Below, piece by piece: positions 1 to 64,000 of a stretch of 64,000 nt of DNA. Under the pieces are notes generated by a model. It did not search any database and was not told the DNA's origin. It saw only the letters and a list, made by a program, of their open reading frames with translations. The stretch lies in assembly GCF_001675285.1 (NCBI RefSeq), contig NZ_LSGQ01000006.1, positions 1-64,000 of the forward strand. The letters run 5' to 3'. Each line of letters starts with the position of its first letter. Position 1 is the first letter of the stretch. The translations under genes and the position numbers were made by a program. Source of the stretch: Elizabethkingia miricola (GTDB taxonomy: Bacteria; Bacteroidota; Bacteroidia; Flavobacteriales; Weeksellaceae).

Positions 1-2
1 CA

Positions 3-422
3 CTATTCATTGTTAGAACCCAAGAAGTTAATACCTAAATCAGCTACTTCAAACCCGACAATTTTGCCTTTTACAGCCTTGTCTACACCAGTACAGGTAA
101 TAGATACGCCCTGCCCTATTGGTAAATTAGCTAAAGATTGAACCAAGATTGTTTGAGCAGCAACAAAAGGCATAGTACCATTGTGAAGCTTAGCTAAATA
201 ATATACCTTACCATCCGAATCGGCAGCTTCTTTCAATCCAAGATAAAAACATCTTTGTTCTTTACCTTTCAAAGCTGCCCAATCTTCGGCTGTCATATAT
301 TTAGCCGTAAGACTAGCACCTTTTTTTGCATTTTTTAATGTGCCTATAACATTTGTATTTGGCATAATAAAAGTTACTTCACCACCTTTAGGGTACAATT
401 CTGATTGTTGTTGATTTTCCAT
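3..422 (-). CDS. Phage hypothetical protein, possible OB-fold DNA-binding
   Basis: A 139-residue protein starting at MENQQQ. I chose this start over an upstream ATG (479) because the longer form would run into the preceding gene, which ends at 430. The C-terminal third (a short VSITCTG strand, then KGKIVGFEVADLG) resembles the last strands of small OB-fold phage proteins, but this is only an impression. It is the third or fourth leftward gene behind the repressor-controlled region, so an early-gene role such as replication or recombination is plausible. I do not recognise a named family. Confidence 0.6.
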   Translation of the reverse strand: MENQQQSELYPKGGEVTFIMPNTNVIGTLKNAKKGASLTAKYMTAEDWAALKGKEQRCFYLGLKEAADSDGKVYYLAKLHNGTMPFVAAQTILVQSLANLPIGQGVSITCTGVDKAVKGKIVGFEVADLGINFLGSNNE

Positions 423-429
423 TTTATAA

Positions 430-651
430 TTATTTATTGGTTGGTTTAATATATTTTCTAATCTGTTTTTCCATATCAATCTCTATCTGTGATATAGAAC
501 CACTTTTCTTTTTTTTAACGGAACGCCTGTTTCCCACTTCAGGCGTTCCGAATAACACTTCAAGACGTGTGTTGTTCTTTTTAATCTCATCAGCGTAGAA
601 AGCATTCTGCTCTATAAGCTTTCTCGCTTCATTTTGCTGAATATTTGTCAT
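430..651 (-). CDS. Small phage protein, unknown function
   Basis: A 73-residue, charged, probably helical protein (polar N-terminus, KKKK cluster near residue 48, basic C-terminus). It has no membrane segment or recognisable domain. It sits 7 bp before the start of the next leftward gene and abuts the membrane-protein gene upstream, so the four leftward genes are probably one transcript. The middle of the gene contains a perfect 11-bp inverted repeat. Confidence 0.55.
   Translation of the reverse strand: MTNIQQNEARKLIEQNAFYADEIKKNNTRLEVLFGTPEVGNRRSVKKKKSGSISQIEIDMEKQIRKYIKPTNK
519..550. repeat. Perfect 11-bp inverted repeat inside a phage gene
   Basis: CGGAACGCCTG at 519-529 is repeated in inverse at 540-550 with a 10-bp spacer. 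It lies within the coding sequence of the 73-residue protein. Neither strand has a U-tract straight after the stem, so it is not a standard terminator. It could be an RNA structure or a protein-binding site. Confidence 0.6.
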
Positions 652-809
652 TTTAAAAAATTTAATACTCTATTTTTAAATATTATTGCCAATACCCCGC
701 TGATAGCGAAAAGAGCAAGCGGAATAGTTGTGTTTGTATCGATATTATCTGCACAAAGCGCAAAACTTGCGATAGCAGTACCAGAATAAATGTTAACTAT
801 TGTTTTCAT
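648..809 (-). CDS. Small phage membrane protein
   Basis: A 53-residue protein starting at MKTIVNIYSGTA, with two predicted hydrophobic stretches (residues about 3-20 and 28-45). An upstream ATG at 842 would overlap the preceding gene, so the inner start is preferred. It shares 4 bp with the start of the 73-residue gene. The function is unknown; small two-helix proteins in this position of prophages can be superinfection-exclusion or holin-like, but nothing here decides that. Confidence 0.5.
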   Translation of the reverse strand: MKTIVNIYSGTAIASFALCADNIDTNTTIPLALFAISGVLAIIFKNRVLNFLK

Positions 810-826
810 ACGAACTGTTTTTTTTA

Positions 827-1120
827 TTAATCTAATGGACAACTACCTAAAGCTTCTAACATTTGATATTTTGTAATTTTTGGAGATATATTTTTCACCT
901 CTTTACTATACTCATTTTTATCAATCGGATACCTTTTATATATCTGATTAAGCAAGAATGTTGTGTGCCCTTTTAAGTACATAGCCCTATCACGCTGATC
1001 TTGATTCTTACCAGTACCGTTGAATAAGAAATTAGAAGCTTCGAATTGAACACCTTGCAAGAATTCTATTCTTTTCATTACTAATTTTCTACTTTGCGGG
1101 AAACCGTAATTTGTTTTCAT
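827..1120 (-). CDS. Phage early protein, unknown function
   Basis: First leftward gene of the early transcript, facing away from the repressor. The start at MKTNYGFPQ (1120) gives 97 residues. A start at 1165 would add a poly-threonine stretch coded by three TTGTCG-type hexamers and would lie almost inside the operator region, so I consider it less likely. The protein is basic with no membrane segment. The context is that of a Cro-like or early regulatory gene, but no HTH is evident. Confidence 0.5.
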   Translation of the reverse strand: MKTNYGFPQSRKLVMKRIEFLQGVQFEASNFLFNGTGKNQDQRDRAMYLKGHTTFLLNQIYKRYPIDKNEYSKEVKNISPKITKYQMLEALGSCPLD

Positions 1121-1156
1121 TACTTTTCGTACTTTTGTCGTTGTCGTTGTCGTTTG

Positions 1157-1216
1157 TTGATACAAATGTATATCAAATATTTGATACTACAATAAAATAA
1201 TATCAAATATACGATA
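1157..1216. promoter_or_regulatory. Repressor operators between divergent phage genes
   Basis: TATCAAATATTTGATA (1171-1186, a perfect palindrome) and TATCAAATATACGATA (1201-1216) lie exactly 30 bp apart in the intergenic region between the leftward early genes and the repressor. A weaker half site, TTGATA, lies at 1157-1162. This is the layout of a lambda-type operator controlling both divergent promoters. The repressor as binding protein is inferred from position. Confidence 0.75.
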
Positions 1217-1238
1217 ATTTATAATTATTCTAAACAAC

Positions 1239-2015
1239 ATGAAAGCAGCAGATTTAAAAAAGGCTCGAAAAGCGCTTAATTTAACGCAAAAACAAGTAGC
1301 AGAACTGATCGGCGTATCATTTCAAACTTACAACGGTTACGAAAACGGAAAAGAAATACCTAATACAAAATATCAAATATTAGATAATGTATTAAGTTTA
1401 TCAAGTGACACACCTAAGATAACACTAGACGTATCTAATGTTAATCAGAATTCTATTTTAACTAATCAAAACTCTTTTTCTAGAATTCCAAAGGTTATCA
1501 CAATTTCGGAGAAAGATGAAGAAAAAGAGAATATAGAACTTGTTCCAGTAAAATTAGCAGCTGGATATGTTGGTGGTGGTTTTGCAGAAGAGAATTTTAT
1601 AAGAGAATTACCAAAGTTCAGATTACCATTCTTAAACAATGGAACTTTCAGGTGCTTTGGTGTCGGTGGTCACTCAATGGACAAAATTCAAGATGAAGAT
1701 TGGTTTATTGGTAGATTCGTGAGCAACTTAAGGGATTTTCATGAAGGTAAAGTACATGCAATAATTTCAAAAAAATCAAACTCTCTTTTATTAAAACGAG
1801 TATTTAGGCATCCAGAAAGAAATGACATGCTCATCTTGAGATCAGACGGAAATGACATTGTAAATACATATCCTGACATTCATATACACATGGACTTGAT
1901 TGATGAAATCTGGAGTTATGCAGCTCTTATATCTTTCAAAGAGCCGGCTTATGATATAAATAGATTTAGAGAAATTCTACTGTCAAAACCAAAAGCTACA
2001 GTACTTGATAAATAG
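1239..2015 (+). CDS. XRE/S24 phage repressor (CI-LexA type)
   Basis: A 258-residue repressor. Residues about 1-58 form an XRE-type helix-turn-helix (LTQKQVAELIGVSFQTYNGYENG). The C-terminal half is an S24/LexA self-cleaving peptidase: the nucleophile serine is in GHSMD and the general-base lysine in LLLKRV. The AAGYVGG segment after residue 105 fits the Ala-Gly cleavage site seen in this family. By analogy with lambda CI, it would hold the leftward early genes silent and be inactivated after DNA damage through RecA. A third copy of the operator decamer falls inside its own coding region. Confidence 0.92.
   Translation: MKAADLKKARKALNLTQKQVAELIGVSFQTYNGYENGKEIPNTKYQILDNVLSLSSDTPKITLDVSNVNQNSILTNQNSFSRIPKVITISEKDEEKENIELVPVKLAAGYVGGGFAEENFIRELPKFRLPFLNNGTFRCFGVGGHSMDKIQDEDWFIGRFVSNLRDFHEGKVHAIISKKSNSLLLKRVFRHPERNDMLILRSDGNDIVNTYPDIHIHMDLIDEIWSYAALISFKEPAYDINRFREILLSKPKATVLDK
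1371..1386. promoter_or_regulatory. Third operator copy inside the repressor gene
   Basis: TATCAAATATTAGATA repeats the first 10 bases of the two intergenic operators exactly and keeps a GATA-type right half. It lies about 130 bp into the repressor coding sequence. A roadblock or looping site for autoregulation is possible, but chance in AT-rich DNA cannot be excluded. Confidence 0.5.
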
Positions 2016-2159
2016 CCCTATTAATAGGCGATTTCTAAAATAAAAAACTCAATATAACGCTCAATATAAGGGCAAAATATGATAGGAACATTAATAAATA
2101 AAAATATAATTTATACTGAAAATCAACTAATTACACGTTTTGAAACAAACACACGAGGA

Positions 2160-2201
2160 CTCATAATCAGCAAGTCCTTGGTTCGAGCCCAAGTGGGGCC
2201 A
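2160..2201 (+). other. Attachment-site scar: 3' half of a CAT-anticodon tRNA
   Basis: The stretch reads as the 3' half of a tRNA: anticodon loop CTCATAA with anticodon CAT (2162-2164), 3' anticodon stem TCAGC, variable loop, a perfect 5-bp T-stem around TTCGAGC (2177-2193), acceptor strand TGGGGCC and discriminator A (2201). The 5' half is absent: upstream bases cannot pair with TCAGC and no D-arm is found. This is what an integrase leaves at the distal side of an element inserted in a tRNA gene. The intact tRNA (Met or Ile2) should sit at the other end. Confidence 0.8.
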
Positions 2202-2207
2202 CCCAAA

Positions 2208-2240
2208 ACTCCCTGAAATAAAGATTTCAGGGAGTTTTTA
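2208..2240 (+). terminator. Rho-independent terminator
   Basis: A 12-bp perfect stem (ACTCCCTGAAAT / ATTTCAGGGAGT) with a short loop, followed by TTTTATTTT. It lies just after the tRNA fragment, where the terminator of the intact tRNA gene would be. Confidence 0.85.
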
Positions 2241-2286
2241 TTTTATAGAACACATTTTTACCTTTAAATAGGCACATTTTAATCTT

Positions 2287-2499
2287 TTAGAACTCTAATT
2301 TTTCTATCCGTTCTGAAATTTCCTTTTCTGAAGATTTATAAAATTCAAAAAAATCTTTATGTATAAACTTTATTTCAAAAGGTTTTACATTTATAAGTTC
2401 TACCAAAAAACAAGGTGTTTTATCCTGTAATATGTAAATAGTACCTATTTCGTCTTTCAATATTTCTATAAATACAATATTACAAAAAAAGGTCCCGAT
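2287..2499 (-). pseudogene. Remnant of a small hypothetical gene
   Basis: A leftward open frame of about 70 codons ends in a stop at 2287-2289 and contains a plausible soluble-protein sequence (DEIGTIYILQDKTPCFLVELINV, then a basic/acidic helix to the end). It has no ATG, and its upstream end runs into a stop near 2515. The composition is protein-like, so it may be the C-terminal piece of a gene lost beside the integration site. It could also be non-coding. Confidence 0.35.
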
Positions 2500-2622
2500 T
2501 TCTCAGTACCAACCAAATCACATTCTCATACAATAACTTTTGGAAGTTTGTAACTATCCAAATGTAAATAGAAATATTTTTGAGGCTTTACGGAATACCG
2601 TAAGGAAGAGAAAAATCCAAGA

Positions 2623-3465
2623 TCAAAGACTCTCTTTAAGTAGGTCTAATTCAATAATATTATTGTTTGATTTAAAATCTTTCTTTCTTTTCTCATCAGC
2701 ATTTTTTAAAAATGTATTTCGGTCTATTTCTTTGCCGTCAATTCCTATATAAGTTCTTGTTTCCGATCCTCTTGTGCTATTATCGTCAATTTCATACGCT
2801 GACGACTTTCTATTTTGTATGAATAGTTTGCGATATTGTCCTTCATTGACAAGTTTGTATTTGCTTTTATTTATGTTTAATACTGATGGTTTATTTATTT
2901 TTTTTATACCTATAAGTTGAAAAGAATGACTTCCTGTTTCATCATCAACTTTTAAAATTAGACCAGGCAAGCCATTAAATTTATATGGTCCATCCTGAAT
3001 AGGAACTTCAGTCGTATACCATGCAATCCAGTTCCTACCATACATAAAAGTTTTAGCCTTTTTTACATTATAATTATTAAAAACTTCAGAATCCGGTAAT
3101 AAAGTCCAATTGATTTTTCTATTATCAGCAACATTAAATGAACCTCCTTTAACAGAAGTTAAAACATTTTGTGAATTTAATCCTCTGTTTTTTATTATTA
3201 TATCGGAAATCTTAGTTGCATTTTTTATAAAAAAACTAGGATCAGGTCTTGTTAACATTTTTGCCAAAGCAGAGTCTCGTTGATACGTTTTATAACTTAG
3301 ATATGTAGAGGAGTTTTTATCAATATCTAAAATCATAACTTCTGATTCTTTATTATCTTTTGATAAACTATCCCTAATGAACGTATATTCGTAGAACACT
3401 CTATAATTTTGAGTGAAAAATAATAGAGGACTAAAGAATAATATTACTTGTAATATAAATTTCAT
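2623..3465 (-). CDS. GLPGLI family secreted protein
   Basis: A 280-residue protein with an N-terminal signal peptide (residues 1-18, ending at FFTQ). The family-defining motif NGLPGLIL lies at about residue 167, followed by a predicted beta-rich segment. GLPGLI proteins are exported Bacteroidota proteins of unknown function, frequently encoded next to short double-glycine-type leader peptides, as here. It lies 62 bp downstream of the leader-peptide gene, with a terminator hairpin in the gap, so it may be partly uncoupled from it. Confidence 0.85.
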   Translation of the reverse strand: MKFILQVILFFSPLLFFTQNYRVFYEYTFIRDSLSKDNKESEVMILDIDKNSSTYLSYKTYQRDSALAKMLTRPDPSFFIKNATKISDIIIKNRGLNSQNVLTSVKGGSFNVADNRKINWTLLPDSEVFNNYNVKKAKTFMYGRNWIAWYTTEVPIQDGPYKFNGLPGLILKVDDETGSHSFQLIGIKKINKPSVLNINKSKYKLVNEGQYRKLFIQNRKSSAYEIDDNSTRGSETRTYIGIDGKEIDRNTFLKNADEKRKKDFKSNNNIIELDLLKESL

Positions 3466-3485
3466 AATAACTAATTTAAAAAAAA

Positions 3486-3505
3486 TGGGGAATCAAAATT
3501 CCCCA
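3486..3505 (-). terminator. Terminator between leader peptide and GLPGLI gene
   Basis: TGGGGAAT and ATTCCCCA pair across a 4-base loop. On the minus strand the stem is followed by eight Ts. It would end, or attenuate, transcription of the leader-peptide gene before the GLPGLI gene. Confidence 0.75.
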
Positions 3506-3527
3506 CTCTGTTTTTTTTGAAAAATGT

Positions 3528-3785
3528 TTAACAAGATGTTCCATCATTTACAATAACATTATGTGCATGAAGTACTACACTTCCCGATTCTGATCCATAG
3601 CAATTGGAATCATAAGGTCTGTCAACATTATAAGAATCTTGTCTAAGTAATGTACCACATTGGTTCCTGTAAGTGTATGTGTCCGCATTTGAACAACCAC
3701 CACCTGGCAGTTTGCCACCACTAACATTTTTCAATTTCTCTCTTGTTAAAGGGTTTTTACCTTTTAAAAAATTTAAATTTTTCAT
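3528..3785 (-). CDS. Bacteriocin-like precursor peptide with double-glycine leader
   Basis: An 85-residue peptide. The first 24 residues (MKNLNFLKGKNPLTREKLKN, then VSGG) match the leader of Bacteroidota 'bacteriocin-like' precursors, in which GG marks the cleavage site of C39-type peptidase transporters. The remaining core is polar and rich in Gly, Ser, Asn and Tyr, with cysteines at about 31, 43, 62 and 85. No maturation enzyme or transporter is encoded nearby. An antibacterial role is not shown; the pairing with a GLPGLI gene suggests a secreted product. Confidence 0.75.
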   Translation of the reverse strand: MKNLNFLKGKNPLTREKLKNVSGGKLPGGGCSNADTYTYRNQCGTLLRQDSYNVDRPYDSNCYGSESGSVVLHAHNVIVNDGTSC

Positions 3786-3975
3786 TTTAATAAATTTTAA
3801 TGATTAGTATCTCAAATCTAAATACTTTATATGAATAAATTATTTAACATAATAAATTTTTAGTTATAAAATTTTGTTAAAAAAAATATTTAATAATTTT
3901 TTTTAATTCAATTTGACATAAAGATATTTTTTTTACATTGCGTGAAACCGTAATACTGTTTAAAAAGTTTATTGT

Positions 3976-4004
3976 AAAAAAAAATCCCGGCAACTCGTGC
4001 CGGG
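3976..4004 (-). terminator. Terminator of the DUF5694 gene
   Basis: CCCGGCA (3986-3992) pairs with TGCCGGG (3998-4004). On the minus strand it is followed by a run of nine Ts. Confidence 0.9.
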
Positions 4005-4037
4005 AAACATATCACATTTCTAATTTTAGCAAAAACT

Positions 4038-4820
4038 CTACTTCAAATAATCTGCAGCATTTATAAGTTCATATTTTGGGCTGCGCTTTATGAATTCATT
4101 AAGGAAAGCTGTATGAGTAGCGCCCATAATGATAAAAATTCTATCATCTTTAGTAACCGGAATCTGATTTAAATTTGAAAAAATCCTCAGGTTTCTTCTG
4201 TAAAATTTACTCGCTTCATCAGCTCCCTCAAAGTTTCCTTTAGTACTGATATAGGTTAGAATATCTGCATTGATATTAATGAACTTCTCCAGAGCTTCTT
4301 TAGAATTAAAAGTCTTCAGTTTATCCAGTGTAGATAACTTTCCAATTTCAGCAAATTCTTTATAAACACTATTGGTGTAATTCTTTGAAGTAAGGCTGTC
4401 TACCTGGTTTTCCAATTCATTTCCAATATTATAATTATATGGCGCTGTAGCCTGTTCATCGATTCCATAAATCCTTTTCACTCCTGACATTTTGCTAACT
4501 TCATAAGCAATCAGAGCAACTTCTCCACCTATTTTAGTTTTGTAATCTTTATTCTTTAAAAAGTTAGAATAGTCATTATTCAATTCTTCATTTCTTTCAG
4601 GAACTATTTCCACACAAATTATTGTAGGCTTGAACTGCGCTAGTGTTTTAGCTATTTCATAAGTTTCGGATTTACTCTTTTCATCATTTTGATCAAATTT
4701 CACTTTATGTTTATCTGGTGTATACACCATGTGAAAGGTCGCAAAATTTAAAACCTTCACTTTTTGTGCAGACAAGTTTGCACAAATAAAAATCCCAAGG
4801 ATTAAAATAGTCTTTTTCAT
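4038..4820 (-). CDS. DUF5694 secreted protein (TraB/EreA-like fold)
   Basis: A 260-residue protein starting at MKKTILILG, which begins a clear signal peptide ending at LSAQ; a start 30 bp upstream only adds a non-signal extension. The mature part opens with KVLNFATFHM and has an IICVE strand, GIDEQATAPY and a late GATHTAFLNEF motif. Such conserved Glu/His motifs typify the TraB/erythromycin-esterase-like superfamily to which DUF5694 belongs. It is exported to the periplasm or outer surface; the substrate is unknown. The small gene upstream ends only 15 bp away, so the two are probably cotranscribed. Confidence 0.8.
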   Translation of the reverse strand: MKKTILILGIFICANLSAQKVKVLNFATFHMVYTPDKHKVKFDQNDEKSKSETYEIAKTLAQFKPTIICVEIVPERNEELNNDYSNFLKNKDYKTKIGGEVALIAYEVSKMSGVKRIYGIDEQATAPYNYNIGNELENQVDSLTSKNYTNSVYKEFAEIGKLSTLDKLKTFNSKEALEKFININADILTYISTKGNFEGADEASKFYRRNLRIFSNLNQIPVTKDDRIFIIMGATHTAFLNEFIKRSPKYELINAADYLK

Positions 4821-4834
4821 TTTTATTCCAGCTT

Positions 4835-5044
4835 TTAGCATTCTATCCAACGAACAATATACTGACGGATAATTTTTTCAAAGAATTCAAGACTGTTTTC
4901 AAATCCTACAGCCTCATATTTATTAATGGTAAAACAGGTTTGCCCAACATTTTTATAACTTCCCATATTTACAGTTTTGATTCCGGCAATAGCAGAAACC
5001 ACAGCTGCAATTATAAACAGATTTAGTAAAATTCGTTTCTTCAT
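4835..5044 (-). CDS. Small exported or membrane protein
   Basis: A 69-residue protein. Residues 1-22 form a hydrophobic signal or anchor (LLNLFIIAAVVSAIAGI) after a basic MKKR start. The rest is soluble and carries two cysteines. I recognise no family. It starts the leftward transcript that continues into the DUF5694 gene, and lies back to back with the LuxR regulator at 5145. Confidence 0.5.
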   Translation of the reverse strand: MKKRILLNLFIIAAVVSAIAGIKTVNMGSYKNVGQTCFTINKYEAVGFENSLEFFEKIIRQYIVRWIEC

Positions 5045-5144
5045 GTTTATTACTTATTATTTTGCCCAAAAATATTGCGGTTTGTTTTGATAAATGCTAC
5101 ACTTTTGTGTAGTTTTATACAAATTCGAAAATCAGACATCAGAA

Positions 5145-5900
5145 ATGGATTTTAACCCTTTATTTTCTACTAAAAACAGAATAGATAACCTCTCTTACAA
5201 AGATCTATTACAAACCTCTGATTACATAGAAATTGTAAAAGCTTTTTCACGGATTACCTACCAGAGTATTTACATTATAGATTATCAATCCAAAGCTTTC
5301 GAGTTTGTTTCGGACAACCCTTTATTTCTTGCTGGTTTAACACCAGAACAGGTATTATCTATGGGCTATGACTTTTATCAAAAGTTTGTACCTGCTGAAG
5401 ATTTGCAAATGCTGATTGACATTAACAATTCGGGGTTTGAATTCTATGAAAAAATACCACTGGAAGAAAGGAAACAATATGTTATATCCTATGATTTTCA
5501 TATACAGAATACAAGCGGAAAATTTATTTTAATCAACCATAAGCTGACACCAGTCTTTCTGACAGAAGAAGGAAAGATTTGGAAATCCATGTGTGTTGTC
5601 TCCCTTTCTACAAATACTTCGTCGGGAAATGTAACTATAGGAAAACTAAATTCCGACTTGTTATGGGAAATGGATCTTATGACCAATAAATGGTCTGAGC
5701 GTAAAAAGACAAATCTTACAGAACGGGAAACTGAAATATTACGTTTTTATAATCAAGGTCTCAGCATTAATGAAATAGCTGAAAAAATCTTTATTTCGGT
5801 AGATACAGTCAAATTCCACCGTCGAAAATTATTCGACAAATTGGAAGTGAATAATATCAACGAAGCCCTGGCTTATGTAATACATCATAAGTTATTGTAA
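5145..5900 (+). CDS. LuxR-type regulator with PAS-like sensor domain
   Basis: The start at MDFNPLFS gives 251 residues; an upstream start at 5094 is possible but adds an unusual extension. The N-terminal 150 residues look like a PAS-type sensor (IYIIDYQSKAFEFVSDNP and a later SYDFHIQNTSGKFILINHKLTPV repeat the PAS beta pattern). The last 60 residues are a GerE/LuxR helix-turn-helix (LTERETEILRFYNQGLSINE, then KIFISVDTVKFHRRKLFDKL). Many Bacteroidota have such stand-alone PAS-LuxR regulators. The divergent DUF5694 unit is a candidate target by position only. Confidence 0.85.
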   Translation: MDFNPLFSTKNRIDNLSYKDLLQTSDYIEIVKAFSRITYQSIYIIDYQSKAFEFVSDNPLFLAGLTPEQVLSMGYDFYQKFVPAEDLQMLIDINNSGFEFYEKIPLEERKQYVISYDFHIQNTSGKFILINHKLTPVFLTEEGKIWKSMCVVSLSTNTSSGNVTIGKLNSDLLWEMDLMTNKWSERKKTNLTERETEILRFYNQGLSINEIAEKIFISVDTVKFHRRKLFDKLEVNNINEALAYVIHHKLL

Positions 5901-5935
5901 TTATTAAAAATATTTGTGAAACAGACATAAAAAAA

Positions 5936-5955
5936 GCCCCGAAATTAATCGGGGC
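5936..5955 (-). terminator. Terminator, minus strand
   Basis: GCCCCGA and TCGGGGC pair around a 6-base loop. The minus strand continues with seven Ts, so it ends leftward transcription, most likely from the 231-residue gene at 6181-6876. Confidence 0.8.
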
Positions 5956-5962
5956 CAACACC

Positions 5963-6042
5963 AAATCACAAAATATTTTATATGAAAAAATACTTTACTT
6001 ACTATACACAAAAGCCTTGCCAAATAAAATATTTTATGATTT
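5963..6042. repeat. 19-bp inverted repeat pair in a gene-free gap
   Basis: An AT-rich 19-base arm at 5963-5981 is matched in inverse at 6024-6042 with a single mismatch, enclosing a 42-bp loop. On the plus strand the second arm is followed by a T-run. The 5901-6180 gap otherwise contains only the adjacent terminator and no convincing gene. A short frame starting ATG at 5982 exists but has no supporting signal. Confidence 0.6.
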
Positions 6043-6180
6043 TTTTTAGACATATTAACAAATGTCATGTTTTTTTTCACTTTTAAATCCATTCATTAGA
6101 AATAAAGGATAAAATGGCAGATTAATTTCCATAAAATCTGACTGTTTTTTCAACCGACATTAAAGTTTAATTATCAAGCT

Positions 6181-6876
6181 TTAATACGGATTGTTAAAAT
6201 TGACAATCCTTACCTGATCTTCTCTGGTTTCCCATTCTTTTTTGAAGAAATTTGTAAAAAGTTTATTCACCTCATCATTGCCTGCCAGTATTATCTTAAA
6301 ATCTTTGCTTGTTTTTATGAAATCACTTCTGAAAAGATCCAATACTCTTTCCGGGCTATAGGGATATACAATATGATAGTTGAGTGGATAACTTCCATCC
6401 ACATCCGGAAAAAATTCTCCCGTATGCCTGCTGTAAACAAAACTGTTGACCATACTGGAAAAAGGAAGATTCCTGTTGAACTGGTAGAAAAAAGATTGCG
6501 CATCGGCATTGCCAATAAGGTAATAACACTCTGCATTTGATTCCTGTAGTACCATTTCCTCGGGATTCATCCATTTAATAATCTTTCCGTTTTGCAGATC
6601 TCCCAACCAGTTATACAATTCTTTATCCGGACTGGGATGAATTGTGATATCTGCTATATTACGCATCGCATCATAACTCCACAGCATAAACCTTCTTAAT
6701 ACAGGAATACCTTGGTTATTATAACCAATCATTACAGGAATTATATATCCGGGATTCTTATCTATATCCAGTTCCATTGGGAAAATTGTTCTTATTTTAA
6801 GATGCCACGAGGTTGTTGTCATCTTTTTATGATATACAATTTCGCCCCGGTTTATATTTCTTAATTCTGATTTCAT
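6181..6876 (-). CDS. Hypothetical protein, 231 residues
   Basis: A soluble, aromatic-rich protein without signal peptide or membrane segment. Tryptophans cluster near residues 65-105 and several YPYSPERVLDLF-like loops follow. I do not recognise the family. It is a single gene with 205 bp upstream, facing the same way as the efflux operon but separated from it. Confidence 0.7.
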   Translation of the reverse strand: MKSELRNINRGEIVYHKKMTTTSWHLKIRTIFPMELDIDKNPGYIIPVMIGYNNQGIPVLRRFMLWSYDAMRNIADITIHPSPDKELYNWLGDLQNGKIIKWMNPEEMVLQESNAECYYLIGNADAQSFFYQFNRNLPFSSMVNSFVYSRHTGEFFPDVDGSYPLNYHIVYPYSPERVLDLFRSDFIKTSKDFKIILAGNDEVNKLFTNFFKKEWETREDQVRIVNFNNPY

Positions 6877-7081
6877 TTTACATATTTTTAGAATTATATT
6901 TTGTTTCCATCATCTGCCTCTTTCGTTTTCTATTAATAAACCACAACAGAAAACAAAAATGTTTTAACTCACTTTAGCTCAACAATCGTTACACAAAAAG
7001 GAAAATAAGGACATACTATTTTTATTAAACTATAGCGACTGTTGTGGTTATAATTAAGTATGATGTATTTCTATTATAATA

Positions 7082-8632
7082 TTAATGGGCATCTGCAGGG
7101 ATTTCTGTTTTTTTCTTCTTAAAGCCCTGTAATAACACAAACGGAATACAGCACAGCATAGCGATTCCCAGATACTGGTAGGCATCTGTAAACCCCATCA
7201 GCATCGACTGTTTATTAATCGTTCCCTCCACAGCCCGCAATGCCATTTCCGAAGCATCAGAATGAGAGAAACCTTTCCCCATAAAACCAACGATATAATC
7301 CTGTATTCTTTCCCAGTAAGCAGAGCCATATTCATTTACGTTTTCCAGTAGATAATTCCGGTGTTTTCCTTTTCCGATATGTATTGCTGTTGCTAATCCT
7401 GCAATCCCAAAAGAACCGCCTAACTGACGCATCATATTATATAATCCTGCACCCTGCCCTATCTCAGGTCCTTTCAGATCTTTAATAGCCAATGTAATAA
7501 GTGGTACAAACAACAATCCAATACCTATTCCTCTGAAGTAAAGTGGAAAATAGAAGTCCGTATTTCCGGAAGACAATGTTGCTTTACTCATAATCATCGG
7601 AAAAATAAAGAAGCATATAAATCCTGCAATAACAAAGAGCTGTGGTGGAACTCCTTTTTTCAATAATTTCCCTACTGTTGGCATTAAGGCTATGGTGAAT
7701 ATCTGACCCGGCAGCAAAAGAAACCCCGTTTGCTCTGCCGAGAATCCCAAAAGGCTCTGGCAAAACTGAGGAAAAACAAATACAGAACCATACAAGCCTA
7801 TCCCGAAAAGAAAAGAAGTAACCATTCCCGCCGAAAAGCTTCTGTACCTGAATAATTTAAGGTTTACAACAGGATGATCCGTTGTGGTTTCCCGCCAGAT
7901 AAACAGGAGTATACCAATGACTGCAGTAACTGTAAGCACTATAATATACTTGGTTGCAAACCAGTCTTTCTCTTCACCTTTTTCCAGAACTGTCTGCAAG
8001 CTTCCCACCGCAACAGTAAGGAGCAAAATCCCCCACCAATCGACAGGTTTGCCTGTACTCTCTTTAGGTGTAGATCTTACATACTGATAAGTAAGTATTG
8101 CCGCCAGAATACCCAATGGTAAATTAATATAGAATACCCATGGCCACGATAAATGATCCGTAAGATAACCTCCCAGTGCAGGTGCTACTGTAGGACCTAC
8201 TACTGCTCCGAAACCAAATATCGCAGTAGCGGTTCCTCTTTCCTCCGGTGGCCAGGTCTCGAGTAATATTGCCTGTGCATTGGATATTAGCCCGCCTCCT
8301 GCAAGCCCCTGTAATATTCTGAATACAACCAGCTCTGTCAATGTATGCGAATTACCGCACAACATAGATGCTATTGTAAATAAAATAATAGAAAACAGAA
8401 AATAATTCTTACGCCCAAAGCGGCTTCCCAGCCATCCGGACATCGGCAAAATAATAACATTGGCTACAGCATATCCTGTAGATACCCATGCTACATCTTC
8501 CAATATAGCGCCCATATTCCCTTGAATATGAGGTATAGCAACATTTACAATAGTTGTATCCAAAAATTCCAGCATACAGGACAATACCATGGTAAAGGTT
8601 ATAATCCATTTTCTAAATCCTTTCTCAGCCAT
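7082..8632 (-). CDS. emrB: DHA2-family multidrug efflux permease (EmrB type)
   Basis: A 516-residue inner-membrane transporter with about 14 predicted hydrophobic helices, the size of the DHA2 branch of the major facilitator superfamily. The first helix ends in LDTTIVNVAIPHIQGN, the signature of drug:H+ antiporters. Motif C (GFGAVVGPTVAPALGGYL) is present near residues 140-157. It would export drugs with proton exchange through the adjacent adaptor and TolC protein. It is the last gene of a three-gene operon, 10 bp after the adaptor gene. Confidence 0.95.
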   Translation of the reverse strand: MAEKGFRKWIITFTMVLSCMLEFLDTTIVNVAIPHIQGNMGAILEDVAWVSTGYAVANVIILPMSGWLGSRFGRKNYFLFSIILFTIASMLCGNSHTLTELVVFRILQGLAGGGLISNAQAILLETWPPEERGTATAIFGFGAVVGPTVAPALGGYLTDHLSWPWVFYINLPLGILAAILTYQYVRSTPKESTGKPVDWWGILLLTVAVGSLQTVLEKGEEKDWFATKYIIVLTVTAVIGILLFIWRETTTDHPVVNLKLFRYRSFSAGMVTSFLFGIGLYGSVFVFPQFCQSLLGFSAEQTGFLLLPGQIFTIALMPTVGKLLKKGVPPQLFVIAGFICFFIFPMIMSKATLSSGNTDFYFPLYFRGIGIGLLFVPLITLAIKDLKGPEIGQGAGLYNMMRQLGGSFGIAGLATAIHIGKGKHRNYLLENVNEYGSAYWERIQDYIVGFMGKGFSHSDASEMALRAVEGTINKQSMLMGFTDAYQYLGIAMLCCIPFVLLQGFKKKKTEIPADAH

Positions 8633-8642
8633 TATTTCCTGA

Positions 8643-9689
8643 TTATTTGGTTACAACGCTTACCTCTACATTCATTCCCGGACGTATCTTTTTAAGAAGT
8701 TCTGCAGAGGCATTAATTTTAATCTTTACAGGAATACGCTGCACTACTTTTACAAAGTTCCCTGTAGCATTATCCGGTGGCAGCAAAGACATCTTGGCAC
8801 CGGTAGTTCCGGCATAGTTGTGTACAACACCATCTATAGGTTCATCCGGATAAGCGTCCACTACAATCTTAGCTTTCTGTCCCGGACGGATATGCTGCAT
8901 CTGCGTTTCTTTGAAGTTGGCTGTTACATAGAGGTTATTTTCATCTACAACCGCAAACAGCGTTTGCCCTGCCTGCAGCAACTGTCCCATTTGTACACGA
9001 CGCTTGGTTACAATCCCGGAAACAGGTGCTTTAATATTCGTATAAGATAGCAGTAGCTTCGCATAATCTACATCTGTTTGCTGCTGGTTTGTTGCCGTAT
9101 GCGTTACATTAAGCTCCGAACGCGTATTTCCAATCTGTGCTACTGCCGTTTTATATTGCTCTTCAGCAGATATATAAGCTGCTTTAGCAATATCACGTTC
9201 TGCCTTAGCCTTATCAAAAGTCTGCTGCGGAACAGAGCCACTTCTGACAAGTGCTGTATAACGATCATAATCCTGATTGGCCTGCCATAGTCTGGCTTTA
9301 GCTTCTTCTATTCTTGCTTTATATCCCAATGATGCAGCATGAGTAGCAGATACCTGAGTTTCGGATACACCAATCTTAGACCCTGCGGTCTTTTGTGCTG
9401 CCAAAGCCTGTTCCAATTTAATACGGTACTCCTGATCTTCCAGTGTTACCAAAGTCTGTCCTTTAGTCACACGCTGATTATCTTCAAAGTTTATAGTATT
9501 GATATAGCCTCCTACACGTGCCACCACAGCACTAAGGTCACCATCCACCTGAGCATCATCGGTATCTTCATGGCTCTGGTAGTAGGTATATTGTTTTATT
9601 CCGAAAATACTACCGGCTATAATTACGACCAACAGAATTGCCGGTACTGTATATTTTTTCTGTTTTGTCTGAGTTGTTTCGATATTCAT
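8643..9689 (-). CDS. emrA: HlyD/EmrA-type membrane fusion protein
   Basis: A 348-residue periplasmic adaptor. It has an N-terminal transmembrane anchor (residues about 14-30), a biotinyl-lipoyl-like half (VGGYINTINFEDNQRVTKGQ), a long alpha-helical hairpin (about 90-200) and a second lipoyl half (APVSGIVTKRRVQMGQ) with a beta-barrel domain. It links the EmrB permease to the outer-membrane channel. It lies 21 bp after the TolC gene and 10 bp before the permease gene. Confidence 0.94.
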   Translation of the reverse strand: MNIETTQTKQKKYTVPAILLVVIIAGSIFGIKQYTYYQSHEDTDDAQVDGDLSAVVARVGGYINTINFEDNQRVTKGQTLVTLEDQEYRIKLEQALAAQKTAGSKIGVSETQVSATHAASLGYKARIEEAKARLWQANQDYDRYTALVRSGSVPQQTFDKAKAERDIAKAAYISAEEQYKTAVAQIGNTRSELNVTHTATNQQQTDVDYAKLLLSYTNIKAPVSGIVTKRRVQMGQLLQAGQTLFAVVDENNLYVTANFKETQMQHIRPGQKAKIVVDAYPDEPIDGVVHNYAGTTGAKMSLLPPDNATGNFVKVVQRIPVKIKINASAELLKKIRPGMNVEVSVVTK

Positions 9690-9710
9690 AAGTATTGTTT
9701 TCTTATAGTA

Positions 9711-11057
9711 TTATTGATTAATTGTTGATATTTTACCCGACACTTTTAATAAGTTGTACCAGGCAACAGAAGCGTCGGCACGGGCAATTTCCAGATCAGT
9801 AAGAGCCTGATAAAGTTTAGCATCTGCATCTATACGATCGGTAACTGTTGTAACATTATTTTTATAGCGGTCTTCCTGCATACGATCGTTTTCCGTTGCC
9901 TCGTCTATGGCAGAATGCAGTAATGCTACTTTATTTAAGGCACGCTGATATAACTGATAAGCCTGATTAACCTCTGTACGAATCTTATCTGTCCAGATAT
10001 TCTTTTCAATCGATGTCTGCTGCTGACGGATTTTTATTTCAGAGCGTTTGTTTTTATTCATCCATAGCGAGGAAAAATCCCAGGATAATGTGGCCCCCGC
10101 TGAAATCGGAGCTATAAAATTTCCGTTGGCAGGAATAAATGTGGAACCGGCATGAAGATATTTCAATCCGGCATTTAATGATAATTTCGGAAGTTCATCT
10201 GCCTGTATCGTTTTAAAGGAAAACTCTTCCACTTTATATTGCAAATCATTTTGCTTCAGCTCTTTCCTTTCCGAAAAAGCCATATTCACATATTGGTTCA
10301 GCGGATCCGGGGCTTCTTCTTTTAACAATACCTGTCCCGATTTTAAATCTGTTTCCTCCGGTAATCCAAGTAATACTGCTATATTATAACATATAATCTT
10401 TCGGTTGGCTTCCAGATCCGATGCTGTGATTTCTATTGCCGATTTCTGTAATCTGAAGCGCAACACATCGTTTTTAGTAACAACACCATGGCGGTAAAAC
10501 TGATCTGCCTGCTGAATCAGCTTTTCTATGGCTGCCATATTCTGCTGTACAATTTTCTGGCTCTGGGTTACTTTATACAAATCAAAATACATTTGTACCG
10601 CTGTATAAATCACCTCATCTTCACTAAGCGCCACATTGGTTCTGGCCATCTCTGTTAACAACAATGTAGAAGCTCTTGCATATTTTAGCTTAAAGCCATT
10701 GAACACAGTTTCACTTAGTGCAATATTCCCGTTATACGATTCTGCCCTGTCCGGCAATGTCCAATCCAGAGATCCTAATCTGATATGATTTGCCGGAATT
10801 TCTGCATGAGAGAAACTACCGCTTATACTTCCTGTTGGCAGCGACAGGTCCTTTGCCTGATTGTATTTATTAATCGCAAGATCTATTGCAGAACGCTTTA
10901 GCTTTAGTGTATTACTGTTAGAAAGCGCCATTTCTATAGTCTGATTAAGTGTAAGAATATTCGACTGAGCCTGTACACTTACCATCATCATACTTCCTCC
11001 GGCACACATTAACAGCGATGCCTTTAGGGCTTTCAAAGGAATTTTTAATGTTTTCAT
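9711..11057 (-). CDS. TolC-family outer-membrane efflux channel
   Basis: A 448-residue outer-membrane factor with a signal peptide (residues 1-30, ending VSVQAQ) and two repeats of the OEP family rich in long helices (LALSNSNTLKLKRSAIDLAI early; YQLYQRALNKVALLHSAIDE late). It is the first gene of the tolC-emrA-emrB operon and forms the exit duct of the tripartite pump. The operon has no local TetR or MarR regulator; control is not evident from the 96-bp upstream gap. Confidence 0.92.
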   Translation of the reverse strand: MKTLKIPLKALKASLLMCAGGSMMMVSVQAQSNILTLNQTIEMALSNSNTLKLKRSAIDLAINKYNQAKDLSLPTGSISGSFSHAEIPANHIRLGSLDWTLPDRAESYNGNIALSETVFNGFKLKYARASTLLLTEMARTNVALSEDEVIYTAVQMYFDLYKVTQSQKIVQQNMAAIEKLIQQADQFYRHGVVTKNDVLRFRLQKSAIEITASDLEANRKIICYNIAVLLGLPEETDLKSGQVLLKEEAPDPLNQYVNMAFSERKELKQNDLQYKVEEFSFKTIQADELPKLSLNAGLKYLHAGSTFIPANGNFIAPISAGATLSWDFSSLWMNKNKRSEIKIRQQQTSIEKNIWTDKIRTEVNQAYQLYQRALNKVALLHSAIDEATENDRMQEDRYKNNVTTVTDRIDADAKLYQALTDLEIARADASVAWYNLLKVSGKISTINQ

Positions 11058-11153
11058 TTCTTATATTTTTCGTTCATTACAGAGCATAGCTCCGCCAGGC
11101 AGGCTTTTAGCCCGCTTATTTTTTTTATTACTAAGCAATTATGTTATGAGGAT

Positions 11154-11591
11154 TTAGTGTGCCTGATGGTTGTAAGGCATTACCAGTACTGGTATAGTAG
11201 TATGTCGGATCACCTGCTCGGCAACACTGCCATTTATCCAGTGATCCAGTCCCGTTCTTCCGTGAGTACCCACAATAAGTAAGTCGGCAGTATTTTTGGT
11301 AACAAACCGGATTATTTCCTCCGAAGGATCACCTTCCGGTATTATTATATGACATTCTACAGTTTCAAAAATTTTGTTAAGCTCTTGTATTTTCTCTATC
11401 AGCTGCGCTCCGGAGCTGTTATTCTCTATGGAAGCATTAGCCAGTGATGCATTTACAACAGCTTCATTATTTCGGATCAAAAGTATTGTTATTCTACTGT
11501 TAAAGGATGTAGCCAATTCAAATCCATGCCGGGCGATCATCGGAGAATAAATACTCTCATCGAGCGCGATGATTATAGATTTCATGTTCAT
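11154..11591 (-). CDS. Universal stress protein (UspA family)
   Basis: A 145-residue single-domain Usp. It begins with the beta-1 motif SIIIALDES and ends with the ATP-binding signature GTHGRTGLDHWINGSVAEQV and a VLVMPY strand, so it is probably the nucleotide-binding type. The start MNMKS (11591) or MKS (11585) cannot be separated. An FNR-like palindrome lies 54 bp upstream, and a Crp/Fnr regulator gene lies directly beyond, suggesting oxygen or redox control. Confidence 0.92.
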   Translation of the reverse strand: MNMKSIIIALDESIYSPMIARHGFELATSFNSRITILLIRNNEAVVNASLANASIENNSSGAQLIEKIQELNKIFETVECHIIIPEGDPSEEIIRFVTKNTADLLIVGTHGRTGLDHWINGSVAEQVIRHTTIPVLVMPYNHQAH

Positions 11592-11644
11592 AGGTTTTGT
11601 TTAAAATCATGTTGCAAAATTCCGCTATCACAAGATTAAAAACT

Positions 11645-11658
11645 TTGACCTGTGTCAA
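11645..11658. promoter_or_regulatory. FNR-like operator upstream of the Usp gene
   Basis: TTGACCTGTGTCAA is a 5-4-5 palindrome with the architecture of Crp/Fnr-family boxes (TTGAN-N4-NTCAA). It lies 54 bp before the Usp start and next to a Crp/Fnr gene. Two very similar sites precede the genes at 13300 and 15011. Confidence 0.65.
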
Positions 11659-11668
11659 AAAAGGAGGT

Positions 11669-12238
11669 TTATAACTTCGATTTTAAGCGGCTAAGAGTTT
11701 CCTGAGAAATATTAAGATAGGACGCCACCATTTTATTGGAAAGCCTGCGTACAACAATTGGATTTTCTGCCAGCAGCTGGCGGTATTTTTCCAATGCATC
11801 CTGTATGAGGAATGACATCAGACGTCTGGTATTAGTTATATATGCAATTTCAAGATAAATTCTGTAAAATTTCTCCCACTGCGGAATAATCTCCAATAGA
11901 TGGTAGAAATCTTTATGGCTGATGTAGAAAACTTCAGTAGGCTCTACCGCCTGTATAAACTCTTTAGATTTTTCAGCTGTAATAAAACTTACTAATGCAC
12001 TTGCAAACTGATTTTCAAAAGCAAAGTAACGTGTAGCTTCCTGTCCTTCTTCATTGATAAAAAAAATTCGCAGACAGCCTTTGGTTACGAAAAAAGAACG
12101 CTGACTAACCTGCCCTTCGGCAAGCAATAATTCATTTTTTTTAAGCTTAATACATTTAAAGTAAGAGAGAATAGTATCCAGCTCTTCCTCTGTTACCGAT
12201 ATTTTACTTTTGATATATGATATGAGTAATTCGTTCAT
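11669..12238 (-). CDS. Crp/Fnr-family transcription regulator
   Basis: A 189-residue protein. It has a cyclic-nucleotide-binding-like beta-roll (residues about 25-120; LLLAEGQVSQRSFFVTKGCLRIFF) and a C-terminal winged helix (KMVASYLNISQETLSRLKSKL). No N-terminal cysteine cluster for an iron-sulfur centre is present, so it is not a classic FNR. Its gene sits beside the FNR-like palindrome at 11645, which makes it the prime candidate for the regulator of the Usp, siderophore-interacting and antiporter genes. Confidence 0.9.
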   Translation of the reverse strand: MNELLISYIKSKISVTEEELDTILSYFKCIKLKKNELLLAEGQVSQRSFFVTKGCLRIFFINEEGQEATRYFAFENQFASALVSFITAEKSKEFIQAVEPTEVFYISHKDFYHLLEIIPQWEKFYRIYLEIAYITNTRRLMSFLIQDALEKYRQLLAENPIVVRRLSNKMVASYLNISQETLSRLKSKL

Positions 12239-12505
12239 GTAATTATCCTAAATAAGATCAGCAGACAAATGTAATAAAATTAGAAAGACATTGCTGCACT
12301 CTGTAAGTTTCCTGTTTTTATGAATTTAAAAATCCCTGCCGAAATTACACACTCTGACAGGGACCAACTTTAATAGATTTTCAAAAATTATATATACTAA
12401 GTTATCTGATGCATTTTTTTGAAACAGATAAAAGCTAATTTTAATGATGAATACCTACAGAAACCCTTTAGGCGGGTTCTGTAAATATTCTGTTATTAAT
12501 TAGTT

Positions 12506-13300
12506 TCAGTTCTTCAAATCTTCAGATGCTTCATCTTCTGAAACTCCTGCCTTCCAATAAGAACAAGCATACATTTCGCGGGGATTCCAGCCCTTATCTG
12601 TTCTGTAATAGCTGCGCAAATCTTTTACTGTTGCATATTCTGCAGCGATATACACATACTTTTTCAGATCATCATCCGGAAATTCAAATGCCCTTACCTG
12701 TTTTGCCAGATCACTTCCCTCCTCAGGAGCCGCGTTATATAACCATTCCGTTTCTACACTGGCTGCAGAACACAACATCAGCTCATCTTCTTTTGTAGGG
12801 ACTTCCAGAAAAACCTTTGCTTTTGCTTCTGAAGGAAGCTGTTCCAGGATAGCGCTAATAACAGGTAGAGCCGTTGCATCTCCTGCCAGTAAATAACGAT
12901 CTGACTCCGGAACCAGTGGCCTTAAACTTTCTTTCATGCCGATTCCCAGATGATCTCCGGCTTTTGCCTTCAATGCCCATGCTGATGCGGGACCATTATC
13001 ACCATGTGCTACAAAGTCAACGCTAAGCTCATTTTTCTCCAGATCTATTTTACGGTTGGTATAGGTTCTTACTATTGTTTCCTGTCCATCATTACCCACT
13101 GGAATAAATATCTTATTATTGGATCCAGGTCTTACACCGGCCAGCAATTCTGTCTGTTCATCATCCATATTAAATACGACACGGATAAGATGTGGCGTAA
13201 TATATTCTTTATGTTTTACTGTAAATACAGACCGTATCTTTTTAGTTATTTTCTGCTCCATCATTTTAAGTAAGTTTTTATTTGATATAAGTTCTGTCAT
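12506..13300 (-). CDS. Siderophore-interacting FAD reductase (SIP family)
   Basis: The start at MTELISNKNLL (13300) gives 264 residues; a start 45 bp upstream would add an unlikely hydrophobic piece. It has a ferredoxin-reductase-like FAD domain (VRTYTNRKIDLEKNELSVDFVAHGDNGPASAWA, residues about 70-105) and an NAD(P)-binding half (YLLAGDATALPVI). Members reduce ferric siderophores in the cytoplasm to release iron. An FNR-like palindrome precedes it at 13345-13358. It is a single gene between two spaced neighbours. Confidence 0.9.
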   Translation of the reverse strand: MTELISNKNLLKMMEQKITKKIRSVFTVKHKEYITPHLIRVVFNMDDEQTELLAGVRPGSNNKIFIPVGNDGQETIVRTYTNRKIDLEKNELSVDFVAHGDNGPASAWALKAKAGDHLGIGMKESLRPLVPESDRYLLAGDATALPVISAILEQLPSEAKAKVFLEVPTKEDELMLCSAASVETEWLYNAAPEEGSDLAKQVRAFEFPDDDLKKYVYIAAEYATVKDLRSYYRTDKGWNPREMYACSYWKAGVSEDEASEDLKN

Positions 13301-13344
13301 AATTATTACGCCAGCAAAGATCATCACATCGAAACAGATAAACA

Positions 13345-13358
13345 TTGATCTGAGTCAA
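13345..13358. promoter_or_regulatory. FNR-like operator upstream of the SIP gene
   Basis: TTGATCTGAGTCAA lies 45 bp before the chosen start. It shares TTGAYCTGNGTCAA with the site before the Usp gene. Confidence 0.6.
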
Positions 13359-13412
13359 AAAACGAACAGCATCTGTATTTTTCTATTTTAGATTATAATG
13401 GATCTATTGATA

Positions 13413-15011
13413 CTACACCTTCAGAGATTCTACCTCATGATAAACCGTCGTTGTCCAGAAATCCAGTTCCTGTTCTTTTTTCCGTATCTCTTCCAGCTCA
13501 TATTCTCCCTTACGATAGCATTTCACAAGCTCCTTACGCTGAAAATCTATGAGTTCCAATTCTATTCTGAAATAGGTTTCCCGCCATTCTTTCTTTGCCA
13601 TAACATCTGTATTACCAGCATTGTTTCCGAAGAGTTCTAATTCTTCTTTTTTTAGCTTTTCAGCCATTCTAGCAATAATATCCCGTGACATTTCATCCTG
13701 GGGATGCATGGTCTGTAGACAGGAAAGTGATTTTTCAATTAACAGAATATTCAGTTCCTTTTCATACTGCTTTTCTTCCGAAGCGGGTTTAATCAACTTT
13801 ATCAGTTTAGGTAGTGTAAGTCCTTGTATAAGCAGGGTAAAAATAATAACAACAAATGATACAAATAATATAGTACTCCGTTGTTCTATAAGTGCACCAT
13901 TATTAGTATACAGGGGTAAAGCCAAAGCAGCAGCCAAAGATACTACCCCACGCATTCCCGACCAGGACAGAATAATATATTCCTTGCGAAAGCGTGGCAG
14001 CAAAACATCTTTATAGCCGTTTTTCTTCCCGGAAAACACGGGAAAAGTAAAGGTTATCAACAACCGGATCAAAATCAAAATGCCAAACATCAACAAACCA
14101 TAAAGAATAAGAACAGGAAGCTCTGAATGTGGTATAGCTGCAACAATCTGTGGCAGCTGCATTCCGAGGATAAGGAATACCAAACCGTTGAGGATAAAAA
14201 TAATAACATCCCAGAAATGCCCCATCTGAATCCGGCTTACAGAACTAAACAGGGAAAATGAATTCCATGAAAGAAACATTCCAAGAGCTACTACAGCCAG
14301 AACTCCCGAAGAATCCAAATGTTCTGCCAGACTATAAGTGGCAAACGGTAACAGAACAATGGCAAAAGTTTCTGTATTGCTGTTACCATTCAGAAAACGG
14401 TGTATCTTAAGAAATACAAAACCGATTAATAGCCCTATAACAATCCCTCCGAGGCTAATGCTGACAAACTGTACACCTGCATTCCAAAAAGAAAACACCC
14501 CGCTAAGCACTGCCGTAACAGCACATTTATAAGCTATTAGCGCGGAAGCATCATTCAGAAGGCTTTCTCCTTCCAGTATGGTTATCAGTTTTTTAGGAAG
14601 CGGCAAATCCCTTGTTATACTGGTTGCTGCTACAGCATCTGGCGGCGATATAATGGCGCCTAATATAAAAGCCAGCGGCCAGGTAAATCCGGGAATAATA
14701 CTATGGGCAACAACAGCAATAACTGTGGTGGTAATAAATACCAGTCCTACTGCCAGCAAAGATATTTTTGGCAACTCTTTTTTGAAATCCGGAATAGAGG
14801 TATTCCATGCAGCATCGAATAAAATAGGTGGAAGTACGACATAAAAAATCATCTCCGGACTCATATCTATAGATGGTATCAGTTGGGTAAGACTTAATAA
14901 CAATCCTACCACTACCAATAAAATAGGCAATGCCAGTTTCAGCCTGTCTTTCACCGAAATAATAACAATAAGAATAATAGAAATCCAGATAATTTTTTCA
15001 AGTTCTGCCAT
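13413..15011 (-). CDS. CPA1-family Na+/H+ antiporter
   Basis: The start at MAELEKIIWI (15011) gives 532 residues; an upstream start would add a 42-residue soluble tail unlike the family. About 12 hydrophobic helices are visible. The ion-binding region GAIISPPDAVAATSI and LEGESLLNDASALIAY, typical of NhaP/NhaK CPA1 exchangers, lies about residues 110-160. A cytoplasmic, charged C-terminal tail of about 100 residues follows. It exchanges Na+ (or K+) for protons across the inner membrane. An FNR-like site lies upstream. Confidence 0.92.
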   Translation of the reverse strand: MAELEKIIWISIILIVIISVKDRLKLALPILLVVVGLLLSLTQLIPSIDMSPEMIFYVVLPPILFDAAWNTSIPDFKKELPKISLLAVGLVFITTTVIAVVAHSIIPGFTWPLAFILGAIISPPDAVAATSITRDLPLPKKLITILEGESLLNDASALIAYKCAVTAVLSGVFSFWNAGVQFVSISLGGIVIGLLIGFVFLKIHRFLNGNSNTETFAIVLLPFATYSLAEHLDSSGVLAVVALGMFLSWNSFSLFSSVSRIQMGHFWDVIIFILNGLVFLILGMQLPQIVAAIPHSELPVLILYGLLMFGILILIRLLITFTFPVFSGKKNGYKDVLLPRFRKEYIILSWSGMRGVVSLAAALALPLYTNNGALIEQRSTILFVSFVVIIFTLLIQGLTLPKLIKLIKPASEEKQYEKELNILLIEKSLSCLQTMHPQDEMSRDIIARMAEKLKKEELELFGNNAGNTDVMAKKEWRETYFRIELELIDFQRKELVKCYRKGEYELEEIRKKEQELDFWTTTVYHEVESLKV

Positions 15012-15059
15012 ACACAAATAATTATGCTGCGAAATTAGACAGCTCTGACAGCTAAAACT

Positions 15060-15073
15060 ATGATCTGGATCAA
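15060..15073. promoter_or_regulatory. FNR-like operator upstream of the antiporter gene
   Basis: ATGATCTGGATCAA differs from the FNR consensus TTGATNNNNATCAA only at the first base. It lies 49 bp before the antiporter start, matching the spacing (45-54 bp) of the other two sites. Confidence 0.6.
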
Positions 15074-15078
15074 AAAAT

Positions 15079-15112
15079 AAAAGAGACCTATTTTGGGATA
15101 TGGTCTCTTTTA
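15079..15112 (-). terminator. Terminator of the DsbA-type gene
   Basis: A stem of about 12 bp (AAAAGAGACC / GGTCTCTTTT plus flanks) is followed on the minus strand by ATTTTTT. It ends the leftward unit 17227-15177 and overlaps the promoter side of the antiporter gene. Confidence 0.75.
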
Positions 15113-15176
15113 TACGTTTCTTCAGCATTAGCAACACCGAATGTCTTATGCTGAAATAAATCTATTAGTGAGGTGC

Positions 15177-15797
15177 TTAGTTCTTTAATGCTTCAATACG
15201 CTGTTCCAGATCAGAAAGAGAGGCATAACCTTGTTCGATAACCGTATACTTACCATTATTTTCTACCAGCATAGTAGGGAAGGATTGTGCAAATTGTACA
15301 GCTTTCTGAAAGGTATTTCGGGTTTCCTTTCTGGCTTTATCAGAGTGAAAGTAATCAAGAAATGTTTGCTCATCGATCCCTAAATCTTCTGCAACAGAAA
15401 GATAAGTTTCATCCAGATTCAAATCTTTTCCAAAATAATACCTTGCTTTTTGTACTGCTACCATAAAAGGAACCGTTAATTCAGGAGCTATATTCTGTAT
15501 GGTTACAATAGCTCTTGAAGGGATTTCGCTGTCTAATACTATTTCCTGTTTCAACAATTCTCTGTAGGCATTACCAAACTCTATTCCGGTGTGTTCTTCA
15601 ACTACTGTATCGTGACGCAGAAAGAAACTGACCATTTGTGGCGATTGTCTTCGCACGTTTTCACCAACCCACATTCCACCAGGAAGAATCTCAAATTTTA
15701 TATCATTCTTATACTTTTCAAACAATTCCAGTAGATTGTCTGAGTTACCATAACACCATCCGCAAAGTGGATCCATTATATATATTAGTTTCATCAT
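15177..15797 (-). CDS. DsbA-family thiol oxidoreductase (FrnE-like)
   Basis: A 206-residue cytoplasmic thioredoxin-fold protein without signal peptide. The redox motif CGWC is at residues 12-15 after MDPL, and an inserted helical domain follows, as in FrnE-type DsbA proteins. The cis-proline region is SFPTMLVE (about 172). It would catalyse thiol-disulfide exchange. It is the last of three leftward genes (MBL, NTF2-like, this one), suggesting a redox- or stress-linked operon. Confidence 0.88.
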   Translation of the reverse strand: MMKLIYIMDPLCGWCYGNSDNLLELFEKYKNDIKFEILPGGMWVGENVRRQSPQMVSFFLRHDTVVEEHTGIEFGNAYRELLKQEIVLDSEIPSRAIVTIQNIAPELTVPFMVAVQKARYYFGKDLNLDETYLSVAEDLGIDEQTFLDYFHSDKARKETRNTFQKAVQFAQSFPTMLVENNGKYTVIEQGYASLSDLEQRIEALKN

Positions 15798-15865
15798 TTT
15801 GTATTTTTAAATTGTATTCTGGTTCCTATAACTGATAAAACAAATTATCAGGAAACTCAGTTTAT

Positions 15866-16327
15866 TTATTGCATTGCATCCGTTACGGTCTTGCTGTCTA
15901 CAAACTGTTCAAACTTAACAATTTTACCATGCTCCAGATGCCAGATGTGTGCTACTCTTGCCGCAAAAGCTTTGTTAGTGACTTTATTTATTCCTGTATA
16001 AGTTCCAAAGGCCACTACTTTGTTATCACTGGCCACATAATCTTCCGGTGTGAATTTGTAATCAATCCATTCGCTTCCAAGACGGCTGAAAACATTTTTT
16101 GTAATTTCCTCCAGACCTGTATATGTTCCTGCATACGGGAAACCCTTTGCTTCAGTCCATTGTACATTTTCTGCAACATGAGCTGCTAATGCTCTTCCGT
16201 TTTCTTCCGAAGTTTTTCCTTCGTAAGTGCTTTTTACAATTTCTAAATTGGTCATCGCTGTATTATTTTTTGAATTACAGCCTGATAACAGAAGTATAAC
16301 TATCAGGCTGTAGATTATTGATTTCAT
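15866..16327 (-). CDS. SnoaL/NTF2-like lipoprotein
   Basis: A 153-residue protein with a lipoprotein signal (LLLSGC, Cys at residue 17) and a SnoaL-like cone fold of about 120 residues (ENVQWTEAKGFPYAGTYTGLEEI, then KVVAFGTYTGINK and HIWHLEHGKIVKFEQFVDS). The fold binds small hydrophobic ligands or acts as a ketosteroid-isomerase-like enzyme; the substrate is unknown. It lies 9 bp after the MBL gene and is probably cotranscribed with it. Confidence 0.85.
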   Translation of the reverse strand: MKSIIYSLIVILLLSGCNSKNNTAMTNLEIVKSTYEGKTSEENGRALAAHVAENVQWTEAKGFPYAGTYTGLEEITKNVFSRLGSEWIDYKFTPEDYVASDNKVVAFGTYTGINKVTNKAFAARVAHIWHLEHGKIVKFEQFVDSKTVTDAMQ

Positions 16328-16336
16328 ATAATTCCG

Positions 16337-17227
16337 TTACCATTTCATTTCGCCGGTGTTCACTTTCGCACCAATCTGAAGAGCAGTTTCAAAAGTAAGT
16401 GCAGGATACTTTGCTTTGATCGTTTTTATTAATGCTTCTGAAGTACTATTGGTTTTTAGCGCTTCTTCATAGAAAAGAATATAATCTTTGGTGTGTTTTA
16501 CAGATGTTAAATCTGTTGCATCTGTTAATTTTCCGTGTGCAGGGATTACTATTGATGGTTTTAATGCAATGATCTTATCCAGTACTTTAATCCAGTTAGA
16601 ACGGGCTTCCGGTGTTTGCGCATCTGCCATCCAAAGATTGAAAGAGTTTCCGAATACGTTGATACCACCAACAACTGCTTTTGCAGATGGAATATATACA
16701 AATGTTCTGGCCGGGAAGTCTTCTAAACCTGTAATTTCCAGTTTTTCACCTTCCAGCTCAATGCTGTTTCCTTTTAATACCTGTGGCAATACTACATTAC
16801 TGGTTACTGCTGCCCCCAGCTGTCCACCCCATACATCCAGCTTTTTCTGTGCCGTCTGCGCTATTGCGTCTACTACTTTAGGAGTTGCATAAGCAGTTAC
16901 TCCGGGAAAATGTCTTTTGAAAACCTCCAGACCGAAATAAAAATCAGGATCATTATGTGATATATATATCGCTTTAAGGTTTTTACCCGATGTTTTAATT
17001 TTTTGTGCAACTGTTTCCGCATCTGCCAATGTGAATTGAGCATCTATTAATACAGCGTCTGTTTTGCCTGATACAATTACAGATGCTACACCAAAGCTAT
17101 TTTCTGAAGCATTGAATACATCCAGATTAAATTTACCTGCCTGAATTGTTTTAAAATTTTGTGCTTTACCTGACATAGTGAATAATGTTAAAATTGTGAA
17201 TAATGTTGTTTTAAATACTGATTTCAT
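16337..17227 (-). CDS. Exported metallo-beta-lactamase-fold protein with altered metal site
   Basis: A 296-residue protein with a signal peptide (residues 1-22, ending GKAQ). The MBL fold is clear (VDAVLID-type strand, ISHNDPDFYFG near 89-99, VIPAHGKLTD near 228). In place of HxHxDH the sequence reads H91-N-D-P-D-F, so two of the usual histidines are Asp and Phe. Catalysis could use a modified site or be lost. It heads the three-gene leftward unit, and two TTGAACWAGTTCAA palindromes lie upstream. Confidence 0.85.
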   Translation of the reverse strand: MKSVFKTTLFTILTLFTMSGKAQNFKTIQAGKFNLDVFNASENSFGVASVIVSGKTDAVLIDAQFTLADAETVAQKIKTSGKNLKAIYISHNDPDFYFGLEVFKRHFPGVTAYATPKVVDAIAQTAQKKLDVWGGQLGAAVTSNVVLPQVLKGNSIELEGEKLEITGLEDFPARTFVYIPSAKAVVGGINVFGNSFNLWMADAQTPEARSNWIKVLDKIIALKPSIVIPAHGKLTDATDLTSVKHTKDYILFYEEALKTNSTSEALIKTIKAKYPALTFETALQIGAKVNTGEMKW

Positions 17228-17263
17228 TATTGTAAAATTATGATTTTTAATCGCTTACTTCCT

Positions 17264-17277
17264 TTGAACTAGTTCAA
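17264..17277. promoter_or_regulatory. Palindromic operator, copy 1
   Basis: TTGAACTAGTTCAA is a perfect 14-bp palindrome followed by TAAAT. It is 37 bp before the MBL gene start, where a regulator would act on the promoter of the MBL-NTF2-DsbA unit. Confidence 0.65.
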
Positions 17278-17428
17278 TAAATTAACCGCCATTATCTTTA
17301 TAAATTCTACAGTCTTTATAATGAAGTGACTGTGCTAAGAAAGATTAAAGTGCCTATAATTTATGTGTCCGTGGATGTTTTATATTTTATTTACAATGCA
17401 AAGTTCAGCATCTGTGCTCTCTAAAACA

Positions 17429-17442
17429 TTGAACAAGTTCAA
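17429..17442. promoter_or_regulatory. Palindromic operator, copy 2
   Basis: TTGAACAAGTTCAA, also followed by TAAAT, differs from copy 1 by one central base. The two lie 165 bp apart in the 354-bp gap 17228-17581, which holds no gene. The flanking Crp/Fnr gene at 17582 is the obvious candidate binding protein. Confidence 0.65.
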
Positions 17443-17581
17443 TAAATGAAAATGGTAAAATCAGAAGGTATCTAAAAGAAAGGAGGTAACCGTATATTAT
17501 AATACCGGTTAACAGAAACTTAGTAACAAAGAAATGCTTTCGTTACTGGGTTTTATTAATGGTTAAAAACCAATTACAATT

Positions 17582-18163
17582 TTATTTACGAATCATTGTC
17601 TTCCTTCTTATCTTACTCAAAAACTCGTGACTAATTCCAAGATAGGCCGCAATCTGTAAATTTGTGAGTCTTTGATTAAGTGAAGGGTATTTTTCAATAA
17701 AATCCAGATAACGTTGATCGGCTGTTTTACTCAGGTTATCTATCATCCTGCGTTGCAAAGTGGTATGTGTTTTTTGTGTCATAATACGGAAAAGCTTCTC
17801 TACCCAGGGGTAATTTTCATAAGCAAAATCTTTGTCCGTTTTCGAGATTAACAGTACTTCGCTGTCTTCAATTGCTTCTATGAAAAGCCGGGAAGGTGCT
17901 TGATTGGTAAAGCTGTCGATATCAGTAAGCCACCAGTCTTCCATTCCGAAATATAAAATCTGCTCAGCTCCTTTAATATCAATATGGTATATTTTAAAAA
18001 GACCTTTTGTTACAAAGGCTTCAAACTTACATACTTCACCTCCCCGCAATAAGAACTCCTTCTTTTTAATCGATTTTGAAGTAAAAAGATTACAGAACTT
18101 AGCTATATCTGCCTCAGAGCTTGCTATATTTCGTGATATATTGAGATGGAGTGCTTCTATCAT
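17582..18163 (-). CDS. Crp/Fnr-family transcription regulator (second)
   Basis: A 193-residue protein with a beta-roll domain (KEFLLRGGEVCKFEAFVTKGLFKIYHID, residues about 34-62) and a C-terminal helix-turn-helix (LTNLQIAAYLGISHEFLSKIRRK). It lacks Fe-S cysteine spacing. It differs clearly from the Crp/Fnr protein at 11669. The neighbouring paired palindromes and the MBL-NTF2-DsbA unit are its likely target; proteins of this subgroup often respond to redox or nitrosative stress. Confidence 0.9.
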   Translation of the reverse strand: MIEALHLNISRNIASSEADIAKFCNLFTSKSIKKKEFLLRGGEVCKFEAFVTKGLFKIYHIDIKGAEQILYFGMEDWWLTDIDSFTNQAPSRLFIEAIEDSEVLLISKTDKDFAYENYPWVEKLFRIMTQKTHTTLQRRMIDNLSKTADQRYLDFIEKYPSLNQRLTNLQIAAYLGISHEFLSKIRRKTMIRK

Positions 18164-18346
18164 AGATTATTTGATTATTGAGCAGTATAATACAAAAGTA
18201 TTAAAAAGCAGCGCTTTGTCTATACATGTAAGCTGATTTATGATAGTTGGGGTTTTATACTAATTATCTAACAACAAACCATGTAATTCTTTAATTACAT
18301 GGTTTGTTGTTTTAAAAATTCAGCTTTAGGCTGAATAGTATTCTTT

Positions 18347-19354
18347 CTATTTCTTTATAAGTTCCACCCTTCTGTTCTGGGCTTTTCCTTCCTCAGTATT
18401 ATTGTCTGCTATTGGGCTTTGCTGTCCAAAACCTTTTGCTGATAAACGATCCTCAGCAATACCTGCCTTGGTAATTTCCCCTCTCACAGATTGAGCTCTT
18501 GCATCTGAAAGTTTCAGATTGTGGTCAGCATTACCAGAGTTATCCGTATAACCATTAATGGCAATTTTTAATGTCTTATCTGTGTTCAGAACTTTTACAA
18601 TTTCTTTTACCGCATCGGATCCGTCAGGTTTCAGAGTAGCCTTATCGGTATCAAAATTAATATGAAGTACTGCTTTTCCTTTTTCATCAAGCTGCTTCTT
18701 TATCTCATCAGATTTTACCAAAGTAATAGTTTGTTTAAAACCTTCTTCCTGTAGAATATTAATTTTTCCGCTGGCACTGTTGCCTGTTAGCTGAATAAAG
18801 ATATTGCCCTGATCTTTACGTCTGATCACATAGACTTTAATATTTTCGCCGGCATATCCTACATCTCCGTCTTCACCAAGGTTTGTTGCCTGTTTGCTAT
18901 ACTTTTCGTACTCTTCGTTGGTAATTTGGCCATCAAATATTTTAACACCACCTACTGCTGTAATAGCTTCGTCAAAGCTTTTCTCGAAATATGGCAGCGC
19001 CCATTGCTCACCGCTTCCCTCTTTAACAACAACATTTGCTTTCCAGACTTTTCCTTCAAACGGAGTCATTACACCACCTATCGGGAAAAATACTTTATCA
19101 TATTTCTTTTCTATAGGTTTATTCTGTGAAACAAGTCCTTCGGGCATATTGAAAAATGGAAATTCGCCAATATTTTTATCCGATACAGGAACGGCATCAA
19201 TATTAAATGTCGAAGACGTTGCTTGTGAAGTATTTTTTTCTTCTGTTTTTATACTATCCTGTGTTGCATTGCTATCCTCTGCTTTCTTCTTGTTGCAGGA
19301 AAGTATAAATAAAGACATTGCTGCAATCGCAACTCCGGTTGTCATTTTTTTCAT
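18347..19354 (-). CDS. OmpA-family lipoprotein
   Basis: A 335-residue protein with a lipoprotein signal (FILSC, Cys about residue 20) and a low-complexity Asp/Ser/Thr linker. A roughly 160-residue middle region follows, and a C-terminal OmpA peptidoglycan-binding domain from about 225 (HINFDTDKATLKPDGSDAVKEI; NGYTDNSGNADHNLKLSDARA; GFGQQSP; NRRVEL). It would tether the outer membrane to peptidoglycan. It is a single gene, with a hairpin (CATGGTTTGTTG region near 18280-18312) just downstream. Confidence 0.9.
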   Translation of the reverse strand: MKKMTTGVAIAAMSLFILSCNKKKAEDSNATQDSIKTEEKNTSQATSSTFNIDAVPVSDKNIGEFPFFNMPEGLVSQNKPIEKKYDKVFFPIGGVMTPFEGKVWKANVVVKEGSGEQWALPYFEKSFDEAITAVGGVKIFDGQITNEEYEKYSKQATNLGEDGDVGYAGENIKVYVIRRKDQGNIFIQLTGNSASGKINILQEEGFKQTITLVKSDEIKKQLDEKGKAVLHINFDTDKATLKPDGSDAVKEIVKVLNTDKTLKIAINGYTDNSGNADHNLKLSDARAQSVRGEITKAGIAEDRLSAKGFGQQSPIADNNTEEGKAQNRRVELIKK

Positions 19355-19413
19355 GTTTGTTATATCTGTTTAGGTATTATTTGCTGATTGTTCTTACTTT
19401 ACTTCCAAATATC

Positions 19414-19866
19414 TTATATTTTTATTGAATGTGAGGATTCTAAGTTTTTTATTTTTTTTCTGAATATTAAAAATTCTACCCCTGTACATAGTAAATAAAC
19501 TATTAAAAAAACTAATGGGCGTATTATAAAGCTGTAGTTATATTGATATATCTCTATTAAAACATTAGTACCTAAATAAATAACACAGATTAACGGTATT
19601 CCTGAAAATGCTAAAAAAGACAAGAAAGAATTATTTCTGATTTTCTCTATTAGATTTAGAAAAAAAGATAAAGAACCTAAAACCATTACAGCCAGATAGA
19701 TCAAGGAAAAACCTAAGTTTAGCAAAATATCAATTATGTACAGAATATTCCCCAGGAAAGTTGTATCTGTCTGTTTTGTTTCCATCATCACAATTTTGTA
19801 AAGGAAAAATAGCAGAATACTGATCAGAAGATTAACCAGCCAGAATTTAAATATAATTTTCTTCAT
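19414..19866 (-). CDS. Small integral membrane protein
   Basis: A 150-residue protein with four predicted transmembrane helices (about 8-24, 45-70, 85-103, 112-137) and a basic C-terminus. I recognise no family. It is preceded by its own short gap and is read in the same direction as its neighbours. Confidence 0.6.
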   Translation of the reverse strand: MKKIIFKFWLVNLLISILLFFLYKIVMMETKQTDTTFLGNILYIIDILLNLGFSLIYLAVMVLGSLSFFLNLIEKIRNNSFLSFLAFSGIPLICVIYLGTNVLIEIYQYNYSFIIRPLVFLIVYLLCTGVEFLIFRKKIKNLESSHSIKI

Positions 19867-19922
19867 TTATAGAAAATTTTCACAGTCTTTATATTTCAAT
19901 GTTTTATACAATTTTTATCTAG

Positions 19923-20279
19923 TTATTCTCTCAATATCTTCTCCATACTCTTGCCTTTCGCCAGTTCATCTATCAATTTATCCAGATAACGAACTTTCTG
20001 TATAATCGGATCTTCTATTTCTTCTACCCTGTATCCACAGATAACTCCGGTAATCTTTGAAACATTCGGATTGATTTTTGGAGCCTGATTGAAGAAATCC
20101 TCGAAGTTTGCTTTTTGGTCTATGTGCTGTTGTAAGCTTTTTTCATTGTAACCTGTAAGCCAGAAGATAATCTCATCTACCTCAGCTTTTGTCCTCCCTT
20201 TCTTTTCAGCCTTCTGAATGTAATGCGGATATACACCGGCAAAGGACATTTTGTATACTCTTTCGTTATTACTATTCAT
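19923..20279 (-). CDS. DUF2200 family protein
   Basis: The start at [11 protein letters not shown] (20279) gives 118 residues and removes an unlikely hydrophobic extension. It matches DUF2200: [20 protein letters not shown] near the start, the IIFWLTGY motif and the acidic [10 protein letters not shown] segment. It is a soluble protein of unknown function, widespread in bacteria. Confidence 0.85.
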
Positions 20280-20460
20280 TTTATGGATTATAATGATATT
20301 TATACAATTACAGAGAAGGACTAAAAATACAAAACTTTTCAACTCATAACCGGAAAAAATGAATAAATTAAAGCTCTGATTTTAAGTTTAATATTTCAAT
20401 GTGAGATTTAAATATATATATCCTTAAAATTCCGTTTTCATAATAATTCAACGATATGTT

Positions 20461-21072
20461 ATGAGGAAATTTTTATTTGCCATCATCTGTATTTTTGCTC
20501 TCCTTATTGGAATTTATCCATTTATGTATGCTTTTGTTGATCACAAGTATACTTTTTTGGGATCTAAATCATCAGAAGTTCTTCATAATGTGATTTGGAA
20601 ACTGGCATTTTATACTCATATTATCTTTGGTGGATTATCACTTTTTATAGGGTGGCGGCAGTTTGGTAAAAAGTTCAGGAATAAACATATAAAACTACAC
20701 AGAAATATCGGAAAACTATATGTAATATCGGTTATCATAAGCTCTGTTGCAGGAATTTATATGGGATTCTATGCTAATGGCGGCATCATATCTTCAACCG
20801 GATTTATATTACTGGGACTCATTTGGTTTAATACAACAGTTATGGCTTTATCACAGATCAGAAAAGGAAATATTAAACAACACCAGCAACTGATGATCTA
20901 TAGCTACGCCTGTACTTTTGCTGCCGTTACACTTAGACTCTGGCTTCCTCTATTAACCATTCTAACAAAGGATCCGGCGCATTCTTATCTCGTTGTAGCA
21001 TGGCTAAGCTGGGTTCCGAATCTTATAGTGGCTTATTTTATTAACAGAAAAGTAATCAGAACCAAAGTGTAA
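20461..21072 (+). CDS. DUF2306 membrane protein
   Basis: A 203-residue protein with about six predicted transmembrane helices and the histidine-bearing motifs of DUF2306 (YTHIIFGGLSLFIGW; HIKLHRNIGKLYV; NIKQHQQLMIYSYACTFAAV). The conserved histidines could bind haem or metal, but the function is not established. It precedes the Phe-leader region by 65 bp and may be a separate unit. Confidence 0.85.
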   Translation: MRKFLFAIICIFALLIGIYPFMYAFVDHKYTFLGSKSSEVLHNVIWKLAFYTHIIFGGLSLFIGWRQFGKKFRNKHIKLHRNIGKLYVISVIISSVAGIYMGFYANGGIISSTGFILLGLIWFNTTVMALSQIRKGNIKQHQQLMIYSYACTFAAVTLRLWLPLLTILTKDPAHSYLVVAWLSWVPNLIVAYFINRKVIRTKV

Positions 21073-21137
21073 GCCACCAATCTAATAATCTTTAATCGTC
21101 TTTATTCTAATAATATTTTGTAGATTTGTTATAGATA

Positions 21138-21200
21138 ATGAACATCAGACGTAACATATTATTTTCATTCTTCTTTTTTGGCCTCCAAGGGCCAAGATAA
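21138..21200 (+). CDS. Phe-rich leader peptide of the PheRS gene
   Basis: A 20-codon frame (ATG 21138, TAA 21198-21200) encodes MNIRRNIL followed by F-S-F-F-F-F and GLQGPR. Five of 20 residues are Phe, four of them consecutive (codons 11-14). It lies 103 bp before a phenylalanyl-tRNA synthetase gene. Leader peptides rich in the cognate amino acid are the sensing element of attenuated operons, such as pheM ahead of pheST in E. coli. A TAGATTTG promoter-like element at 21121-21128 lies just upstream, so the leader transcript would begin close to the ATG. Confidence 0.75.
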   Translation: MNIRRNILFSFFFFGLQGPR

Positions 21201-21224
21201 TTAACTACGTCTGTTGCGTACAGA
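21146..21224 (+). promoter_or_regulatory. Leader RNA with alternative hairpins (attenuator candidate)
   Basis: CAGACGTA (21146-21153, codons 3-6 of the leader peptide) can pair with TACGTCTG (21206-21213). Inside lies TTGGCC-loop-GGCCAA (21178-21195), which starts at the last Phe codon. The 3' arm can alternatively pair locally (TCTGT/ACAGA, 21210-21224). A ribosome stalled on the Phe codons would block some of these pairings. No strong U-tract follows, so termination or translation control cannot be told apart. Confidence 0.55.
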
Positions 21225-21303
21225 TATACCATATTAAATTCTCACCTTATTTTAAATCAAAAATCTACGACATACAAATGTCGCAGAAAGTAATTATTTA
21301 ATT

Positions 21304-22338
21304 ATGAACAATATATCAAATCTAATAAATGAAAAGCGCAGTAAAAAACTGCATAACAATAAACTACACCCTGTATGCCAGTCAAAAGAAAAGATACAAT
21401 TATACTTCAATGATTTTTCAGTATTTGATGATTTAAATGAAATTGTAAGTATTAAAGACAACTTTGATGATTTACTGATTCCGATGGATCATCCTGCCCG
21501 ATCTGCAAATGATACATATTATGCAGATAATGATCATGTCCTTAGAACACAAACTTCTGCACATCAGAATATGCTGCTTAAGGCTGGCCATAAAAGATTC
21601 ATTGCTTCGGGCGATGTATACCGCAAAGACACTATTGACAAAACTCATTATCCGGTTTTCCATCAGATGGAAGGTGTAAAAATTTTACCAGCCGGAGCTG
21701 ATGCTCTGGATGATTTAAAGAAAACACTGGAAGGATTGATTCAGTATTTATATCCCGGAAAAGAATATAGATTTTTAGATGATTATTTTCCTTTTACAGA
21801 ACCTTCATTACAAATAGAAGTATTACAAAATAAAGAATGGATGGAAGTATTGGGAGCAGGTGTAATACATCCTCAAATTCTAAAAAACTGCAATATAGAA
21901 GGTACCGGCTGGGCTTTTGGATTAGGTCTGGATCGTTTGCTGCTTTCTTATTGTAATATCCCCGATATACGGTATTTATGGACAGACGATTTACGTTTCA
22001 TTTCACAATTCGAAAATGGATTGACCGAATTTCAGCAATATTCAAAATATCCACCTGTGTATAAAGACATATCATTCTGGGTAAACGAATATACTGAGAA
22101 TAAAGAAGGCAACTGGAATGAATATAATAATCTCTGTGAAGTTATACGAGAAGAAGGTAATGATCTTGTAGAAAGCATTGACCTGCTGGACAAATTTTGT
22201 AAAGAAAACAAAACATCTTTAGCTTATCGCATTATGTACAGGTCTAATGAAAGAACCTTGCTAAATGATGAAATTAATGAAAAACAGGAACGTATCAGAG
22301 CTACATTGTCTGAAAATTTTGACATTATACTAAGATAA
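21304..22338 (+). CDS. Monomeric, mitochondrial-type phenylalanyl-tRNA synthetase
   Basis: A 344-residue class II aminoacyl-tRNA synthetase. The catalytic core carries the PheS signatures: MDHPARSANDTYY, motif 2 RFIASGDVYRKDTIDKTH plus FHQMEG, YFPFTEPSLQIEV, the VLGAGVIHP loop, and motif 3 GWAFGLGLDRLLL. It lacks the N-terminal coiled coil of bacterial PheS. From about residue 245 it has a ferredoxin-fold anticodon-binding domain (YPPVYKDISFWV to RIMYRSNERTLLNDEINEKQ) that bacteria normally carry on PheT. This is the architecture of the single-chain mitochondrial enzyme. It is presumably a second PheRS beside the cell's alpha2-beta2 enzyme, under its own Phe leader. Confidence 0.9.
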   Translation: MNNISNLINEKRSKKLHNNKLHPVCQSKEKIQLYFNDFSVFDDLNEIVSIKDNFDDLLIPMDHPARSANDTYYADNDHVLRTQTSAHQNMLLKAGHKRFIASGDVYRKDTIDKTHYPVFHQMEGVKILPAGADALDDLKKTLEGLIQYLYPGKEYRFLDDYFPFTEPSLQIEVLQNKEWMEVLGAGVIHPQILKNCNIEGTGWAFGLGLDRLLLSYCNIPDIRYLWTDDLRFISQFENGLTEFQQYSKYPPVYKDISFWVNEYTENKEGNWNEYNNLCEVIREEGNDLVESIDLLDKFCKENKTSLAYRIMYRSNERTLLNDEINEKQERIRATLSENFDIILR

Positions 22339-22347
22339 ATTTTAGGG

Positions 22348-22376
22348 GGCTTTGCTTTTATCAGCAAAGCCTTTTT
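22348..22376 (+). terminator. Terminator of the PheRS gene
   Basis: GGCTTTGCT (22348-22356) pairs with AGCAAAGCC (22363-22371), followed by five Ts. Confidence 0.92.
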
Positions 22377-22554
22377 ATATAATTGATTTATAAATGAAGT
22401 ATAAAATTTCTATAAATCAATCTGTTTATAATCTCCGGCTTTCAGGAATTACTAATGATGAATAAGTTATTCTTTAGGAAAAAGTAATACTCTATTTATT
22501 TGCAGATTGATAAATATATCTATAATTTGAAAGTTGAATCAAAAAAATTTTATT

Positions 22555-22737
22555 ATGAAAAAATTACGACAACTTTCAAGACATGATCTTAAAAATGTAA
22601 AAGGTAGTGCAGCATGCAGTATGTGGTATAATCATACTGCTTCTTGCGGAGTTAGTTATGGTTTATGCTTTGATAACTATACAAGCATCGACGATATGCA
22701 AAAGGCTGTTGATGATCTGGATAAAATTAAATGCTAA
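22555..22737 (+). CDS. Cysteine-containing leader peptide 1
   Basis: A 60-residue precursor starting MKKLRQLSRHDLKNVKGS, the Bacteroidota bacteriocin-like leader; an in-frame ATG 21 bp upstream is less likely because all family members start MKK/MKN. The core has four cysteines and an acidic C-terminal helix (DDMQKAVDDLDKIKC). Its promoter region does not carry the palindrome found before the next three genes. No maturation or export gene lies nearby. Confidence 0.75.
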   Translation: MKKLRQLSRHDLKNVKGSAACSMWYNHTASCGVSYGLCFDNYTSIDDMQKAVDDLDKIKC

Positions 22738-22785
22738 AAACTTTCAATTTTCTATTCATTTATATTTAAATTTCTTCACAATAAG

Positions 22786-22817
22786 TCACTTTAAAGTGAA
22801 TAAATGTATTATATTTG
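22786..22817 (+). promoter_or_regulatory. Palindrome plus promoter of leader peptide 2
   Basis: TCACTTTAAAGTGA (22786-22799) is a perfect 14-bp palindrome, followed after 10 bp by TATATTTG (22810-22817), which matches the Bacteroidota -7 element TAnnTTTG. The palindrome starts 57 bp before the ATG and would overlap the -33 region. Confidence 0.7.
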
Positions 22818-22842
22818 CTCTACACCAAATAAATATAGTATT

Positions 22843-23016
22843 ATGAAAAATTTAAAGAAGATTTCCAGAAACGAACTTAAATCTGTTGTAGGTGGTATCG
22901 GTCCTAATGAAGCTCTTCCATTTTGTACAAAACCAAGGCAAATAGAGCTTTGGGAAATGCAATGCAGTCCTTTGGATACCGAACCATGTTATGCAGCAGG
23001 TTGCAGAATGAAGTAA
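22843..23016 (+). CDS. Cysteine-containing leader peptide 2
   Basis: A 57-residue precursor with leader MKNLKKISRNELKSVVGGIG; the canonical VVGG site is intact, unlike the KGS variants of its neighbours. The core contains four cysteines (FCTKPRQ, MQCSP, EPCYAAGC). It has its own palindrome-bearing promoter and its own terminator, so it is monocistronic. By family it would be cleaved after GG and exported by a peptidase-containing ABC transporter, which is not in the window. Confidence 0.78.
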   Translation: MKNLKKISRNELKSVVGGIGPNEALPFCTKPRQIELWEMQCSPLDTEPCYAAGCRMK

Positions 23017-23026
23017 TTAAAAAGAG

Positions 23027-23058
23027 CAGCTGATATTTTTATCAGCTGTTTTTATTTT
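23027..23058 (+). terminator. Terminator of leader peptide 2
   Basis: CAGCTGAT and ATCAGCTG pair around a 6-base loop, followed by TTTTTATTTTT. Confidence 0.9.
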
Positions 23059-23115
23059 TACCTTCTACATCAAACTTCTCTGTTTATTAAAATCATAAAT
23101 ATCTTTACAATTAAG

Positions 23116-23146
23116 TCACTTTTAAGTGAATAAACATTATATTTAC
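23116..23146 (+). promoter_or_regulatory. Palindrome plus promoter of leader peptide 3
   Basis: TCACTTTTAAGTGA (23116-23129) starts 56 bp before the ATG and is followed by TATATTTA (23139-23146). It is the second copy of the element upstream of leader peptide 2. Confidence 0.65.
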
Positions 23147-23171
23147 ACCTTAACCAAATAAATAATTTATT

Positions 23172-23336
23172 ATGAAAAAGTTATCAAAAAAAAATCTGAA
23201 AGACATTAAAGGAAGTGATGATTGGAAATCATGTAATACATCTTATGATTGTAGACCCGGTAATTATGTATGCTGCTTTGGTGGATGTTATAAAACCACA
23301 GAATTGGAATACTTACCTATATGTCCAAATGATTAA
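23172..23336 (+). CDS. Knottin-like six-cysteine leader peptide A
   Basis: A 54-residue precursor: leader MKKLSKKNLKDIKGS, then a core with cysteines at 21, 27, 34, 35, 39 and 51. The spacing C-x5-C-x6-CC-x3-C-x11-C fits the inhibitor-cystine-knot pattern (C-C-CC-C-C) known from small toxins and defensive peptides. The next gene is a paralogue with identical cysteine positions. A disulfide-bonded secreted mini-protein is inferred; activity is unknown. The gene is too short for default gene callers and may be missed in annotations. Confidence 0.8.
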   Translation: MKKLSKKNLKDIKGSDDWKSCNTSYDCRPGNYVCCFGGCYKTTELEYLPICPND

Positions 23337-23337
23337 A

Positions 23338-23367
23338 TCATTATAAAGTGAGCAAACATTATATTTA
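23338..23367 (+). promoter_or_regulatory. Degenerate palindrome plus promoter of leader peptide 4
   Basis: TCATTATAAAGTGA (23338-23351) matches the perfect palindrome at 12 of 14 positions, starts 56 bp before the ATG, and is followed by TATATTTA (23360-23367). It begins 2 bp after the stop codon of the previous gene, consistent with a tandem duplication of promoter plus gene. Confidence 0.55.
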
Positions 23368-23393
23368 TACCTTATCCAAATAAATAATTTATT

Positions 23394-23561
23394 ATGAAAA
23401 AGTTATCGAAAAAAGATCTAAAGGCTATTAAAGGAAGTGGTGAAGGAGAAACTTGCCATAGCCGTAGAGACTGTCGTACGGGAAATTATGTATGTTGTTT
23501 TGGTACATGTCAAAAAACAACTGAAATGGAGTATTTACCTCAATGCCCAGAAGATAATTAA
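23394..23561 (+). CDS. Knottin-like six-cysteine leader peptide B
   Basis: A 55-residue paralogue of the previous gene: leader MKKLSKKDLKAIKGS, cysteines again at 21, 27, 34, 35, 39 and 51, and shared GNYVCCFG and KTTE.EYLP blocks. Between the cysteines the sequence has changed more (HSRRD for NTSYD), as expected of peptides under diversifying selection, though two copies cannot prove it. It has its own promoter element and the shared terminator downstream. Confidence 0.8.
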   Translation: MKKLSKKDLKAIKGSGEGETCHSRRDCRTGNYVCCFGTCQKTTEMEYLPQCPEDN

Positions 23562-23564
23562 GAA

Positions 23565-23590
23565 AAGGATGCTCTAGCATCCTTTTTTAT
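23565..23590 (+). terminator. Terminator of the leader-peptide cluster
   Basis: AAGGATGCT and AGCATCCTT form a tight hairpin (23565-23584) followed by TTTTATT. Confidence 0.92.
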
Positions 23591-23748
23591 TAAATAAATA
23601 TTATCAGACAATTTTCCTTCCTCCCTATAAGCCTAATAAAAATCAGGTTTTTCGGGTGAAATAAAGTTCTCACACTGTTTAGAATTATTACAAATAAAGC
23701 TATATTTGTAGTTTATTTATTTTTAATAAGACTAAATAGTAATAAAGA

Positions 23749-24957
23749 ATGCAACAGACAGATAAAAAGAAGTCTAAGGGTACATTTAAGAAATATGTTC
23801 TGAAAGTCCATCTGTGGCTCGGCCTCATTACTGGCATTATAGTACTCGTAGTTTCTCTTTCCGGAGCATTTTTCGTTTTTAATGAAGACATTACTGCTGT
23901 AATGCGAAAGCAACACATCTTTCATGGAGAGAAAGATATTCAGCACAAGAAACCAATCCCAATACACGACTTAAAGAATATCGTTAACTCTCAACTGAAA
24001 AACGAAATCGTAAAAGCAGAAGAGGTTACCATTCCTATAGACCCTGCCCGTTCCTATGAATTTGGTTTGATTAAAGGGAACCCCGATGGCTGGAATTACT
24101 TCAACAACATTCTTATTTATAAAAACGTTTATGTAAACCAATATACCGGCAAGGTACTGGCAGTATATGATATAAAGAAGAATCCTTTCTATTTCTGCAT
24201 GGAATTACATCGTTCCTTGCTGTTGAGCAATAAAATCGGTGGTACTATTGTAGGTACTTCTACAATTATATTTGTGATAATGCTGGTTACAGGGATTATC
24301 TTGTGGTGGCCAAAGAATAAAAAAATGCGCAAACAACGCCTTTGGTTCCGCTGGGAGAAAGTAAAAGGCTGGCGACGCAAGAACTACGACGTACACAATA
24401 TTCTTGGTTTCTATGCGTCTTTTCTCGCTGTTATTGTAGCTATTACCGGTATTATGTATTCCTTCAGGGTTACCCAGGTGTGGTTATATGTCTTACTGAA
24501 TGGTTTTTCCTCGGCTACACCCGATTACAGTCAGTACAAAACAACTGCACCGGAATCTGTAGAGACAATAACGACTATAGACCGTATTATAGAGCAGGTC
24601 AAAACTCATTATCCAAAAGCCTACTCGTTTGGACTCGACCTGGAAGATCACGCGGAAGCAGATCACAAGCACGATAATCTGAGTGTCCGCATCAAGGAAA
24701 AAGAATTCACTTACGGAGAATCCTCTCTGATGATTTTTGATGAACATTCAGGAAAACTTCTGTTCAACCGTCCACACAAGGATAAGTTAATGGCTCAGAG
24801 AGCTACCGATGCTACTTATGATCTGCACGTCGGTGCTTTCTTCGGTTTTCCCGGAAAAATTCTCGCATTTATCATGAGTCTTTTCTGTGCCTCACTACCA
24901 ATAACAGGATTTATAATCTGGTGGGGTCGGAGAAATAAAAAGAAACCAACAACCTAA
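23749..24957 (+). CDS. PepSY-domain inner-membrane protein (ferric reductase-like)
   Basis: A 402-residue protein of the PepSY-associated TM-helix family, with about four transmembrane helices (residues 20-42, 165-190, 218-245, 365-388). Histidines at helix ends (VHLWLGL, MELHRSLL, NYDVHNILGFYAS, YDLHVGAFF) are those thought to bind haem. Such proteins reduce ferric siderophores at the inner membrane and typically pair with outer-membrane receptors, as here. The start follows a TATATTTG promoter element at 23701-23708. The receptor gene follows after 10 bp. Confidence 0.9.
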   Translation: MQQTDKKKSKGTFKKYVLKVHLWLGLITGIIVLVVSLSGAFFVFNEDITAVMRKQHIFHGEKDIQHKKPIPIHDLKNIVNSQLKNEIVKAEEVTIPIDPARSYEFGLIKGNPDGWNYFNNILIYKNVYVNQYTGKVLAVYDIKKNPFYFCMELHRSLLLSNKIGGTIVGTSTIIFVIMLVTGIILWWPKNKKMRKQRLWFRWEKVKGWRRKNYDVHNILGFYASFLAVIVAITGIMYSFRVTQVWLYVLLNGFSSATPDYSQYKTTAPESVETITTIDRIIEQVKTHYPKAYSFGLDLEDHAEADHKHDNLSVRIKEKEFTYGESSLMIFDEHSGKLLFNRPHKDKLMAQRATDATYDLHVGAFFGFPGKILAFIMSLFCASLPITGFIIWWGRRNKKKPTT

Positions 24958-24967
24958 ATTCACTATT

Positions 24968-27094
24968 ATGAAGAAGCACTATATATGGTTACCTTTAATG
25001 GCAAGCCTGAATACCTATGGGCAGACAGAAAGCCAAAACGATTCGCTGCAAACGGAGAAGACAGCAGAAATTAGCGGTGTCGTAGTTAAAGGTAGCAGCA
25101 AAGCTATTTTTCAGCAGAAAGCTGATAAAATGATTTTTAATGTAGAAAACAGTGTATTATCCGACGGAACTACGGTATTGGAACTATTAGGAAAAACACC
25201 TGGTGTAGTAGTTTCGCAGGAAGGTGAACTTTCCTTAAGGGGCAAAAAGGAGGTAAGTGTAATGATAAATGGTAAACTTAGCTCTTTGTCAACAAAAGAA
25301 CTTGCCAATCTTCTGCGCTCCACTAACTCCACACTGGTAAAGAATATAGAGATTATTGCCAACCCATCGTCCAAATATGATGCTACCGGAAATGCAGGCA
25401 TCATTAACATCGTCATGAAAAAAAGCTCGCTGGAGGGACTTAGTGGCAACTATTATCTGAACGGCGGCAGAGGCCGTAAAAACAGAATCAATACAGGATT
25501 AAGTCTGAATTATACTCACAAAAAGCTATCCCTGCATGGGGATTACAGTTATACTTTCCGCGGGGAAGAAGAACGGAAGCATTTTAATCAGGTATTTTTT
25601 GATGAAAAAAATCCACAGACAGTTACCAGAAAAACGAACCAGAGTTCAGTAACCAACGAACCTTTAACCTCTAACAACTTTAAGTTCGGTATGGATTATG
25701 CCTTTAGCGATAAGACGACTATCGGCGCCTTATTCGATGCTAAAATAGGAAGGTATGAAGACTTTTCCAGAGGTGAAAACAGAATATTTCAGCCTGTGGA
25801 CAATCTGTTTGCCCACATACTCTCTAATAATAAAAGCAAAGAAAACTGGTATGATTATACTTACAACCTAAAAGGTACACACATCTTCAACGATAAAAAT
25901 TACAAAGTAGATGTAGATTTGGAATACGAAACCTCGCGCTTTACTTCCCGGCAAAATCAGATTTCGGATGTACTGGTCAACCAGGGAACAGAGCCATTCA
26001 GCAACAGAATGGGGAATATCGCTTCACGGCTAAAAGTCTTTAATGCAAAAGCAGACTTCAGTCTTCCATTCAGTGAAATCCACAATCTGGAAACCGGACT
26101 GAAATCTACCATTAAATCTAACAATAATCCGTCTCAGTATTTTATACAACAGGGACAGGACTGGATAAATGATGATAAAGCAAGCAATGAATATGCTTAT
26201 AAGGAACAAATCCATGCGCTTTATGCTGATTATAAAGTAAGTTTGACGAAATGGACATTTCAGGCAGGACTAAGAATGGAAACAACCCATACGGATATCA
26301 ACCAGAAAACATCGCAGGAACGCCGCAAGAGGGATTACACAAATCTTTTCCCTAGTGCATCGGTAAGATATCAGCTTAATGATAAACACGAGTTTTATGC
26401 TTCTTATAGTAAAAGAATCAACAGGCCTAGCCATTTTGATCTGAATCCATTCCGGTTTTACGATGACCCTTTCAATTACTGGCAGGGAAATCCAAACCTG
26501 AACCCGGAGTTTACACATGCCACAGAGCTAGGTTATACCTGGGGTAAATACATTATAGCATCGGCATACTTTAGTGTAACAAACGATGTAATGACGGAAG
26601 TGTATAACTACCAGCAAGACACAGGAATCCTGGTAAAAACACAGGAAAATCTCAACAAATCCTATGTATATGGCACAAATATAACGGCTACAACAAAGCT
26701 TTATAACTGGTGGTCGCTTACCTCCATGCTGAATGTATTCAACAATGAGTATAAAGGTAATTATCAGAACACAACGATCAATAGTTCTCAGCTGGCTTTT
26801 ACATTGAATGCACAAAACAGCTTTACAATTGTTAAAGGCTTAAAGGCTGAAGCTAATGCTCAGTATTTTTCGAAATCGAATATAGGTTTATATATCCGGG
26901 ATGCCTACTTCGATCTGACACTGGGTGTCTCCAAAACACTGCTAAAGGATAAAGCGACGTTAAAACTGGCGGTAACAGATTTACTAAAAACCAACAATTA
27001 CCGTGTAACAGGAGATAATTTCAGTTCTGTTATCCGACAGAAATACAATCTGGACAGCCGTGTGGTAACATTATCCTTCAATTACAAGCTTTAA
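24968..27094 (+). CDS. TonB-dependent outer-membrane receptor (OMP_b-brl_3 type)
   Basis: A 708-residue receptor. It has a signal peptide, then a plug starting EISGVVVKGSS with TPGVVVSQEGELSLRGKKEVSVMINGK and SKYDATGNAGIINIVMKK, followed by a beta barrel ending in the aromatic strand VVTLSFNYKL. It lacks the N-terminal carboxypeptidase-like domain common in this phylum. It is cotranscribed with the PepSY reductase, which points to import of an iron chelate. Confidence 0.9.
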   Translation: MKKHYIWLPLMASLNTYGQTESQNDSLQTEKTAEISGVVVKGSSKAIFQQKADKMIFNVENSVLSDGTTVLELLGKTPGVVVSQEGELSLRGKKEVSVMINGKLSSLSTKELANLLRSTNSTLVKNIEIIANPSSKYDATGNAGIINIVMKKSSLEGLSGNYYLNGGRGRKNRINTGLSLNYTHKKLSLHGDYSYTFRGEEERKHFNQVFFDEKNPQTVTRKTNQSSVTNEPLTSNNFKFGMDYAFSDKTTIGALFDAKIGRYEDFSRGENRIFQPVDNLFAHILSNNKSKENWYDYTYNLKGTHIFNDKNYKVDVDLEYETSRFTSRQNQISDVLVNQGTEPFSNRMGNIASRLKVFNAKADFSLPFSEIHNLETGLKSTIKSNNNPSQYFIQQGQDWINDDKASNEYAYKEQIHALYADYKVSLTKWTFQAGLRMETTHTDINQKTSQERRKRDYTNLFPSASVRYQLNDKHEFYASYSKRINRPSHFDLNPFRFYDDPFNYWQGNPNLNPEFTHATELGYTWGKYIIASAYFSVTNDVMTEVYNYQQDTGILVKTQENLNKSYVYGTNITATTKLYNWWSLTSMLNVFNNEYKGNYQNTTINSSQLAFTLNAQNSFTIVKGLKAEANAQYFSKSNIGLYIRDAYFDLTLGVSKTLLKDKATLKLAVTDLLKTNNYRVTGDNFSSVIRQKYNLDSRVVTLSFNYKL

Positions 27095-27130
27095 AATACC
27101 AAATCATAAAAAGCTATCTGACAGCTGTAA

Positions 27131-27160
27131 ATGACCGGAAGAATTCTTCCGGTCATTTTT
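27131..27160 (+). terminator. Terminator of the PepSY-receptor operon
   Basis: A 13-bp perfect stem (ATGACCGGAAGAA with its complement) followed by TTTTT. Confidence 0.93.
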
Positions 27161-27257
27161 AATTCAATGATTAACCAAACCATACTTGTCACTCTGAGCT
27201 TAGCTAGTAATGGGTATGATAACGAATTATCGAAGAGTTTACTGTTCTCGTAGAAAT

Positions 27258-27294
27258 AAAAAACTGCTCTCAAAATTATTGAGAACAGTTTTTA
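27258..27294. terminator. Bidirectional terminator between convergent units
   Basis: AAAACTGCTCTCAA and TTGAGAACAGTTTT pair with one mismatch and have Ts on both sides. It lies between the rightward receptor operon and the leftward DUF4374 gene. Confidence 0.75.
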
Positions 27295-27362
27295 AAAATG
27301 AGATAAAATTCTAATTATATAGATTATATTCTATATTCGTTTTTATAAACTTCTATATTCGA

Positions 27363-28565
27363 TTAGTCATAGAACTTATCGAACCGGGCAAATCCGGAGA
27401 TACGATCCGGAAGCTTCATACCTTTGGTAATCTTGTCTGTCTGCGGATCATAAATCCATACATAATTACCACCTTTGCTGGCATTTACAGCGATATACAA
27501 CTTTTTATCCTGAACAAAAAATCCTTGTTCATAAGGTTCATCACCCGGTAATTCATCCAATACACGAATCAATTGTCTGGTCTCAATATCTACAATAGCA
27601 TAGCGGCCATTGTAGCTATTACCCAATGCCGGATCACGGTAAAGAATTACTATTTTGTTATTACCAATATAATCTATCGCAGTTTCCAAAGATTTCCCAC
27701 CAACAAGTTCCGTAAGATTAATCTCATAGCCTGCATCTGGTGCAGTTGCACCTTTAAGTGCTCTTAGAAGAGAGATTTTGCCTGTTCCGGCTCCCGTACG
27801 CGGAAAACAGGTATAATAAAAAGCTTCATTATCTTTTGTAAATGAGGTTTTGAAATACGGAGATCCATTAGATACCCCAACACTACGGTTATCACTTATA
27901 GAATTCTTTACTTTAAAGGTTTTGTAGTCTATTACTGCAAAGTTATAATATTGTGGGGTTAACCATTTACCATCACGGAAGCTATACTGCAAATAGATTT
28001 GTCCGTCTATATAGGTAACAGCACCCAATGTAAAGAAATTGTATCCATTCGGGAATGGCTGAAATCCTTCAATTTCTCCCTGACGTATAATACTAAGGTC
28101 GGATGTTCTAAAAATAGTGTAACGTATATGCTGGCCATCGCCTGTTTCACCAGTCAATAATAAAGTATCTGCATCGATCCAGGTATAACCGGAAATATCA
28201 CTGATATAGGTATATGGAACTTCTTTTATAGTGGTAAGCCTGTCCTGAGTGTATTTAAACTTTTTAAATACGCCCTGATCGGTTTTGTAATTGTATATAA
28301 ACCCATTCTTCACAATATAAGAATAGGTTCCTTTGGAATTGATTTCGTCCCCCTCCTTGGTAATATCCATTTCGCCTTTTGTAACATCATTGGTAGCCGT
28401 CATATAATGCACGGTATTTGGCCAGCTTCCCAAAGCTGAAAGCAGAAAATATTTATAGTCTTTTTCACCACTTCCTGTACTTCCAGAACCGGGTTCACGT
28501 TCGCAGCTGATTATGATTAAAGATGCAAGTATTAAAAATATGCTGTTTCTGAAATATTGTATCAT
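27363..28565 (-). CDS. DUF4374 lipoprotein
   Basis: A 400-residue protein with lipoprotein signal IIISC (Cys about 20) and a beta-propeller-like body. Repeated blade-like segments (GYTWIDADTLLLTGETGDG; YAIVDIETRQLIRVLDELPG; NYVWIYDPQTDKITKGMKLP) fit DUF4374. These lipoproteins are almost always next to TonB receptors and are thought to help siderophore or metal uptake at the cell surface. The receptor gene ends 6 bp upstream, so the two form an operon. Confidence 0.88.
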   Translation of the reverse strand: MIQYFRNSIFLILASLIIISCEREPGSGSTGSGEKDYKYFLLSALGSWPNTVHYMTATNDVTKGEMDITKEGDEINSKGTYSYIVKNGFIYNYKTDQGVFKKFKYTQDRLTTIKEVPYTYISDISGYTWIDADTLLLTGETGDGQHIRYTIFRTSDLSIIRQGEIEGFQPFPNGYNFFTLGAVTYIDGQIYLQYSFRDGKWLTPQYYNFAVIDYKTFKVKNSISDNRSVGVSNGSPYFKTSFTKDNEAFYYTCFPRTGAGTGKISLLRALKGATAPDAGYEINLTELVGGKSLETAIDYIGNNKIVILYRDPALGNSYNGRYAIVDIETRQLIRVLDELPGDEPYEQGFFVQDKKLYIAVNASKGGNYVWIYDPQTDKITKGMKLPDRISGFARFDKFYD

Positions 28566-28571
28566 GTTTAT

Positions 28572-30932
28572 TTACTTAAGTAGGTATCTGAATTTTACAT
28601 AGAAAGCACGTCCCTGTTTCTGAAGCTTAAAATTGTCATAGGCCAGTGCATCACCAAGATTGGTAACATCGAATGCCAGGTTATATCTTCCATTTTTCAT
28701 GGAATAACTGATGCCTATATTATGAAGCGTTTGTCGCGGAATAACCGGAATATTGCGCGGATTACCATAGGACTGCCAGTTCTTGTAGAACCATTCAGTC
28801 ATCTGTAATCCGTAATAAAGCTCTACCCTGCTGTCTTTCTGTAACCAGTCGTCTTTGCCCAAACTTACATTGACATTACCAAATAACCAGGGCTGATTTG
28901 GCACGTCTTTTTTGTAGGTTGCTGAGATTACTTCTTCATTGTTATTGGCAAACTTTGTATTATCATAAGCTTTGTTATAGCTAATATTCATCAATACATT
29001 CAGCAACCTTTTGTATTGGTAGCTTAATTCACCTTCCAGCCCTTTGGTAAAAATATTGGAAAGGTTTTCGTATTTGAAGGTACTGTTGTAAAGATTAGGA
29101 ACTGTATAAATAAAGTCTTTTGTATCGCGTATATATCCAGCTCCTTCTGCTCTGAAAGCATGTGCCCCCCAATGATGGCTGTAATACAGACCAACATTCA
29201 CGTTATTGCTGGTTTCAGGCTTCAGGTTCATATTGCTGGTTACAGCAACACCATCTCCGAAAATTTCTTGTGGCTCTACCAGACGATAAGAACGTTCAAA
29301 AGATCCTTTTGCGCCCAGCCCTTTTACAATTTTTACAGTTGTTGCAAAACCATAGCCCCAGCTGCTGAAATTGTCTTTCACAGGATTATCGGTTCTGGTT
29401 GCCTGATCAAAAACCATTTTCTGAAGTCCTACACGGTAATATTTACCAAAAAAAACATTCGTCCAATGCTTGTTGAAGAAATCCTGCTGATAGGCCATCG
29501 AGAAAATCTGCTTTGTCATCTTAGCCGGAGGGACATCTTCTTTCTTTTCGTCGAGAGAATTAAATGTAGTATTCTTAATATAATCGAGAACGTAATTAAA
29601 AATAAGCTTATGATGATCAGCCAACCTGTAAGTAGCGCCCAACTGTGAGTAAACACGGTCTTCGTACTGCATCATGATACTTTTGCCTCCTTTCTCACTT
29701 GAAGCTGAAGGTTCAAATGTACCGTCCCAACTGTATTTACGCATAAGAGTGTCTGTAGCTTTCTGGACACTTTTGGAAAAGCCTGCGTAAACATTAAGAT
29801 CTAACCGGTCGTTAAAAAGATTGGCTTTTTTATATTTCATAAAATAATTGTGAGCCTGTCCATTCTGCTTCACGCCACCATAAACAACTTCCTGATTGGA
29901 TCCTGTCTGTACCTGTTTGTCGAAAACAGACTGTGACATTCCTACAAAAAAATAGTCCGCCCATTTTTTATTTTCTACTCCGGCTTCTGCCATCCCAAAA
30001 ACAGACTGATAACGGTCGTTGAAACGTTTTACATTTCTTAATTCATATTCATTTTTTCCGGCATTCCATATCTTCATATCCTTCATGATATAGTTGTTAT
30101 CGGAATGGTTATAAAAACTATTGATCCGCAGGATAATCCCGGTTTTATCATCTTTGATCTGTCCATTCAGGTTGATACGCTGCGTATTAAAAGATCCGAC
30201 ACTGATCCCGGCATCCAGATAGTTTTTACTGGCAGAAGGACTTATAATATTTACAGCTCCCCCCATAGCATCGGTACTCAGATGAACCGGAACCACACCT
30301 TTATAAATCTCCACACGGTCGGCCATATTCACAGGCAGTGTGCTCAGGTCTACACCTTTGCCCAACATTTCCAAAGGAACTCCGTCTATAAAGAATTTCA
30401 CCGCCTTACCGGACATACCGTTGATAGAGAAATTGTAATCGGAACCTACTCCGCCTTGTTGGCGAACTTTAATCCCAGTTGTCCTGTTCAAAACCTGATT
30501 AAGGTCGGCTGTAGTATTGGCAAGCTTAGCAATATCTATAGCATTAACAGTGAAAGCACCGTCCTGCAGTGCTTTTACTTTTCCTTTACCATGTACTGTA
30601 ACTTCCTTTACAACTGATTGATCATCGGCCAGCTGAATTGTTACAACGGGAGCCTCACTACTGAAGCTAACTTTCTTTCTGTACTTTTTATAACCATCAA
30701 GGCTAAATACCAATGTTGCCTCACCCTTCCTGTAAGCAATCCTGAAATTTCCATTTTGATCGGTTTGTGTTTTAATTTTTGTGTTTTCAACAAAAATATT
30801 TACTCCGTTTAGTCCCTGCTGGGTATGATCCTGTACGACTCCCTGAATCCAAAAACCTGAATCTTGTGCTCTGATAAGGGAAATCGACATCACCACGATA
30901 AGAAAGATAAAAATACGCTGATATGACTTCAT
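28572..30932 (-). CDS. TonB-dependent siderophore-type receptor
   Basis: A 786-residue receptor with a signal peptide, a carboxypeptidase-like regulatory domain (GVVQDHTQQGLNGVNIFVEN, residues about 30-110), a plug (VNAIDIAKLANTTADLNQVL; INGMSGKAVKFFIDGVPLE; VPVHLSTDAMGGAVNI) and a barrel ending with VKFRYLLK. It precedes the DUF4374 lipoprotein gene in one operon, a pairing typical of iron-siderophore import. Confidence 0.93.
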   Translation of the reverse strand: MKSYQRIFIFLIVVMSISLIRAQDSGFWIQGVVQDHTQQGLNGVNIFVENTKIKTQTDQNGNFRIAYRKGEATLVFSLDGYKKYRKKVSFSSEAPVVTIQLADDQSVVKEVTVHGKGKVKALQDGAFTVNAIDIAKLANTTADLNQVLNRTTGIKVRQQGGVGSDYNFSINGMSGKAVKFFIDGVPLEMLGKGVDLSTLPVNMADRVEIYKGVVPVHLSTDAMGGAVNIISPSASKNYLDAGISVGSFNTQRINLNGQIKDDKTGIILRINSFYNHSDNNYIMKDMKIWNAGKNEYELRNVKRFNDRYQSVFGMAEAGVENKKWADYFFVGMSQSVFDKQVQTGSNQEVVYGGVKQNGQAHNYFMKYKKANLFNDRLDLNVYAGFSKSVQKATDTLMRKYSWDGTFEPSASSEKGGKSIMMQYEDRVYSQLGATYRLADHHKLIFNYVLDYIKNTTFNSLDEKKEDVPPAKMTKQIFSMAYQQDFFNKHWTNVFFGKYYRVGLQKMVFDQATRTDNPVKDNFSSWGYGFATTVKIVKGLGAKGSFERSYRLVEPQEIFGDGVAVTSNMNLKPETSNNVNVGLYYSHHWGAHAFRAEGAGYIRDTKDFIYTVPNLYNSTFKYENLSNIFTKGLEGELSYQYKRLLNVLMNISYNKAYDNTKFANNNEEVISATYKKDVPNQPWLFGNVNVSLGKDDWLQKDSRVELYYGLQMTEWFYKNWQSYGNPRNIPVIPRQTLHNIGISYSMKNGRYNLAFDVTNLGDALAYDNFKLQKQGRAFYVKFRYLLK

Positions 30933-31303
30933 TATTTATAATTATTATAAATAACAAAATTAAACCTTAGTCCTCTATCCGTAAAGGAAACCGCTTGTTT
31001 ATTTTTATTTAATCTAATTAGTGTTAAAATTTATTAATGTAAAAATTTAAACAGGCCCTATAACATACTGTAATACAGTATTAAATATTAAAACACCTGT
31101 TCATAATTTTTTGTTAATATGAAAAAAGTCATTCTGAAACCGCCTATAATTTTTATAGATTTGCCCCGATTCTCACGGGATTCTGGTAAAAAACACAACC
31201 AAAACTCATTCTGTTATCGCCCTAAAACGATCCGTTAATGTCTTTGACATCAGGAAATCGATTTTATTTTTTTGAGATATAATATTAATACTAAATATAA
31301 TTT
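30933..31303. other. 371-bp divergent intergenic region
   Basis: No gene is evident. It separates the leftward TonB receptor from the rightward S41 peptidase. TACTGTAATACAGTA (31066-31080) is a perfect 7-1-7 palindrome and the best operator candidate. No riboswitch or RNA gene was recognised. Confidence 0.5.
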
Positions 31304-32755
31304 ATGACGAAGAAAGTACTTATTTTACCTATGTTGTTGATCAGTATAGTAGGCTTTTCACAGTATTCTATTTCGGAAATAAGCAAAGACGCTTATCTCA
31401 AAGATTTTGACATCGCTGTAGATATTATTAAACAGCAGCACCCTAATCCTTATCGCTTTCACAGTAAAGAGGTATTGGGCAAAAAGCTGGATTCTCTACG
31501 CAAAGAAATAGAGAAAAATCCTACCTATATTGGCTTTTATATGAATACCCCGACTAAAGTACTGGGTGATGGACACAGCTCAATGGGCATGGAATCTAAT
31601 TATATGGAGGATTATGTAAGCAAAACTTCCTTTTTTCCTTTGGCAACCTATGTTCAAAACGGCAATACGTATATCAACAGCAATAACAAATACGGTGTAG
31701 AAGCCGGAAGCCGCATACTGGAAGTCAATAATAAAAAAATCGGTGATCTCTTTAGCAAAGCTTCAAGACAGGCAGATGGCAGCATAAAAGTTGAAGATCT
31801 GGATATGTCATCCGTTATTTCTTATACTAATGCAAAGACTTATCAGATAAAATACGAAACACCTTCCGGCGAACAAAAGACTATTGAGCTGAAAGGGATT
31901 AGCTACCCTGAATTCAACTATGAATCCAGACATGCGATACTGCCTATAGATGTAACTTCCGGAAGTGGTATCTATGGCTATCAATTAAATCCGGATACTT
32001 ATTATTTGGCCGTAAAGTCATTTTCGTTCAATGAAAGCTACTTCTACGAAAGGCTGAAGAAGTATTTTCAGGATATGAAAAACCTGAAGACTAAAAATCT
32101 GATACTTGACATTCGTGATAATTCGGGTGGTTCTATCAGCAATGTTCCGTTACTATATTCTTTCCTTTCTAAAGATAAGCTTTTCAACAATTCCTATAAA
32201 TACGGGACAAAAGTAGTGGATATCAATTACAAGGATTATCTGGTAGATCCTCAGACGGATCGATATTTCTCTGATAGTGATATCCGTAATGAGAATAACT
32301 TTATGCACCAAAGATTTGACAAGTCCGATAAAGGTGATTATTATTTCGGGAATACGAGATTAGACGATACTTATATTAAAAGTTATCCGCGTGATGGTTT
32401 ATTCTTTGATGGAAAAGTAATTTTGATGATTAATAACCGTACGTTTTCGGCTGCAACTTATTTCGCATCTCTTTTTAAAAGTGAAAAAAGAGGAAATGTA
32501 GTAGGAAAAGAAACGGGATCTTGCAGCAACTTTACAACTGCTGCGTGGTTTCTCACTTATAAACTGCCTAATACCAAAAGTACACTTTCGATTCCGAGAA
32601 CTGAGATTTTCTTTAACAGCAGTGAGGGTGATAATATTACCAAATGTACAGGCGTAATTCCTGACCACACATTGAAAACAGACTATTTTCTGAATGCCAT
32701 GAAGGAACAAAAGGATCCGGAACTGGAATATTCTAAAACACTGCTTTCTAAATAA
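31304..32755 (+). CDS. S41-family C-terminal-processing-type peptidase
   Basis: A 483-residue exported protein with a signal peptide (LLISIVGFSQ). An N-terminal helical part and an abbreviated PDZ-like region (INSNNKYGVEAGSRILEVNN) precede the S41 core: NLILDIRDNSGGSISNVPLL, the nucleophile Ser in NNRTFSAATYF, and the general-base Lys in VVGKETGS. It would degrade or process envelope proteins or peptides. It probably forms a unit with the lipoprotein gene 42 bp downstream. Confidence 0.9.
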   Translation: MTKKVLILPMLLISIVGFSQYSISEISKDAYLKDFDIAVDIIKQQHPNPYRFHSKEVLGKKLDSLRKEIEKNPTYIGFYMNTPTKVLGDGHSSMGMESNYMEDYVSKTSFFPLATYVQNGNTYINSNNKYGVEAGSRILEVNNKKIGDLFSKASRQADGSIKVEDLDMSSVISYTNAKTYQIKYETPSGEQKTIELKGISYPEFNYESRHAILPIDVTSGSGIYGYQLNPDTYYLAVKSFSFNESYFYERLKKYFQDMKNLKTKNLILDIRDNSGGSISNVPLLYSFLSKDKLFNNSYKYGTKVVDINYKDYLVDPQTDRYFSDSDIRNENNFMHQRFDKSDKGDYYFGNTRLDDTYIKSYPRDGLFFDGKVILMINNRTFSAATYFASLFKSEKRGNVVGKETGSCSNFTTAAWFLTYKLPNTKSTLSIPRTEIFFNSSEGDNITKCTGVIPDHTLKTDYFLNAMKEQKDPELEYSKTLLSK

Positions 32756-32797
32756 TCGGAACTACAGCTAATAATACACAATAAAATATCACACTAT

Positions 32798-33256
32798 ATG
32801 AACACAGCTTTTATATATATAAACACAAAATTCACAAAACTATTTCTATTATTATCATTAATTATACTTTCCCTAAGCAGCTGCGAGAACAGAGATACCC
32901 CGGATTCTTTCAATCCGCCTGAATGGATAAAAGGAGAATGGAGTGCTAATGATGGTGTTAAATATCAGTTTTTCGAGCATGATTTTATACTTACTACAGG
33001 AGGCTCACGATTTAGCTATGGTTTTGTAAACGGGAATAAATCTATGGTTAATGTTATTAAAAGTACCTCTTCGGAATATATTTTTGAGATTATAAATTAT
33101 GATGTAACCGATACTTTTAATCCTCCTGGCAGTCAGAATTACCGCAATAATTTATGGCAGAGAACACCGTCCAGAAAGCTTTATTTTAAGTTTAAAAGGA
33201 ATTCTGATAATTCGATAATCGAAAGTAATAATACGTTTTTCAGAACCGGTTTATAA
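32798..33256 (+). CDS. Small hypothetical lipoprotein
   Basis: A 152-residue protein with signal peptide and lipobox SLSSC (Cys about residue 28). The mature part (PPEWIKGEWSANDGVKYQFFEHDFIL) resembles small lipocalin-like or DUF4923-type envelope lipoproteins, beginning with a 'W.xGxW' strand, but I cannot name the family. It is followed by a strong terminator. Confidence 0.65.
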   Translation: MNTAFIYINTKFTKLFLLLSLIILSLSSCENRDTPDSFNPPEWIKGEWSANDGVKYQFFEHDFILTTGGSRFSYGFVNGNKSMVNVIKSTSSEYIFEIINYDVTDTFNPPGSQNYRNNLWQRTPSRKLYFKFKRNSDNSIIESNNTFFRTGL

Positions 33257-33269
33257 GATAATCTGTATC

Positions 33270-33311
33270 AAACATATTACAAAGCTGCCTTCCCAGGCAG
33301 CTTTTTTTGAT
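33270..33311 (+). terminator. Terminator, copy 1 of a 42-bp repeat
   Basis: AAGCTGCCT and AGGCAGCTT form the stem (33282-33303), followed by Ts. The whole 42 bp from AAACATATTAC to TTTTGAT recurs at 35098-35139 with one mismatch. Confidence 0.9.
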
Positions 33312-33361
33312 TAAAAGATCTATATTTAAATCATATTTATGTGTCATACAAAACAGAAAAA

Positions 33362-33799
33362 ATGATATTAGAATATGAAATACTATTTAACAAATATGGT
33401 CAGGGTATTATATTACCTGAGGCATTAGTCAGTAATTTTCTGGAGGCTAATAAAGATGAGCAAAAAGCTTTTTTTGACTATTTATTATTTCTTATTAGCC
33501 AATCAAAACCTCAACATCAGGATATTGAAGAAGCTATAGAAAGCAGCTGCCTGAGACCAACCTATACACCTTGTGTTCTTTTAAAAAAAGGTATAGATCT
33601 CAACAATTTAACAAGAATATCTAAACTTCCTGATAATGAAAAACTAAAAAGTTTTAGATTACTTTTAGAGCTTTTCAAAATAGCATATAGAAGAAGATTT
33701 GATTCCGAGAAAAACAATATAAATAAATGGTGGTACTGGGATTTATCTGATCCCTTAATAGAAAATAAAGTTTATCAAATGTATTTTAAAACAGAATAG
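33362..33799 (+). CDS. DUF5958 family protein
   Basis: A 145-residue protein; ATG 33362 is preferred over a GTG at 33341. It matches DUF5958: an NKYGQGIILPE opening, DEQKAFFDYLLFLISQSKP, AIESSCLRPTYTPCVLLKKG, and a tryptophan-rich end (KWWYWDL). It is a soluble helical protein of unknown function, often found near small immunity-like genes. It begins a run of four small genes bounded by two copies of one terminator. Confidence 0.85.
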   Translation: MILEYEILFNKYGQGIILPEALVSNFLEANKDEQKAFFDYLLFLISQSKPQHQDIEEAIESSCLRPTYTPCVLLKKGIDLNNLTRISKLPDNEKLKSFRLLLELFKIAYRRRFDSEKNNINKWWYWDLSDPLIENKVYQMYFKTE

Positions 33800-33867
33800 T
33801 ACTTTTTTCTAATACAAATATATTCTTCCAAAAAATATATTACTAAACTAATAAAAAACAATTATCA

Positions 33868-34482
33868 ATGGCGCTGTTAACAGATAGCAAAAAATTTAGC
33901 ATGTACAAAAAAAGAGTATCCGAGCTATTTTTTCCTGAAAATAAAATTGAGGATAACATTTTCAGGGAAGATTTTAAATACTTTATGGCTTTTGACTTTG
34001 ATTATATATATGAAGAAATATTTTTTGATGGAATAAAGCATTTTTTAAAAGATATCAATGAATCTGTTATATACTTTTATACCTTATCCCCTTCACAGGA
34101 AGAGTATTATTATAAACGATTCGGAAAGTACAGTACATTTGATATAAATACAAATCAGACATACGAAGATCTTTATGATAATCTTTATGAAGATCCAGGA
34201 GAAAATACTGGAAATTATGCGGGTGTTGTATCAAATGATGTTGTTTGGTTTTCTGATTCTAACGATTGGGCAATTGCCTGCTCCCGTGATTTAGAAATTG
34301 CTATTTGCGGTTTTACTACACTGAAAATGAAAAAACGATTTAAGGATTCTTTTAATAAAAATTTCGGCATATTTTCAACTATTGAGGAACATATAAATAA
34401 CTTAAACGATATGCTGTCTTTTAATGATGAACAATGGGTATATTATAATCAGATAATACATAATCATATCGACAAACACTAA
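33868..34482 (+). CDS. Hypothetical immunity-like protein, 204 residues
   Basis: A soluble acidic protein very rich in Asp, Glu, Phe and Tyr (FDFDYIYEEIFFDG; YEDLYDNLYEDPGE), with VVWFSDSNDWAIACSRDLEIAI in the middle. Size, acidity and neighbourhood resemble immunity proteins of polymorphic toxins, but no toxin is adjacent and I recognise no family. Base composition is more AT-rich than the surrounding housekeeping genes. Confidence 0.6.
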   Translation: MALLTDSKKFSMYKKRVSELFFPENKIEDNIFREDFKYFMAFDFDYIYEEIFFDGIKHFLKDINESVIYFYTLSPSQEEYYYKRFGKYSTFDINTNQTYEDLYDNLYEDPGENTGNYAGVVSNDVVWFSDSNDWAIACSRDLEIAICGFTTLKMKKRFKDSFNKNFGIFSTIEEHINNLNDMLSFNDEQWVYYNQIIHNHIDKH

Positions 34483-34508
34483 ATAATAACTATATTTTTT
34501 ATTAAAAA

Positions 34509-34799
34509 ATGGAAAATAAAAATTCAGCAGTAAATACACTGATAAAAAAATTGAGAAATGAAAATAGCATCAATTATACTATTGTTGATTTTTGGGACGC
34601 AGATATTACTGCTATAGGGCTTAAATTTGAGAATGTTTTATTTTACATTTCTACTTTTAATTATAATAACATTAATCAATACGATCTCATTTTGGAAGAC
34701 TGTGATACAGGTGAAATAATCGAAACAGAAAAAATTGTTTCGTATGAAAATCTAGTAAAAAAAATGAAGGACTATAATGGTAAATCTGATGCTTATTAA
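34509..34799 (+). CDS. Hypothetical small acidic protein, 96 residues
   Basis: An acidic alpha/beta protein (YTIVDFWDADITAIGLKFEN; NQYDLILEDCDTGEIIETEK) of immunity-protein size and character. It lies 26 bp after the 204-residue gene and 14 bp before the CPCC gene, so all are probably one transcript. The function is unknown. Confidence 0.6.
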   Translation: MENKNSAVNTLIKKLRNENSINYTIVDFWDADITAIGLKFENVLFYISTFNYNNINQYDLILEDCDTGEIIETEKIVSYENLVKKMKDYNGKSDAY

Positions 34800-34813
34800 A
34801 GAAACTAAAATTT

Positions 34814-35068
34814 ATGAAAGATTATATCTGCAGAATCTGTGGTTTTAATAATTACCCTGACAAATATTGGGAGAATGATTTACCTTCTTATATAATTTGT
34901 CCATGCTGTGGCTGTGAAGCCGGAAATGAAGATTATACTATAAGATCAGCAAAAGAACATAGAGCAATCTGGTTTGAGAAAAAAGAACAGTGGTTTAATC
35001 TATCACTAAAGCCTGGTAACTGGGATTTTTCTGAACAATTAAAAAGCATACCAGAGAAGTACAAGTAA
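34814..35068 (+). CDS. CPCC-motif zinc-ribbon-like small protein
   Basis: An 84-residue protein with paired cysteines (YICRICGF and IICPCCGCEAGNEDY) that probably bind zinc. It resembles the cysteine-rich CPCC proteins encoded in immunity and toxin islands. The C-terminal half (IWFEKKEQWFNLSLKPGNWDF) is aromatic. It ends the four-gene run and is followed by the second repeat-terminator. A decayed paralogue lies at 36451. Confidence 0.7.
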   Translation: MKDYICRICGFNNYPDKYWENDLPSYIICPCCGCEAGNEDYTIRSAKEHRAIWFEKKEQWFNLSLKPGNWDFSEQLKSIPEKYK

Positions 35069-35097
35069 TTTTGCTGCCGCATATTCAATTGATCAGA

Positions 35098-35139
35098 AAA
35101 CATATTACAAAGCTGCCTTTCCAGGCAGCTTTTTTTGAT
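35098..35139 (+). terminator. Terminator, copy 2 of a 42-bp repeat
   Basis: The same hairpin (35110-35131) and flanks as 33270-33311, with one base changed in the loop. It ends the four-gene immunity-like run. Confidence 0.9.
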
Positions 35140-35246
35140 CTCTTATACTTTATGTTCCACTATAAAAGTGACAAATCTAGAACTATACTCTCATCTTTTG
35201 TATCTCTTGTGAGTCAATAAACCAGATTGGTTATTTTTTTCAGTAA

Positions 35247-36158
35247 CTATGCAAATATCTCACTCACCAATTCCATATTTAACATCGCTCCGGCTAAATT
35301 GCCTGAACCAACAGCAAGAGCAACAGAGCGCATCATCGAAGTACTATCTCCACAGGCAAACACTCCGGGAACATTTGTTCTTTGCATACTGTCTACCTGA
35401 ATATACCCCTGTTCAGTTAACTCACATCCCAGCTGCTCTGCGATATCACAATTCTGTATAAATGGTATAGCAGCATATACGGCTTTAAAGTTCATTTTTG
35501 TTCCGTCCTCAAAAACAATATTATCAACATGACCGTTCATATGTTCAATTTCTGTAATATTCTTCTCTATCACAGGGATATTATGTCTTTCCAATCTTGC
35601 TCTTTGTTCCGCATCAAAATCTGCAGGACCAGATGTTAAGATTGTAAGGTCTTTCGTCAGGTTATTGATTAGAGAAGCCATGTGAACAGCCCTGTCACTG
35701 TTGGCTATAATTCCTGTTTTTTCATTACGGTATTCGTATCCGTGACAATAAGGACAATGGATTACAGAAATACCCCATGATTCGGAAAATCCTTTTATAT
35801 CTGGCATTATATCTTTTATTCCTGCTGCTAGAATAAGCTTTCGGCTACTGAACTCTTCTCCGGTATTAGTCGTTATGATAAATCCGGCATCTATTTTTTT
35901 TCCTTTCACAACTTCGCCTTCATAAAACTGTACAGTCGGATATTGTTTTACCTGCTCTTTTGCCATCTGAGATATTTCCTGAGGCGTTTTACCATCATGC
36001 GTCAGAAAGTTATGTGAATGTGGGGTCTGACGATTGCAAGGCTTTCCGCCATCTATTATTAATACATTTCGCAAAGAGCGCCCCAGACTCATCGCAGATG
36101 ATAATCCGGCATAACTACCGCCAATGATAATAACGTCGAATACTATATCTGTTTTCAT
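35247..36158 (-). CDS. Thioredoxin-reductase-like FAD/NAD(P) oxidoreductase
   Basis: A 303-residue pyridine-nucleotide-disulfide oxidoreductase. It has the FAD-binding GGSYAGLSSAMSLGRS motif near residue 12, the redox pair CPYCHGYEYR (about 136) and a C-terminal FAD motif GVFACGDST. The NAD(P) loop normally reading GxGxxA is altered (GIIANSDRAVHMAS), so it is a TrxB-like protein rather than true TrxB. It is a single leftward gene among rightward small genes. Confidence 0.88.
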   Translation of the reverse strand: MKTDIVFDVIIIGGSYAGLSSAMSLGRSLRNVLIIDGGKPCNRQTPHSHNFLTHDGKTPQEISQMAKEQVKQYPTVQFYEGEVVKGKKIDAGFIITTNTGEEFSSRKLILAAGIKDIMPDIKGFSESWGISVIHCPYCHGYEYRNEKTGIIANSDRAVHMASLINNLTKDLTILTSGPADFDAEQRARLERHNIPVIEKNITEIEHMNGHVDNIVFEDGTKMNFKAVYAAIPFIQNCDIAEQLGCELTEQGYIQVDSMQRTNVPGVFACGDSTSMMRSVALAVGSGNLAGAMLNMELVSEIFA

Positions 36159-36450
36159 GTTTTTCTTTATTTAATTGTTTTGTTACTGCAAAAGTAATTA
36201 ATACCGCCACTAACGCAACCAAGTATCATTAACGAAATATTAATTTCTATTATTGATAATATATATATTCATACTTGAATTATAAACTTAATCTAAGTTT
36301 AAATACAACTATTTATTACTCAACGTAAGTCTATTAGATAGAACGACAATATTTTAAATAAAATTTTATAATACTTTCCACTAATCAAGTAAATTTACTA
36401 CGACAATAAAAGACAAAAAAATAATACAAAGTTGTATTAGTAAAACAATT

Positions 36451-36681
36451 ATGAAAGATTATATCTGTAAAGTTTATGGTTTCAATAATTATTCTTGTAG
36501 ATTTTGGAAACATACTATGCCAGAATATATCATTTGTTTATGCTGTTGCTGTGAGGCGGGAAATGGAGATTATACTGTAGAATCTATAAAAGAATATAAA
36601 AAAAGTGGTTTAATGGATCATTAAAATCAAACACCTGGAATTTCCTTGAATAATTGGGGAATATTCCTGAAAATATAAGTA
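36451..36681 (+). pseudogene. Decayed copy of the CPCC-motif gene
   Basis: The reading frame starts MKDYICKVYGFNNYS and continues with EYIICLCCCCEAGNGDYTVESIKEY, clearly homologous to the gene at 34814. A small deletion after the EYK codons shifts the frame, so translation stops 58 codons in. The C-terminal half remains recognisable in the next frame (WFNGSLKSNTWNFLE, a stop, then LGNIPEN). Two zinc-ligand cysteines have also changed. It is a dead duplicate, or a very short variant at best. Confidence 0.75.
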
Positions 36682-36732
36682 ACTCCAACTAGACTACTCA
36701 TTTTAATCACCAATAAAAAATAATAACCTCCA

Positions 36733-37230
36733 ATGAAAATATCATTGTTAATGCAACACAGCAACAAAACCAGGATTATATCCTCATTTCTGTTACTGAT
36801 ATTAATAATTCAATGTAAAAGAAAAGAAATAACAACGAATACCTCAAAAATTAAAAAAATACAATATGTAGGCTTCCATACAGGAAGGAGGCTAGGAAAG
36901 GAAAATCAGCAAAAAGTCTTTGGTAAATGGAAATTTTCACATATCCATTTTATGAATGACACAAAGAATACAGAAAAGAGAATCAGCATCAATGAAAATA
37001 TTGTTATTAATGAACTTGGCATTTTCAATGCTAAAGACCAAAGTATAGCCTGGACACATATGACTATCGGAACATATAAATTTATAACTCTTGATTCTCT
37101 GAATACATCTTATTACGTACGCACATTTAATGATAAAAAGATGGTTATGCAAAATTCATTACTAAGAGCAGTGAATCATAAAATTACAAAAGAACGAGCT
37201 AGTGCTTACCTTGTATTTATAAGAGAATAA
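36733..37230 (+). CDS. Hypothetical lipoprotein
   Basis: A 165-residue protein with signal and lipobox LIIQC (Cys about 28) after a short N-terminal extension. The mature domain contains KVFGKWKFSHIHFMND and KFITLDSLNTSYYVRTF, a small beta-barrel-like pattern. I recognise no family. It follows the decayed CPCC copy and ends just before a leftward terminator. Confidence 0.6.
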   Translation: MKISLLMQHSNKTRIISSFLLLILIIQCKRKEITTNTSKIKKIQYVGFHTGRRLGKENQQKVFGKWKFSHIHFMNDTKNTEKRISINENIVINELGIFNAKDQSIAWTHMTIGTYKFITLDSLNTSYYVRTFNDKKMVMQNSLLRAVNHKITKERASAYLVFIRE

Positions 37231-37243
37231 ACTACCCTATAAT

Positions 37244-37271
37244 AAAACCAGCAACCTCTGGAGATTGCTGG
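37244..37271 (-). terminator. Terminator of the sphingomyelinase gene
   Basis: CCAGCAA (37248-37254) pairs with TTGCTGG (37265-37271). On the minus strand TTTTATT follows. Confidence 0.85.
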
Positions 37272-37305
37272 CTGATTTCTTATTTCTCACACTGTTTCGA
37301 GTGCC

Positions 37306-38892
37306 TTACCAGCTAACCGGAGTAGTGTTATTGAACTTAACTTCAAATTGCTCTGAATTTCCTGCAGAAGTACCATTCAGGTAAAGCCAGTCTGTTCCAC
37401 TTTTATTATACACCTGAAGATAATAAGCATTTCCCGCTGATGTATAATCTCTGAAAGCCACAATATCGCCGTCTTCAATACTAGCTGAAGTATTTCCGTT
37501 TTTCTTTTTAATCAGTACCAGCTCCAGATTTTTGAGTGATTTCCCAAACTTTGGAAAATAGTAATAGGCACCGCCGTTCAGAAGTTCCCAATACCAGAAA
37601 TTATTAATACGCTCACTGGTTTCTACACGTACTTTTCCCGCCTTCAGATCAAAATAATTGCCACCATCAGTATTCACCAGATTAAACCAGGTATTCTCAT
37701 CCGGTACAGTTGCCGAAACCTTTAACCAATCATCTGTTTTCGATAAGTTTGTTGAGATATATTTACCGGTTTTCACAGACTTTAGCGATACCTTATCATA
37801 CTTCCTGAACTTTAGACTGCTTTTAGGAGTTACCTCATCCGAATAAATATTTCCCTCCACAGGATAGTGATCGGAATAATCTGTCCAGTAGTATTTATCC
37901 TGAGTAAGATTGGTATAACTCATAAGATTAGAGCTTACAGGATCAAAAACAAAATTTTGCCATACAGGCGGAAGTAAATGATCATTAGATACAAAAATAT
38001 AATCGAGATATTCCTGCTTATTCGCCGGATATGGATAATGGTAAGCTGCCATAGTATTGGTCTTTGTATCCCAGGTAGATGGAAGTCCTTTATAAACTGG
38101 CGCAGAGACATTCAGCAGGCTCAACATTTTCGGGTATTCAGATGTATCCTTGATAATATTAAAATCCCCACCATAGATTAACATCTCATCCTTTGGAATT
38201 TTCAGATTGTCAACATAAGTTTTTATAACTTTTAACTGATTTTCCCGGATTTGTACTTCACTTCCTTTACATCCAGGCTGTGTAGACTGCAGGTGGGTAG
38301 CAATAAAATGTACAGGTTTATTATCTTTCAGTATACGGACATATACAAAACCTTTCAGTGCCAATCCATCAGCGTCACATCCTTTAGGGAAGATATACTG
38401 ATCCATATATTCAATAGGGTGTTTGCTGGCAATCATAACTCCTCCGTTTTCAAATCCACCAGATATAATCTCACGCCAGTCACCAAGCGTATTATTCCAT
38501 CCTTGTTTAGTCTGTCCCAAAACCGGTGTAAGATAAGGGTAGTTAGCGGAGAGTTTTTTACGCAGACTTGTACAGGCTGTATTGTCAAAACATTCCTGTA
38601 ATAGCAGGACATCATAGTTTTTAATAAAGTCAGCATCACCAAGTTTTTCGGCTCTTGCATTTTGTGACCATTGAGTTGTAGAAGCAACTGCAATATCTCT
38701 TAATAAAAAGGTATTATAGCTGAGTACTTTGATCCGACTTCCTCCAAGTTGGGAAAATTCATTGATTTTCTGAGTGCTTTTAGCTTCAGCATCATGATCT
38801 CTGAGCAAAGTTTGTTCCTGTCTGCAGGAAACAAAAAACAGAACAGTTAGTAATAACAAAAACCAATAAGGTTTGCGATTGAGATAATTCAT
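37306..38892 (-). CDS. Secreted sphingomyelin phosphodiesterase (sphingomyelinase C)
   Basis: A 528-residue enzyme with a lipoprotein-like signal (FFVSC). The DNase I-like phosphodiesterase domain (about 50-350) has the neutral sphingomyelinase motifs: LSYNTFLL, metal-binding Glu in LLLQECFD, FIATHLQST, GGDFNI, YLDYIFV and catalytic His in SDHYPVEG. About 170 residues follow (SLKSVKTGKYISTN and FEVKF), resembling a lectin-like accessory domain. It hydrolyses sphingomyelin to ceramide and phosphocholine and can lyse host membranes. It is next to a PI-PLC and a TonB receptor, suggesting phospholipid-derived nutrient capture. Confidence 0.92.
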   Translation of the reverse strand: MNYLNRKPYWFLLLLTVLFFVSCRQEQTLLRDHDAEAKSTQKINEFSQLGGSRIKVLSYNTFLLRDIAVASTTQWSQNARAEKLGDADFIKNYDVLLLQECFDNTACTSLRKKLSANYPYLTPVLGQTKQGWNNTLGDWREIISGGFENGGVMIASKHPIEYMDQYIFPKGCDADGLALKGFVYVRILKDNKPVHFIATHLQSTQPGCKGSEVQIRENQLKVIKTYVDNLKIPKDEMLIYGGDFNIIKDTSEYPKMLSLLNVSAPVYKGLPSTWDTKTNTMAAYHYPYPANKQEYLDYIFVSNDHLLPPVWQNFVFDPVSSNLMSYTNLTQDKYYWTDYSDHYPVEGNIYSDEVTPKSSLKFRKYDKVSLKSVKTGKYISTNLSKTDDWLKVSATVPDENTWFNLVNTDGGNYFDLKAGKVRVETSERINNFWYWELLNGGAYYYFPKFGKSLKNLELVLIKKKNGNTSASIEDGDIVAFRDYTSAGNAYYLQVYNKSGTDWLYLNGTSAGNSEQFEVKFNNTTPVSW

Positions 38893-39056
38893 ATTATAAT
38901 ATTAATTGTGATTGGTGTATACGTTTTTTCAAAAAACTTTCCCGCAAAAATAATTAGAATACTGACCTGCAATCGTTTACCACTACATATTTAATTATTT
39001 CTTCATACAGGCTTAACATTAGCATAGCATTACCCAAAGTCACGTAGATCCATATT

Positions 39057-39088
39057 ATAAAACCAGCAGCTATATAAAGCTGCTGGTT
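39057..39088 (-). terminator. Terminator of the PI-PLC gene
   Basis: AACCAGCAGC and GCTGCTGGTT pair (39061-39088). On the minus strand TTTATAATAT follows. Confidence 0.88.
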
Positions 39089-39109
39089 TGGGAAATCTGA
39101 ATCAATAAT

Positions 39110-40291
39110 CTATCTGCATGAAGAATTAATCGGATTGTTAATATACCCCTCTCCTTTTGGTGGCTGTACAAAATAGGAGGTTCCATATGTATTTCCTGGA
39201 TGGAAAAAATCGGTAGATATAACCTGTGCTCCACTACTAAAAGCAGCTTTAGAGCGTGTAAAATCATTCATCTTGGCTTCATAGGTTTCTATATCAGATC
39301 TTGTTCTTACCATAAAACCTTTTTTAACCATTTCCTGAATTTCTTTTTGTCTTACAATAGCATTATCCAGCAGTATGAAAGCCGCAAAATCATCATCCGG
39401 TTCGCTATTCAGGAACATAACGCGATTTTGAAGACTACCGTTTATCAGGTATGGATTATGCTTGGACGAAAGTGTCCCTGCGCTTCCGGGTAGCAACATA
39501 AAGATAAACTTACCTTTGCTGTCACTTAGTTTTGGCCAGTTATTGTGGGTTACAGCTTCTTTCAGGCTTGCATATTTACCCTGAACACTTGCAGGAGTAA
39601 TAATTTTATCCTTACCCAGATACTGTAAAATCTCTTTATCCAGATCGTCATAGGCTTCCTTATCAAAAGGCAAAACCTTGGTACTATTAGAAAAAATTGG
39701 AAATCCTGAATCCTTGGCTTCTACCATAATAAAAACAGGTGTATGCCCGGAATGAGCATCGGACCAGCTGCGCAGTGCTACAAGTGCATCTTTCAGGGTC
39801 GGATAATGTGATCTGAAGTCGATATCAGCCATATGCAAAACTTTGAATCCTGGCTGATCCAATCCTTTTGTATTATGAGGCGCCAAATTAGTAATACCTT
39901 TTTCTTTTAATATCTGATAAGCAGCCGGAGTACTGAATCTGCCACCATCCGGATCATAGTATACATCAAGTTCCAAACCTCTCAGATTAGCATTCAGCTG
40001 CTCTGTAAAATCCGGATGGTTATAATTAAGTCCTTCTTTTATATTGAAATCATACGGGTGGTATTCTTTGAACTTCGCTTTCTGCTCCTCAGACATACTG
40101 CTGCCAAATTTCTGCATCAGCCCGCTAATAATTGGTGATGCCATATCCAGTACTTTAGGATCTGCTGGTTGCGCATACGAATTATGCGTCCCGACAACCT
40201 GTATCTGATTAATCTTAAGGTTTTGGCATTTGTCCTGTGCCTGCATTAGCGCTGCCATACAAAATGCAGCGGTATATATATACTTTTTCAT
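39110..40291 (-). CDS. Secreted phosphatidylinositol-specific phospholipase C-like protein
   Basis: A 393-residue exported protein (signal ending ALMQAQ) with a TIM-barrel PLC fold. The catalytic histidine is in VVGTHNSYAQ, the metal/acid cluster in LRGLELDVYYDPDGG, and a later HMADIDFRSHYPTLKDAL and VFIMVEAKD follow, as in calcium-dependent Streptomyces-type PI-PLCs. It would cleave phosphatidylinositol or GPI anchors. It lies 20 bp after the TonB receptor gene, so the two are cotranscribed. Confidence 0.88.
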   Translation of the reverse strand: MKKYIYTAAFCMAALMQAQDKCQNLKINQIQVVGTHNSYAQPADPKVLDMASPIISGLMQKFGSSMSEEQKAKFKEYHPYDFNIKEGLNYNHPDFTEQLNANLRGLELDVYYDPDGGRFSTPAAYQILKEKGITNLAPHNTKGLDQPGFKVLHMADIDFRSHYPTLKDALVALRSWSDAHSGHTPVFIMVEAKDSGFPIFSNSTKVLPFDKEAYDDLDKEILQYLGKDKIITPASVQGKYASLKEAVTHNNWPKLSDSKGKFIFMLLPGSAGTLSSKHNPYLINGSLQNRVMFLNSEPDDDFAAFILLDNAIVRQKEIQEMVKKGFMVRTRSDIETYEAKMNDFTRSKAAFSSGAQVISTDFFHPGNTYGTSYFVQPPKGEGYINNPINSSCR

Positions 40292-40311
40292 ATAAATAAA
40301 ATTGTTTCTGA

Positions 40312-43152
40312 CTAAAAATTGAAATTGATCCCCATCTGTCCTCTGATTCCTGAGTAAGAGATGTTTTCAACACGGCTCTTTACGCCCATATAATAGCGGT
40401 TGGGTTCATTGAAAATATTGTTAAGTTCTATAAACAGACGAATATTTTTATTAATACTATAGGATGCAGAAGCATCTACCGTGAAGTTTTTATCAAAATA
40501 CTGGTAATGGTCCGGCCCAGCTGCAGCTCTTACTTCGCTCACGTAGTTTCCTTTATAATTTCCTGCAAAGCGCAGCATAAATTTGCTGGTTTCGTAAAAT
40601 AATATAGCATTGAATATATGCTTCGCCTGATTAGGGATAGTAGCCGTCATAGTGCCCGTCTGTTTTCCGTTTTCATATACAGGCATCCTCATTTTGGATG
40701 TGATATAGGTATAATTTCCTTCAAAACCCAGGTTCTTTAAAAATCCGGGAAGGCCTTCAAAACGTTTAGAGATCCCTGCTTCAAAACCAAAAAGGCTGGC
40801 ACCTTCCAGGTTTTTGGGAGAAGTAAATGTATAAGGCCTGCCTCCAACATCCACAATAGACTGATCTTTGTAAATAAGATTGGTAATATCTTTATAAAAA
40901 ACTCCCGCTGTAACAAGATCCAGTTTGCCAAAGTAGTTTTCAAACATCAGGTCAAAATTGTTTGAAAATGTAGGCTCCAGTTTGGTATTTCCCTGATTGA
41001 CTGTATTGGTGATATCATTGATAATAGTCCCCGGATTAAGATCATTGAAATCTGGTCTTGCAAACGAACGGGTATAAGCTGCCCGAAGAATACGATCTTT
41101 ACTTAGGTTCCATTTTACATTGACCATCGGAAGGACTACATTATAAGTTTTACTATCCTTTATATCCTCTGCTTTATCCGCAACGACTTTCTTTCCCCAG
41201 AATGTAATATCATTATATTCATTTCTAACCCCTCCCAACAACTGAAAATTGTCAGTAATTTTCCAGGTTCCCATTATATAAGTCCCCCACACATTTTCTG
41301 TACCACGGTAAGAACTTGTAAGATTGGAATTACTGTCTTTTTTACTTACCTGCATCAGCCCCAAACGGTTTTGTGTTGCAGCATCATACATGCTATCGAT
41401 TTGTCCATTGGTAATCTGATCGATAATAACAGCATTATACGGGTTGCCCAGGGGATTCATAAAACCTCCTTTATATGGGAATCCTTCGCGCTCCAATTGA
41501 TTCATATAAGTAACAGGGCTACCCGGAATTCCTAATGAAGATTTGGGCATCCATACCAATACACTGGCATCTACTACTTTTTCTTTATTTGCATATTTTG
41601 TCCCAAACTTTAACTCAAAATTATCCGATACCTTATACTTTACATCTGCTTGTCCTCTTAAATCTGTTTCGCTGTTATGATTCTGGCTAAGAATTACCTG
41701 GTTTAGCCTCAACTGATCTGCTGCAATTGGTTTTTGCTGATGTGGCAATGTATAATCACCTGTATCTCCAATGCCATCCGGAGCATCCATTGCCATATAT
41801 TTTCTGCCATCTGCAGATAGATTTCCGTACGTCATTGGCTGGATAAAATTAACAATAGGGTATCCCCGCTCCGATTTCTCGAGATTATTCGGTGAGTCGA
41901 ATCTGAACTCTGAACGTGCTTTTGATAACGACCAGGTAATTTCCATACGCTGACCAGCCTGATGACTCCCGCCTAATTCCATAGAATACAGATCCGTGAG
42001 ATAATCTGCATGTCTTGCCTGAAGTGTTACATTTTTATTATCAAAATTGAAATAAGTTTCCCGAACAGACTGCCCGTCTTTATATTGACTATATAAACCT
42101 CTTATATATAACTTGTTCCGGCTGTCGATCTCATAGTCCATTCCCATATTAAAACCCAAAGTTCTTCTGTTGGCCAGATAATCCCGAAGTTGTAACTGAT
42201 TAACAGAATAAGAAGCGGTTTTATCAGCAAGTCCGTAATTGAAGATATTCCTCATCTGGTCTATAGCAGTAGAGCGTTCCCAGATTACAGCAGAAGTAAT
42301 AAATTTCAGTTTATTGGTAATCTTATTTCCATAGACCACAGAAGCATTATAAGTCGGAGATTTAGCCATATTAACGTATCCGCTGGCAGCACTTACTGCT
42401 AAAACTTCTTTATTAGGTGATGTTTTGGTAATAAAATCTATATGTCCCCCGATAGCATCACCATCAAGATCTGGTGTAAGCGCTTTGGACAAACGTACAT
42501 TCTGAATTAGCTCCGATGGAAAAATATCCATCTGTATTCCACGGTTAGCATTGTCACCGCTGGCACTGGGCATTCTGTTTCCATTGAGTGTAGAAGCTGT
42601 CCATTGTATAGGTGTTCCTCTTACAGCAACAAAACGTCCCTCGCCCATATCCCGTTCAATAGATACACCCTGCATTCGCTGTACAGCATCGGCAGCATTA
42701 CGATCCGGCAATTTTCCAATAGCATCTGCAGAAAGAACTTCTGTGATTGTATTGGAATTCTTTTTCATGGTAATAGCTCTGGCTTGAGAAGCTTTGTATA
42801 CGCTGGTAACAACAACTCCCTGAATATTATTCTCTTTAACTTTTGTACCACCTAACTTAATCAGTCCTAAACTTACCGGAGTGGTTCCCGAAATTGTAAA
42901 AGGAACGGAAAGATTGTCATAGCCTTTATATTCTATAATCAGTTTGTAAGATCCGTCCGGAATATTATTCAGAATAAAGGAACCATCTATATTAGAGGTT
43001 ATGCGTTCCTGCCTGTTTTCTATATATACCAAGGCATTGGGAAGGTTACCTTCATTATCTGTTACAGTTCCGCTGACGGAGGTCTGGGCAAAAGCAAAAG
43101 AACCTAAAAAGAAAAATGCAGCTTTCGTTATCAAAAGTCTTTTTCGTGTCAT
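40312..43152 (-). CDS. TonB-dependent receptor linked to phospholipase
   Basis: The start at MTRKRLLITK (43152) opens a proper signal peptide and gives 946 residues. A carboxypeptidase-like domain (VSGTVTDNEGNLPNALVYIEN) is followed by a plug (ADAIGKLPDRNAADAVQRMQ; FVAVRGTPIQWTASTLNGNR; DLDGDAIGGHIDF), a pattern typical of the IroE/CirA-like receptor branch. The barrel ends MGINFNF. Its operon partner is the PI-PLC, so a phospholipid head-group product is a likely import substrate. Confidence 0.92.
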   Translation of the reverse strand: MTRKRLLITKAAFFFLGSFAFAQTSVSGTVTDNEGNLPNALVYIENRQERITSNIDGSFILNNIPDGSYKLIIEYKGYDNLSVPFTISGTTPVSLGLIKLGGTKVKENNIQGVVVTSVYKASQARAITMKKNSNTITEVLSADAIGKLPDRNAADAVQRMQGVSIERDMGEGRFVAVRGTPIQWTASTLNGNRMPSASGDNANRGIQMDIFPSELIQNVRLSKALTPDLDGDAIGGHIDFITKTSPNKEVLAVSAASGYVNMAKSPTYNASVVYGNKITNKLKFITSAVIWERSTAIDQMRNIFNYGLADKTASYSVNQLQLRDYLANRRTLGFNMGMDYEIDSRNKLYIRGLYSQYKDGQSVRETYFNFDNKNVTLQARHADYLTDLYSMELGGSHQAGQRMEITWSLSKARSEFRFDSPNNLEKSERGYPIVNFIQPMTYGNLSADGRKYMAMDAPDGIGDTGDYTLPHQQKPIAADQLRLNQVILSQNHNSETDLRGQADVKYKVSDNFELKFGTKYANKEKVVDASVLVWMPKSSLGIPGSPVTYMNQLEREGFPYKGGFMNPLGNPYNAVIIDQITNGQIDSMYDAATQNRLGLMQVSKKDSNSNLTSSYRGTENVWGTYIMGTWKITDNFQLLGGVRNEYNDITFWGKKVVADKAEDIKDSKTYNVVLPMVNVKWNLSKDRILRAAYTRSFARPDFNDLNPGTIINDITNTVNQGNTKLEPTFSNNFDLMFENYFGKLDLVTAGVFYKDITNLIYKDQSIVDVGGRPYTFTSPKNLEGASLFGFEAGISKRFEGLPGFLKNLGFEGNYTYITSKMRMPVYENGKQTGTMTATIPNQAKHIFNAILFYETSKFMLRFAGNYKGNYVSEVRAAAGPDHYQYFDKNFTVDASASYSINKNIRLFIELNNIFNEPNRYYMGVKSRVENISYSGIRGQMGINFNF

Positions 43153-43237
43153 CTTCGTAAAATTTTGCACAAAGATGTCTGTCCACCCCAAAATTTTAGT
43201 TCATTAAAATTTCATACAACTAAAATCCGAAAACTCC

Positions 43238-43263
43238 AAAAACAAATCACTGAACATCAGTGA
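43238..43263 (-). terminator. Terminator of the AraC-type gene
   Basis: TCACTGA and TCAGTGA pair around a 3-base loop (43247-43263). The minus strand continues TTTGTTTTT. Confidence 0.75.
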
Positions 43264-43278
43264 GTTACAAATATTAAA

Positions 43279-44340
43279 TTATTGTAAACTAGGCAAATAC
43301 TCTGAAGGAAGACAATTAAATTCTCTCTTAAAATATTTGTAAAAAGTGGATTTAGATTTGAAGCCACACTGAAATGCAAGATTGGTAACATTCACTGAAG
43401 GATCCTGTGTCAGAATCTGCTTAAAATGCATAATGCGGTTTCTGTTGGTATACTCATGGAAGTTGGAATTCAGATACTTATTAAAAGTTATACTAAGATC
43501 TGATTTACTAATTTCCAGATGATCTGCAAGCTGACCCAATGTAAATTCCTCATCAAGATAAACGTTAGTTTCTTTATAAAAATACTCTATAGCTTTTTGT
43601 AGTGAATCGAAATCTATTTTTGAAAGGTCTTTATACTGGTATGTTTCCTTGGACTCTAAAGATTGCTGAATAATTTCGCGTTCTTCTTTCAGCCTGAACT
43701 TGTACGTTAAAATATAAACGTACAATATCCACCCGAACTGAATAAGAAACATCAGGATATAAACCTTCTGATATTGTATTCTGTCGGATGAAGAATAAGA
43801 GATGGCATATAAAATGAGAATGCTGGCAAGGATATAGCACAAAAGATATCTGAAGTTATTGGCTATAGCATGATTAATAGTTTTCCGATGTTTTATTAAA
43901 AGAAAAATAGACAAAGCAAGACATAGAATCCAGTAATAAGTATAGTAAATAAAATAGGCTTTGTAAGAGGCTATTGCAGCATCTGCCCAAGAAAGATCGA
44001 GTAATTTTGCCGATACCACTACTGTATGGTGCACCACAACCAAAGACAAGGGCGGTATAAGATATTTCAGTTTGTCCCGCCAGCGGGCATTAATAAGGTA
44101 TGCTGTGGCATAAAGAAAAATCAAGCCCTTAAAAACACGCAGGCTACCCGGAATTTCATACATCACCCATTCGTACCCAAATTTCTGAATAATAAAGTAT
44201 TCATATCCCATATCCAGCACTACTACCAGAATATAGAGCAATAGCATATTGAGCAGAGATTTTCTGTTTTTTATTAAACACATTAATAATGCAAGCGTGA
44301 TCAGTGCCTGAAGCATTACTACCATTATAATATATAACAT
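43279..44340 (-). CDS. Membrane-anchored AraC-type regulator
   Basis: A 353-residue protein. Residues 1-210 contain seven predicted transmembrane helices. After a charged linker (KEEREIIQQSLESKE), residues about 245-350 form an AraC/XylS double helix-turn-helix (FTLGQLADHLEISKSDLSIT; VTNLAFQCGFKSKSTFYKYF). This 7TM-AraC layout is common in Flavobacteriia. It lies 126 bp upstream of the receptor-PLC operon in the same orientation, so it is the likely local regulator. Confidence 0.88.
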   Translation of the reverse strand: MLYIIMVVMLQALITLALLMCLIKNRKSLLNMLLLYILVVVLDMGYEYFIIQKFGYEWVMYEIPGSLRVFKGLIFLYATAYLINARWRDKLKYLIPPLSLVVVHHTVVVSAKLLDLSWADAAIASYKAYFIYYTYYWILCLALSIFLLIKHRKTINHAIANNFRYLLCYILASILILYAISYSSSDRIQYQKVYILMFLIQFGWILYVYILTYKFRLKEEREIIQQSLESKETYQYKDLSKIDFDSLQKAIEYFYKETNVYLDEEFTLGQLADHLEISKSDLSITFNKYLNSNFHEYTNRNRIMHFKQILTQDPSVNVTNLAFQCGFKSKSTFYKYFKREFNCLPSEYLPSLQ

Positions 44341-44725
44341 GGCTGGCTAACGTTTGGTCAAAGTTATATATTTTCATTGTAGCTCTTTTTAACTGTTTAT
44401 TAAATCTGCAAGAAATAAATCCCGGGGACTATACAGCACCCGAAAACAGTAAAAAAACTATCATTCTATTAAAAAAAATCCAAACTAAAATATAATGCGT
44501 CAAGTTTTGACGCCACGAGCCAGGATATTTGCCTTGATGGTTATCGGACTATGGTTGATGGTTAACAACCGGCAACTGATAACAGCCACCAATCTTCTCA
44601 TTTAAAACCTCAACTCCTTAAAACCTTACAAACTTAAAGCTTATGAAACACTACATCACAAAACCGCCGTAAACCACAATGGAAACAAATGAAACAATTA
44701 TTAACCTTTTAAAAATTAAAATATT
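44341..44725. other. 385-bp gene-free region with one copy of a 38-bp repeat
   Basis: No coding frame is convincing. AATGCGTCAAGTTTTGACGC and following bases (44494-44531) recur at 48028-48065 with 33 of 38 matches. Both copies precede rightward surface-protein genes. The 44725 side is the promoter and leader of the tandem surface genes. Confidence 0.6.
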
Positions 44726-45745
44726 ATGAAAAACACATTTTTATTACTCACCCTAATTACTTCTATTGGGCTGTCTGCCCAGAGCTTGAATCCTGTTCCA
44801 TCAATAATTAATCCGGGAGCAGCCGATACTTTTACAGGTGGATATACTTTTGCTTACAAAACATCAGGTACCCCATGGAATGGAGCCTTAATAAGTTTTG
44901 GAGGCTTTTCAAATAATTATGATACTCAGCTTAGTGCTGATTATGGACCTCATAAAGGCAATCATCTTTCCTTCAGAACAAGAAACGGTGACGCTGGTGT
45001 ATGGAATAACTGGCAGGAATTGGCTACAAAAGGTAGCAATGAATTTTCAGGAGACCAAAATATACTGGGAAATGTAGGGATTGGAACAACTACCCCTCAG
45101 GCAAAGCTAAATATCTATGGAGGACATGGAGATACCACTTTACTATTGCATTCTGTTGGAGATGGTGCTGATGCTCCAGCCTACTTAAGCTTATGGGCAT
45201 CGGAACCTGGTCATACTTTCAATGGTGTAGGTATTGGAAACAATATTAACCACTGGAATAATGTTACTCCTTTTTCTCGCTACAATAGTACAAAAGGAGC
45301 TTCTTATATGAGACTTCTTGATAATCTCATTGTATTTAATACAGTAGATCATGCTGGTAAATCCGTACAAGCTCTAAAAATCGGTGCTGAAGGAAATGTC
45401 TCTGTTACCAATAAACTCGAAGCTAAAGAAATTAAAGTGACCACTACTCCAACAGCAGATTTTGTTTTTGAAGATACTTACCAACTCCCCGACTTAGCTG
45501 ATGTGGAAAAACACATTAAGGAAAAGAAGCACTTACCGGAGATTGCCTCGGCTGCTGAAATGCAAAAAGAAGGGGTAAACATCGGAGATTTCCAGATTAA
45601 GCTTTTACAAAAAATTGAAGAGCTGACACTTTATTTTATTGAGCAGAATAAGCAAAACAAAGAATTATTCCACCTAGTAGAAAAGCAGCAAGAACAGATT
45701 AAAAATCTGGAAAAAAATATTCAACAATCAACCAACACAAAATAA
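44726..45745 (+). CDS. Surface protein with GIGTTTP motif and S74-like C-terminus, copy 1
   Basis: A 339-residue exported protein with a signal peptide (SIGLSAQ). The N-terminal part is a fibre-like beta region, followed by NVGIGTTTPQAKLNI. The conserved C-terminal block (KLEAKEIKVTTTPTADFVFE, then HLPEIASA and a coiled coil from GDFQIKLLQKIEELTLY) resembles the endosialidase-chaperone/tail-fibre-like proteins abundant in Flavobacteriia. First of three tandem paralogues, with only 6 bp to the next. Confidence 0.75.
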   Translation: MKNTFLLLTLITSIGLSAQSLNPVPSIINPGAADTFTGGYTFAYKTSGTPWNGALISFGGFSNNYDTQLSADYGPHKGNHLSFRTRNGDAGVWNNWQELATKGSNEFSGDQNILGNVGIGTTTPQAKLNIYGGHGDTTLLLHSVGDGADAPAYLSLWASEPGHTFNGVGIGNNINHWNNVTPFSRYNSTKGASYMRLLDNLIVFNTVDHAGKSVQALKIGAEGNVSVTNKLEAKEIKVTTTPTADFVFEDTYQLPDLADVEKHIKEKKHLPEIASAAEMQKEGVNIGDFQIKLLQKIEELTLYFIEQNKQNKELFHLVEKQQEQIKNLEKNIQQSTNTK

Positions 45746-47918
45746 AATATCATGAGAAAGCTAAGTATATTATTATTCATATTACCGGGACTTCACTTTG
45801 CTCAACTAAGTACACCGCAAGGGCAGGTACAAGCAACCACCAATCCGGAATTCAAACATGTAGGAATTGGGACAACTACTCCACAAGCTATATTAGACAT
45901 TCATGCTAATGAAAACATCCCTATTATAAGAGGAAACGGAGGCTATATTCCGACGGGATTACGTTTCATTGATGATGCCTACACGCAACCCGGACAAGTA
46001 AAAGAATGGGCTATATGGAAAGGAAATACATGGGCTAAGGGATTAGGCTTTTATCGATATGATGCTGTTAATCGCTGCCAGGGTGGTATTTGTGATATCA
46101 CATTATTTCTCCAAGACAATGGAAATGTTGGGATTGGATATGAGGCTCCCAAGTATAAATTGGATGTAAATGGTTCTGCCCGATTCCAAGATATCATTAG
46201 TGGAGGTCTCAATAGTTGGATTTTTCATTCTCCTGATGATGGTAGAACTACATTGCACATTGCTCCTAAAAATGATGCACTAGATTGGGATTGGGGTAAA
46301 CAATTTATTATTAACGGAGCCAATGGTAATGTAAGTGTAAGTGGTAAACTCGAAGCCAAAGAAATCAAAGTAACCACTACCCCAACCGCAGATTTTGTTT
46401 TTGAAGATACTTATCAACTACCCAATCTGGAAAGTGTAGAAAAACACATTAAAGAAAAGAAACATCTACCCGAGATTGCCTCGGCAACTGAAATGCAAAA
46501 AGAGGGTGTAAACATAGGGGATTTCCAGATTAAACTTTTACAAAAAATCGAAGAGCTCACACTTTATTCTATTGAGCAAAATAAGAGAATCCTGCAACTC
46601 GAAAATGAAATAAAATCCCTAAAAAAATAAAACTATGAAAACACTTAAATACCTCATTGTTCTAAGTATACTCATTCTTTCTTCAGAACTTATAAAAGCT
46701 CAGAATTACAACCCTATTATCAATTACAGTTTTAATGATACTCCGGTACATGGGGTAAAAATAAAAACCAATATCCCGTTTATTAACCAACAGGGAATGC
46801 CTACCATTATTATTGAAGGTTATAATTATTTTGATGGAAAACCTATTGGGCTAATATTCAACTGGTACATATACGAAAATGAATTTATTAACAATAGTAT
46901 TTCTTCTTTTGGTGCCTATACTCCGGAAGTAAAACTTTCCAATGAGAATGGTAAAGTTGTCATCTTCATCAATGAAAAAAAATATTTCAATCGATTTACG
47001 GTAAGAGGTTTTGCCCATGGTTTGAGTGAAGATATATCATGGTTTTCCAACTGGAGTATTGCTGACGAGCCTCTTTCAGATACTAAAACGGTTACTATTC
47101 CATATAAAAATACTGTAGGCGAATTAAACTTTCCCACAGGTATCGTTACCAATAATGGTAATGTAGGGATTGGAACAACTACTCCTGAAAATACAGAAAG
47201 CTGGAATAAAGTACTAGAAGTAAAAGGAACCGCTAATTCTAAGCTAATTACCACTACCTCTGATATTACAACCGGAATGTGGTCTCATAATACTGACATC
47301 TTTTCTGCTCCTGCCGGAGGTTTAGCCGGAACCCACACCAATCATCCTTATAGTTTGATTACCAACAAAACATCTAGAATGACTATTGCTGCCGATGGTA
47401 ATATTGGGATTGGAACAACTACTCCTTCAGAAAAACTTGAAGTTAATGGTTCTGTATATTCAAATACTGATAATTCTTATATCGGAGTAGATGCCCAAGG
47501 AGAATCAAGATTAGGTCTTGTTAAAAAGGGAGGATTTGGCCCTGTCATTTCTTCAGGCTCTAACCATCCAATTATTTTAGGTTCATGGAACACTCCTGAT
47601 ATAAGGAACAATATTTCAAGTGGCAATTTTAAAGAGCATTTAAGAATTAACACTAATGGAAATGCTTCTCTTCAAGGTAAACTCGAAGCCAAGGAAATTA
47701 AAGTCACCACCACCCCAACCGCAGATTTTGTTTTTGAAGATACTTATCAACTACCCAATCTGGAAAATGTAGAAAAACATATTAAAGAAAATAAACACCT
47801 ACCCGAGATTGCCTCGGCTGCTGAAATGCAAAAAGAGGGTGTAAACATTGGTGATTTCCAGATTAAGCTTTTACAAAAAATTGAAGAGCTGACACTTTAT
47901 TCTATTGAGCAGAATAAA
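45413..47918 (+). repeat. Three direct repeats of about 240 bp in the surface-gene 3' ends
   Basis: The segments starting AAACTCGAAGC at 45413, 46346 and 47679 and running about 240 bp to the GAGCA(G/A)AATAA region are nearly identical at DNA level. They encode the common C-terminal block. They provide homology for recombination between the three genes. Confidence 0.8.
45752..46630 (+). CDS. Surface protein with GIGTTTP motif, copy 2
   Basis: A 292-residue paralogue with signal peptide (GLHFAQ), two copies of the GIG-type motif (HVGIGTTTPQAILDI; NVGIGYEAPKYKLDV), and a unique middle with a CQGGICD cysteine pair. The last 90 residues are nearly identical to copy 1. The middle differs completely, suggesting exchange of the variable domain on a fixed C-terminus. 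Confidence 0.75.
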   Translation: MRKLSILLFILPGLHFAQLSTPQGQVQATTNPEFKHVGIGTTTPQAILDIHANENIPIIRGNGGYIPTGLRFIDDAYTQPGQVKEWAIWKGNTWAKGLGFYRYDAVNRCQGGICDITLFLQDNGNVGIGYEAPKYKLDVNGSARFQDIISGGLNSWIFHSPDDGRTTLHIAPKNDALDWDWGKQFIINGANGNVSVSGKLEAKEIKVTTTPTADFVFEDTYQLPNLESVEKHIKEKKHLPEIASATEMQKEGVNIGDFQIKLLQKIEELTLYSIEQNKRILQLENEIKSLKK

Positions 47919-47987
47919 CAAAACAAAGAACAACAGGAAAGAATTCTAAAACTTGAAGGACAGATTAAAGTCTTACTCAACAAATAA
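46635..47987 (+). CDS. Surface protein with GIGTTTP motif, copy 3
   Basis: The longest paralogue, 450 residues: signal peptide (LIKAQ), an N-terminal beta region without counterpart in the others, two GIGTTTP motifs (NVGIGTTTPENTESW; NIGIGTTTPSEKLEV), and the shared C-terminal coiled-coil block. It starts 4 bp after copy 2, so all three genes form one transcript. Confidence 0.75.
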   Translation: MKTLKYLIVLSILILSSELIKAQNYNPIINYSFNDTPVHGVKIKTNIPFINQQGMPTIIIEGYNYFDGKPIGLIFNWYIYENEFINNSISSFGAYTPEVKLSNENGKVVIFINEKKYFNRFTVRGFAHGLSEDISWFSNWSIADEPLSDTKTVTIPYKNTVGELNFPTGIVTNNGNVGIGTTTPENTESWNKVLEVKGTANSKLITTTSDITTGMWSHNTDIFSAPAGGLAGTHTNHPYSLITNKTSRMTIAADGNIGIGTTTPSEKLEVNGSVYSNTDNSYIGVDAQGESRLGLVKKGGFGPVISSGSNHPIILGSWNTPDIRNNISSGNFKEHLRINTNGNASLQGKLEAKEIKVTTTPTADFVFEDTYQLPNLENVEKHIKENKHLPEIASAAEMQKEGVNIGDFQIKLLQKIEELTLYSIEQNKQNKEQQERILKLEGQIKVLLNK

Positions 47988-48027
47988 ACTTCTCAATACT
48001 ACAGTAAAAAAACTGAAAGTCTTTTTT

Positions 48028-48065
48028 AATGCGTCAAGTTCTGTCGCCACGGGCCATGATCTTTG
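48028..48065 (+). repeat. Second copy of the 38-bp repeat
   Basis: AATGCGTCAAGTTCTGTCGC and following bases match 44494-44531 at 33 of 38 positions. It lies 44 bp before the RHS-type gene start. Both copies are preceded by ACAGTAAAAAAACT. Confidence 0.65.
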
Positions 48066-48108
48066 TTGGAGAAAAGAAAACATCAACTAATTAATAAAAT
48101 TATTCAAT

Positions 48109-49838
48109 ATGAAAAATTATACATCATTTTTTATACTGTGTTTTGGATTTATATACTCACAGTCAAACAAATTAACACCTAGTATAGTACCTACTACTCC
48201 CGAATCCTTTGCATTTAATAAAATATCAAATACTGATATAGACTTTATCAGTGGTAAGGATAATATATCAATTCCCATATATACTATAAAAAATAAGGAC
48301 ATTGAGATTCCTCTTACTCTAAATTATTCAACAGGAGGAATCAGATTAAATGAAATCGCAAGTAACGTAGGCTTAGGTTGGACACTAAATACAAAAAATA
48401 AAATAACAAAAAATACCAAAGGAAAAGATGATGACTTTTATACAATATGGAAGCCTTCAGAAAATGAAATCCTAAATTTCCAACAGGAATTTTTAGAAAC
48501 CGATCCACTTTTTCAAAAAATAAAAGAAGCTACAGATGTTTATTCAAATAAAGATACTCAGTCTGATATTTATAGCTATAATTTGCCAACATCATCAGGA
48601 ACATTTTTCTTTGATAAAAATAATAGATCTCATACAATTCCTTATCAAAATGATAAAATAGAAAAAGATGTTATCAATAATAGTATTACAATAAAAGATA
48701 CAAAAGGCAACATTTATACTTTTAAAAAGGGAGATGAGATATCAACACAAGTTAGCGACTATATTGGTTTGGATGGAACACCTCCTCCTGTAAATTTCTC
48801 AAGAACCTCTTACATTCTGGAGAATATTAGAACTCCTAGTAATAATTTAGTCAAATATTCATACCGCCCGGTCAATTACGCTACTAATTCTTATTATAAA
48901 GATGTGCGAATACCAATAACTATGCCCGGAGACATGACCAATGTTCCTTACAATGATAGAAACCCTGTTAACAAGTCATATACAACTACAAATGTCACCA
49001 CAGAAAACTATATATCACAAATTGATTTTGAAAATGGCAAGATTATCTTCGAATATTCCGATAATAACAATCTAATTAATAACAAAGCTTTCAGACTGGA
49101 TTTAAAAGGAATAGATGAATCTCTCACATCGACATCTCCTGTTGCTTTGAAGTTCATTAAAATCTACAATCAGGCTGGTCAGTTAATTAAAAATTTTGAA
49201 TTTAATTATAATTATTTCATTAGTAATAATGCTATAGAATCTCCAGAAAAATATAGGCTTAAATTATTAAGTATAGTAGAATTATTAAGTAATGAAAAAC
49301 ATTCCTTTGAATACTATGAAAATTATAACATGCCCTCAAGAAATGCTAATAGCCATGATTATTGGGGGTATTTTAATAACAAACAGAACAATACATCTAT
49401 TCCTAATATCTCTGCAAGTTCAGAGATCAGTCAGCCATATTATTATCCATATGGAGGAGATTTAAACGTAGATGAAGCTGCTTCAGAGACTTACTCATTA
49501 AAGAAAATTACATATCCTACCGGAGGCTCAAAACAGTATAATTATGAGTCAAATACAATATTCAGCCAGGAAATATTAACAATTCCTGTTATAAAAGACT
49601 CTGAAAATCTTTTTGCTCCCCCATCAGACTCTTATTTACTTTATACAAGTAATATTGTAAATATACCTACATCTGTTCCTGCCAATAAAATGAAACTTGT
49701 ATTCAATAACAATTGTGAGAATAGTAATAGCAGTAATGCTGAGATAAACAATACATTCGGTTTGGGAAAATTAATACATATAAACGCTGATAATTCTGAA
49801 ACTATATTAGCTAACAATATATTTAAAAATGTATAATC
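48109..49838 (+). pseudogene. RHS/YD-repeat-type secreted protein, truncated by the prophage
   Basis: 575 residues with signal peptide, then the N-terminal region of Bacteroidota RHS-type surface proteins: an ISIPIYTIKNKDIEIPLTLN opening, GGIRLNEIASNVGLGWTLNT, and GVxL-type YSYRPVNYATNSYY and KITYPTGGSKQYNYESNTIF. Full members continue for hundreds of residues into YD repeats and an RHS core. Here the frame stops abruptly after NIFKNV, where phage-end-like sequence begins. The lost part may lie beyond the prophage, outside the window. Confidence 0.75.
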
Positions 49839-49887
49839 GGCAAAACCAAATGTATAAAAAATAATCGCTATGGATTCCAATAATCGG
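49827..49887. promoter_or_regulatory. Prophage end with repeated sites
   Basis: AAATGTATAA occurs at 49827-49836 and 49848-49857, and ATAATCG at 49833, 49861 and 49880. Mu-type phages begin with TGTA and carry several transposase-binding repeats inside each end. If the end is TG at 49830, the RHS frame is broken exactly there. This is inference; the other end is needed to confirm it. Confidence 0.45.
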
Positions 49888-49908
49888 CTGGAAAATCTGG
49901 GCAAAATT

Positions 49909-49941
49909 AAAGCACGTTTAAAGATAAATTAAACGTGCTTT
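49909..49941 (-). terminator. Terminator of the prophage late operon
   Basis: AAGCACGTTTA and TAAACGTGCTT form an 11-bp stem around a 9-base loop. On the minus strand AATTTT follows. It lies between the methyltransferase gene and the prophage end. Confidence 0.8.
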
Positions 49942-49972
49942 TCCTTGTATAAACGATAAGAATTTCGGATCT

Positions 49973-50835
49973 CTATATAAGTAAGTTGGTGTTTTGTGAA
50001 CTAAATTTATACACCATTATATCTTGATACTTTGCATTATGGGTTAGTCCTACATCTTGAGTCTTCTTAGTGGCTCCAATAAAAGGACTATTTGCGCCAT
50101 AATGTAATTCCAACCAGCTAAATAGTTCTAACAGTGAAGACTTATTCGATGTAAAATAGAAATAAGAAGTATCCACTAATGTCTCTAATACGTCTAAATA
50201 ATCGGTTAGTCTCCAGTAATCCTTATTGCTATACGTTCCTACATCAGTAGATAAGTAAGGAGGATCCACGAGAAAAATAACATTATTTTGTCCCTTATAC
50301 TGCTTAAACAGCTCTTTATAATCCTGACAAACCACTTCAATGCCATCCAGATACCCATCAACTTTGTAATCATTTTGGCGAGCTTTATTGTAGAACTTTT
50401 CTTTTTTTAATTCTTCCAGGCTAGTGACATAATTCATTGAAAAAAGAAGACTTGAAGAAAGCGTTATATAATCTACATATCCTTTCTCTTGCTCAATACG
50501 TGAAATAATTTTAGAGTGTGTAACATTATCAAGCCTTTCTTTGCTGTTCTGAGGATATTTTGCAGAAACAATGCCTCTAATATCAGATATTAAAGCATTT
50601 GTACGATCAACGTTACCCAATCTCTCTGAATAATTATCAAAGTCATTGTAAACAACTTGAGCGCTAGGAAATAGACTTTTAGCAGTGTGGCTAAGCAGTC
50701 CAGAGCCTCCAAATAAATCAACAAAAATCAAATTTTCATGGGGGGGGTAAATTCTTTTAAAGCTTGTTTAAAATCCTTTAAAAATCGTCTTTTTTGACCT
50801 TGAAACGGCAATGGTGCCTGTGTGTAAGTTTTCAT
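49973..50835 (-). CDS. Phase-variable D12-class (Dam-like) DNA adenine methyltransferase, OFF by frameshift
   Basis: The N-terminal part (from ATG 50835: KTYTQAPLPFQGQKRRF) and the rest (from 50731: LIFVDLFGGSGLLS motif I, YNDFDNYSERL, DPPY in FLVDPPYLST) lie in different frames. They are joined by a run of eight Cs (minus strand). As read, translation stops four codons after the tract. With nine Cs (or six) the frame is continuous, about 287 residues. PLPFQGQKR plus FxGxG plus DPPY identifies a Dam-type N6-adenine methyltransferase. At the end of the late region it takes the place of Mu mom and may protect phage DNA from restriction. Confidence 0.85.
50740..50747. repeat. Homopolymeric G8 tract in the methyltransferase gene
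   Basis: Eight consecutive Gs on the plus strand, in a very AT-rich region. G-tracts of this length in coding DNA are classical slipped-strand phase-variation sites. Confidence 0.9.
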
Positions 50836-50899
50836 ATAGTATATTTATATTTTATTTTTTTAAAGCGGAGGACGTTTTTCCTCCAGGAATAATGATTCT

Positions 50900-53800
50900 T
50901 TATTTTATATATCCGAATCTTACATCTAAGTACTTTATACGTCTATCCATGTAGTTGTATAGCAGTTGAATAGTATTATCTCGCATTTTATTCCACTTAG
51001 TGACATCTTTCTCGTAATTACTTCGCTCGAATTTTAATGTTAGATTTCTGGTTACATTATAGAAGTTATCGAGCGAAAACACTCCACAGCTTCTTAGATA
51101 TGCATACCTATTAAGTATTTCCTGTCTGTACTCTGTGCCTACCTTATCACGCCAAAAAATAATCGTGTTATCCGGAACATTAACGGCAGTATCCCAGACG
51201 GAAGCTTCAGGGTTAGAGCTTGGATTTCCGAAAACATCGGCTGCCCAGCTATCAAGATCATACGGAGTGAACAATACTTTATCAAAGCTATTATAACTCA
51301 TGATATGACTATTACGACTAACACAGTCTATCAACTGAAAAAATTCTAAAAGCAGGTAGAAATCAACAACGTTTGTACTCCAAAGCATTTGCCTTGCTGC
51401 TGCGCTAAATTCCGCACCTACTTTGGCCGCCATTGTTGCAAACTTCTGTATATTCTGATTTGTCAAAGCTATCACCGTCTTAGGTACTCTCACTTCAGTA
51501 TTATTCATAAGGTGAAAATCAACTGCGTTGGCTAGTTCTATCTGTATATGGGTTTGATCATCTTTTAATAAGTCATAATTATCATTCTTTTTACCGATAT
51601 TAACCGTGCCTATGCCATAGAAAACCCCGTTAATGGTTAATATTGCCGGGTAACCTTCAACATGGCCTAAGGCTCCCGTTTCCATGTTTTCCGGGTGTTG
51701 TTTTCCAATAAGCGCCCAATCAGTTTCACGTTTAGGGAATCCTGTTCTTGTCTGAATCATTTGCTCCCAAATTCGATTTGCTGATATATTCCTTACATGT
51801 GTCGGATCGATATAATTGACTTTTAGCACGTATTCACTATATGGCAATAGATTGGCCAGTCTTATTTTCTTAGACGTTGTAAACCCTGCATCACTATAAA
51901 GTGATATTGTCCAGTTCTTTTCCGGATATGCAGCAGACGAAGAACCCTGCACCTCATACGTCATAAATAGATCGTACTTAACATTATCAATTTCCAATGT
52001 TCCAGAACCTTTCATCAGCGTTCCTTTAGCCTCTGGTATAGGGTCAGTCGTTGTAAGAGCTATTTTGATTAGTTGCTTTGGATTGTTCTCCGTTATATTC
52101 GGAATAAACTTTCCTACACCGCCCCCAGAGCCTCCGGTAATATCCTTCGGTGTTGCATATATCTTACCTTCATTAATCGTAATAGAGGGCATAGCAGATG
52201 AATAAAAGGAATTAAAGCCGATATAACAATCTTCTTCCGTTACATATCCAACGGTTCCCATTCCAACGAAATTACCTCTGATTACGGTTTTTAACGTTAC
52301 ACCATCAGAGTTATATACCCGGATAAGTACGTTAACCTGTTCGCCGTTAGGGTCTGGATCATATTTTTCAGTGCCTAAATAAGCCGATATAGACGATCCT
52401 TTGGATACAAATATTAAATTTGAGTACCTCCAATCCGGGACACTCGGATTTACACCTTGACCATCATTATAGCCTACATTACGCAGAAATGAAACGCTGT
52501 AATTAGAAATCTTATTATTATCTAATAATTGCTTTACCTCTTTGTAAGAAGCTACACTATTAGAGCTGCTTATATTGTTAATGTCATGCGGAGTAGTGTA
52601 ATAATTTGACATTACTTTCACTGAAGCTGAAGGCACATCGTTAACCAGTCCGGATTGAAAAACTACGTAACACTCGGCATCGGCTGTATAGGAAAATAAT
52701 TTACGTTCTGGTTCACCATCAACATTGATAGGTGAAGGCACGTTTCTGACCGTCTTTTTATCCAATTCAAATACTAGTATACCTTGAATGTTGGATAAAC
52801 ATTCTACATGATCACCGTTGTTTAGTTTGAATAAATCAGTAAATCTCAATTGCGGATAATAGCCACTCAATTGTCCTTCCGGTGTAAAATATCCTATCCC
52901 CTTAAATATTGAGCTATCAAGTATAGTAAGTGTTTTATTGTCTTTAAACTTTTTAAATTCTGAATATCCAGCAACACCATTGCTAGACCTTTCATTATTA
53001 ATGTCAAGATTCGTAATTCCAAAATATCCAATTTCTGCCCCGCCTATTGGCGTTCCTCCACTTCTAAGGGTACACACAGCAACTAAACAATCACCTGTAG
53101 CAGTATAATTGTATTCGTGAACATTGGCATTATCCTTAAAAAACATAGATTGTGAAGGCTGGAAAATACCGTCTAAGCTCCAAACACCCAGTGCTATATT
53201 TCCGATATATTCACCCACTAATTTGGCAGAAATCTTTTCGCCTTGTTTTAGCATTACTTTATCAGAACCGATATAAGCGTCAAAACCGCCAAACTCACCA
53301 TCTGCTCTGATATATCTTGAAATTGCATATATATCCACAGGAGTGGTATACTTACTCCCTATTACTTCATCCCATCTATCAGATACTCCGGGAAGATCAC
53401 CTTTAGAAATCGTATTAGATTCCCACATACGGCCAGAAAATAGGGTTTGCGTACCTTTAGTGTATTGCACATCTTTATTCCACTTAGGCGTTTTGGAAGA
53501 ATCCTTTTTGCTCTTTACTTTTTTTGCTATACGGTTTTTAACCTCAATTGTCACATCGAAATAAGTTCCGTCTTTTTCAAAATCATCAGCAACTGTACTA
53601 ATTGGATTACTGGCAGAATCTATGAGGTTTGCGAAAGTAGTTATATTTCCGGCTTCAACCTTATACCAGAATGAACCAAATTCCGGAGCTATAGAGGATT
53701 GTTCTGCAATACCTAAATATGCTTTATTTGCGTCTTCTGCCTGTTTTACTTTTTCATCAAAGGCAGCAATAAGAGAACTTTCAGCACCTTTATCCAGTTT

Positions 53801-53953
53801 ACTGTCTAATGACGTCCGAAGTGCATCCACGTTATCAATGGAAATAGAATCATCTTTATGAGTATAAGAATCCAGAAGGTCACCGAATTGTTCTTCAGTG
53901 GGTTTCTTGCCTTTCTGAAAATATGTTTTTAATGTATTACGAGGTCTTTTCAT
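50900..53953 (-). CDS. Tail fibre with CotH-kinase-like domain
   Basis: A 1017-residue protein. The start (KRPRNTLKTYFQKGKKPTEE) is typical of Bacteroidota phage tail fibres. Residues about 60-620 carry several similar beta modules (GKIYATPKDI, YYTTPHDINN and KYTTPVDIYA mark their ends). From about 630 a CotH-type domain follows: YEVQGSSSAAYPEKNWTISL, VNYIDPTHVRNISANRIWEQ, and LFTPYDLDSWAADVFG near 896-909. CotH proteins are atypical protein kinases; the DLD motif fits their metal-binding acid pair. It may modify a receptor or the fibre itself. Confidence 0.82.
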   Translation of the reverse strand: MKRPRNTLKTYFQKGKKPTEEQFGDLLDSYTHKDDSISIDNVDALRTSLDSKLDKGAESSLIAAFDEKVKQAEDANKAYLGIAEQSSIAPEFGSFWYKVEAGNITTFANLIDSASNPISTVADDFEKDGTYFDVTIEVKNRIAKKVKSKKDSSKTPKWNKDVQYTKGTQTLFSGRMWESNTISKGDLPGVSDRWDEVIGSKYTTPVDIYAISRYIRADGEFGGFDAYIGSDKVMLKQGEKISAKLVGEYIGNIALGVWSLDGIFQPSQSMFFKDNANVHEYNYTATGDCLVAVCTLRSGGTPIGGAEIGYFGITNLDINNERSSNGVAGYSEFKKFKDNKTLTILDSSIFKGIGYFTPEGQLSGYYPQLRFTDLFKLNNGDHVECLSNIQGILVFELDKKTVRNVPSPINVDGEPERKLFSYTADAECYVVFQSGLVNDVPSASVKVMSNYYTTPHDINNISSSNSVASYKEVKQLLDNNKISNYSVSFLRNVGYNDGQGVNPSVPDWRYSNLIFVSKGSSISAYLGTEKYDPDPNGEQVNVLIRVYNSDGVTLKTVIRGNFVGMGTVGYVTEEDCYIGFNSFYSSAMPSITINEGKIYATPKDITGGSGGGVGKFIPNITENNPKQLIKIALTTTDPIPEAKGTLMKGSGTLEIDNVKYDLFMTYEVQGSSSAAYPEKNWTISLYSDAGFTTSKKIRLANLLPYSEYVLKVNYIDPTHVRNISANRIWEQMIQTRTGFPKRETDWALIGKQHPENMETGALGHVEGYPAILTINGVFYGIGTVNIGKKNDNYDLLKDDQTHIQIELANAVDFHLMNNTEVRVPKTVIALTNQNIQKFATMAAKVGAEFSAAARQMLWSTNVVDFYLLLEFFQLIDCVSRNSHIMSYNSFDKVLFTPYDLDSWAADVFGNPSSNPEASVWDTAVNVPDNTIIFWRDKVGTEYRQEILNRYAYLRSCGVFSLDNFYNVTRNLTLKFERSNYEKDVTKWNKMRDNTIQLLYNYMDRRIKYLDVRFGYIK

Positions 53954-53957
53954 TATA

Positions 53958-54854
53958 TTAACCTTTAAATCTGATAAATATTACTACTCTAAAAGGGTTC
54001 ATAATATCATGAGCCCCGTCACCACCCAGAGTGTTGGTGTTACCCGCCCAAGCTTCGCCGCCTGCGGATGTTATGGTATAATTCCAATCTTCATTGTCAT
54101 TAGGTGAATCACCTTTTCCGGCAGCGGTTCCGTTTGGATTGTTGGCAATTGTTGCCGTATTCATTCCATCACCACCAAATATTTTAAAGCTGTGCCTAGG
54201 CAGTTCCGACATAGTGAGTGTATGCTTTTTATTTCCTCCAGCTTGTAATACCTGGGCAAAATCCAGATCATCAGGATTTAGTCCTATAGGAAAACGTCCT
54301 CTAAATTCGGTCGCTTCTTCCCAACCTTCCGGAATTTCATTTGCCGGACGCATAAATAGTACAGGTGCATTCCCGTCAAGAATTGGCTTAGATGCACGCT
54401 CCAATTTGGTTAAACGAGCTTCAATTTGCTGAAGCGGAACTGTGGGAATAAAATCTTCAATATTTTTAAACCTCGCTTCAAGAGTATTTAAAGGAGGTAT
54501 TCTTTTAAAGGCTGTCCAGGCAAAATAATCATTTGAAAAACCGAAAGTGGCAAACCGATATTTAATAACATCTTTCATTTCACCTGTTTCAAATTTCTTC
54601 TGGGTAATGATTTCACGAATAATAACAGTATTCTGTTTAGCACCACCTTTGAAATCTAATAGCTCATTATTAATCATCACTACGCCATCGCTAACCGTTG
54701 CACCTCCGCCAGCTTCTGTACATCCGGAAATTATAGCCAGATTACCGGCTACTCTTGCAACGCCTTCGATAATAGAATAAGCGTCCTGTATATCTGATAG
54801 GGTTTCGGTAGTTACCTTAAAACCTCCTGTTTGATTGAAATTAAATGTTTTCAT
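53958..54854 (-). CDS. Tail fibre / collar-domain protein
   Basis: A 298-residue protein. The N-terminal half is a baseplate-attached beta region (FNFNQTGGFKVTTETLSDIQ). The C-terminal third is a phage tail-collar-like fold (PEGWEEATEFRGRFPIGLNP, then KHTLTMSELPRHSFKIFGGDG and a glycine-rich end with NPFRVVIFIRFKG). It is the short-fibre or tip protein, lying 4 bp before the large fibre gene and overlapping the upstream baseplate gene by 4 bp. Confidence 0.8.
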   Translation of the reverse strand: MKTFNFNQTGGFKVTTETLSDIQDAYSIIEGVARVAGNLAIISGCTEAGGGATVSDGVVMINNELLDFKGGAKQNTVIIREIITQKKFETGEMKDVIKYRFATFGFSNDYFAWTAFKRIPPLNTLEARFKNIEDFIPTVPLQQIEARLTKLERASKPILDGNAPVLFMRPANEIPEGWEEATEFRGRFPIGLNPDDLDFAQVLQAGGNKKHTLTMSELPRHSFKIFGGDGMNTATIANNPNGTAAGKGDSPNDNEDWNYTITSAGGEAWAGNTNTLGGDGAHDIMNPFRVVIFIRFKG

Positions 54855-55309
54855 ATGAGTTCTATTCTAAAGCGTTTAGATGCAAGTCTGTAATAGTCTA
54901 CAGTATTATATATCTGATCATAATAGTCTGTTAATGCTTTTGGCACTTTTACGATGAAATCTACCTGATCATCCGAAAATTCACTGGCGGGATATAAGGC
55001 TAATTCACCCAGGTATTTTGGTTTATTTTCTGCATCCGTATAGATGTAGGTTTCCTGTTTATTTATTGGATCTTCTATGGTTATCCTCCTGTCTGAATCA
55101 AACTTATCATTCAAAAGCCCTCGCAAATTGCATAACTGGCTATTATGTACTGCACGCTCTATATTATAATTACGGTTGTTGTTAAACTCATCATTTACAG
55201 TGTCCATGTGGGCAGTAAGAACGTTAACAACTGCAATCATAGAAGGAGACCTCCAATTTATCGGAAGGTTTAAAGCTCCCAGTTTGCGAAAATCTACTTT
55301 ATACCACAT
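54851..55309 (-). CDS. Baseplate protein, positional analogue of P2 gpI
   Basis: A 152-residue soluble protein (FRKLGALNLPINWRSPSMIA; DFIVKVPKALTDYYDQIYNT). No family recognised from sequence. It lies between the baseplate J-like gene and the fibre, exactly where P2-type phages encode gpI, and overlaps both neighbours slightly, so a tail-completion role is inferred. Confidence 0.6.
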   Translation of the reverse strand: MWYKVDFRKLGALNLPINWRSPSMIAVVNVLTAHMDTVNDEFNNNRNYNIERAVHNSQLCNLRGLLNDKFDSDRRITIEDPINKQETYIYTDAENKPKYLGELALYPASEFSDDQVDFIVKVPKALTDYYDQIYNTVDYYRLASKRFRIELI

Positions 55310-56153
55310 TTTTAACTGTTTTATATTCTATTACTGTACTCGGCCAGTCGACATCGAAATATCCTGACTCCGGTATTTTACTGATAAATATTGGTTCATA
55401 GTTGCCATAGCCTCCGGTTTTAGGATCAAGCCATTTAGAATCCGCAGTGAATAACCAAGGATCAATAACACCAGGAACTTTTTGCAATTTATCTACCAGG
55501 CTATTAAGCATTAATTCACCATTGAAAGGAAGTTCCTTCATAAATTCATTGATAGCATCCTCAAAAGGTTTGTTCCCTTGTAAACGGTGAAAACCGTTTT
55601 CATCGATTATTTTATCATCTACCTTTATTTGAAGATGCATTTTTAAAATATCCGGCAGGTAGTTAATAATTGTGATTTTCACACCTGCATCTCTATACTC
55701 GTTTGCGTATGTTCTAAAACCATTATACTGGCTTTCTGTAATTGGTGACAATTTCCCTTCGGTTTCAGTGGCAATCTTTAAAATTAAACGGCTTTCCTTG
55801 TCGTCTTCAGATATAGCAGCATATTTGATAATTTTAGAAGCTTCAATTTGCTCTGGCGTTTTTCCGGTATTATCAAACTGATCTTTATCAGGTAAGAGCT
55901 GAAAACCGTATTGAAAAGCTTTAGCCTTTTCTCTGTACCATAAAAGGCCGTGAGCTTTCTCCTTTCTAAGTAAGACTTCCAATTCTGCCTGATGAGCTGC
56001 AAATATTTGCTCATGGGTATAGATCGCAAAAGCCACAATATAAAACATCAATTTCCATACTGCTGCCTTTGAATTGGATGTAAGGCCGCTTAATTCGGCT
56101 TGTCTTTCTTTTTCGGCTAAAAGCGCATTATATATGTCTGTAATGGTTCTCAT
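55299..56153 (-). CDS. Baseplate J/gp47-like wedge protein
   Basis: A 284-residue protein: N-terminal helical part (TDIYNALLAEKERQAELSGL, YTHEQIFAAHQAELEVLLRK), then a beta/alpha region with KITIINYLPDILKMHLQIKV, NEFMKELPFNGELMLNSLVDKL and QKVPGVIDPWLF, the pattern of the gpJ C-terminal half. Placed after gp25 and LysM genes and before the fibre genes. It forms the outer wedge of a contractile baseplate. Confidence 0.72.
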   Translation of the reverse strand: MRTITDIYNALLAEKERQAELSGLTSNSKAAVWKLMFYIVAFAIYTHEQIFAAHQAELEVLLRKEKAHGLLWYREKAKAFQYGFQLLPDKDQFDNTGKTPEQIEASKIIKYAAISEDDKESRLILKIATETEGKLSPITESQYNGFRTYANEYRDAGVKITIINYLPDILKMHLQIKVDDKIIDENGFHRLQGNKPFEDAINEFMKELPFNGELMLNSLVDKLQKVPGVIDPWLFTADSKWLDPKTGGYGNYEPIFISKIPESGYFDVDWPSTVIEYKTVKNVV

Positions 56154-56437
56154 TGTACTTTAAAGTTCTTTTCTATTTCCCAGTAGTTAATCCCTTCAGG
56201 GTAATTAATGTCTTTATCTCTGATAGCGGTTGCAGGTTCCAGCTTTTTGGCTGCATAATAGTTTTTCACATCAGCATCCCATTCCATTTCAGGAATAATC
56301 AGCTCCGATCCCGGTTCTAAATCATCCGTTATACTGATATTATTTGCTATAGCAATGAAAATGGCATTTTCAGCCTTTCCCGTGGCTTTTATGGCAATAT
56401 CTAAAAGCGATTGATTATGTAGTACTGTTACTGCCAT
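56150..56437 (-). CDS. LysM-type tail protein
   Basis: A 95-residue protein. It begins with a LysM-like motif (LHNQSLLDIAIKATGKAENA, IAIANNISITDDLEPGSELIIPE), like P2 gpX and related tail proteins. The second half is a polar extension. It overlaps the holin gene by 23 bp and the J-like gene by 4 bp. Confidence 0.78.
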   Translation of the reverse strand: MAVTVLHNQSLLDIAIKATGKAENAIFIAIANNISITDDLEPGSELIIPEMEWDADVKNYYAAKKLEPATAIRDKDINYPEGINYWEIEKNFKVQ

Positions 56438-56954
56438 TGGTGAAATCGTTGTAAGTTTTCTTAGCTTCTTTTGCCTTGTTCACAATCTTTTTTAGCATAC
56501 CCCAGATACTGAAGCCGGCACGAGGTAAATTCTCAAAGAATATGGAGTAAAACTCAATTGCACAGCTAATGGCCATTGCAATAAAGGTGAGTGTTATTTC
56601 ATGGTCAATCCAGCTTAACTCAAAAGGTTTAATCCGGAATATCATTTCTAAACACCAGGACAGAATTATGAATAAAAAATAAGTAACAATTTTTATAAGG
56701 CTTAAGCGTGTTTTCTCACTTGTAAAGCCATTGGTTCTGAATCTTCCTTCTTTCTTTTCACGCTTCCATACCGCCCATGATGCAAGAACACCTGTAATAT
56801 AATCAGCCAAAAGCAGTCCTAATAATAGAAAGATCATTAAATGATAACTACTTAAGGATATAGACAGTCCCATTGCAGGAATCAGAACAGAGGGCTTTTT
56901 AACTGCTGTAATAATAGTCCAGATATATTTTCCGTATACATGCAATTCTTTCAT
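56415..56954 (-). CDS. Phage holin
   Basis: A 179-residue protein with four predicted transmembrane segments (about 22-38, 42-60, 88-108, 122-142) and the toxin-secretion/phage-lysis holin pattern (LADYITGVLASWAVWKREKK; SEKTRLSLIKIVTYFL). It would permeabilise the inner membrane at lysis. It lies inside the baseplate gene block, not beside an endolysin; no endolysin gene is recognised in the window. Confidence 0.85.
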   Translation of the reverse strand: MKELHVYGKYIWTIITAVKKPSVLIPAMGLSISLSSYHLMIFLLLGLLLADYITGVLASWAVWKREKKEGRFRTNGFTSEKTRLSLIKIVTYFLFIILSWCLEMIFRIKPFELSWIDHEITLTFIAMAISCAIEFYSIFFENLPRAGFSIWGMLKKIVNKAKEAKKTYNDFTNGSNSTT

Positions 56955-57241
56955 TATATATTAATTTTTAAGTTTTCATAGCCTCCGGAGAGATCTATGT
57001 CCGGATCCGGATAACCATCATACTCCAGTTGTATCTTTAAATCACGTTTAAACGCCAGATCGTTCGGGTTTTTCTTTAACTGCAGCTGAGCTCCAAAGCC
57101 TAACATGGGAAACTCTTTAAACTCTCCCGGATGCGCCAGCACAATATCCTTTACATGCTGAGTATCGGATGGACCAATGACAAAATCACCATTTCTGATC
57201 ACCAGGGATCCGTCTTCGTTTAAGCTGATATCCTCTCTCAT
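56954..57241 (-). CDS. gpW/gp25-family baseplate wedge protein
   Basis: A 95-residue protein with the features of the gp25 family: DTQHVKDIVLAHPGEFKEFP, a GFGAQLQLKKNP core and a C-terminal beta strand. It forms the inner wedge that contacts the sheath. It is immediately upstream of the holin gene with a 1-bp overlap. Confidence 0.85.
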   Translation of the reverse strand: MREDISLNEDGSLVIRNGDFVIGPSDTQHVKDIVLAHPGEFKEFPMLGFGAQLQLKKNPNDLAFKRDLKIQLEYDGYPDPDIDLSGGYENLKINI

Positions 57242-57242
57242 T

Positions 57243-57440
57243 CTATTGTATTTTTCCGGTTCCTGTAAATGCTCCCTGATTAGAAGTTCCTGTAATCGAA
57301 ATTGTAAGAGACTTTAAATAGGCTTCAAAAGCATCAGCAAGTTTTCTGGCAAACTGTTCTTTTGCCTTCTCTTCATCCGTTTCTTCTCGGAGCTCGTCCT
57401 GGATCTGAATAATCTTCTGTACTAAAATTTCCTTTTCCAT
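57243..57440 (-). CDS. Small phage protein, unknown
   Basis: A 65-residue protein: a charged helix (KIIQIQDELREETDEEKAKE) then a Gly/Thr-rich tail (ISITGTSNQGAFTGTGKIQ). It sits between the spike and gp25 genes with a 1-bp overlap upstream and 1-bp gap downstream. A baseplate accessory role is inferred from position only. Confidence 0.65.
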   Translation of the reverse strand: MEKEILVQKIIQIQDELREETDEEKAKEQFARKLADAFEAYLKSLTISITGTSNQGAFTGTGKIQ

Positions 57441-57934
57441 TACTTAAGCAGTGCCTGTGAAGCTTCTTTTAATTCATTAAACTTTAGTTTATCTGCAGGG
57501 GAAAATTTCCCTGGTCCGGAAGGCGTGGTAATGATTGCATTTTTTAGCTGATCAAAGCCTTCAGAGAGTATTTTTTTTAAACTGCTCTCTTGGTTACTGA
57601 TTTCAAATTTTCCACCGGACATTTCAAACTTTGCTCCGGATATGGTCATGATCACTTTTTCAACTTCAGTATACTTTACAATAGCTGTTTCAGCAGCTTC
57701 ATTTTCCACAACCAGGCAAAGAACCTGAGAGCCTATTTTTGGATAGATCAGAATCTGATCATCAAAAGCCTGGTCAATTGCACTGAGGCGAACATCCTCC
57801 AGATCCGGAAGATCTTCACGCGATACAGTACAAGTCATTCCTGAAATAGAAACTACAGTTCCGATGGAGGTTTGGTATTTTACACTTCCGGATCTGGCAG
57901 CCTGATTTCGGATTACCTCAATAAACTTTTCCAC
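57440..57934 (-). CDS. Baseplate spike-like protein (gpV type)
   Basis: A 164-residue protein. The first part is an OB-like domain (YQTSIGTVVSISGMTCTVSR; QILIYPKIGSQVLCLVVENE), then a beta-repeat section (MTISGAKFEMSGGKFEISNQ) and a short helical tail. This is the layout of short P2 gpV-like spikes. Its start overlaps the spanin gene by 22 bp. Confidence 0.75.
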   Translation of the reverse strand: MEKFIEVIRNQAARSGSVKYQTSIGTVVSISGMTCTVSREDLPDLEDVRLSAIDQAFDDQILIYPKIGSQVLCLVVENEAAETAIVKYTEVEKVIMTISGAKFEMSGGKFEISNQESSLKKILSEGFDQLKNAIITTPSGPGKFSPADKLKFNELKEASQALLK

Positions 57935-58446
57935 GGTATTTTAATTATAATAAACACCAGAAGTCCCCAAAAGACGATTTTCCCCAGTGTGAGATAAAAT
58001 ATTTGATACCTGGTAAGTTCTGCAGGAACTTCTACCTGTTTTATGACCGGATAAGGAACCGGTGTTTCTATAGTTCTGTTGGTATGCTCCTTTATATATT
58101 TCTCTTTCCACTTTAAAAATAATTCCTGGGCTTCTGTTATAACCTGGACTGATAACTTTCCGTTCTCCAGGGAAACATTTGTTTTAGCATTTTCCGTTTG
58201 TTTAGTTACCGGATCACGCAGTACCGGCTTATTGTTTATACATTCAATCCAGGCCTCGTAATAAACAGAATCCGGTTTGCTTACCAGAACAGTGTCTCTT
58301 TGAAAAATTGTTACTGTTTTAGTAGTACTGGTGCTATCCTTTGCTTTTACTACCACCGGCTGCGGTGTTGGTATCGCTTTTCTTTTTGCGCTGCACCCGG
58401 GGAGTAATAGTAATATGACCATAAGTAGGCCGATTATATTCTTCAT
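57913..58446 (-). CDS. Candidate unimolecular spanin (u-spanin)
   Basis: A 177-residue protein with a lipoprotein signal (VILLLLPGC, Cys about 18) and a C-terminal transmembrane helix (about 150-170, ending IIIKIPWKSLLR). Between them is a polar periplasmic stretch with PTPQPVVVKAK and a helical segment. A protein anchored in both membranes this way is the defining layout of u-spanins, which fuse inner and outer membranes at the last step of lysis. It overlaps the hub gene by 113 bp in another frame, and the spike gene by 22 bp. Confidence 0.65.
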   Translation of the reverse strand: MKNIIGLLMVILLLLPGCSAKRKAIPTPQPVVVKAKDSTSTTKTVTIFQRDTVLVSKPDSVYYEAWIECINNKPVLRDPVTKQTENAKTNVSLENGKLSVQVITEAQELFLKWKEKYIKEHTNRTIETPVPYPVIKQVEVPAELTRYQIFYLTLGKIVFWGLLVFIIIKIPWKSLLR

Positions 58447-59455
58447 TGCTTTTGATTTTTGATGAAATTTTATTTTGTCTTTTTATTCCGTCTGTTTCAT
58501 TAATGGTGGTCGTTACACCATCAATAAAATACTGTCCGTCACGATATCCTGTAGGATAGTTAGGATCTTTTATATTTGCTGAGTCTCCAGGTTCTGTCCT
58601 GGGGAAGAACCAGCCGTCAATACTTCCTTCGTAACCGTCAAATACCATAGAGTTATAATACTTCTCTGCCCATTCTTTAAGCTGCTGTTGATTAAGATTT
58701 AAAGGAGCGTGCAGCGATATTTCACTTTCTCCCGGATCACCGAATTCATAGGTTACTTTTTTGCTGGCACTTCCTTTTTGCATGGACACCGCCTTAATAA
58801 ATCTTTTCCTAGAGTCTTTGACTTTATACTTCAGATCTGTACTCTCCCGGATGTTTTTCCCGAATGTAAAATCATGTACTGCCTGAGGTTTAAAATCCAC
58901 TGTTAAACCGGCATAAAGCTTCCGATCTTTAAAGAAGCATCTAACCATGTACTTTTCCTTTAGGCTTTCAATTACCTGGTAAGGGGTTGCTCTCTCGATC
59001 TGGAATTTACCCAGAGGTATATCCAAAGCTTCAATTTCATAACCCGGAGCGATGAACTTCAGGACCTCTTTTAAGGTTGTCGATGAAAATGTTTTATTGA
59101 TCATCGGCATTTTTTTAAGCTTCAGCATTTCGTCTTCACACTCCAGAATAATTGGTATTTCAGCACCTATGTCGGTTATATATCCTGAAAACTCTGTATA
59201 TAGTTCTCCATTATATCCGGCCTCAATCAGTATCGAATCATTTACCTGCAGATAATCCAGAAGGTTTTTCTGTGCAATCGATTCACCTTTATCGTTAAGC
59301 TTGGCGTTTTTAAATTCCCTGGGCAGCTCTATTTTTGCAGTGTCAGAAAATTTTTCAATCGTGCTCTCAATGGTAATTGATTTCACAACTGAAAACTGAA
59401 GCTTTCTGGCAATGGTAATCCTGACATCAATGTTATAATAATGATAGTATGACAT
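58334..59455 (-). CDS. Tail hub protein (gpD-like)
   Basis: A 373-residue protein like the baseplate hub proteins of contractile phages: beta-rich N-terminal domains (SVVKSITIESTIEKFSDTAK; ILIEAGYNGELYTEFSGYIT), a middle lysozyme-less module (LKEVLKFIAPGYEI; VIESLKEKYMVRCFF) and a C-terminal domain with DGWFFPRTEPGDSANI. The highly charged last 50 residues overlap the spanin gene. It follows the DUF6046 gene with a 1-bp overlap. Confidence 0.78.
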   Translation of the reverse strand: MSYYHYYNIDVRITIARKLQFSVVKSITIESTIEKFSDTAKIELPREFKNAKLNDKGESIAQKNLLDYLQVNDSILIEAGYNGELYTEFSGYITDIGAEIPIILECEDEMLKLKKMPMINKTFSSTTLKEVLKFIAPGYEIEALDIPLGKFQIERATPYQVIESLKEKYMVRCFFKDRKLYAGLTVDFKPQAVHDFTFGKNIRESTDLKYKVKDSRKRFIKAVSMQKGSASKKVTYEFGDPGESEISLHAPLNLNQQQLKEWAEKYYNSMVFDGYEGSIDGWFFPRTEPGDSANIKDPNYPTGYRDGQYFIDGVTTTINETDGIKRQNKISSKIKSNEEYNRPTYGHITITPRVQRKKKSDTNTAAGGSKSKG

Positions 59456-60057
59456 TATTCATTTGGCTTTAAAAGTGTATAGGTTACCGGGTTAATACTG
59501 CTAGCCTTCAACGTAAACTGGATAGTGTCCGCAAAGCCTTCAACCGGAGTGATATCGACTGATTTTAAATAGATACTTTTAATATCTTTTTCATAGAACT
59601 GCTGGCCAACAACGGAAATAATATCATTATGATTAAATAGCCGGCAAAGCTCTTTTATCTTTTCAGATGGATAGTTATGAACTTCTGTATCGATCAGAAT
59701 TCCTCTGATATCTATGTTCCAGGGCTTTGTTCCCCAGCGTTCGATAACTACAGAATCACCTCCGGAAACATCGGTTTCAATCAGATTCTTATCCTTTGAG
59801 AAATTTATCATTAGTGGCGGTGCATAAATGGAAGAAGTATCACCCTCAAGCATTCCGGAAAATTTCAGCTCCTTATCATTATACTCCATATACACTTCTT
59901 CAAAAGTGCCATCAAAGTCCTCATAAACCTCTACCTGATACTTGTTATCCTCTTTTATTGCCACTACCTGGTTAATCTTATTGCTTATGGCTATGATCCC
60001 AAAAGCAGCTGCATACCTGGCAGCAAGATTAATCACAATAGATTCCCCGTTTGTCAT
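59455..60057 (-). CDS. DUF6046 tail protein (gpU-like position)
   Basis: A 200-residue protein of the DUF6046 type: YQVEVYEDFDGTFEEVYMEY, the RWGTKPWNIDIRGILIDTEV motif and a C-terminal FADTIQFTLKASSINPVTYT. It lies where P2 phages encode gpU, directly after the tail chaperone. In many related prophages the tape measure gene separates these two; here the stop of the chaperone extension and the start of this gene overlap (ATGA-type). Confidence 0.8.
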   Translation of the reverse strand: MTNGESIVINLAARYAAAFGIIAISNKINQVVAIKEDNKYQVEVYEDFDGTFEEVYMEYNDKELKFSGMLEGDTSSIYAPPLMINFSKDKNLIETDVSGGDSVVIERWGTKPWNIDIRGILIDTEVHNYPSEKIKELCRLFNHNDIISVVGQQFYEKDIKSIYLKSVDITPVEGFADTIQFTLKASSINPVTYTLLKPNE

Positions 60058-60257
60058 AACATATCTTTTTTAACACTTAAAAGCCCTTTGTCTGCAAGCC
60101 AGCTGAGCTGTGCCCACTTCATTGCCCATACATGATCCGGAAGTTCTTCCGGGAAAGGTATATGAAGGAATAAGCTCAACAGAGCATCAGCCTTCATATA
60201 CAAATCACCGTCTTCTTTATAGTTTAGTCCGGACCAGGCTTCTAAACTTTCCCAAAC
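60054..60257 (-). CDS. Tail-chaperone extension reached by -1 frameshift
   Basis: A 67-codon open frame in the -1 frame of the chaperone gene. It starts at the slippery site and has no good start of its own (first ATG well inside). It encodes VWESLEAWSGLNYKEDGDLY and a tryptophan-rich end (HVWAMKWAQLSWLADKGLLS). Fused after 103 residues of the chaperone it gives a protein of about 170 residues, the equivalent of lambda gpGT or P2 gpE+E'. Confidence 0.8.
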   Translation of the reverse strand, partial: VWESLEAWSGLNYKEDGDLYMKADALLSLFLHIPFPEELPDHVWAMKWAQLSWLADKGLLSVKKDML

Positions 60258-60565
60258 TTTCCCGTACGAATTGGGATAAGTTCCGTTAACAGTCCTGCTG
60301 CTGCATAGAATAATCCATCATCACCAAGAACTTGTTCTTTACTAGTTAAGACGCAGTTTTTTACCAGAATCTCCTGACCTTTTTTAGGATCCGAATTCAT
60401 AAACTTCATGCTTTGACCTACCACTGATCTGGTAGGGATAATCGCAAGCACTTCGATTTCGTCATTACCATCATCGTCCAATGGCAGGATTAAGGATTTT
60501 AACTTATCTCCATGCTCTTTTTTTAGAGCTTCTTTTTCTTCTTTTGATACTTGTTTAACTGACAT
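60242..60565 (-). CDS. Tail assembly chaperone (gpG/gpE-like)
   Basis: A 107-residue acidic protein (KEHGDKLKSLILPLDDDGND; MNSDPKKGQEILVKNCVLTS) located between the tail tube and the downstream tail genes, as are all tail chaperones. It would bind the tape measure during tail assembly. Most ribosomes stop at 60242; a fraction shift to the -1 frame at the GGGAAAG site. Confidence 0.82.
   Translation of the reverse strand: MSVKQVSKEEKEALKKEHGDKLKSLILPLDDDGNDEIEVLAIIPTRSVVGQSMKFMNSDPKKGQEILVKNCVLTSKEQVLGDDGLFYAAAGLLTELIPIRTGKFGKV
60257..60263 (-). promoter_or_regulatory. Programmed -1 ribosomal frameshift site
   Basis: On the minus strand the chaperone frame reads ACG GGA AAG TTT, so G GGA AAG forms an X XXY YYZ heptamer in the zero frame. 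GGGAAAG is exactly the heptamer used by lambda G-T. The zero-frame stop follows four codons later. Confidence 0.85.
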
Positions 60566-60583
60566 TTTATACTTTATTATAGA

Positions 60584-61024
60584 TTAATTAATAATTCTGG
60601 CCACGGTCTGAGCACCTACGTTCAAATCGACTTTAAGAGCAAAAAGTTCATACTGCTTTTCAAGCCCCATATCACCGGTAACATCACGACCGTCACTTTT
60701 GAATTTTGCCACAATACGATCAACAACAATCATATTATAGTCATTCACATACTCTGTAGTGATAATAAAAGGTTTAATTTTCCTAATATTCCCACCAGCA
60801 GCAACTTCCAAAGGAAGGATATCGGCCATCATGACTGTCATTGAAGCACTAGGTGTATTTTTGCCATGTGACCAGGAAGTGGCATCTACACTCATTGTAT
60901 GATTGAGCTGGTGTTCCTGCTCATTACCATAGGTAAGAGATTTGACATTGATCGGTACACCGTTGATTTGTGTCTTTACATCAACACTATCATAAGCTTT
61001 TCCATTTACGATAATATCACTCAT
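60584..61024 (-). CDS. Tail tube protein
   Basis: A 146-residue beta-rich protein (VDVKTQINGVPINVKSLTYG; TPSASMTVMMADILPLEV; EKQYELFALKVDLNVGAQTV) of tube-protein size, directly after the sheath gene with overlapping stop and start. The family is inferred from position and beta pattern rather than recognised motifs. Confidence 0.7.
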   Translation of the reverse strand: MSDIIVNGKAYDSVDVKTQINGVPINVKSLTYGNEQEHQLNHTMSVDATSWSHGKNTPSASMTVMMADILPLEVAAGGNIRKIKPFIITTEYVNDYNMIVVDRIVAKFKSDGRDVTGDMGLEKQYELFALKVDLNVGAQTVARIIN

Positions 61025-62265
61025 TACAGCTGTGTTTTAAGGTTAATAGTTCCGTTAATTTCCCCGATACTGCCTCTCGGTACTATTTTGTATCCAACTT
61101 TCAGTACCTTTTCCACAAGGAGATCACTGTTTGGATCCACATAGGTTTTCCCGGTGGTAATTTCTCCACGCCGAACCATGTCAGCAAATACACCATCACC
61201 AATCGATTCCAGAAATATGACAACACCAGGGCTCATTTTTCCTGTTGCTGCATCGACCATGTAATTTGTCTTTACTTTAGGCAGATAAGCAGCTCTTAAG
61301 CTTCTCCGGGCTTTCTTTCCAGTACGCCCATAGGCTACCGAATGCTCATTGATATTGTTGTCATCATCCAGAACAACCGGAGAACACACATGATCATTAT
61401 TAAGCCTTACTCCGGCCATACCTGTATAAGTAAGCCCAAAGACATAACCTTTGTTTTCCAGCGTCTGCAGATCCGCATACTGCTCAGTATTCTTTTTGTG
61501 GTTTGATAGTCCAGGATTAACCAAAAGTTTTCTGGCTTCATGAGTCAGATTTTTGGTCTCGTTTTCTCCAATATTCTGGTTAACAGTACAGGAGGCACAA
61601 ACACCCAAGGCCGTACCGATAAAGGCATATTTTTGAGCACTTCCGGTTCTCTTTGCTGCGATATCATAATCCTGACCGATCACCAGGGTAACGCCTTCAG
61701 CTGATAAGTTTGGGATATCTCTAAGGTCTGCAGCAGTTGCAGCAGAACCACCATAGCTGTATCCTTCCAAAAAGACTGAAACCGGCATTAAATTTTCTTC
61801 AGACCATTCTTCCAATAATTTTGCCTTAGCAATAGAATTATAGACTTCATCCGGAAGACCATTTAACATGGTTATTGTTGCATCCGCTGCCAGGTTAACC
61901 CCGATAGCAATTTGCTTTATTTTCCCTTCAGCAGAAATAAGTAAAGCCTCAGCCGGACCTTCACAAAGCTCTGTAAGCTTTTTATTTTGCTCGGCTAAAA
62001 GCAAATGAAGCTCAGTGCCTGATCCTGCCAGGCGGAAAAATTCAGACAAATGTTCATAGACATGAACGTTACCTGTCTGATCATACTCTTTTGTAATTCC
62101 TAAGCTTTCTACATCTGAAAGATTATAGACCACTACAGGAACTCCAAATTCAAGGTTTGAAGGCTTAGGTCCGGTAAGGACGATTCCACTAATGGAATCA
62201 TCACTTCCCAGCCTGTTAGCTCCAACCTTTCCCTTGACGATATTAACTCCTTTAATATTTGACAT
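61024..62265 (-). CDS. Tail sheath protein (DUF2586 type)
   Basis: A 413-residue protein. It has an N-terminal VNIVKGKVGANRLGSDDSIS opening, central VTLVIGQDYDIAAKRTGSAQ and LGVCASCTVNQNIGENETKN, and a C-terminal GDGVFADMVRRGEITTGKTY and RGSIGEINGTINLKTQL closing strand. These features fit DUF2586, the sheath family of Bacteroidota contractile phages. The sheath contracts during injection. Confidence 0.85.
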   Translation of the reverse strand: MSNIKGVNIVKGKVGANRLGSDDSISGIVLTGPKPSNLEFGVPVVVYNLSDVESLGITKEYDQTGNVHVYEHLSEFFRLAGSGTELHLLLAEQNKKLTELCEGPAEALLISAEGKIKQIAIGVNLAADATITMLNGLPDEVYNSIAKAKLLEEWSEENLMPVSVFLEGYSYGGSAATAADLRDIPNLSAEGVTLVIGQDYDIAAKRTGSAQKYAFIGTALGVCASCTVNQNIGENETKNLTHEARKLLVNPGLSNHKKNTEQYADLQTLENKGYVFGLTYTGMAGVRLNNDHVCSPVVLDDDNNINEHSVAYGRTGKKARRSLRAAYLPKVKTNYMVDAATGKMSPGVVIFLESIGDGVFADMVRRGEITTGKTYVDPNSDLLVEKVLKVGYKIVPRGSIGEINGTINLKTQL

Positions 62266-62276
62266 TGGTTAAAATT

Positions 62277-62495
62277 TTAGGTTGTTGGATCATCGTTCCC
62301 AGCATCGATCTTTTGACCTTGTTTAAAGGTTTCGATTTTGCCGATTGTTTTCCCTTCTTTATCCTTCTCCAGACTATAGTTTGCCCAATTGATATCGGTG
62401 AACCAGTCGCCTTTTGGATTAAGGTAAAGAGCGGGTGTAGCAGGATTATCTTTTAGATAACTCGCTGCATACTGTTTTTGCGCTTTATTTGCCAT
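62277..62495 (-). CDS. Small phage protein between capsid and sheath
   Basis: A 72-residue polar protein (YLKDNPATPALYLNPKGDWF, then a charged helix and GQKIDAGNDDPTT). It is the only gene between the capsid and sheath genes, where neck and head-completion genes are usually found. Its function is unknown. Confidence 0.7.
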   Translation of the reverse strand: MANKAQKQYAASYLKDNPATPALYLNPKGDWFTDINWANYSLEKDKEGKTIGKIETFKQGQKIDAGNDDPTT

Positions 62496-62507
62496 AATAA
62501 AAGGTTA

Positions 62508-63431
62508 TTAAGGGGTTGGAATACCGGAAACAACAGCACCGAAACCATGATCTTGCTTTTTATCGGTAAGACCATAACAGTGAAGCCTGCATTCCGCTGT
62601 TGGGTTTTTGCTTCTGGTATCTGTAATCATTGGCTTTAACAGTGTAGTAACACTTTCAATGTGATGTACCGTATTGGGTGCATAAAAGAAAATAGAAGAT
62701 CCTTGATCACCAGCAGTCGGTAAAGATCCTAGTGGTTTAATTACACCTGCCGGATTATACAATGGAGTTTCGGTATTTTCAAAAATCTGAAGATTAAAGA
62801 ATCTTTTCAGCTCTCCGGTATTTTTATCAAGCTCCAGATCACGATAATTGTTTGTGCTGGCTCTGTCAATGACAAGATCTGCTTTGTGCTCATCACTTAA
62901 AATGAAATAAAAGCTTGCTTTATCCTTTAGGTTTAGCTTTACCAAGTCTTCGAAAAGGAACGAATTCAAATCGGCATAAGTCATTCTTAAACGACCATTA
63001 TGCTCAGAACCAGTAGTTCTAATAACCGGCATAGCATTAGCTTTATGCTGTTTTGGAGCAAGCTTATTTAATGCATATCTACGAACCCCAATTTTAAAGG
63101 AGTTGGTATGCTCTACACGGATAGCAGCTTCTTTGTCATAAGCCATAGCTCTTAACTCCGCATCGGTGTAAGCTGTTGGAGTCGTATCCAGTTTATCCCA
63201 CTCAACAAGACCTTTTTGCCCAGTCATTTGCTTTGGTGTAAAATCCACATCGGCATTCACAACAAAATCAACATTGTTGATCAGCTTGTTAAATTTGATA
63301 CCATCAGTATCAATAGCTGCGGGATTTGGACGTTTTAAAACACCGATAAAGGCATCATTATAGTTTCTGAAGTCTTCTAAAAGTTGGGGATCCACATAGG
63401 TTTTGGTCCAGTTTCCATCTACTAATTCCAT
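62508..63431 (-). CDS. Major capsid protein
   Basis: A 307-residue protein matching Mu-T-like major capsid proteins in length and position. The N-terminus is VDGNWTKTYVDPQLLEDFRN; it has a GIKFNKLINNVDFVVNADVD segment, a long helical spine region with YDKEAAIRVEHTNSFKIGVR, and an NPTAECRLHCYGLTDKKQD segment. It follows the protease/scaffold gene with a 1-bp overlap. Confidence 0.82.
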   Translation of the reverse strand: MELVDGNWTKTYVDPQLLEDFRNYNDAFIGVLKRPNPAAIDTDGIKFNKLINNVDFVVNADVDFTPKQMTGQKGLVEWDKLDTTPTAYTDAELRAMAYDKEAAIRVEHTNSFKIGVRRYALNKLAPKQHKANAMPVIRTTGSEHNGRLRMTYADLNSFLFEDLVKLNLKDKASFYFILSDEHKADLVIDRASTNNYRDLELDKNTGELKRFFNLQIFENTETPLYNPAGVIKPLGSLPTAGDQGSSIFFYAPNTVHHIESVTTLLKPMITDTRSKNPTAECRLHCYGLTDKKQDHGFGAVVSGIPTP

Positions 63432-64000
63432 TATTTACTGTATTTAGCGTTAAACAATTTATCGAAGGCCTCTTTGTCATCAGTAGCCAACTTTTCCAGA
63501 CCTTTTGGATCTTCTGTCTGCCACTTATCTAAGTCCCATGACTCACGACCTGCTACACCAGCACCAGGTGTTCCGGTTTGAATATGTGCGGAAATATTCG
63601 GGGCTGCCGGTTTGTTTGAAGATTTCAACACGTGTGCTAAAGCTTCAATTCCGGAATTTTCTCCGATATTCTCATACACCTTTCTTTCGTCCTCAGTGAA
63701 TGCTTTACTGGCACCAGCTGAAGCCGTGTCAATCATTGCTTTGATCTGACCATCCTTATAGGCTTTCAGGTCATTCTCTGCTTTGGTTCTGGCTGTTTTC
63801 TCCCTGTCAAGAGAAGCCTGCAGATCGTTCATTTTTCCTTGCACCGCATCTAATACGGCGGTATCTGAACTTTGTGCGTTAACTACCGCACTTAAGCCCA
63901 ATGCTGTGATAAGCACTTGTTTCATATTGTCGATATTAAAATTTGAATTATTTTCAGGAGGCTGCTGATCATAAGAAGCTAGAAAAGCCTTTACAGCAGG
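63431..64000 (-). CDS. Head protease/scaffold (Mu gpI/gpZ-like), partial
   Basis: The frame is open to the window edge (AVKAFLASYDQQPPENNSN precedes the ATG at 63925), so the true start is outside. The visible part is a scaffold: LITALGLSAVVNAQSSDTAV matches the ALGL segment of Mu gpI-type proteins, then a long coiled coil (VQGKMNDLQASLDREKTART) and an acidic tail. The MKQVLITALGLSAV stretch looks like a signal peptide but lies mid-protein. The inner ATG could yield a gpZ-like separate scaffold. Confidence 0.8.
   Translation of the reverse strand, partial: PAVKAFLASYDQQPPENNSNFNIDNMKQVLITALGLSAVVNAQSSDTAVLDAVQGKMNDLQASLDREKTARTKAENDLKAYKDGQIKAMIDTASAGASKAFTEDERKVYENIGENSGIEALAHVLKSSNKPAAPNISAHIQTGTPGAGVAGRESWDLDKWQTEDPKGLEKLATDDKEAFDKLFNAKYSK

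Follow-up and report, generated by a model that had tools for sequence, protein, structure and literature searches.

The window analysed here, a 64,000-nucleotide stretch (positions 1 to 64,000, forward strand) of Elizabethkingia miricola contig NZ_LSGQ01000006.1, carries on its + strand a short Phe-rich ORF, a series of hairpins and a gene for an auxiliary single-chain phenylalanyl-tRNA synthetase (PheRS) of the mitochondrial type (344 aa; 21304-22338). An ORF scan places the Phe-rich frame at 21138-21200, from ATG to TAA, exactly as the first-pass annotation had claimed; it encodes the 20-residue peptide MNIRRNILFSFFFFGLQGPR and is conserved in relatives. Nine nucleotides before its start lies TAGATTTG (21121-21128, + strand), which we name a Bacteroidota-type promoter box on the assumption that TAnnTT[TC][GA] is the -7 consensus of this phylum. 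Given this spacing, the leader should be near the transcript 5' end. A box of this pattern was found at most 60 nt upstream of the leader start in 11 of 14 leaders, the exceptions being L011, L013 and L017.

The identity of the auxiliary gene was derived from sequence, domains and predicted fold. The class II PheRS core (tRNA-synt_2d) and a C-terminal FDX-ACB domain are present in one chain, the predicted fold matches mtPheRS over its full length, and the protein passes the cut-off of the mitochondrial PheRS model. It contains FPFT, FHQM and GWAFG (scored as FPF, FHQxE and GxAFG, all of which were found), motifs that line the Phe pocket of PheRS. A 2010 review names FPF residues for this pocket and distinguishes three forms of PheRS, the monomer being mitochondrial (PMC3275996). 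Initially the gene had been annotated simply as a phenylalanyl-tRNA synthetase gene; its product is indeed PheRS-like, but belongs to the single-chain mitochondrial type and corresponds to neither pheS nor pheT. Furthermore, a PheS-like gene lies elsewhere in the same genome (G000:C1:420397-421104, 37% identity), and a second, PheS-like match was detected in all 14 carrier genomes (35-40% identity; as two fragments in G871). The auxiliary product would charge tRNA-Phe, replacing or supplementing the housekeeping enzyme.

Counting the window's own genome, the auxiliary gene was found in 2 of 197 genomes of the family, 2 of 6 of the genus, 1 of 395 of the order and 1 of 395 of the phylum, and in 2 of 301 genomes of the family of Sphingobacterium detergens (G865). 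A pattern scan of 84,980 species genomes yielded at least 15 loci, in Elizabethkingia, Chryseobacterium, Sphingobacterium, Pedobacter, Myroides and two MAGs (L016 and L017); the match in the window's own genus (G074) has the same coordinates as L004 of Elizabethkingia sp. YR214. Two copies in S. tabacisoli sit on different scaffolds, and the S. yanglingense gene (L013, 5001-6032) has an in-frame stop with its leader retained. Between the Chryseobacterium jejuense strains CC143 and DSM 19299, PheS is 99% identical; the CC143 PheS is 56% identical to that of Sphingobacterium. At the DNA level, the auxiliary gene of CC143 is 92-93% identical to the Pedobacter copies and 70% identical to the DSM 19299 copy, and its leader is Pedobacter-like. 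Judged from these comparisons, the auxiliary PheRS gene is rare and mobile, and has been transferred with its leader. A search for plasmid or phage carriage gave no match of at least 60% identity in PLSDB or INPHARED.

An ORF of 12-60 aa holding FFFF was present in 2 of 2000 dinucleotide-preserving shuffles of 21073-21303 when ATG, GTG and TTG starts were allowed, and in 0 of 2000 of a second, ATG-only set. An in-frame Phe-run leader with ATG or GTG start precedes the auxiliary gene at 13 of 16 loci, which belong to more than a single family of Bacteroidota; 11 of these leaders are close and two, L016 and L017, are diverged. Among the 11 intact leaders, pairwise codon differences in frame 0 comprised 158 synonymous and 337 non-synonymous changes (31/411 and 69/365 in the other two frames). 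The leaders are 20 or 21 codons long, differing by a whole codon, and TAA is the stop in 11 of 11. Both the frame and the Phe codons, whose loss in relatives the first-pass annotation had named as evidence against its reading, are thus kept. No Phe run was found in L015 and L018, an L018 ORF with four scattered Phe codons not being counted. L011 (Pedobacter caeni) keeps the Phe run and the hairpins and has no in-frame ATG or GTG; this region (4830-5000) resembles a natural mutant, with an altered promoter box, one changed base in hairpin A and an open gene. Since the two Myroides copies have no Phe-run leader and L011 has no in-frame start, the control would be dispensable. We conclude from the comparison of sequences that a conserved Phe-codon leader before this PheRS gene is well supported, and by analogy the gene would be induced when charged Phe-tRNA falls.

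An alignment of 12 leaders revealed three conserved hairpins on the + strand. Hairpin A (21176-21197; 21176-21184 paired with 21189-21197) overlaps the final Phe codons and extends to the stop, and 99.1% of its alignment cells are paired, with both-side change in one of nine pairs. Hairpin B (21207-21227; core 21209-21214 with 21220-21225, loop TGCGT) follows the stop and is paired in 94.8% of cells, one C-G pair being replaced by U-A in both Elizabethkingia rows. Hairpin C (21265-21286; 21265-21272 with 21279-21286) ends 17 nt before the gene start; 91.6% of its cells are paired, and three of eight pairs have changed on both sides. Between B and C lies a spacer (21228-21264) that by composition is G-free in the window and in which C outnumbers G in all 12 leaders; 21 of 1668 window stretches of the same length and similar C+G are as G-poor. 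In the window, read on the - strand only, hairpin C and the adjacent A-run (21264-21287) look like an intrinsic terminator.

Taken together, hairpins A-C are paired in 95.3% of cells, with both-side changes in 5 of 25 pairs, and each of pairing percentage, both-side changes and covariation score was reached by 0 of 500 shuffles; slid controls were 28-45% paired. The number of further pair types was not above shuffles (141 of 500 reached the count). This conservation could reflect some other RNA function. GC-rich hairpins similar to hairpin A were also read by eye right after the Phe run in L016 and L017. When a model of the leader RNA was run against 15 carrier genomes, it gave 12 strong matches and five weak ones, which we judged to be chance. 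Reuse of the leader RNA elsewhere was rejected, each of the 12 strong matches lying at the leader of an auxiliary PheRS gene. At 27 further loci (his, viral and L015-L018), the model gave 15 weak matches, the best of them (E 0.31) at the L016 leader. No T-box or other Rfam element reached the gathering score in the window or in 14 loci.

The first-pass annotation had also proposed a long-range pairing of CAGACGTA (21146-21153) with TACGTCTG (21206-21213) and a local alternative. Both are present on the + strand of the window, where the 3' arm overlaps the 5' arm of hairpin B and can pair locally in the hairpin B core instead, but of the 12 aligned leaders only the two from Elizabethkingia have the complete helix. 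In the window, the duplex was matched by 0 of 300 shuffles (fraction 0.003 in a second run), and by energy it is strong in the window and L004 only. Across the 12 leaders, 55.2% of its cells are paired and its covariation score was reached by 147 of 500 shuffles. Moreover, in 11 Phe leaders (L011 left out), swapped partners were as good as the cognate ones in 18005 of 20000 permutations. Hairpins A-C are conserved, and the competitor of hairpin B is strong only in Elizabethkingia. We therefore regard hairpin B as the conserved element and the helix as an Elizabethkingia feature. Another helix, joining the start of the leader to the T-rich stretch that precedes hairpin C, was compared without L006, where the spacer was not found, and L011. 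It was rejected: it is no better than chance in the window (shuffle fraction 0.914) and good in L008 and L010 (0.024 and 0.020).

How such a leader could act on the downstream gene was addressed with terminator and gene-start predictions. With loops of up to 8, no terminator-like site was found on the + strand near the window leader. In 14 leaders no plausible intrinsic terminator was found, and only weak pattern matches were obtained in three: strict criteria returned L017, weakly, and relaxed criteria (loops up to 12) returned L017 together with L005 and L006, where TTCTATAT comes after hairpin A. The hisG leader of the same genome as the window (L105, about 1335-1460, MKFNAVHHHHHHSCNRRVD) served as a control; it has a clear classical intrinsic terminator, which was found with loops up to 12 and missed at 8 or less; the terminator of the C. 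jejuense hisG leader was found by the strict scan. Sequestration of the gene start was rejected: with the ribosome placed at three positions, the predicted openness shifted by no more than 0.11 in any of the 14 leaders. The output step resembles neither a canonical intrinsic terminator nor gene-start sequestration. Rho-dependent termination in the G-poor spacer and control of mRNA stability are both candidates; the spacer between B and C would suit Rho and proves nothing.

Leaders of his operons in Sphingobacteriaceae offer a parallel. Among 36 hisG loci (6 plus 30 of 49 matches), L107 and L110, which showed no His leader, were left out and 34 were scanned. A rule of at least three His codons flagged 19, four of which were set aside as probably other coding sequence. 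The remainder were L105, L109 and 13 sphingobacterial leaders chosen by eye (at about 1315-1480 in L106, L108, L116, L119, L120, L123, L125, L131-L133, L136, L140 and L141). TACGT follows the stop in 10 of the 13, and in 7 the best hairpin, determined by script, has it as its loop; its chance in one random piece is 1140 in 20000. No terminator pattern was detected after the leader in 12 of the 13, the match in L108 being hairpin A itself. Pairing in their long-range helix is specific to the cognate partner: 0 of 20000 permutations did equally well, in a comparison from which relatedness was not removed. Rfam gave no family match in the 11 of the 13 that were searched, and the Phe leader RNA model gave no significant match to them; the kinship of Phe and his leaders is therefore one of layout. 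Like the Phe leader, the sphingobacterial his leaders combine a run of codons, a GC hairpin spanning the final codons and the stop codon, mostly a second hairpin and no terminator pattern. Unlike it, they concern another amino acid and have a supported long-range helix, which few Phe leaders have.

Virus-labelled contigs in IMG/VR also encode single-chain PheRS, with 41-56% identity. The 15 bacterial proteins group as a single clade (100/100) in a 37-row tree, and this clade joins 12 of 15 virus-labelled single-chain PheRS with moderate support (84/90), the other three being unplaced. The contigs (L071-L087) are large and their enzymes of the mitochondrial type, 9 of 10 scored passing the TIGR00469 cut-off; in L071, L072, L073 and L076, a TAAATTTG box lies just upstream. 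No three-Phe run was found in the two most Phe-rich upstream ORFs of 16 of the 17 contigs, and L080 ends at the contig edge. Of 13 different flanking proteins scanned, some resemble a tRNA nucleotidyltransferase, NAD-dependent DNA ligase, PcfJ, an IMPDH-type and an AlkB-type enzyme, and the others showed no resemblance. A BFVD fold search returned class II synthetases with query TM-scores of at most 0.45.

In bacteria, GNAT acetyltransferase and AraC-type regulator clusters recur beside the auxiliary gene (L005, L007-L011 and L014). The AraC-type cluster is present at 10 of 16 loci and the GNAT cluster at 7 of 16, and a neighbouring GNAT is weakly similar to MccE (E 3.4e-4). These neighbours are only suggestive, and we rejected the neighbourhood as a clue to function. 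Directly downstream in the window (22534-23561) are four small bacteriocin-like precursor ORFs of the leader_Chryseo type, two of them above the cut-off; a pattern search found such precursors only in the two Elizabethkingia loci, the window and L004, of the 16.

The explanation that we favour, with a probability of roughly 0.68, is that a horizontally moving auxiliary PheRS gene is controlled by a translated Phe-codon leader. A ribosome would read the 20-codon leader near the transcript 5' end. When charged tRNA-Phe is plentiful, it would translate the Phe codons, pass through hairpin A and reach the stop, leaving expression of the auxiliary gene low. When charged tRNA-Phe is scarce, the ribosome would stall on the Phe run and keep hairpin A open, and the downstream gene would be expressed. 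We infer the stalling, the direction of control and the enzymatic activity. As to the benefit of the auxiliary enzyme, the use that we favour, again by analogy, would be bypass of an inhibited housekeeping PheRS.

The first-pass annotation had likened this leader to pheM-pheST attenuation. In a classical pheM-like attenuator, the alternative states would be hairpin B and the long-range helix, and an intrinsic terminator after them would decide. The window contains both structures, which are mutually exclusive, the duplex beats shuffles there and in L004, and the sphingobacterial his leaders have a similar partner-specific helix. Nevertheless, the indifference of the 11 Phe leaders to swapped partners, the partial pairing of the helix in the 12-leader alignment and the failure to find a + strand terminator-like site in the window leader all speak against it, and the downstream gene is not pheST. 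Because the gene differs, being a single-chain auxiliary PheRS beside PheS, and no plausible terminator was found in the 14 leaders, the pheM-pheST mechanism is unsupported, and we consider it unlikely. Slightly less probable still is that the ORF is a by-product of a structured RNA, its Phe and Gly-Pro codons arising by accident from U-rich and GGCC segments. Paired columns of hairpin A do make up many of the best conserved ones; however, frame 0 has the higher synonymous fraction, lengths differ by a codon, and the stop is invariant. Moreover, codons 10, 12 and 13, which lie upstream of hairpin A, encode Phe in 11, 10 and 11 of the 11 intact leaders, with TTT/TTC exchange at codons 10 and 12.

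Two further alternatives concern the enzyme. It is similarly improbable that it is an SrmL-type ligase rather than a PheRS, the leader sensing Phe-tRNA for another pathway. The window protein does pass the NCBIfam SrmL model (NF051887, 'PheS-related mystery ligase SrmL'; 317.6 bits over a cut-off of 300), and 6 of 6 further Bacteroidota members score 308.9-336.3, but the mitochondrial PheRS cut-off is passed too, the full-length fold match is to mtPheRS, and the tree separates the SrmL proteins from the Bacteroidota group. Furthermore, L039 and L040, the two high-scoring SrmL reference members compared (514.7 and 524 bits; 27-28% identity to the window protein), have HPYT instead of FPFT; the FPF motif is thus lost in them and retained in the Bacteroidota group. 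The NF051887 cut-off thus spans two groups, one without the Phe-pocket motif and one PheRS-like. A stronger contender, at a little under even odds, is that the auxiliary PheRS is a backup for stress or low Phe, or a virus gene that was domesticated and kept as protection from tRNA- or PheRS-damaging agents, and not a bypass of an inhibitor. This alternative is about what the gene is used for and leaves the leader aside, and it is compatible with control by a translated Phe-codon leader. In its favour are the single-chain PheRS of the virus-labelled contigs and the GNAT and AraC-type neighbours, which are only suggestive, and no inhibitor or producer is known for this case. On the other side, the rarity of the gene, its transfer between families and its coexistence with PheS resemble known resistant duplicates such as TrpRS1 (PMC9437257, PMC6804068).

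The gene is the more surprising part of the locus: a transferable auxiliary mitochondrial-type PheRS in bacteria. A conserved bacterial single-chain PheRS with relatives on large virus-labelled contigs would bear on the origin of the mitochondrial enzyme and would also inform how cells survive PheRS poisoning. The Phe-codon leader in turn opens the physiological trigger to direct testing and draws attention to Bacteroidota leaders that seem to act without an intrinsic terminator. As a tentative extension, and one that we hold doubtful, an inducible cassette for a single-chain mitochondrial-type PheRS may be exchanged among Bacteroidota and rescue cells with a poisoned housekeeping PheRS. Its Phe-codon leader, which has no terminator, would then represent a leader class with the same layout as in sphingobacterial his operons and an output mechanism undescribed in the searchable literature.

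Among titles and the starts of abstracts, with subscription papers mostly outside the searched literature, no recognised Phe leader before a single-chain bacterial PheRS appeared. Bacteroid-trp (RF01692) is listed as a candidate structured RNA of Bacteroidetes (PMC2864571). Its gene differs from that of the Phe leader, and no over-threshold RF01692 match was found in six genomes. For leaders of Flavobacterium psychrophilum and Bacteroides thetaiotaomicron, one paper infers leader-peptide attenuation upstream of amino-acid operons (PMC9723704), and another compares short ORFs in 5' UTRs to leader peptides (PMC7366714). Unlike human mitochondrial PheRS (PDB 3cmq), the auxiliary enzyme is bacterial and stands beside a PheS-like gene; to SrmL (NF051887) it is alike in scoring just above the cut-off and unlike the two high-scoring members without FPF.

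In E. coli, the pheM leader of the pheST operon encodes a short Phe-rich peptide before the PheRS genes. The locus described here shares with pheM-pheST the short Phe-rich leader before a PheRS and the proposed induction at uncharged Phe-tRNA, and differs in that the regulated gene encodes a single-chain auxiliary PheRS and is preceded by no plausible intrinsic terminator. Streptomyces TrpRS1 is regulated via leader codons for its cognate amino acid. It is presented in two papers as an indolmycin-resistant duplicate synthetase (PMC9437257, PMC6804068). Although the amino acid here is Phe and not Trp, the phylum is Bacteroidota and the enzyme architecture is another, both cases place a second synthetase beside the housekeeping one, behind leader codons for the cognate amino acid.
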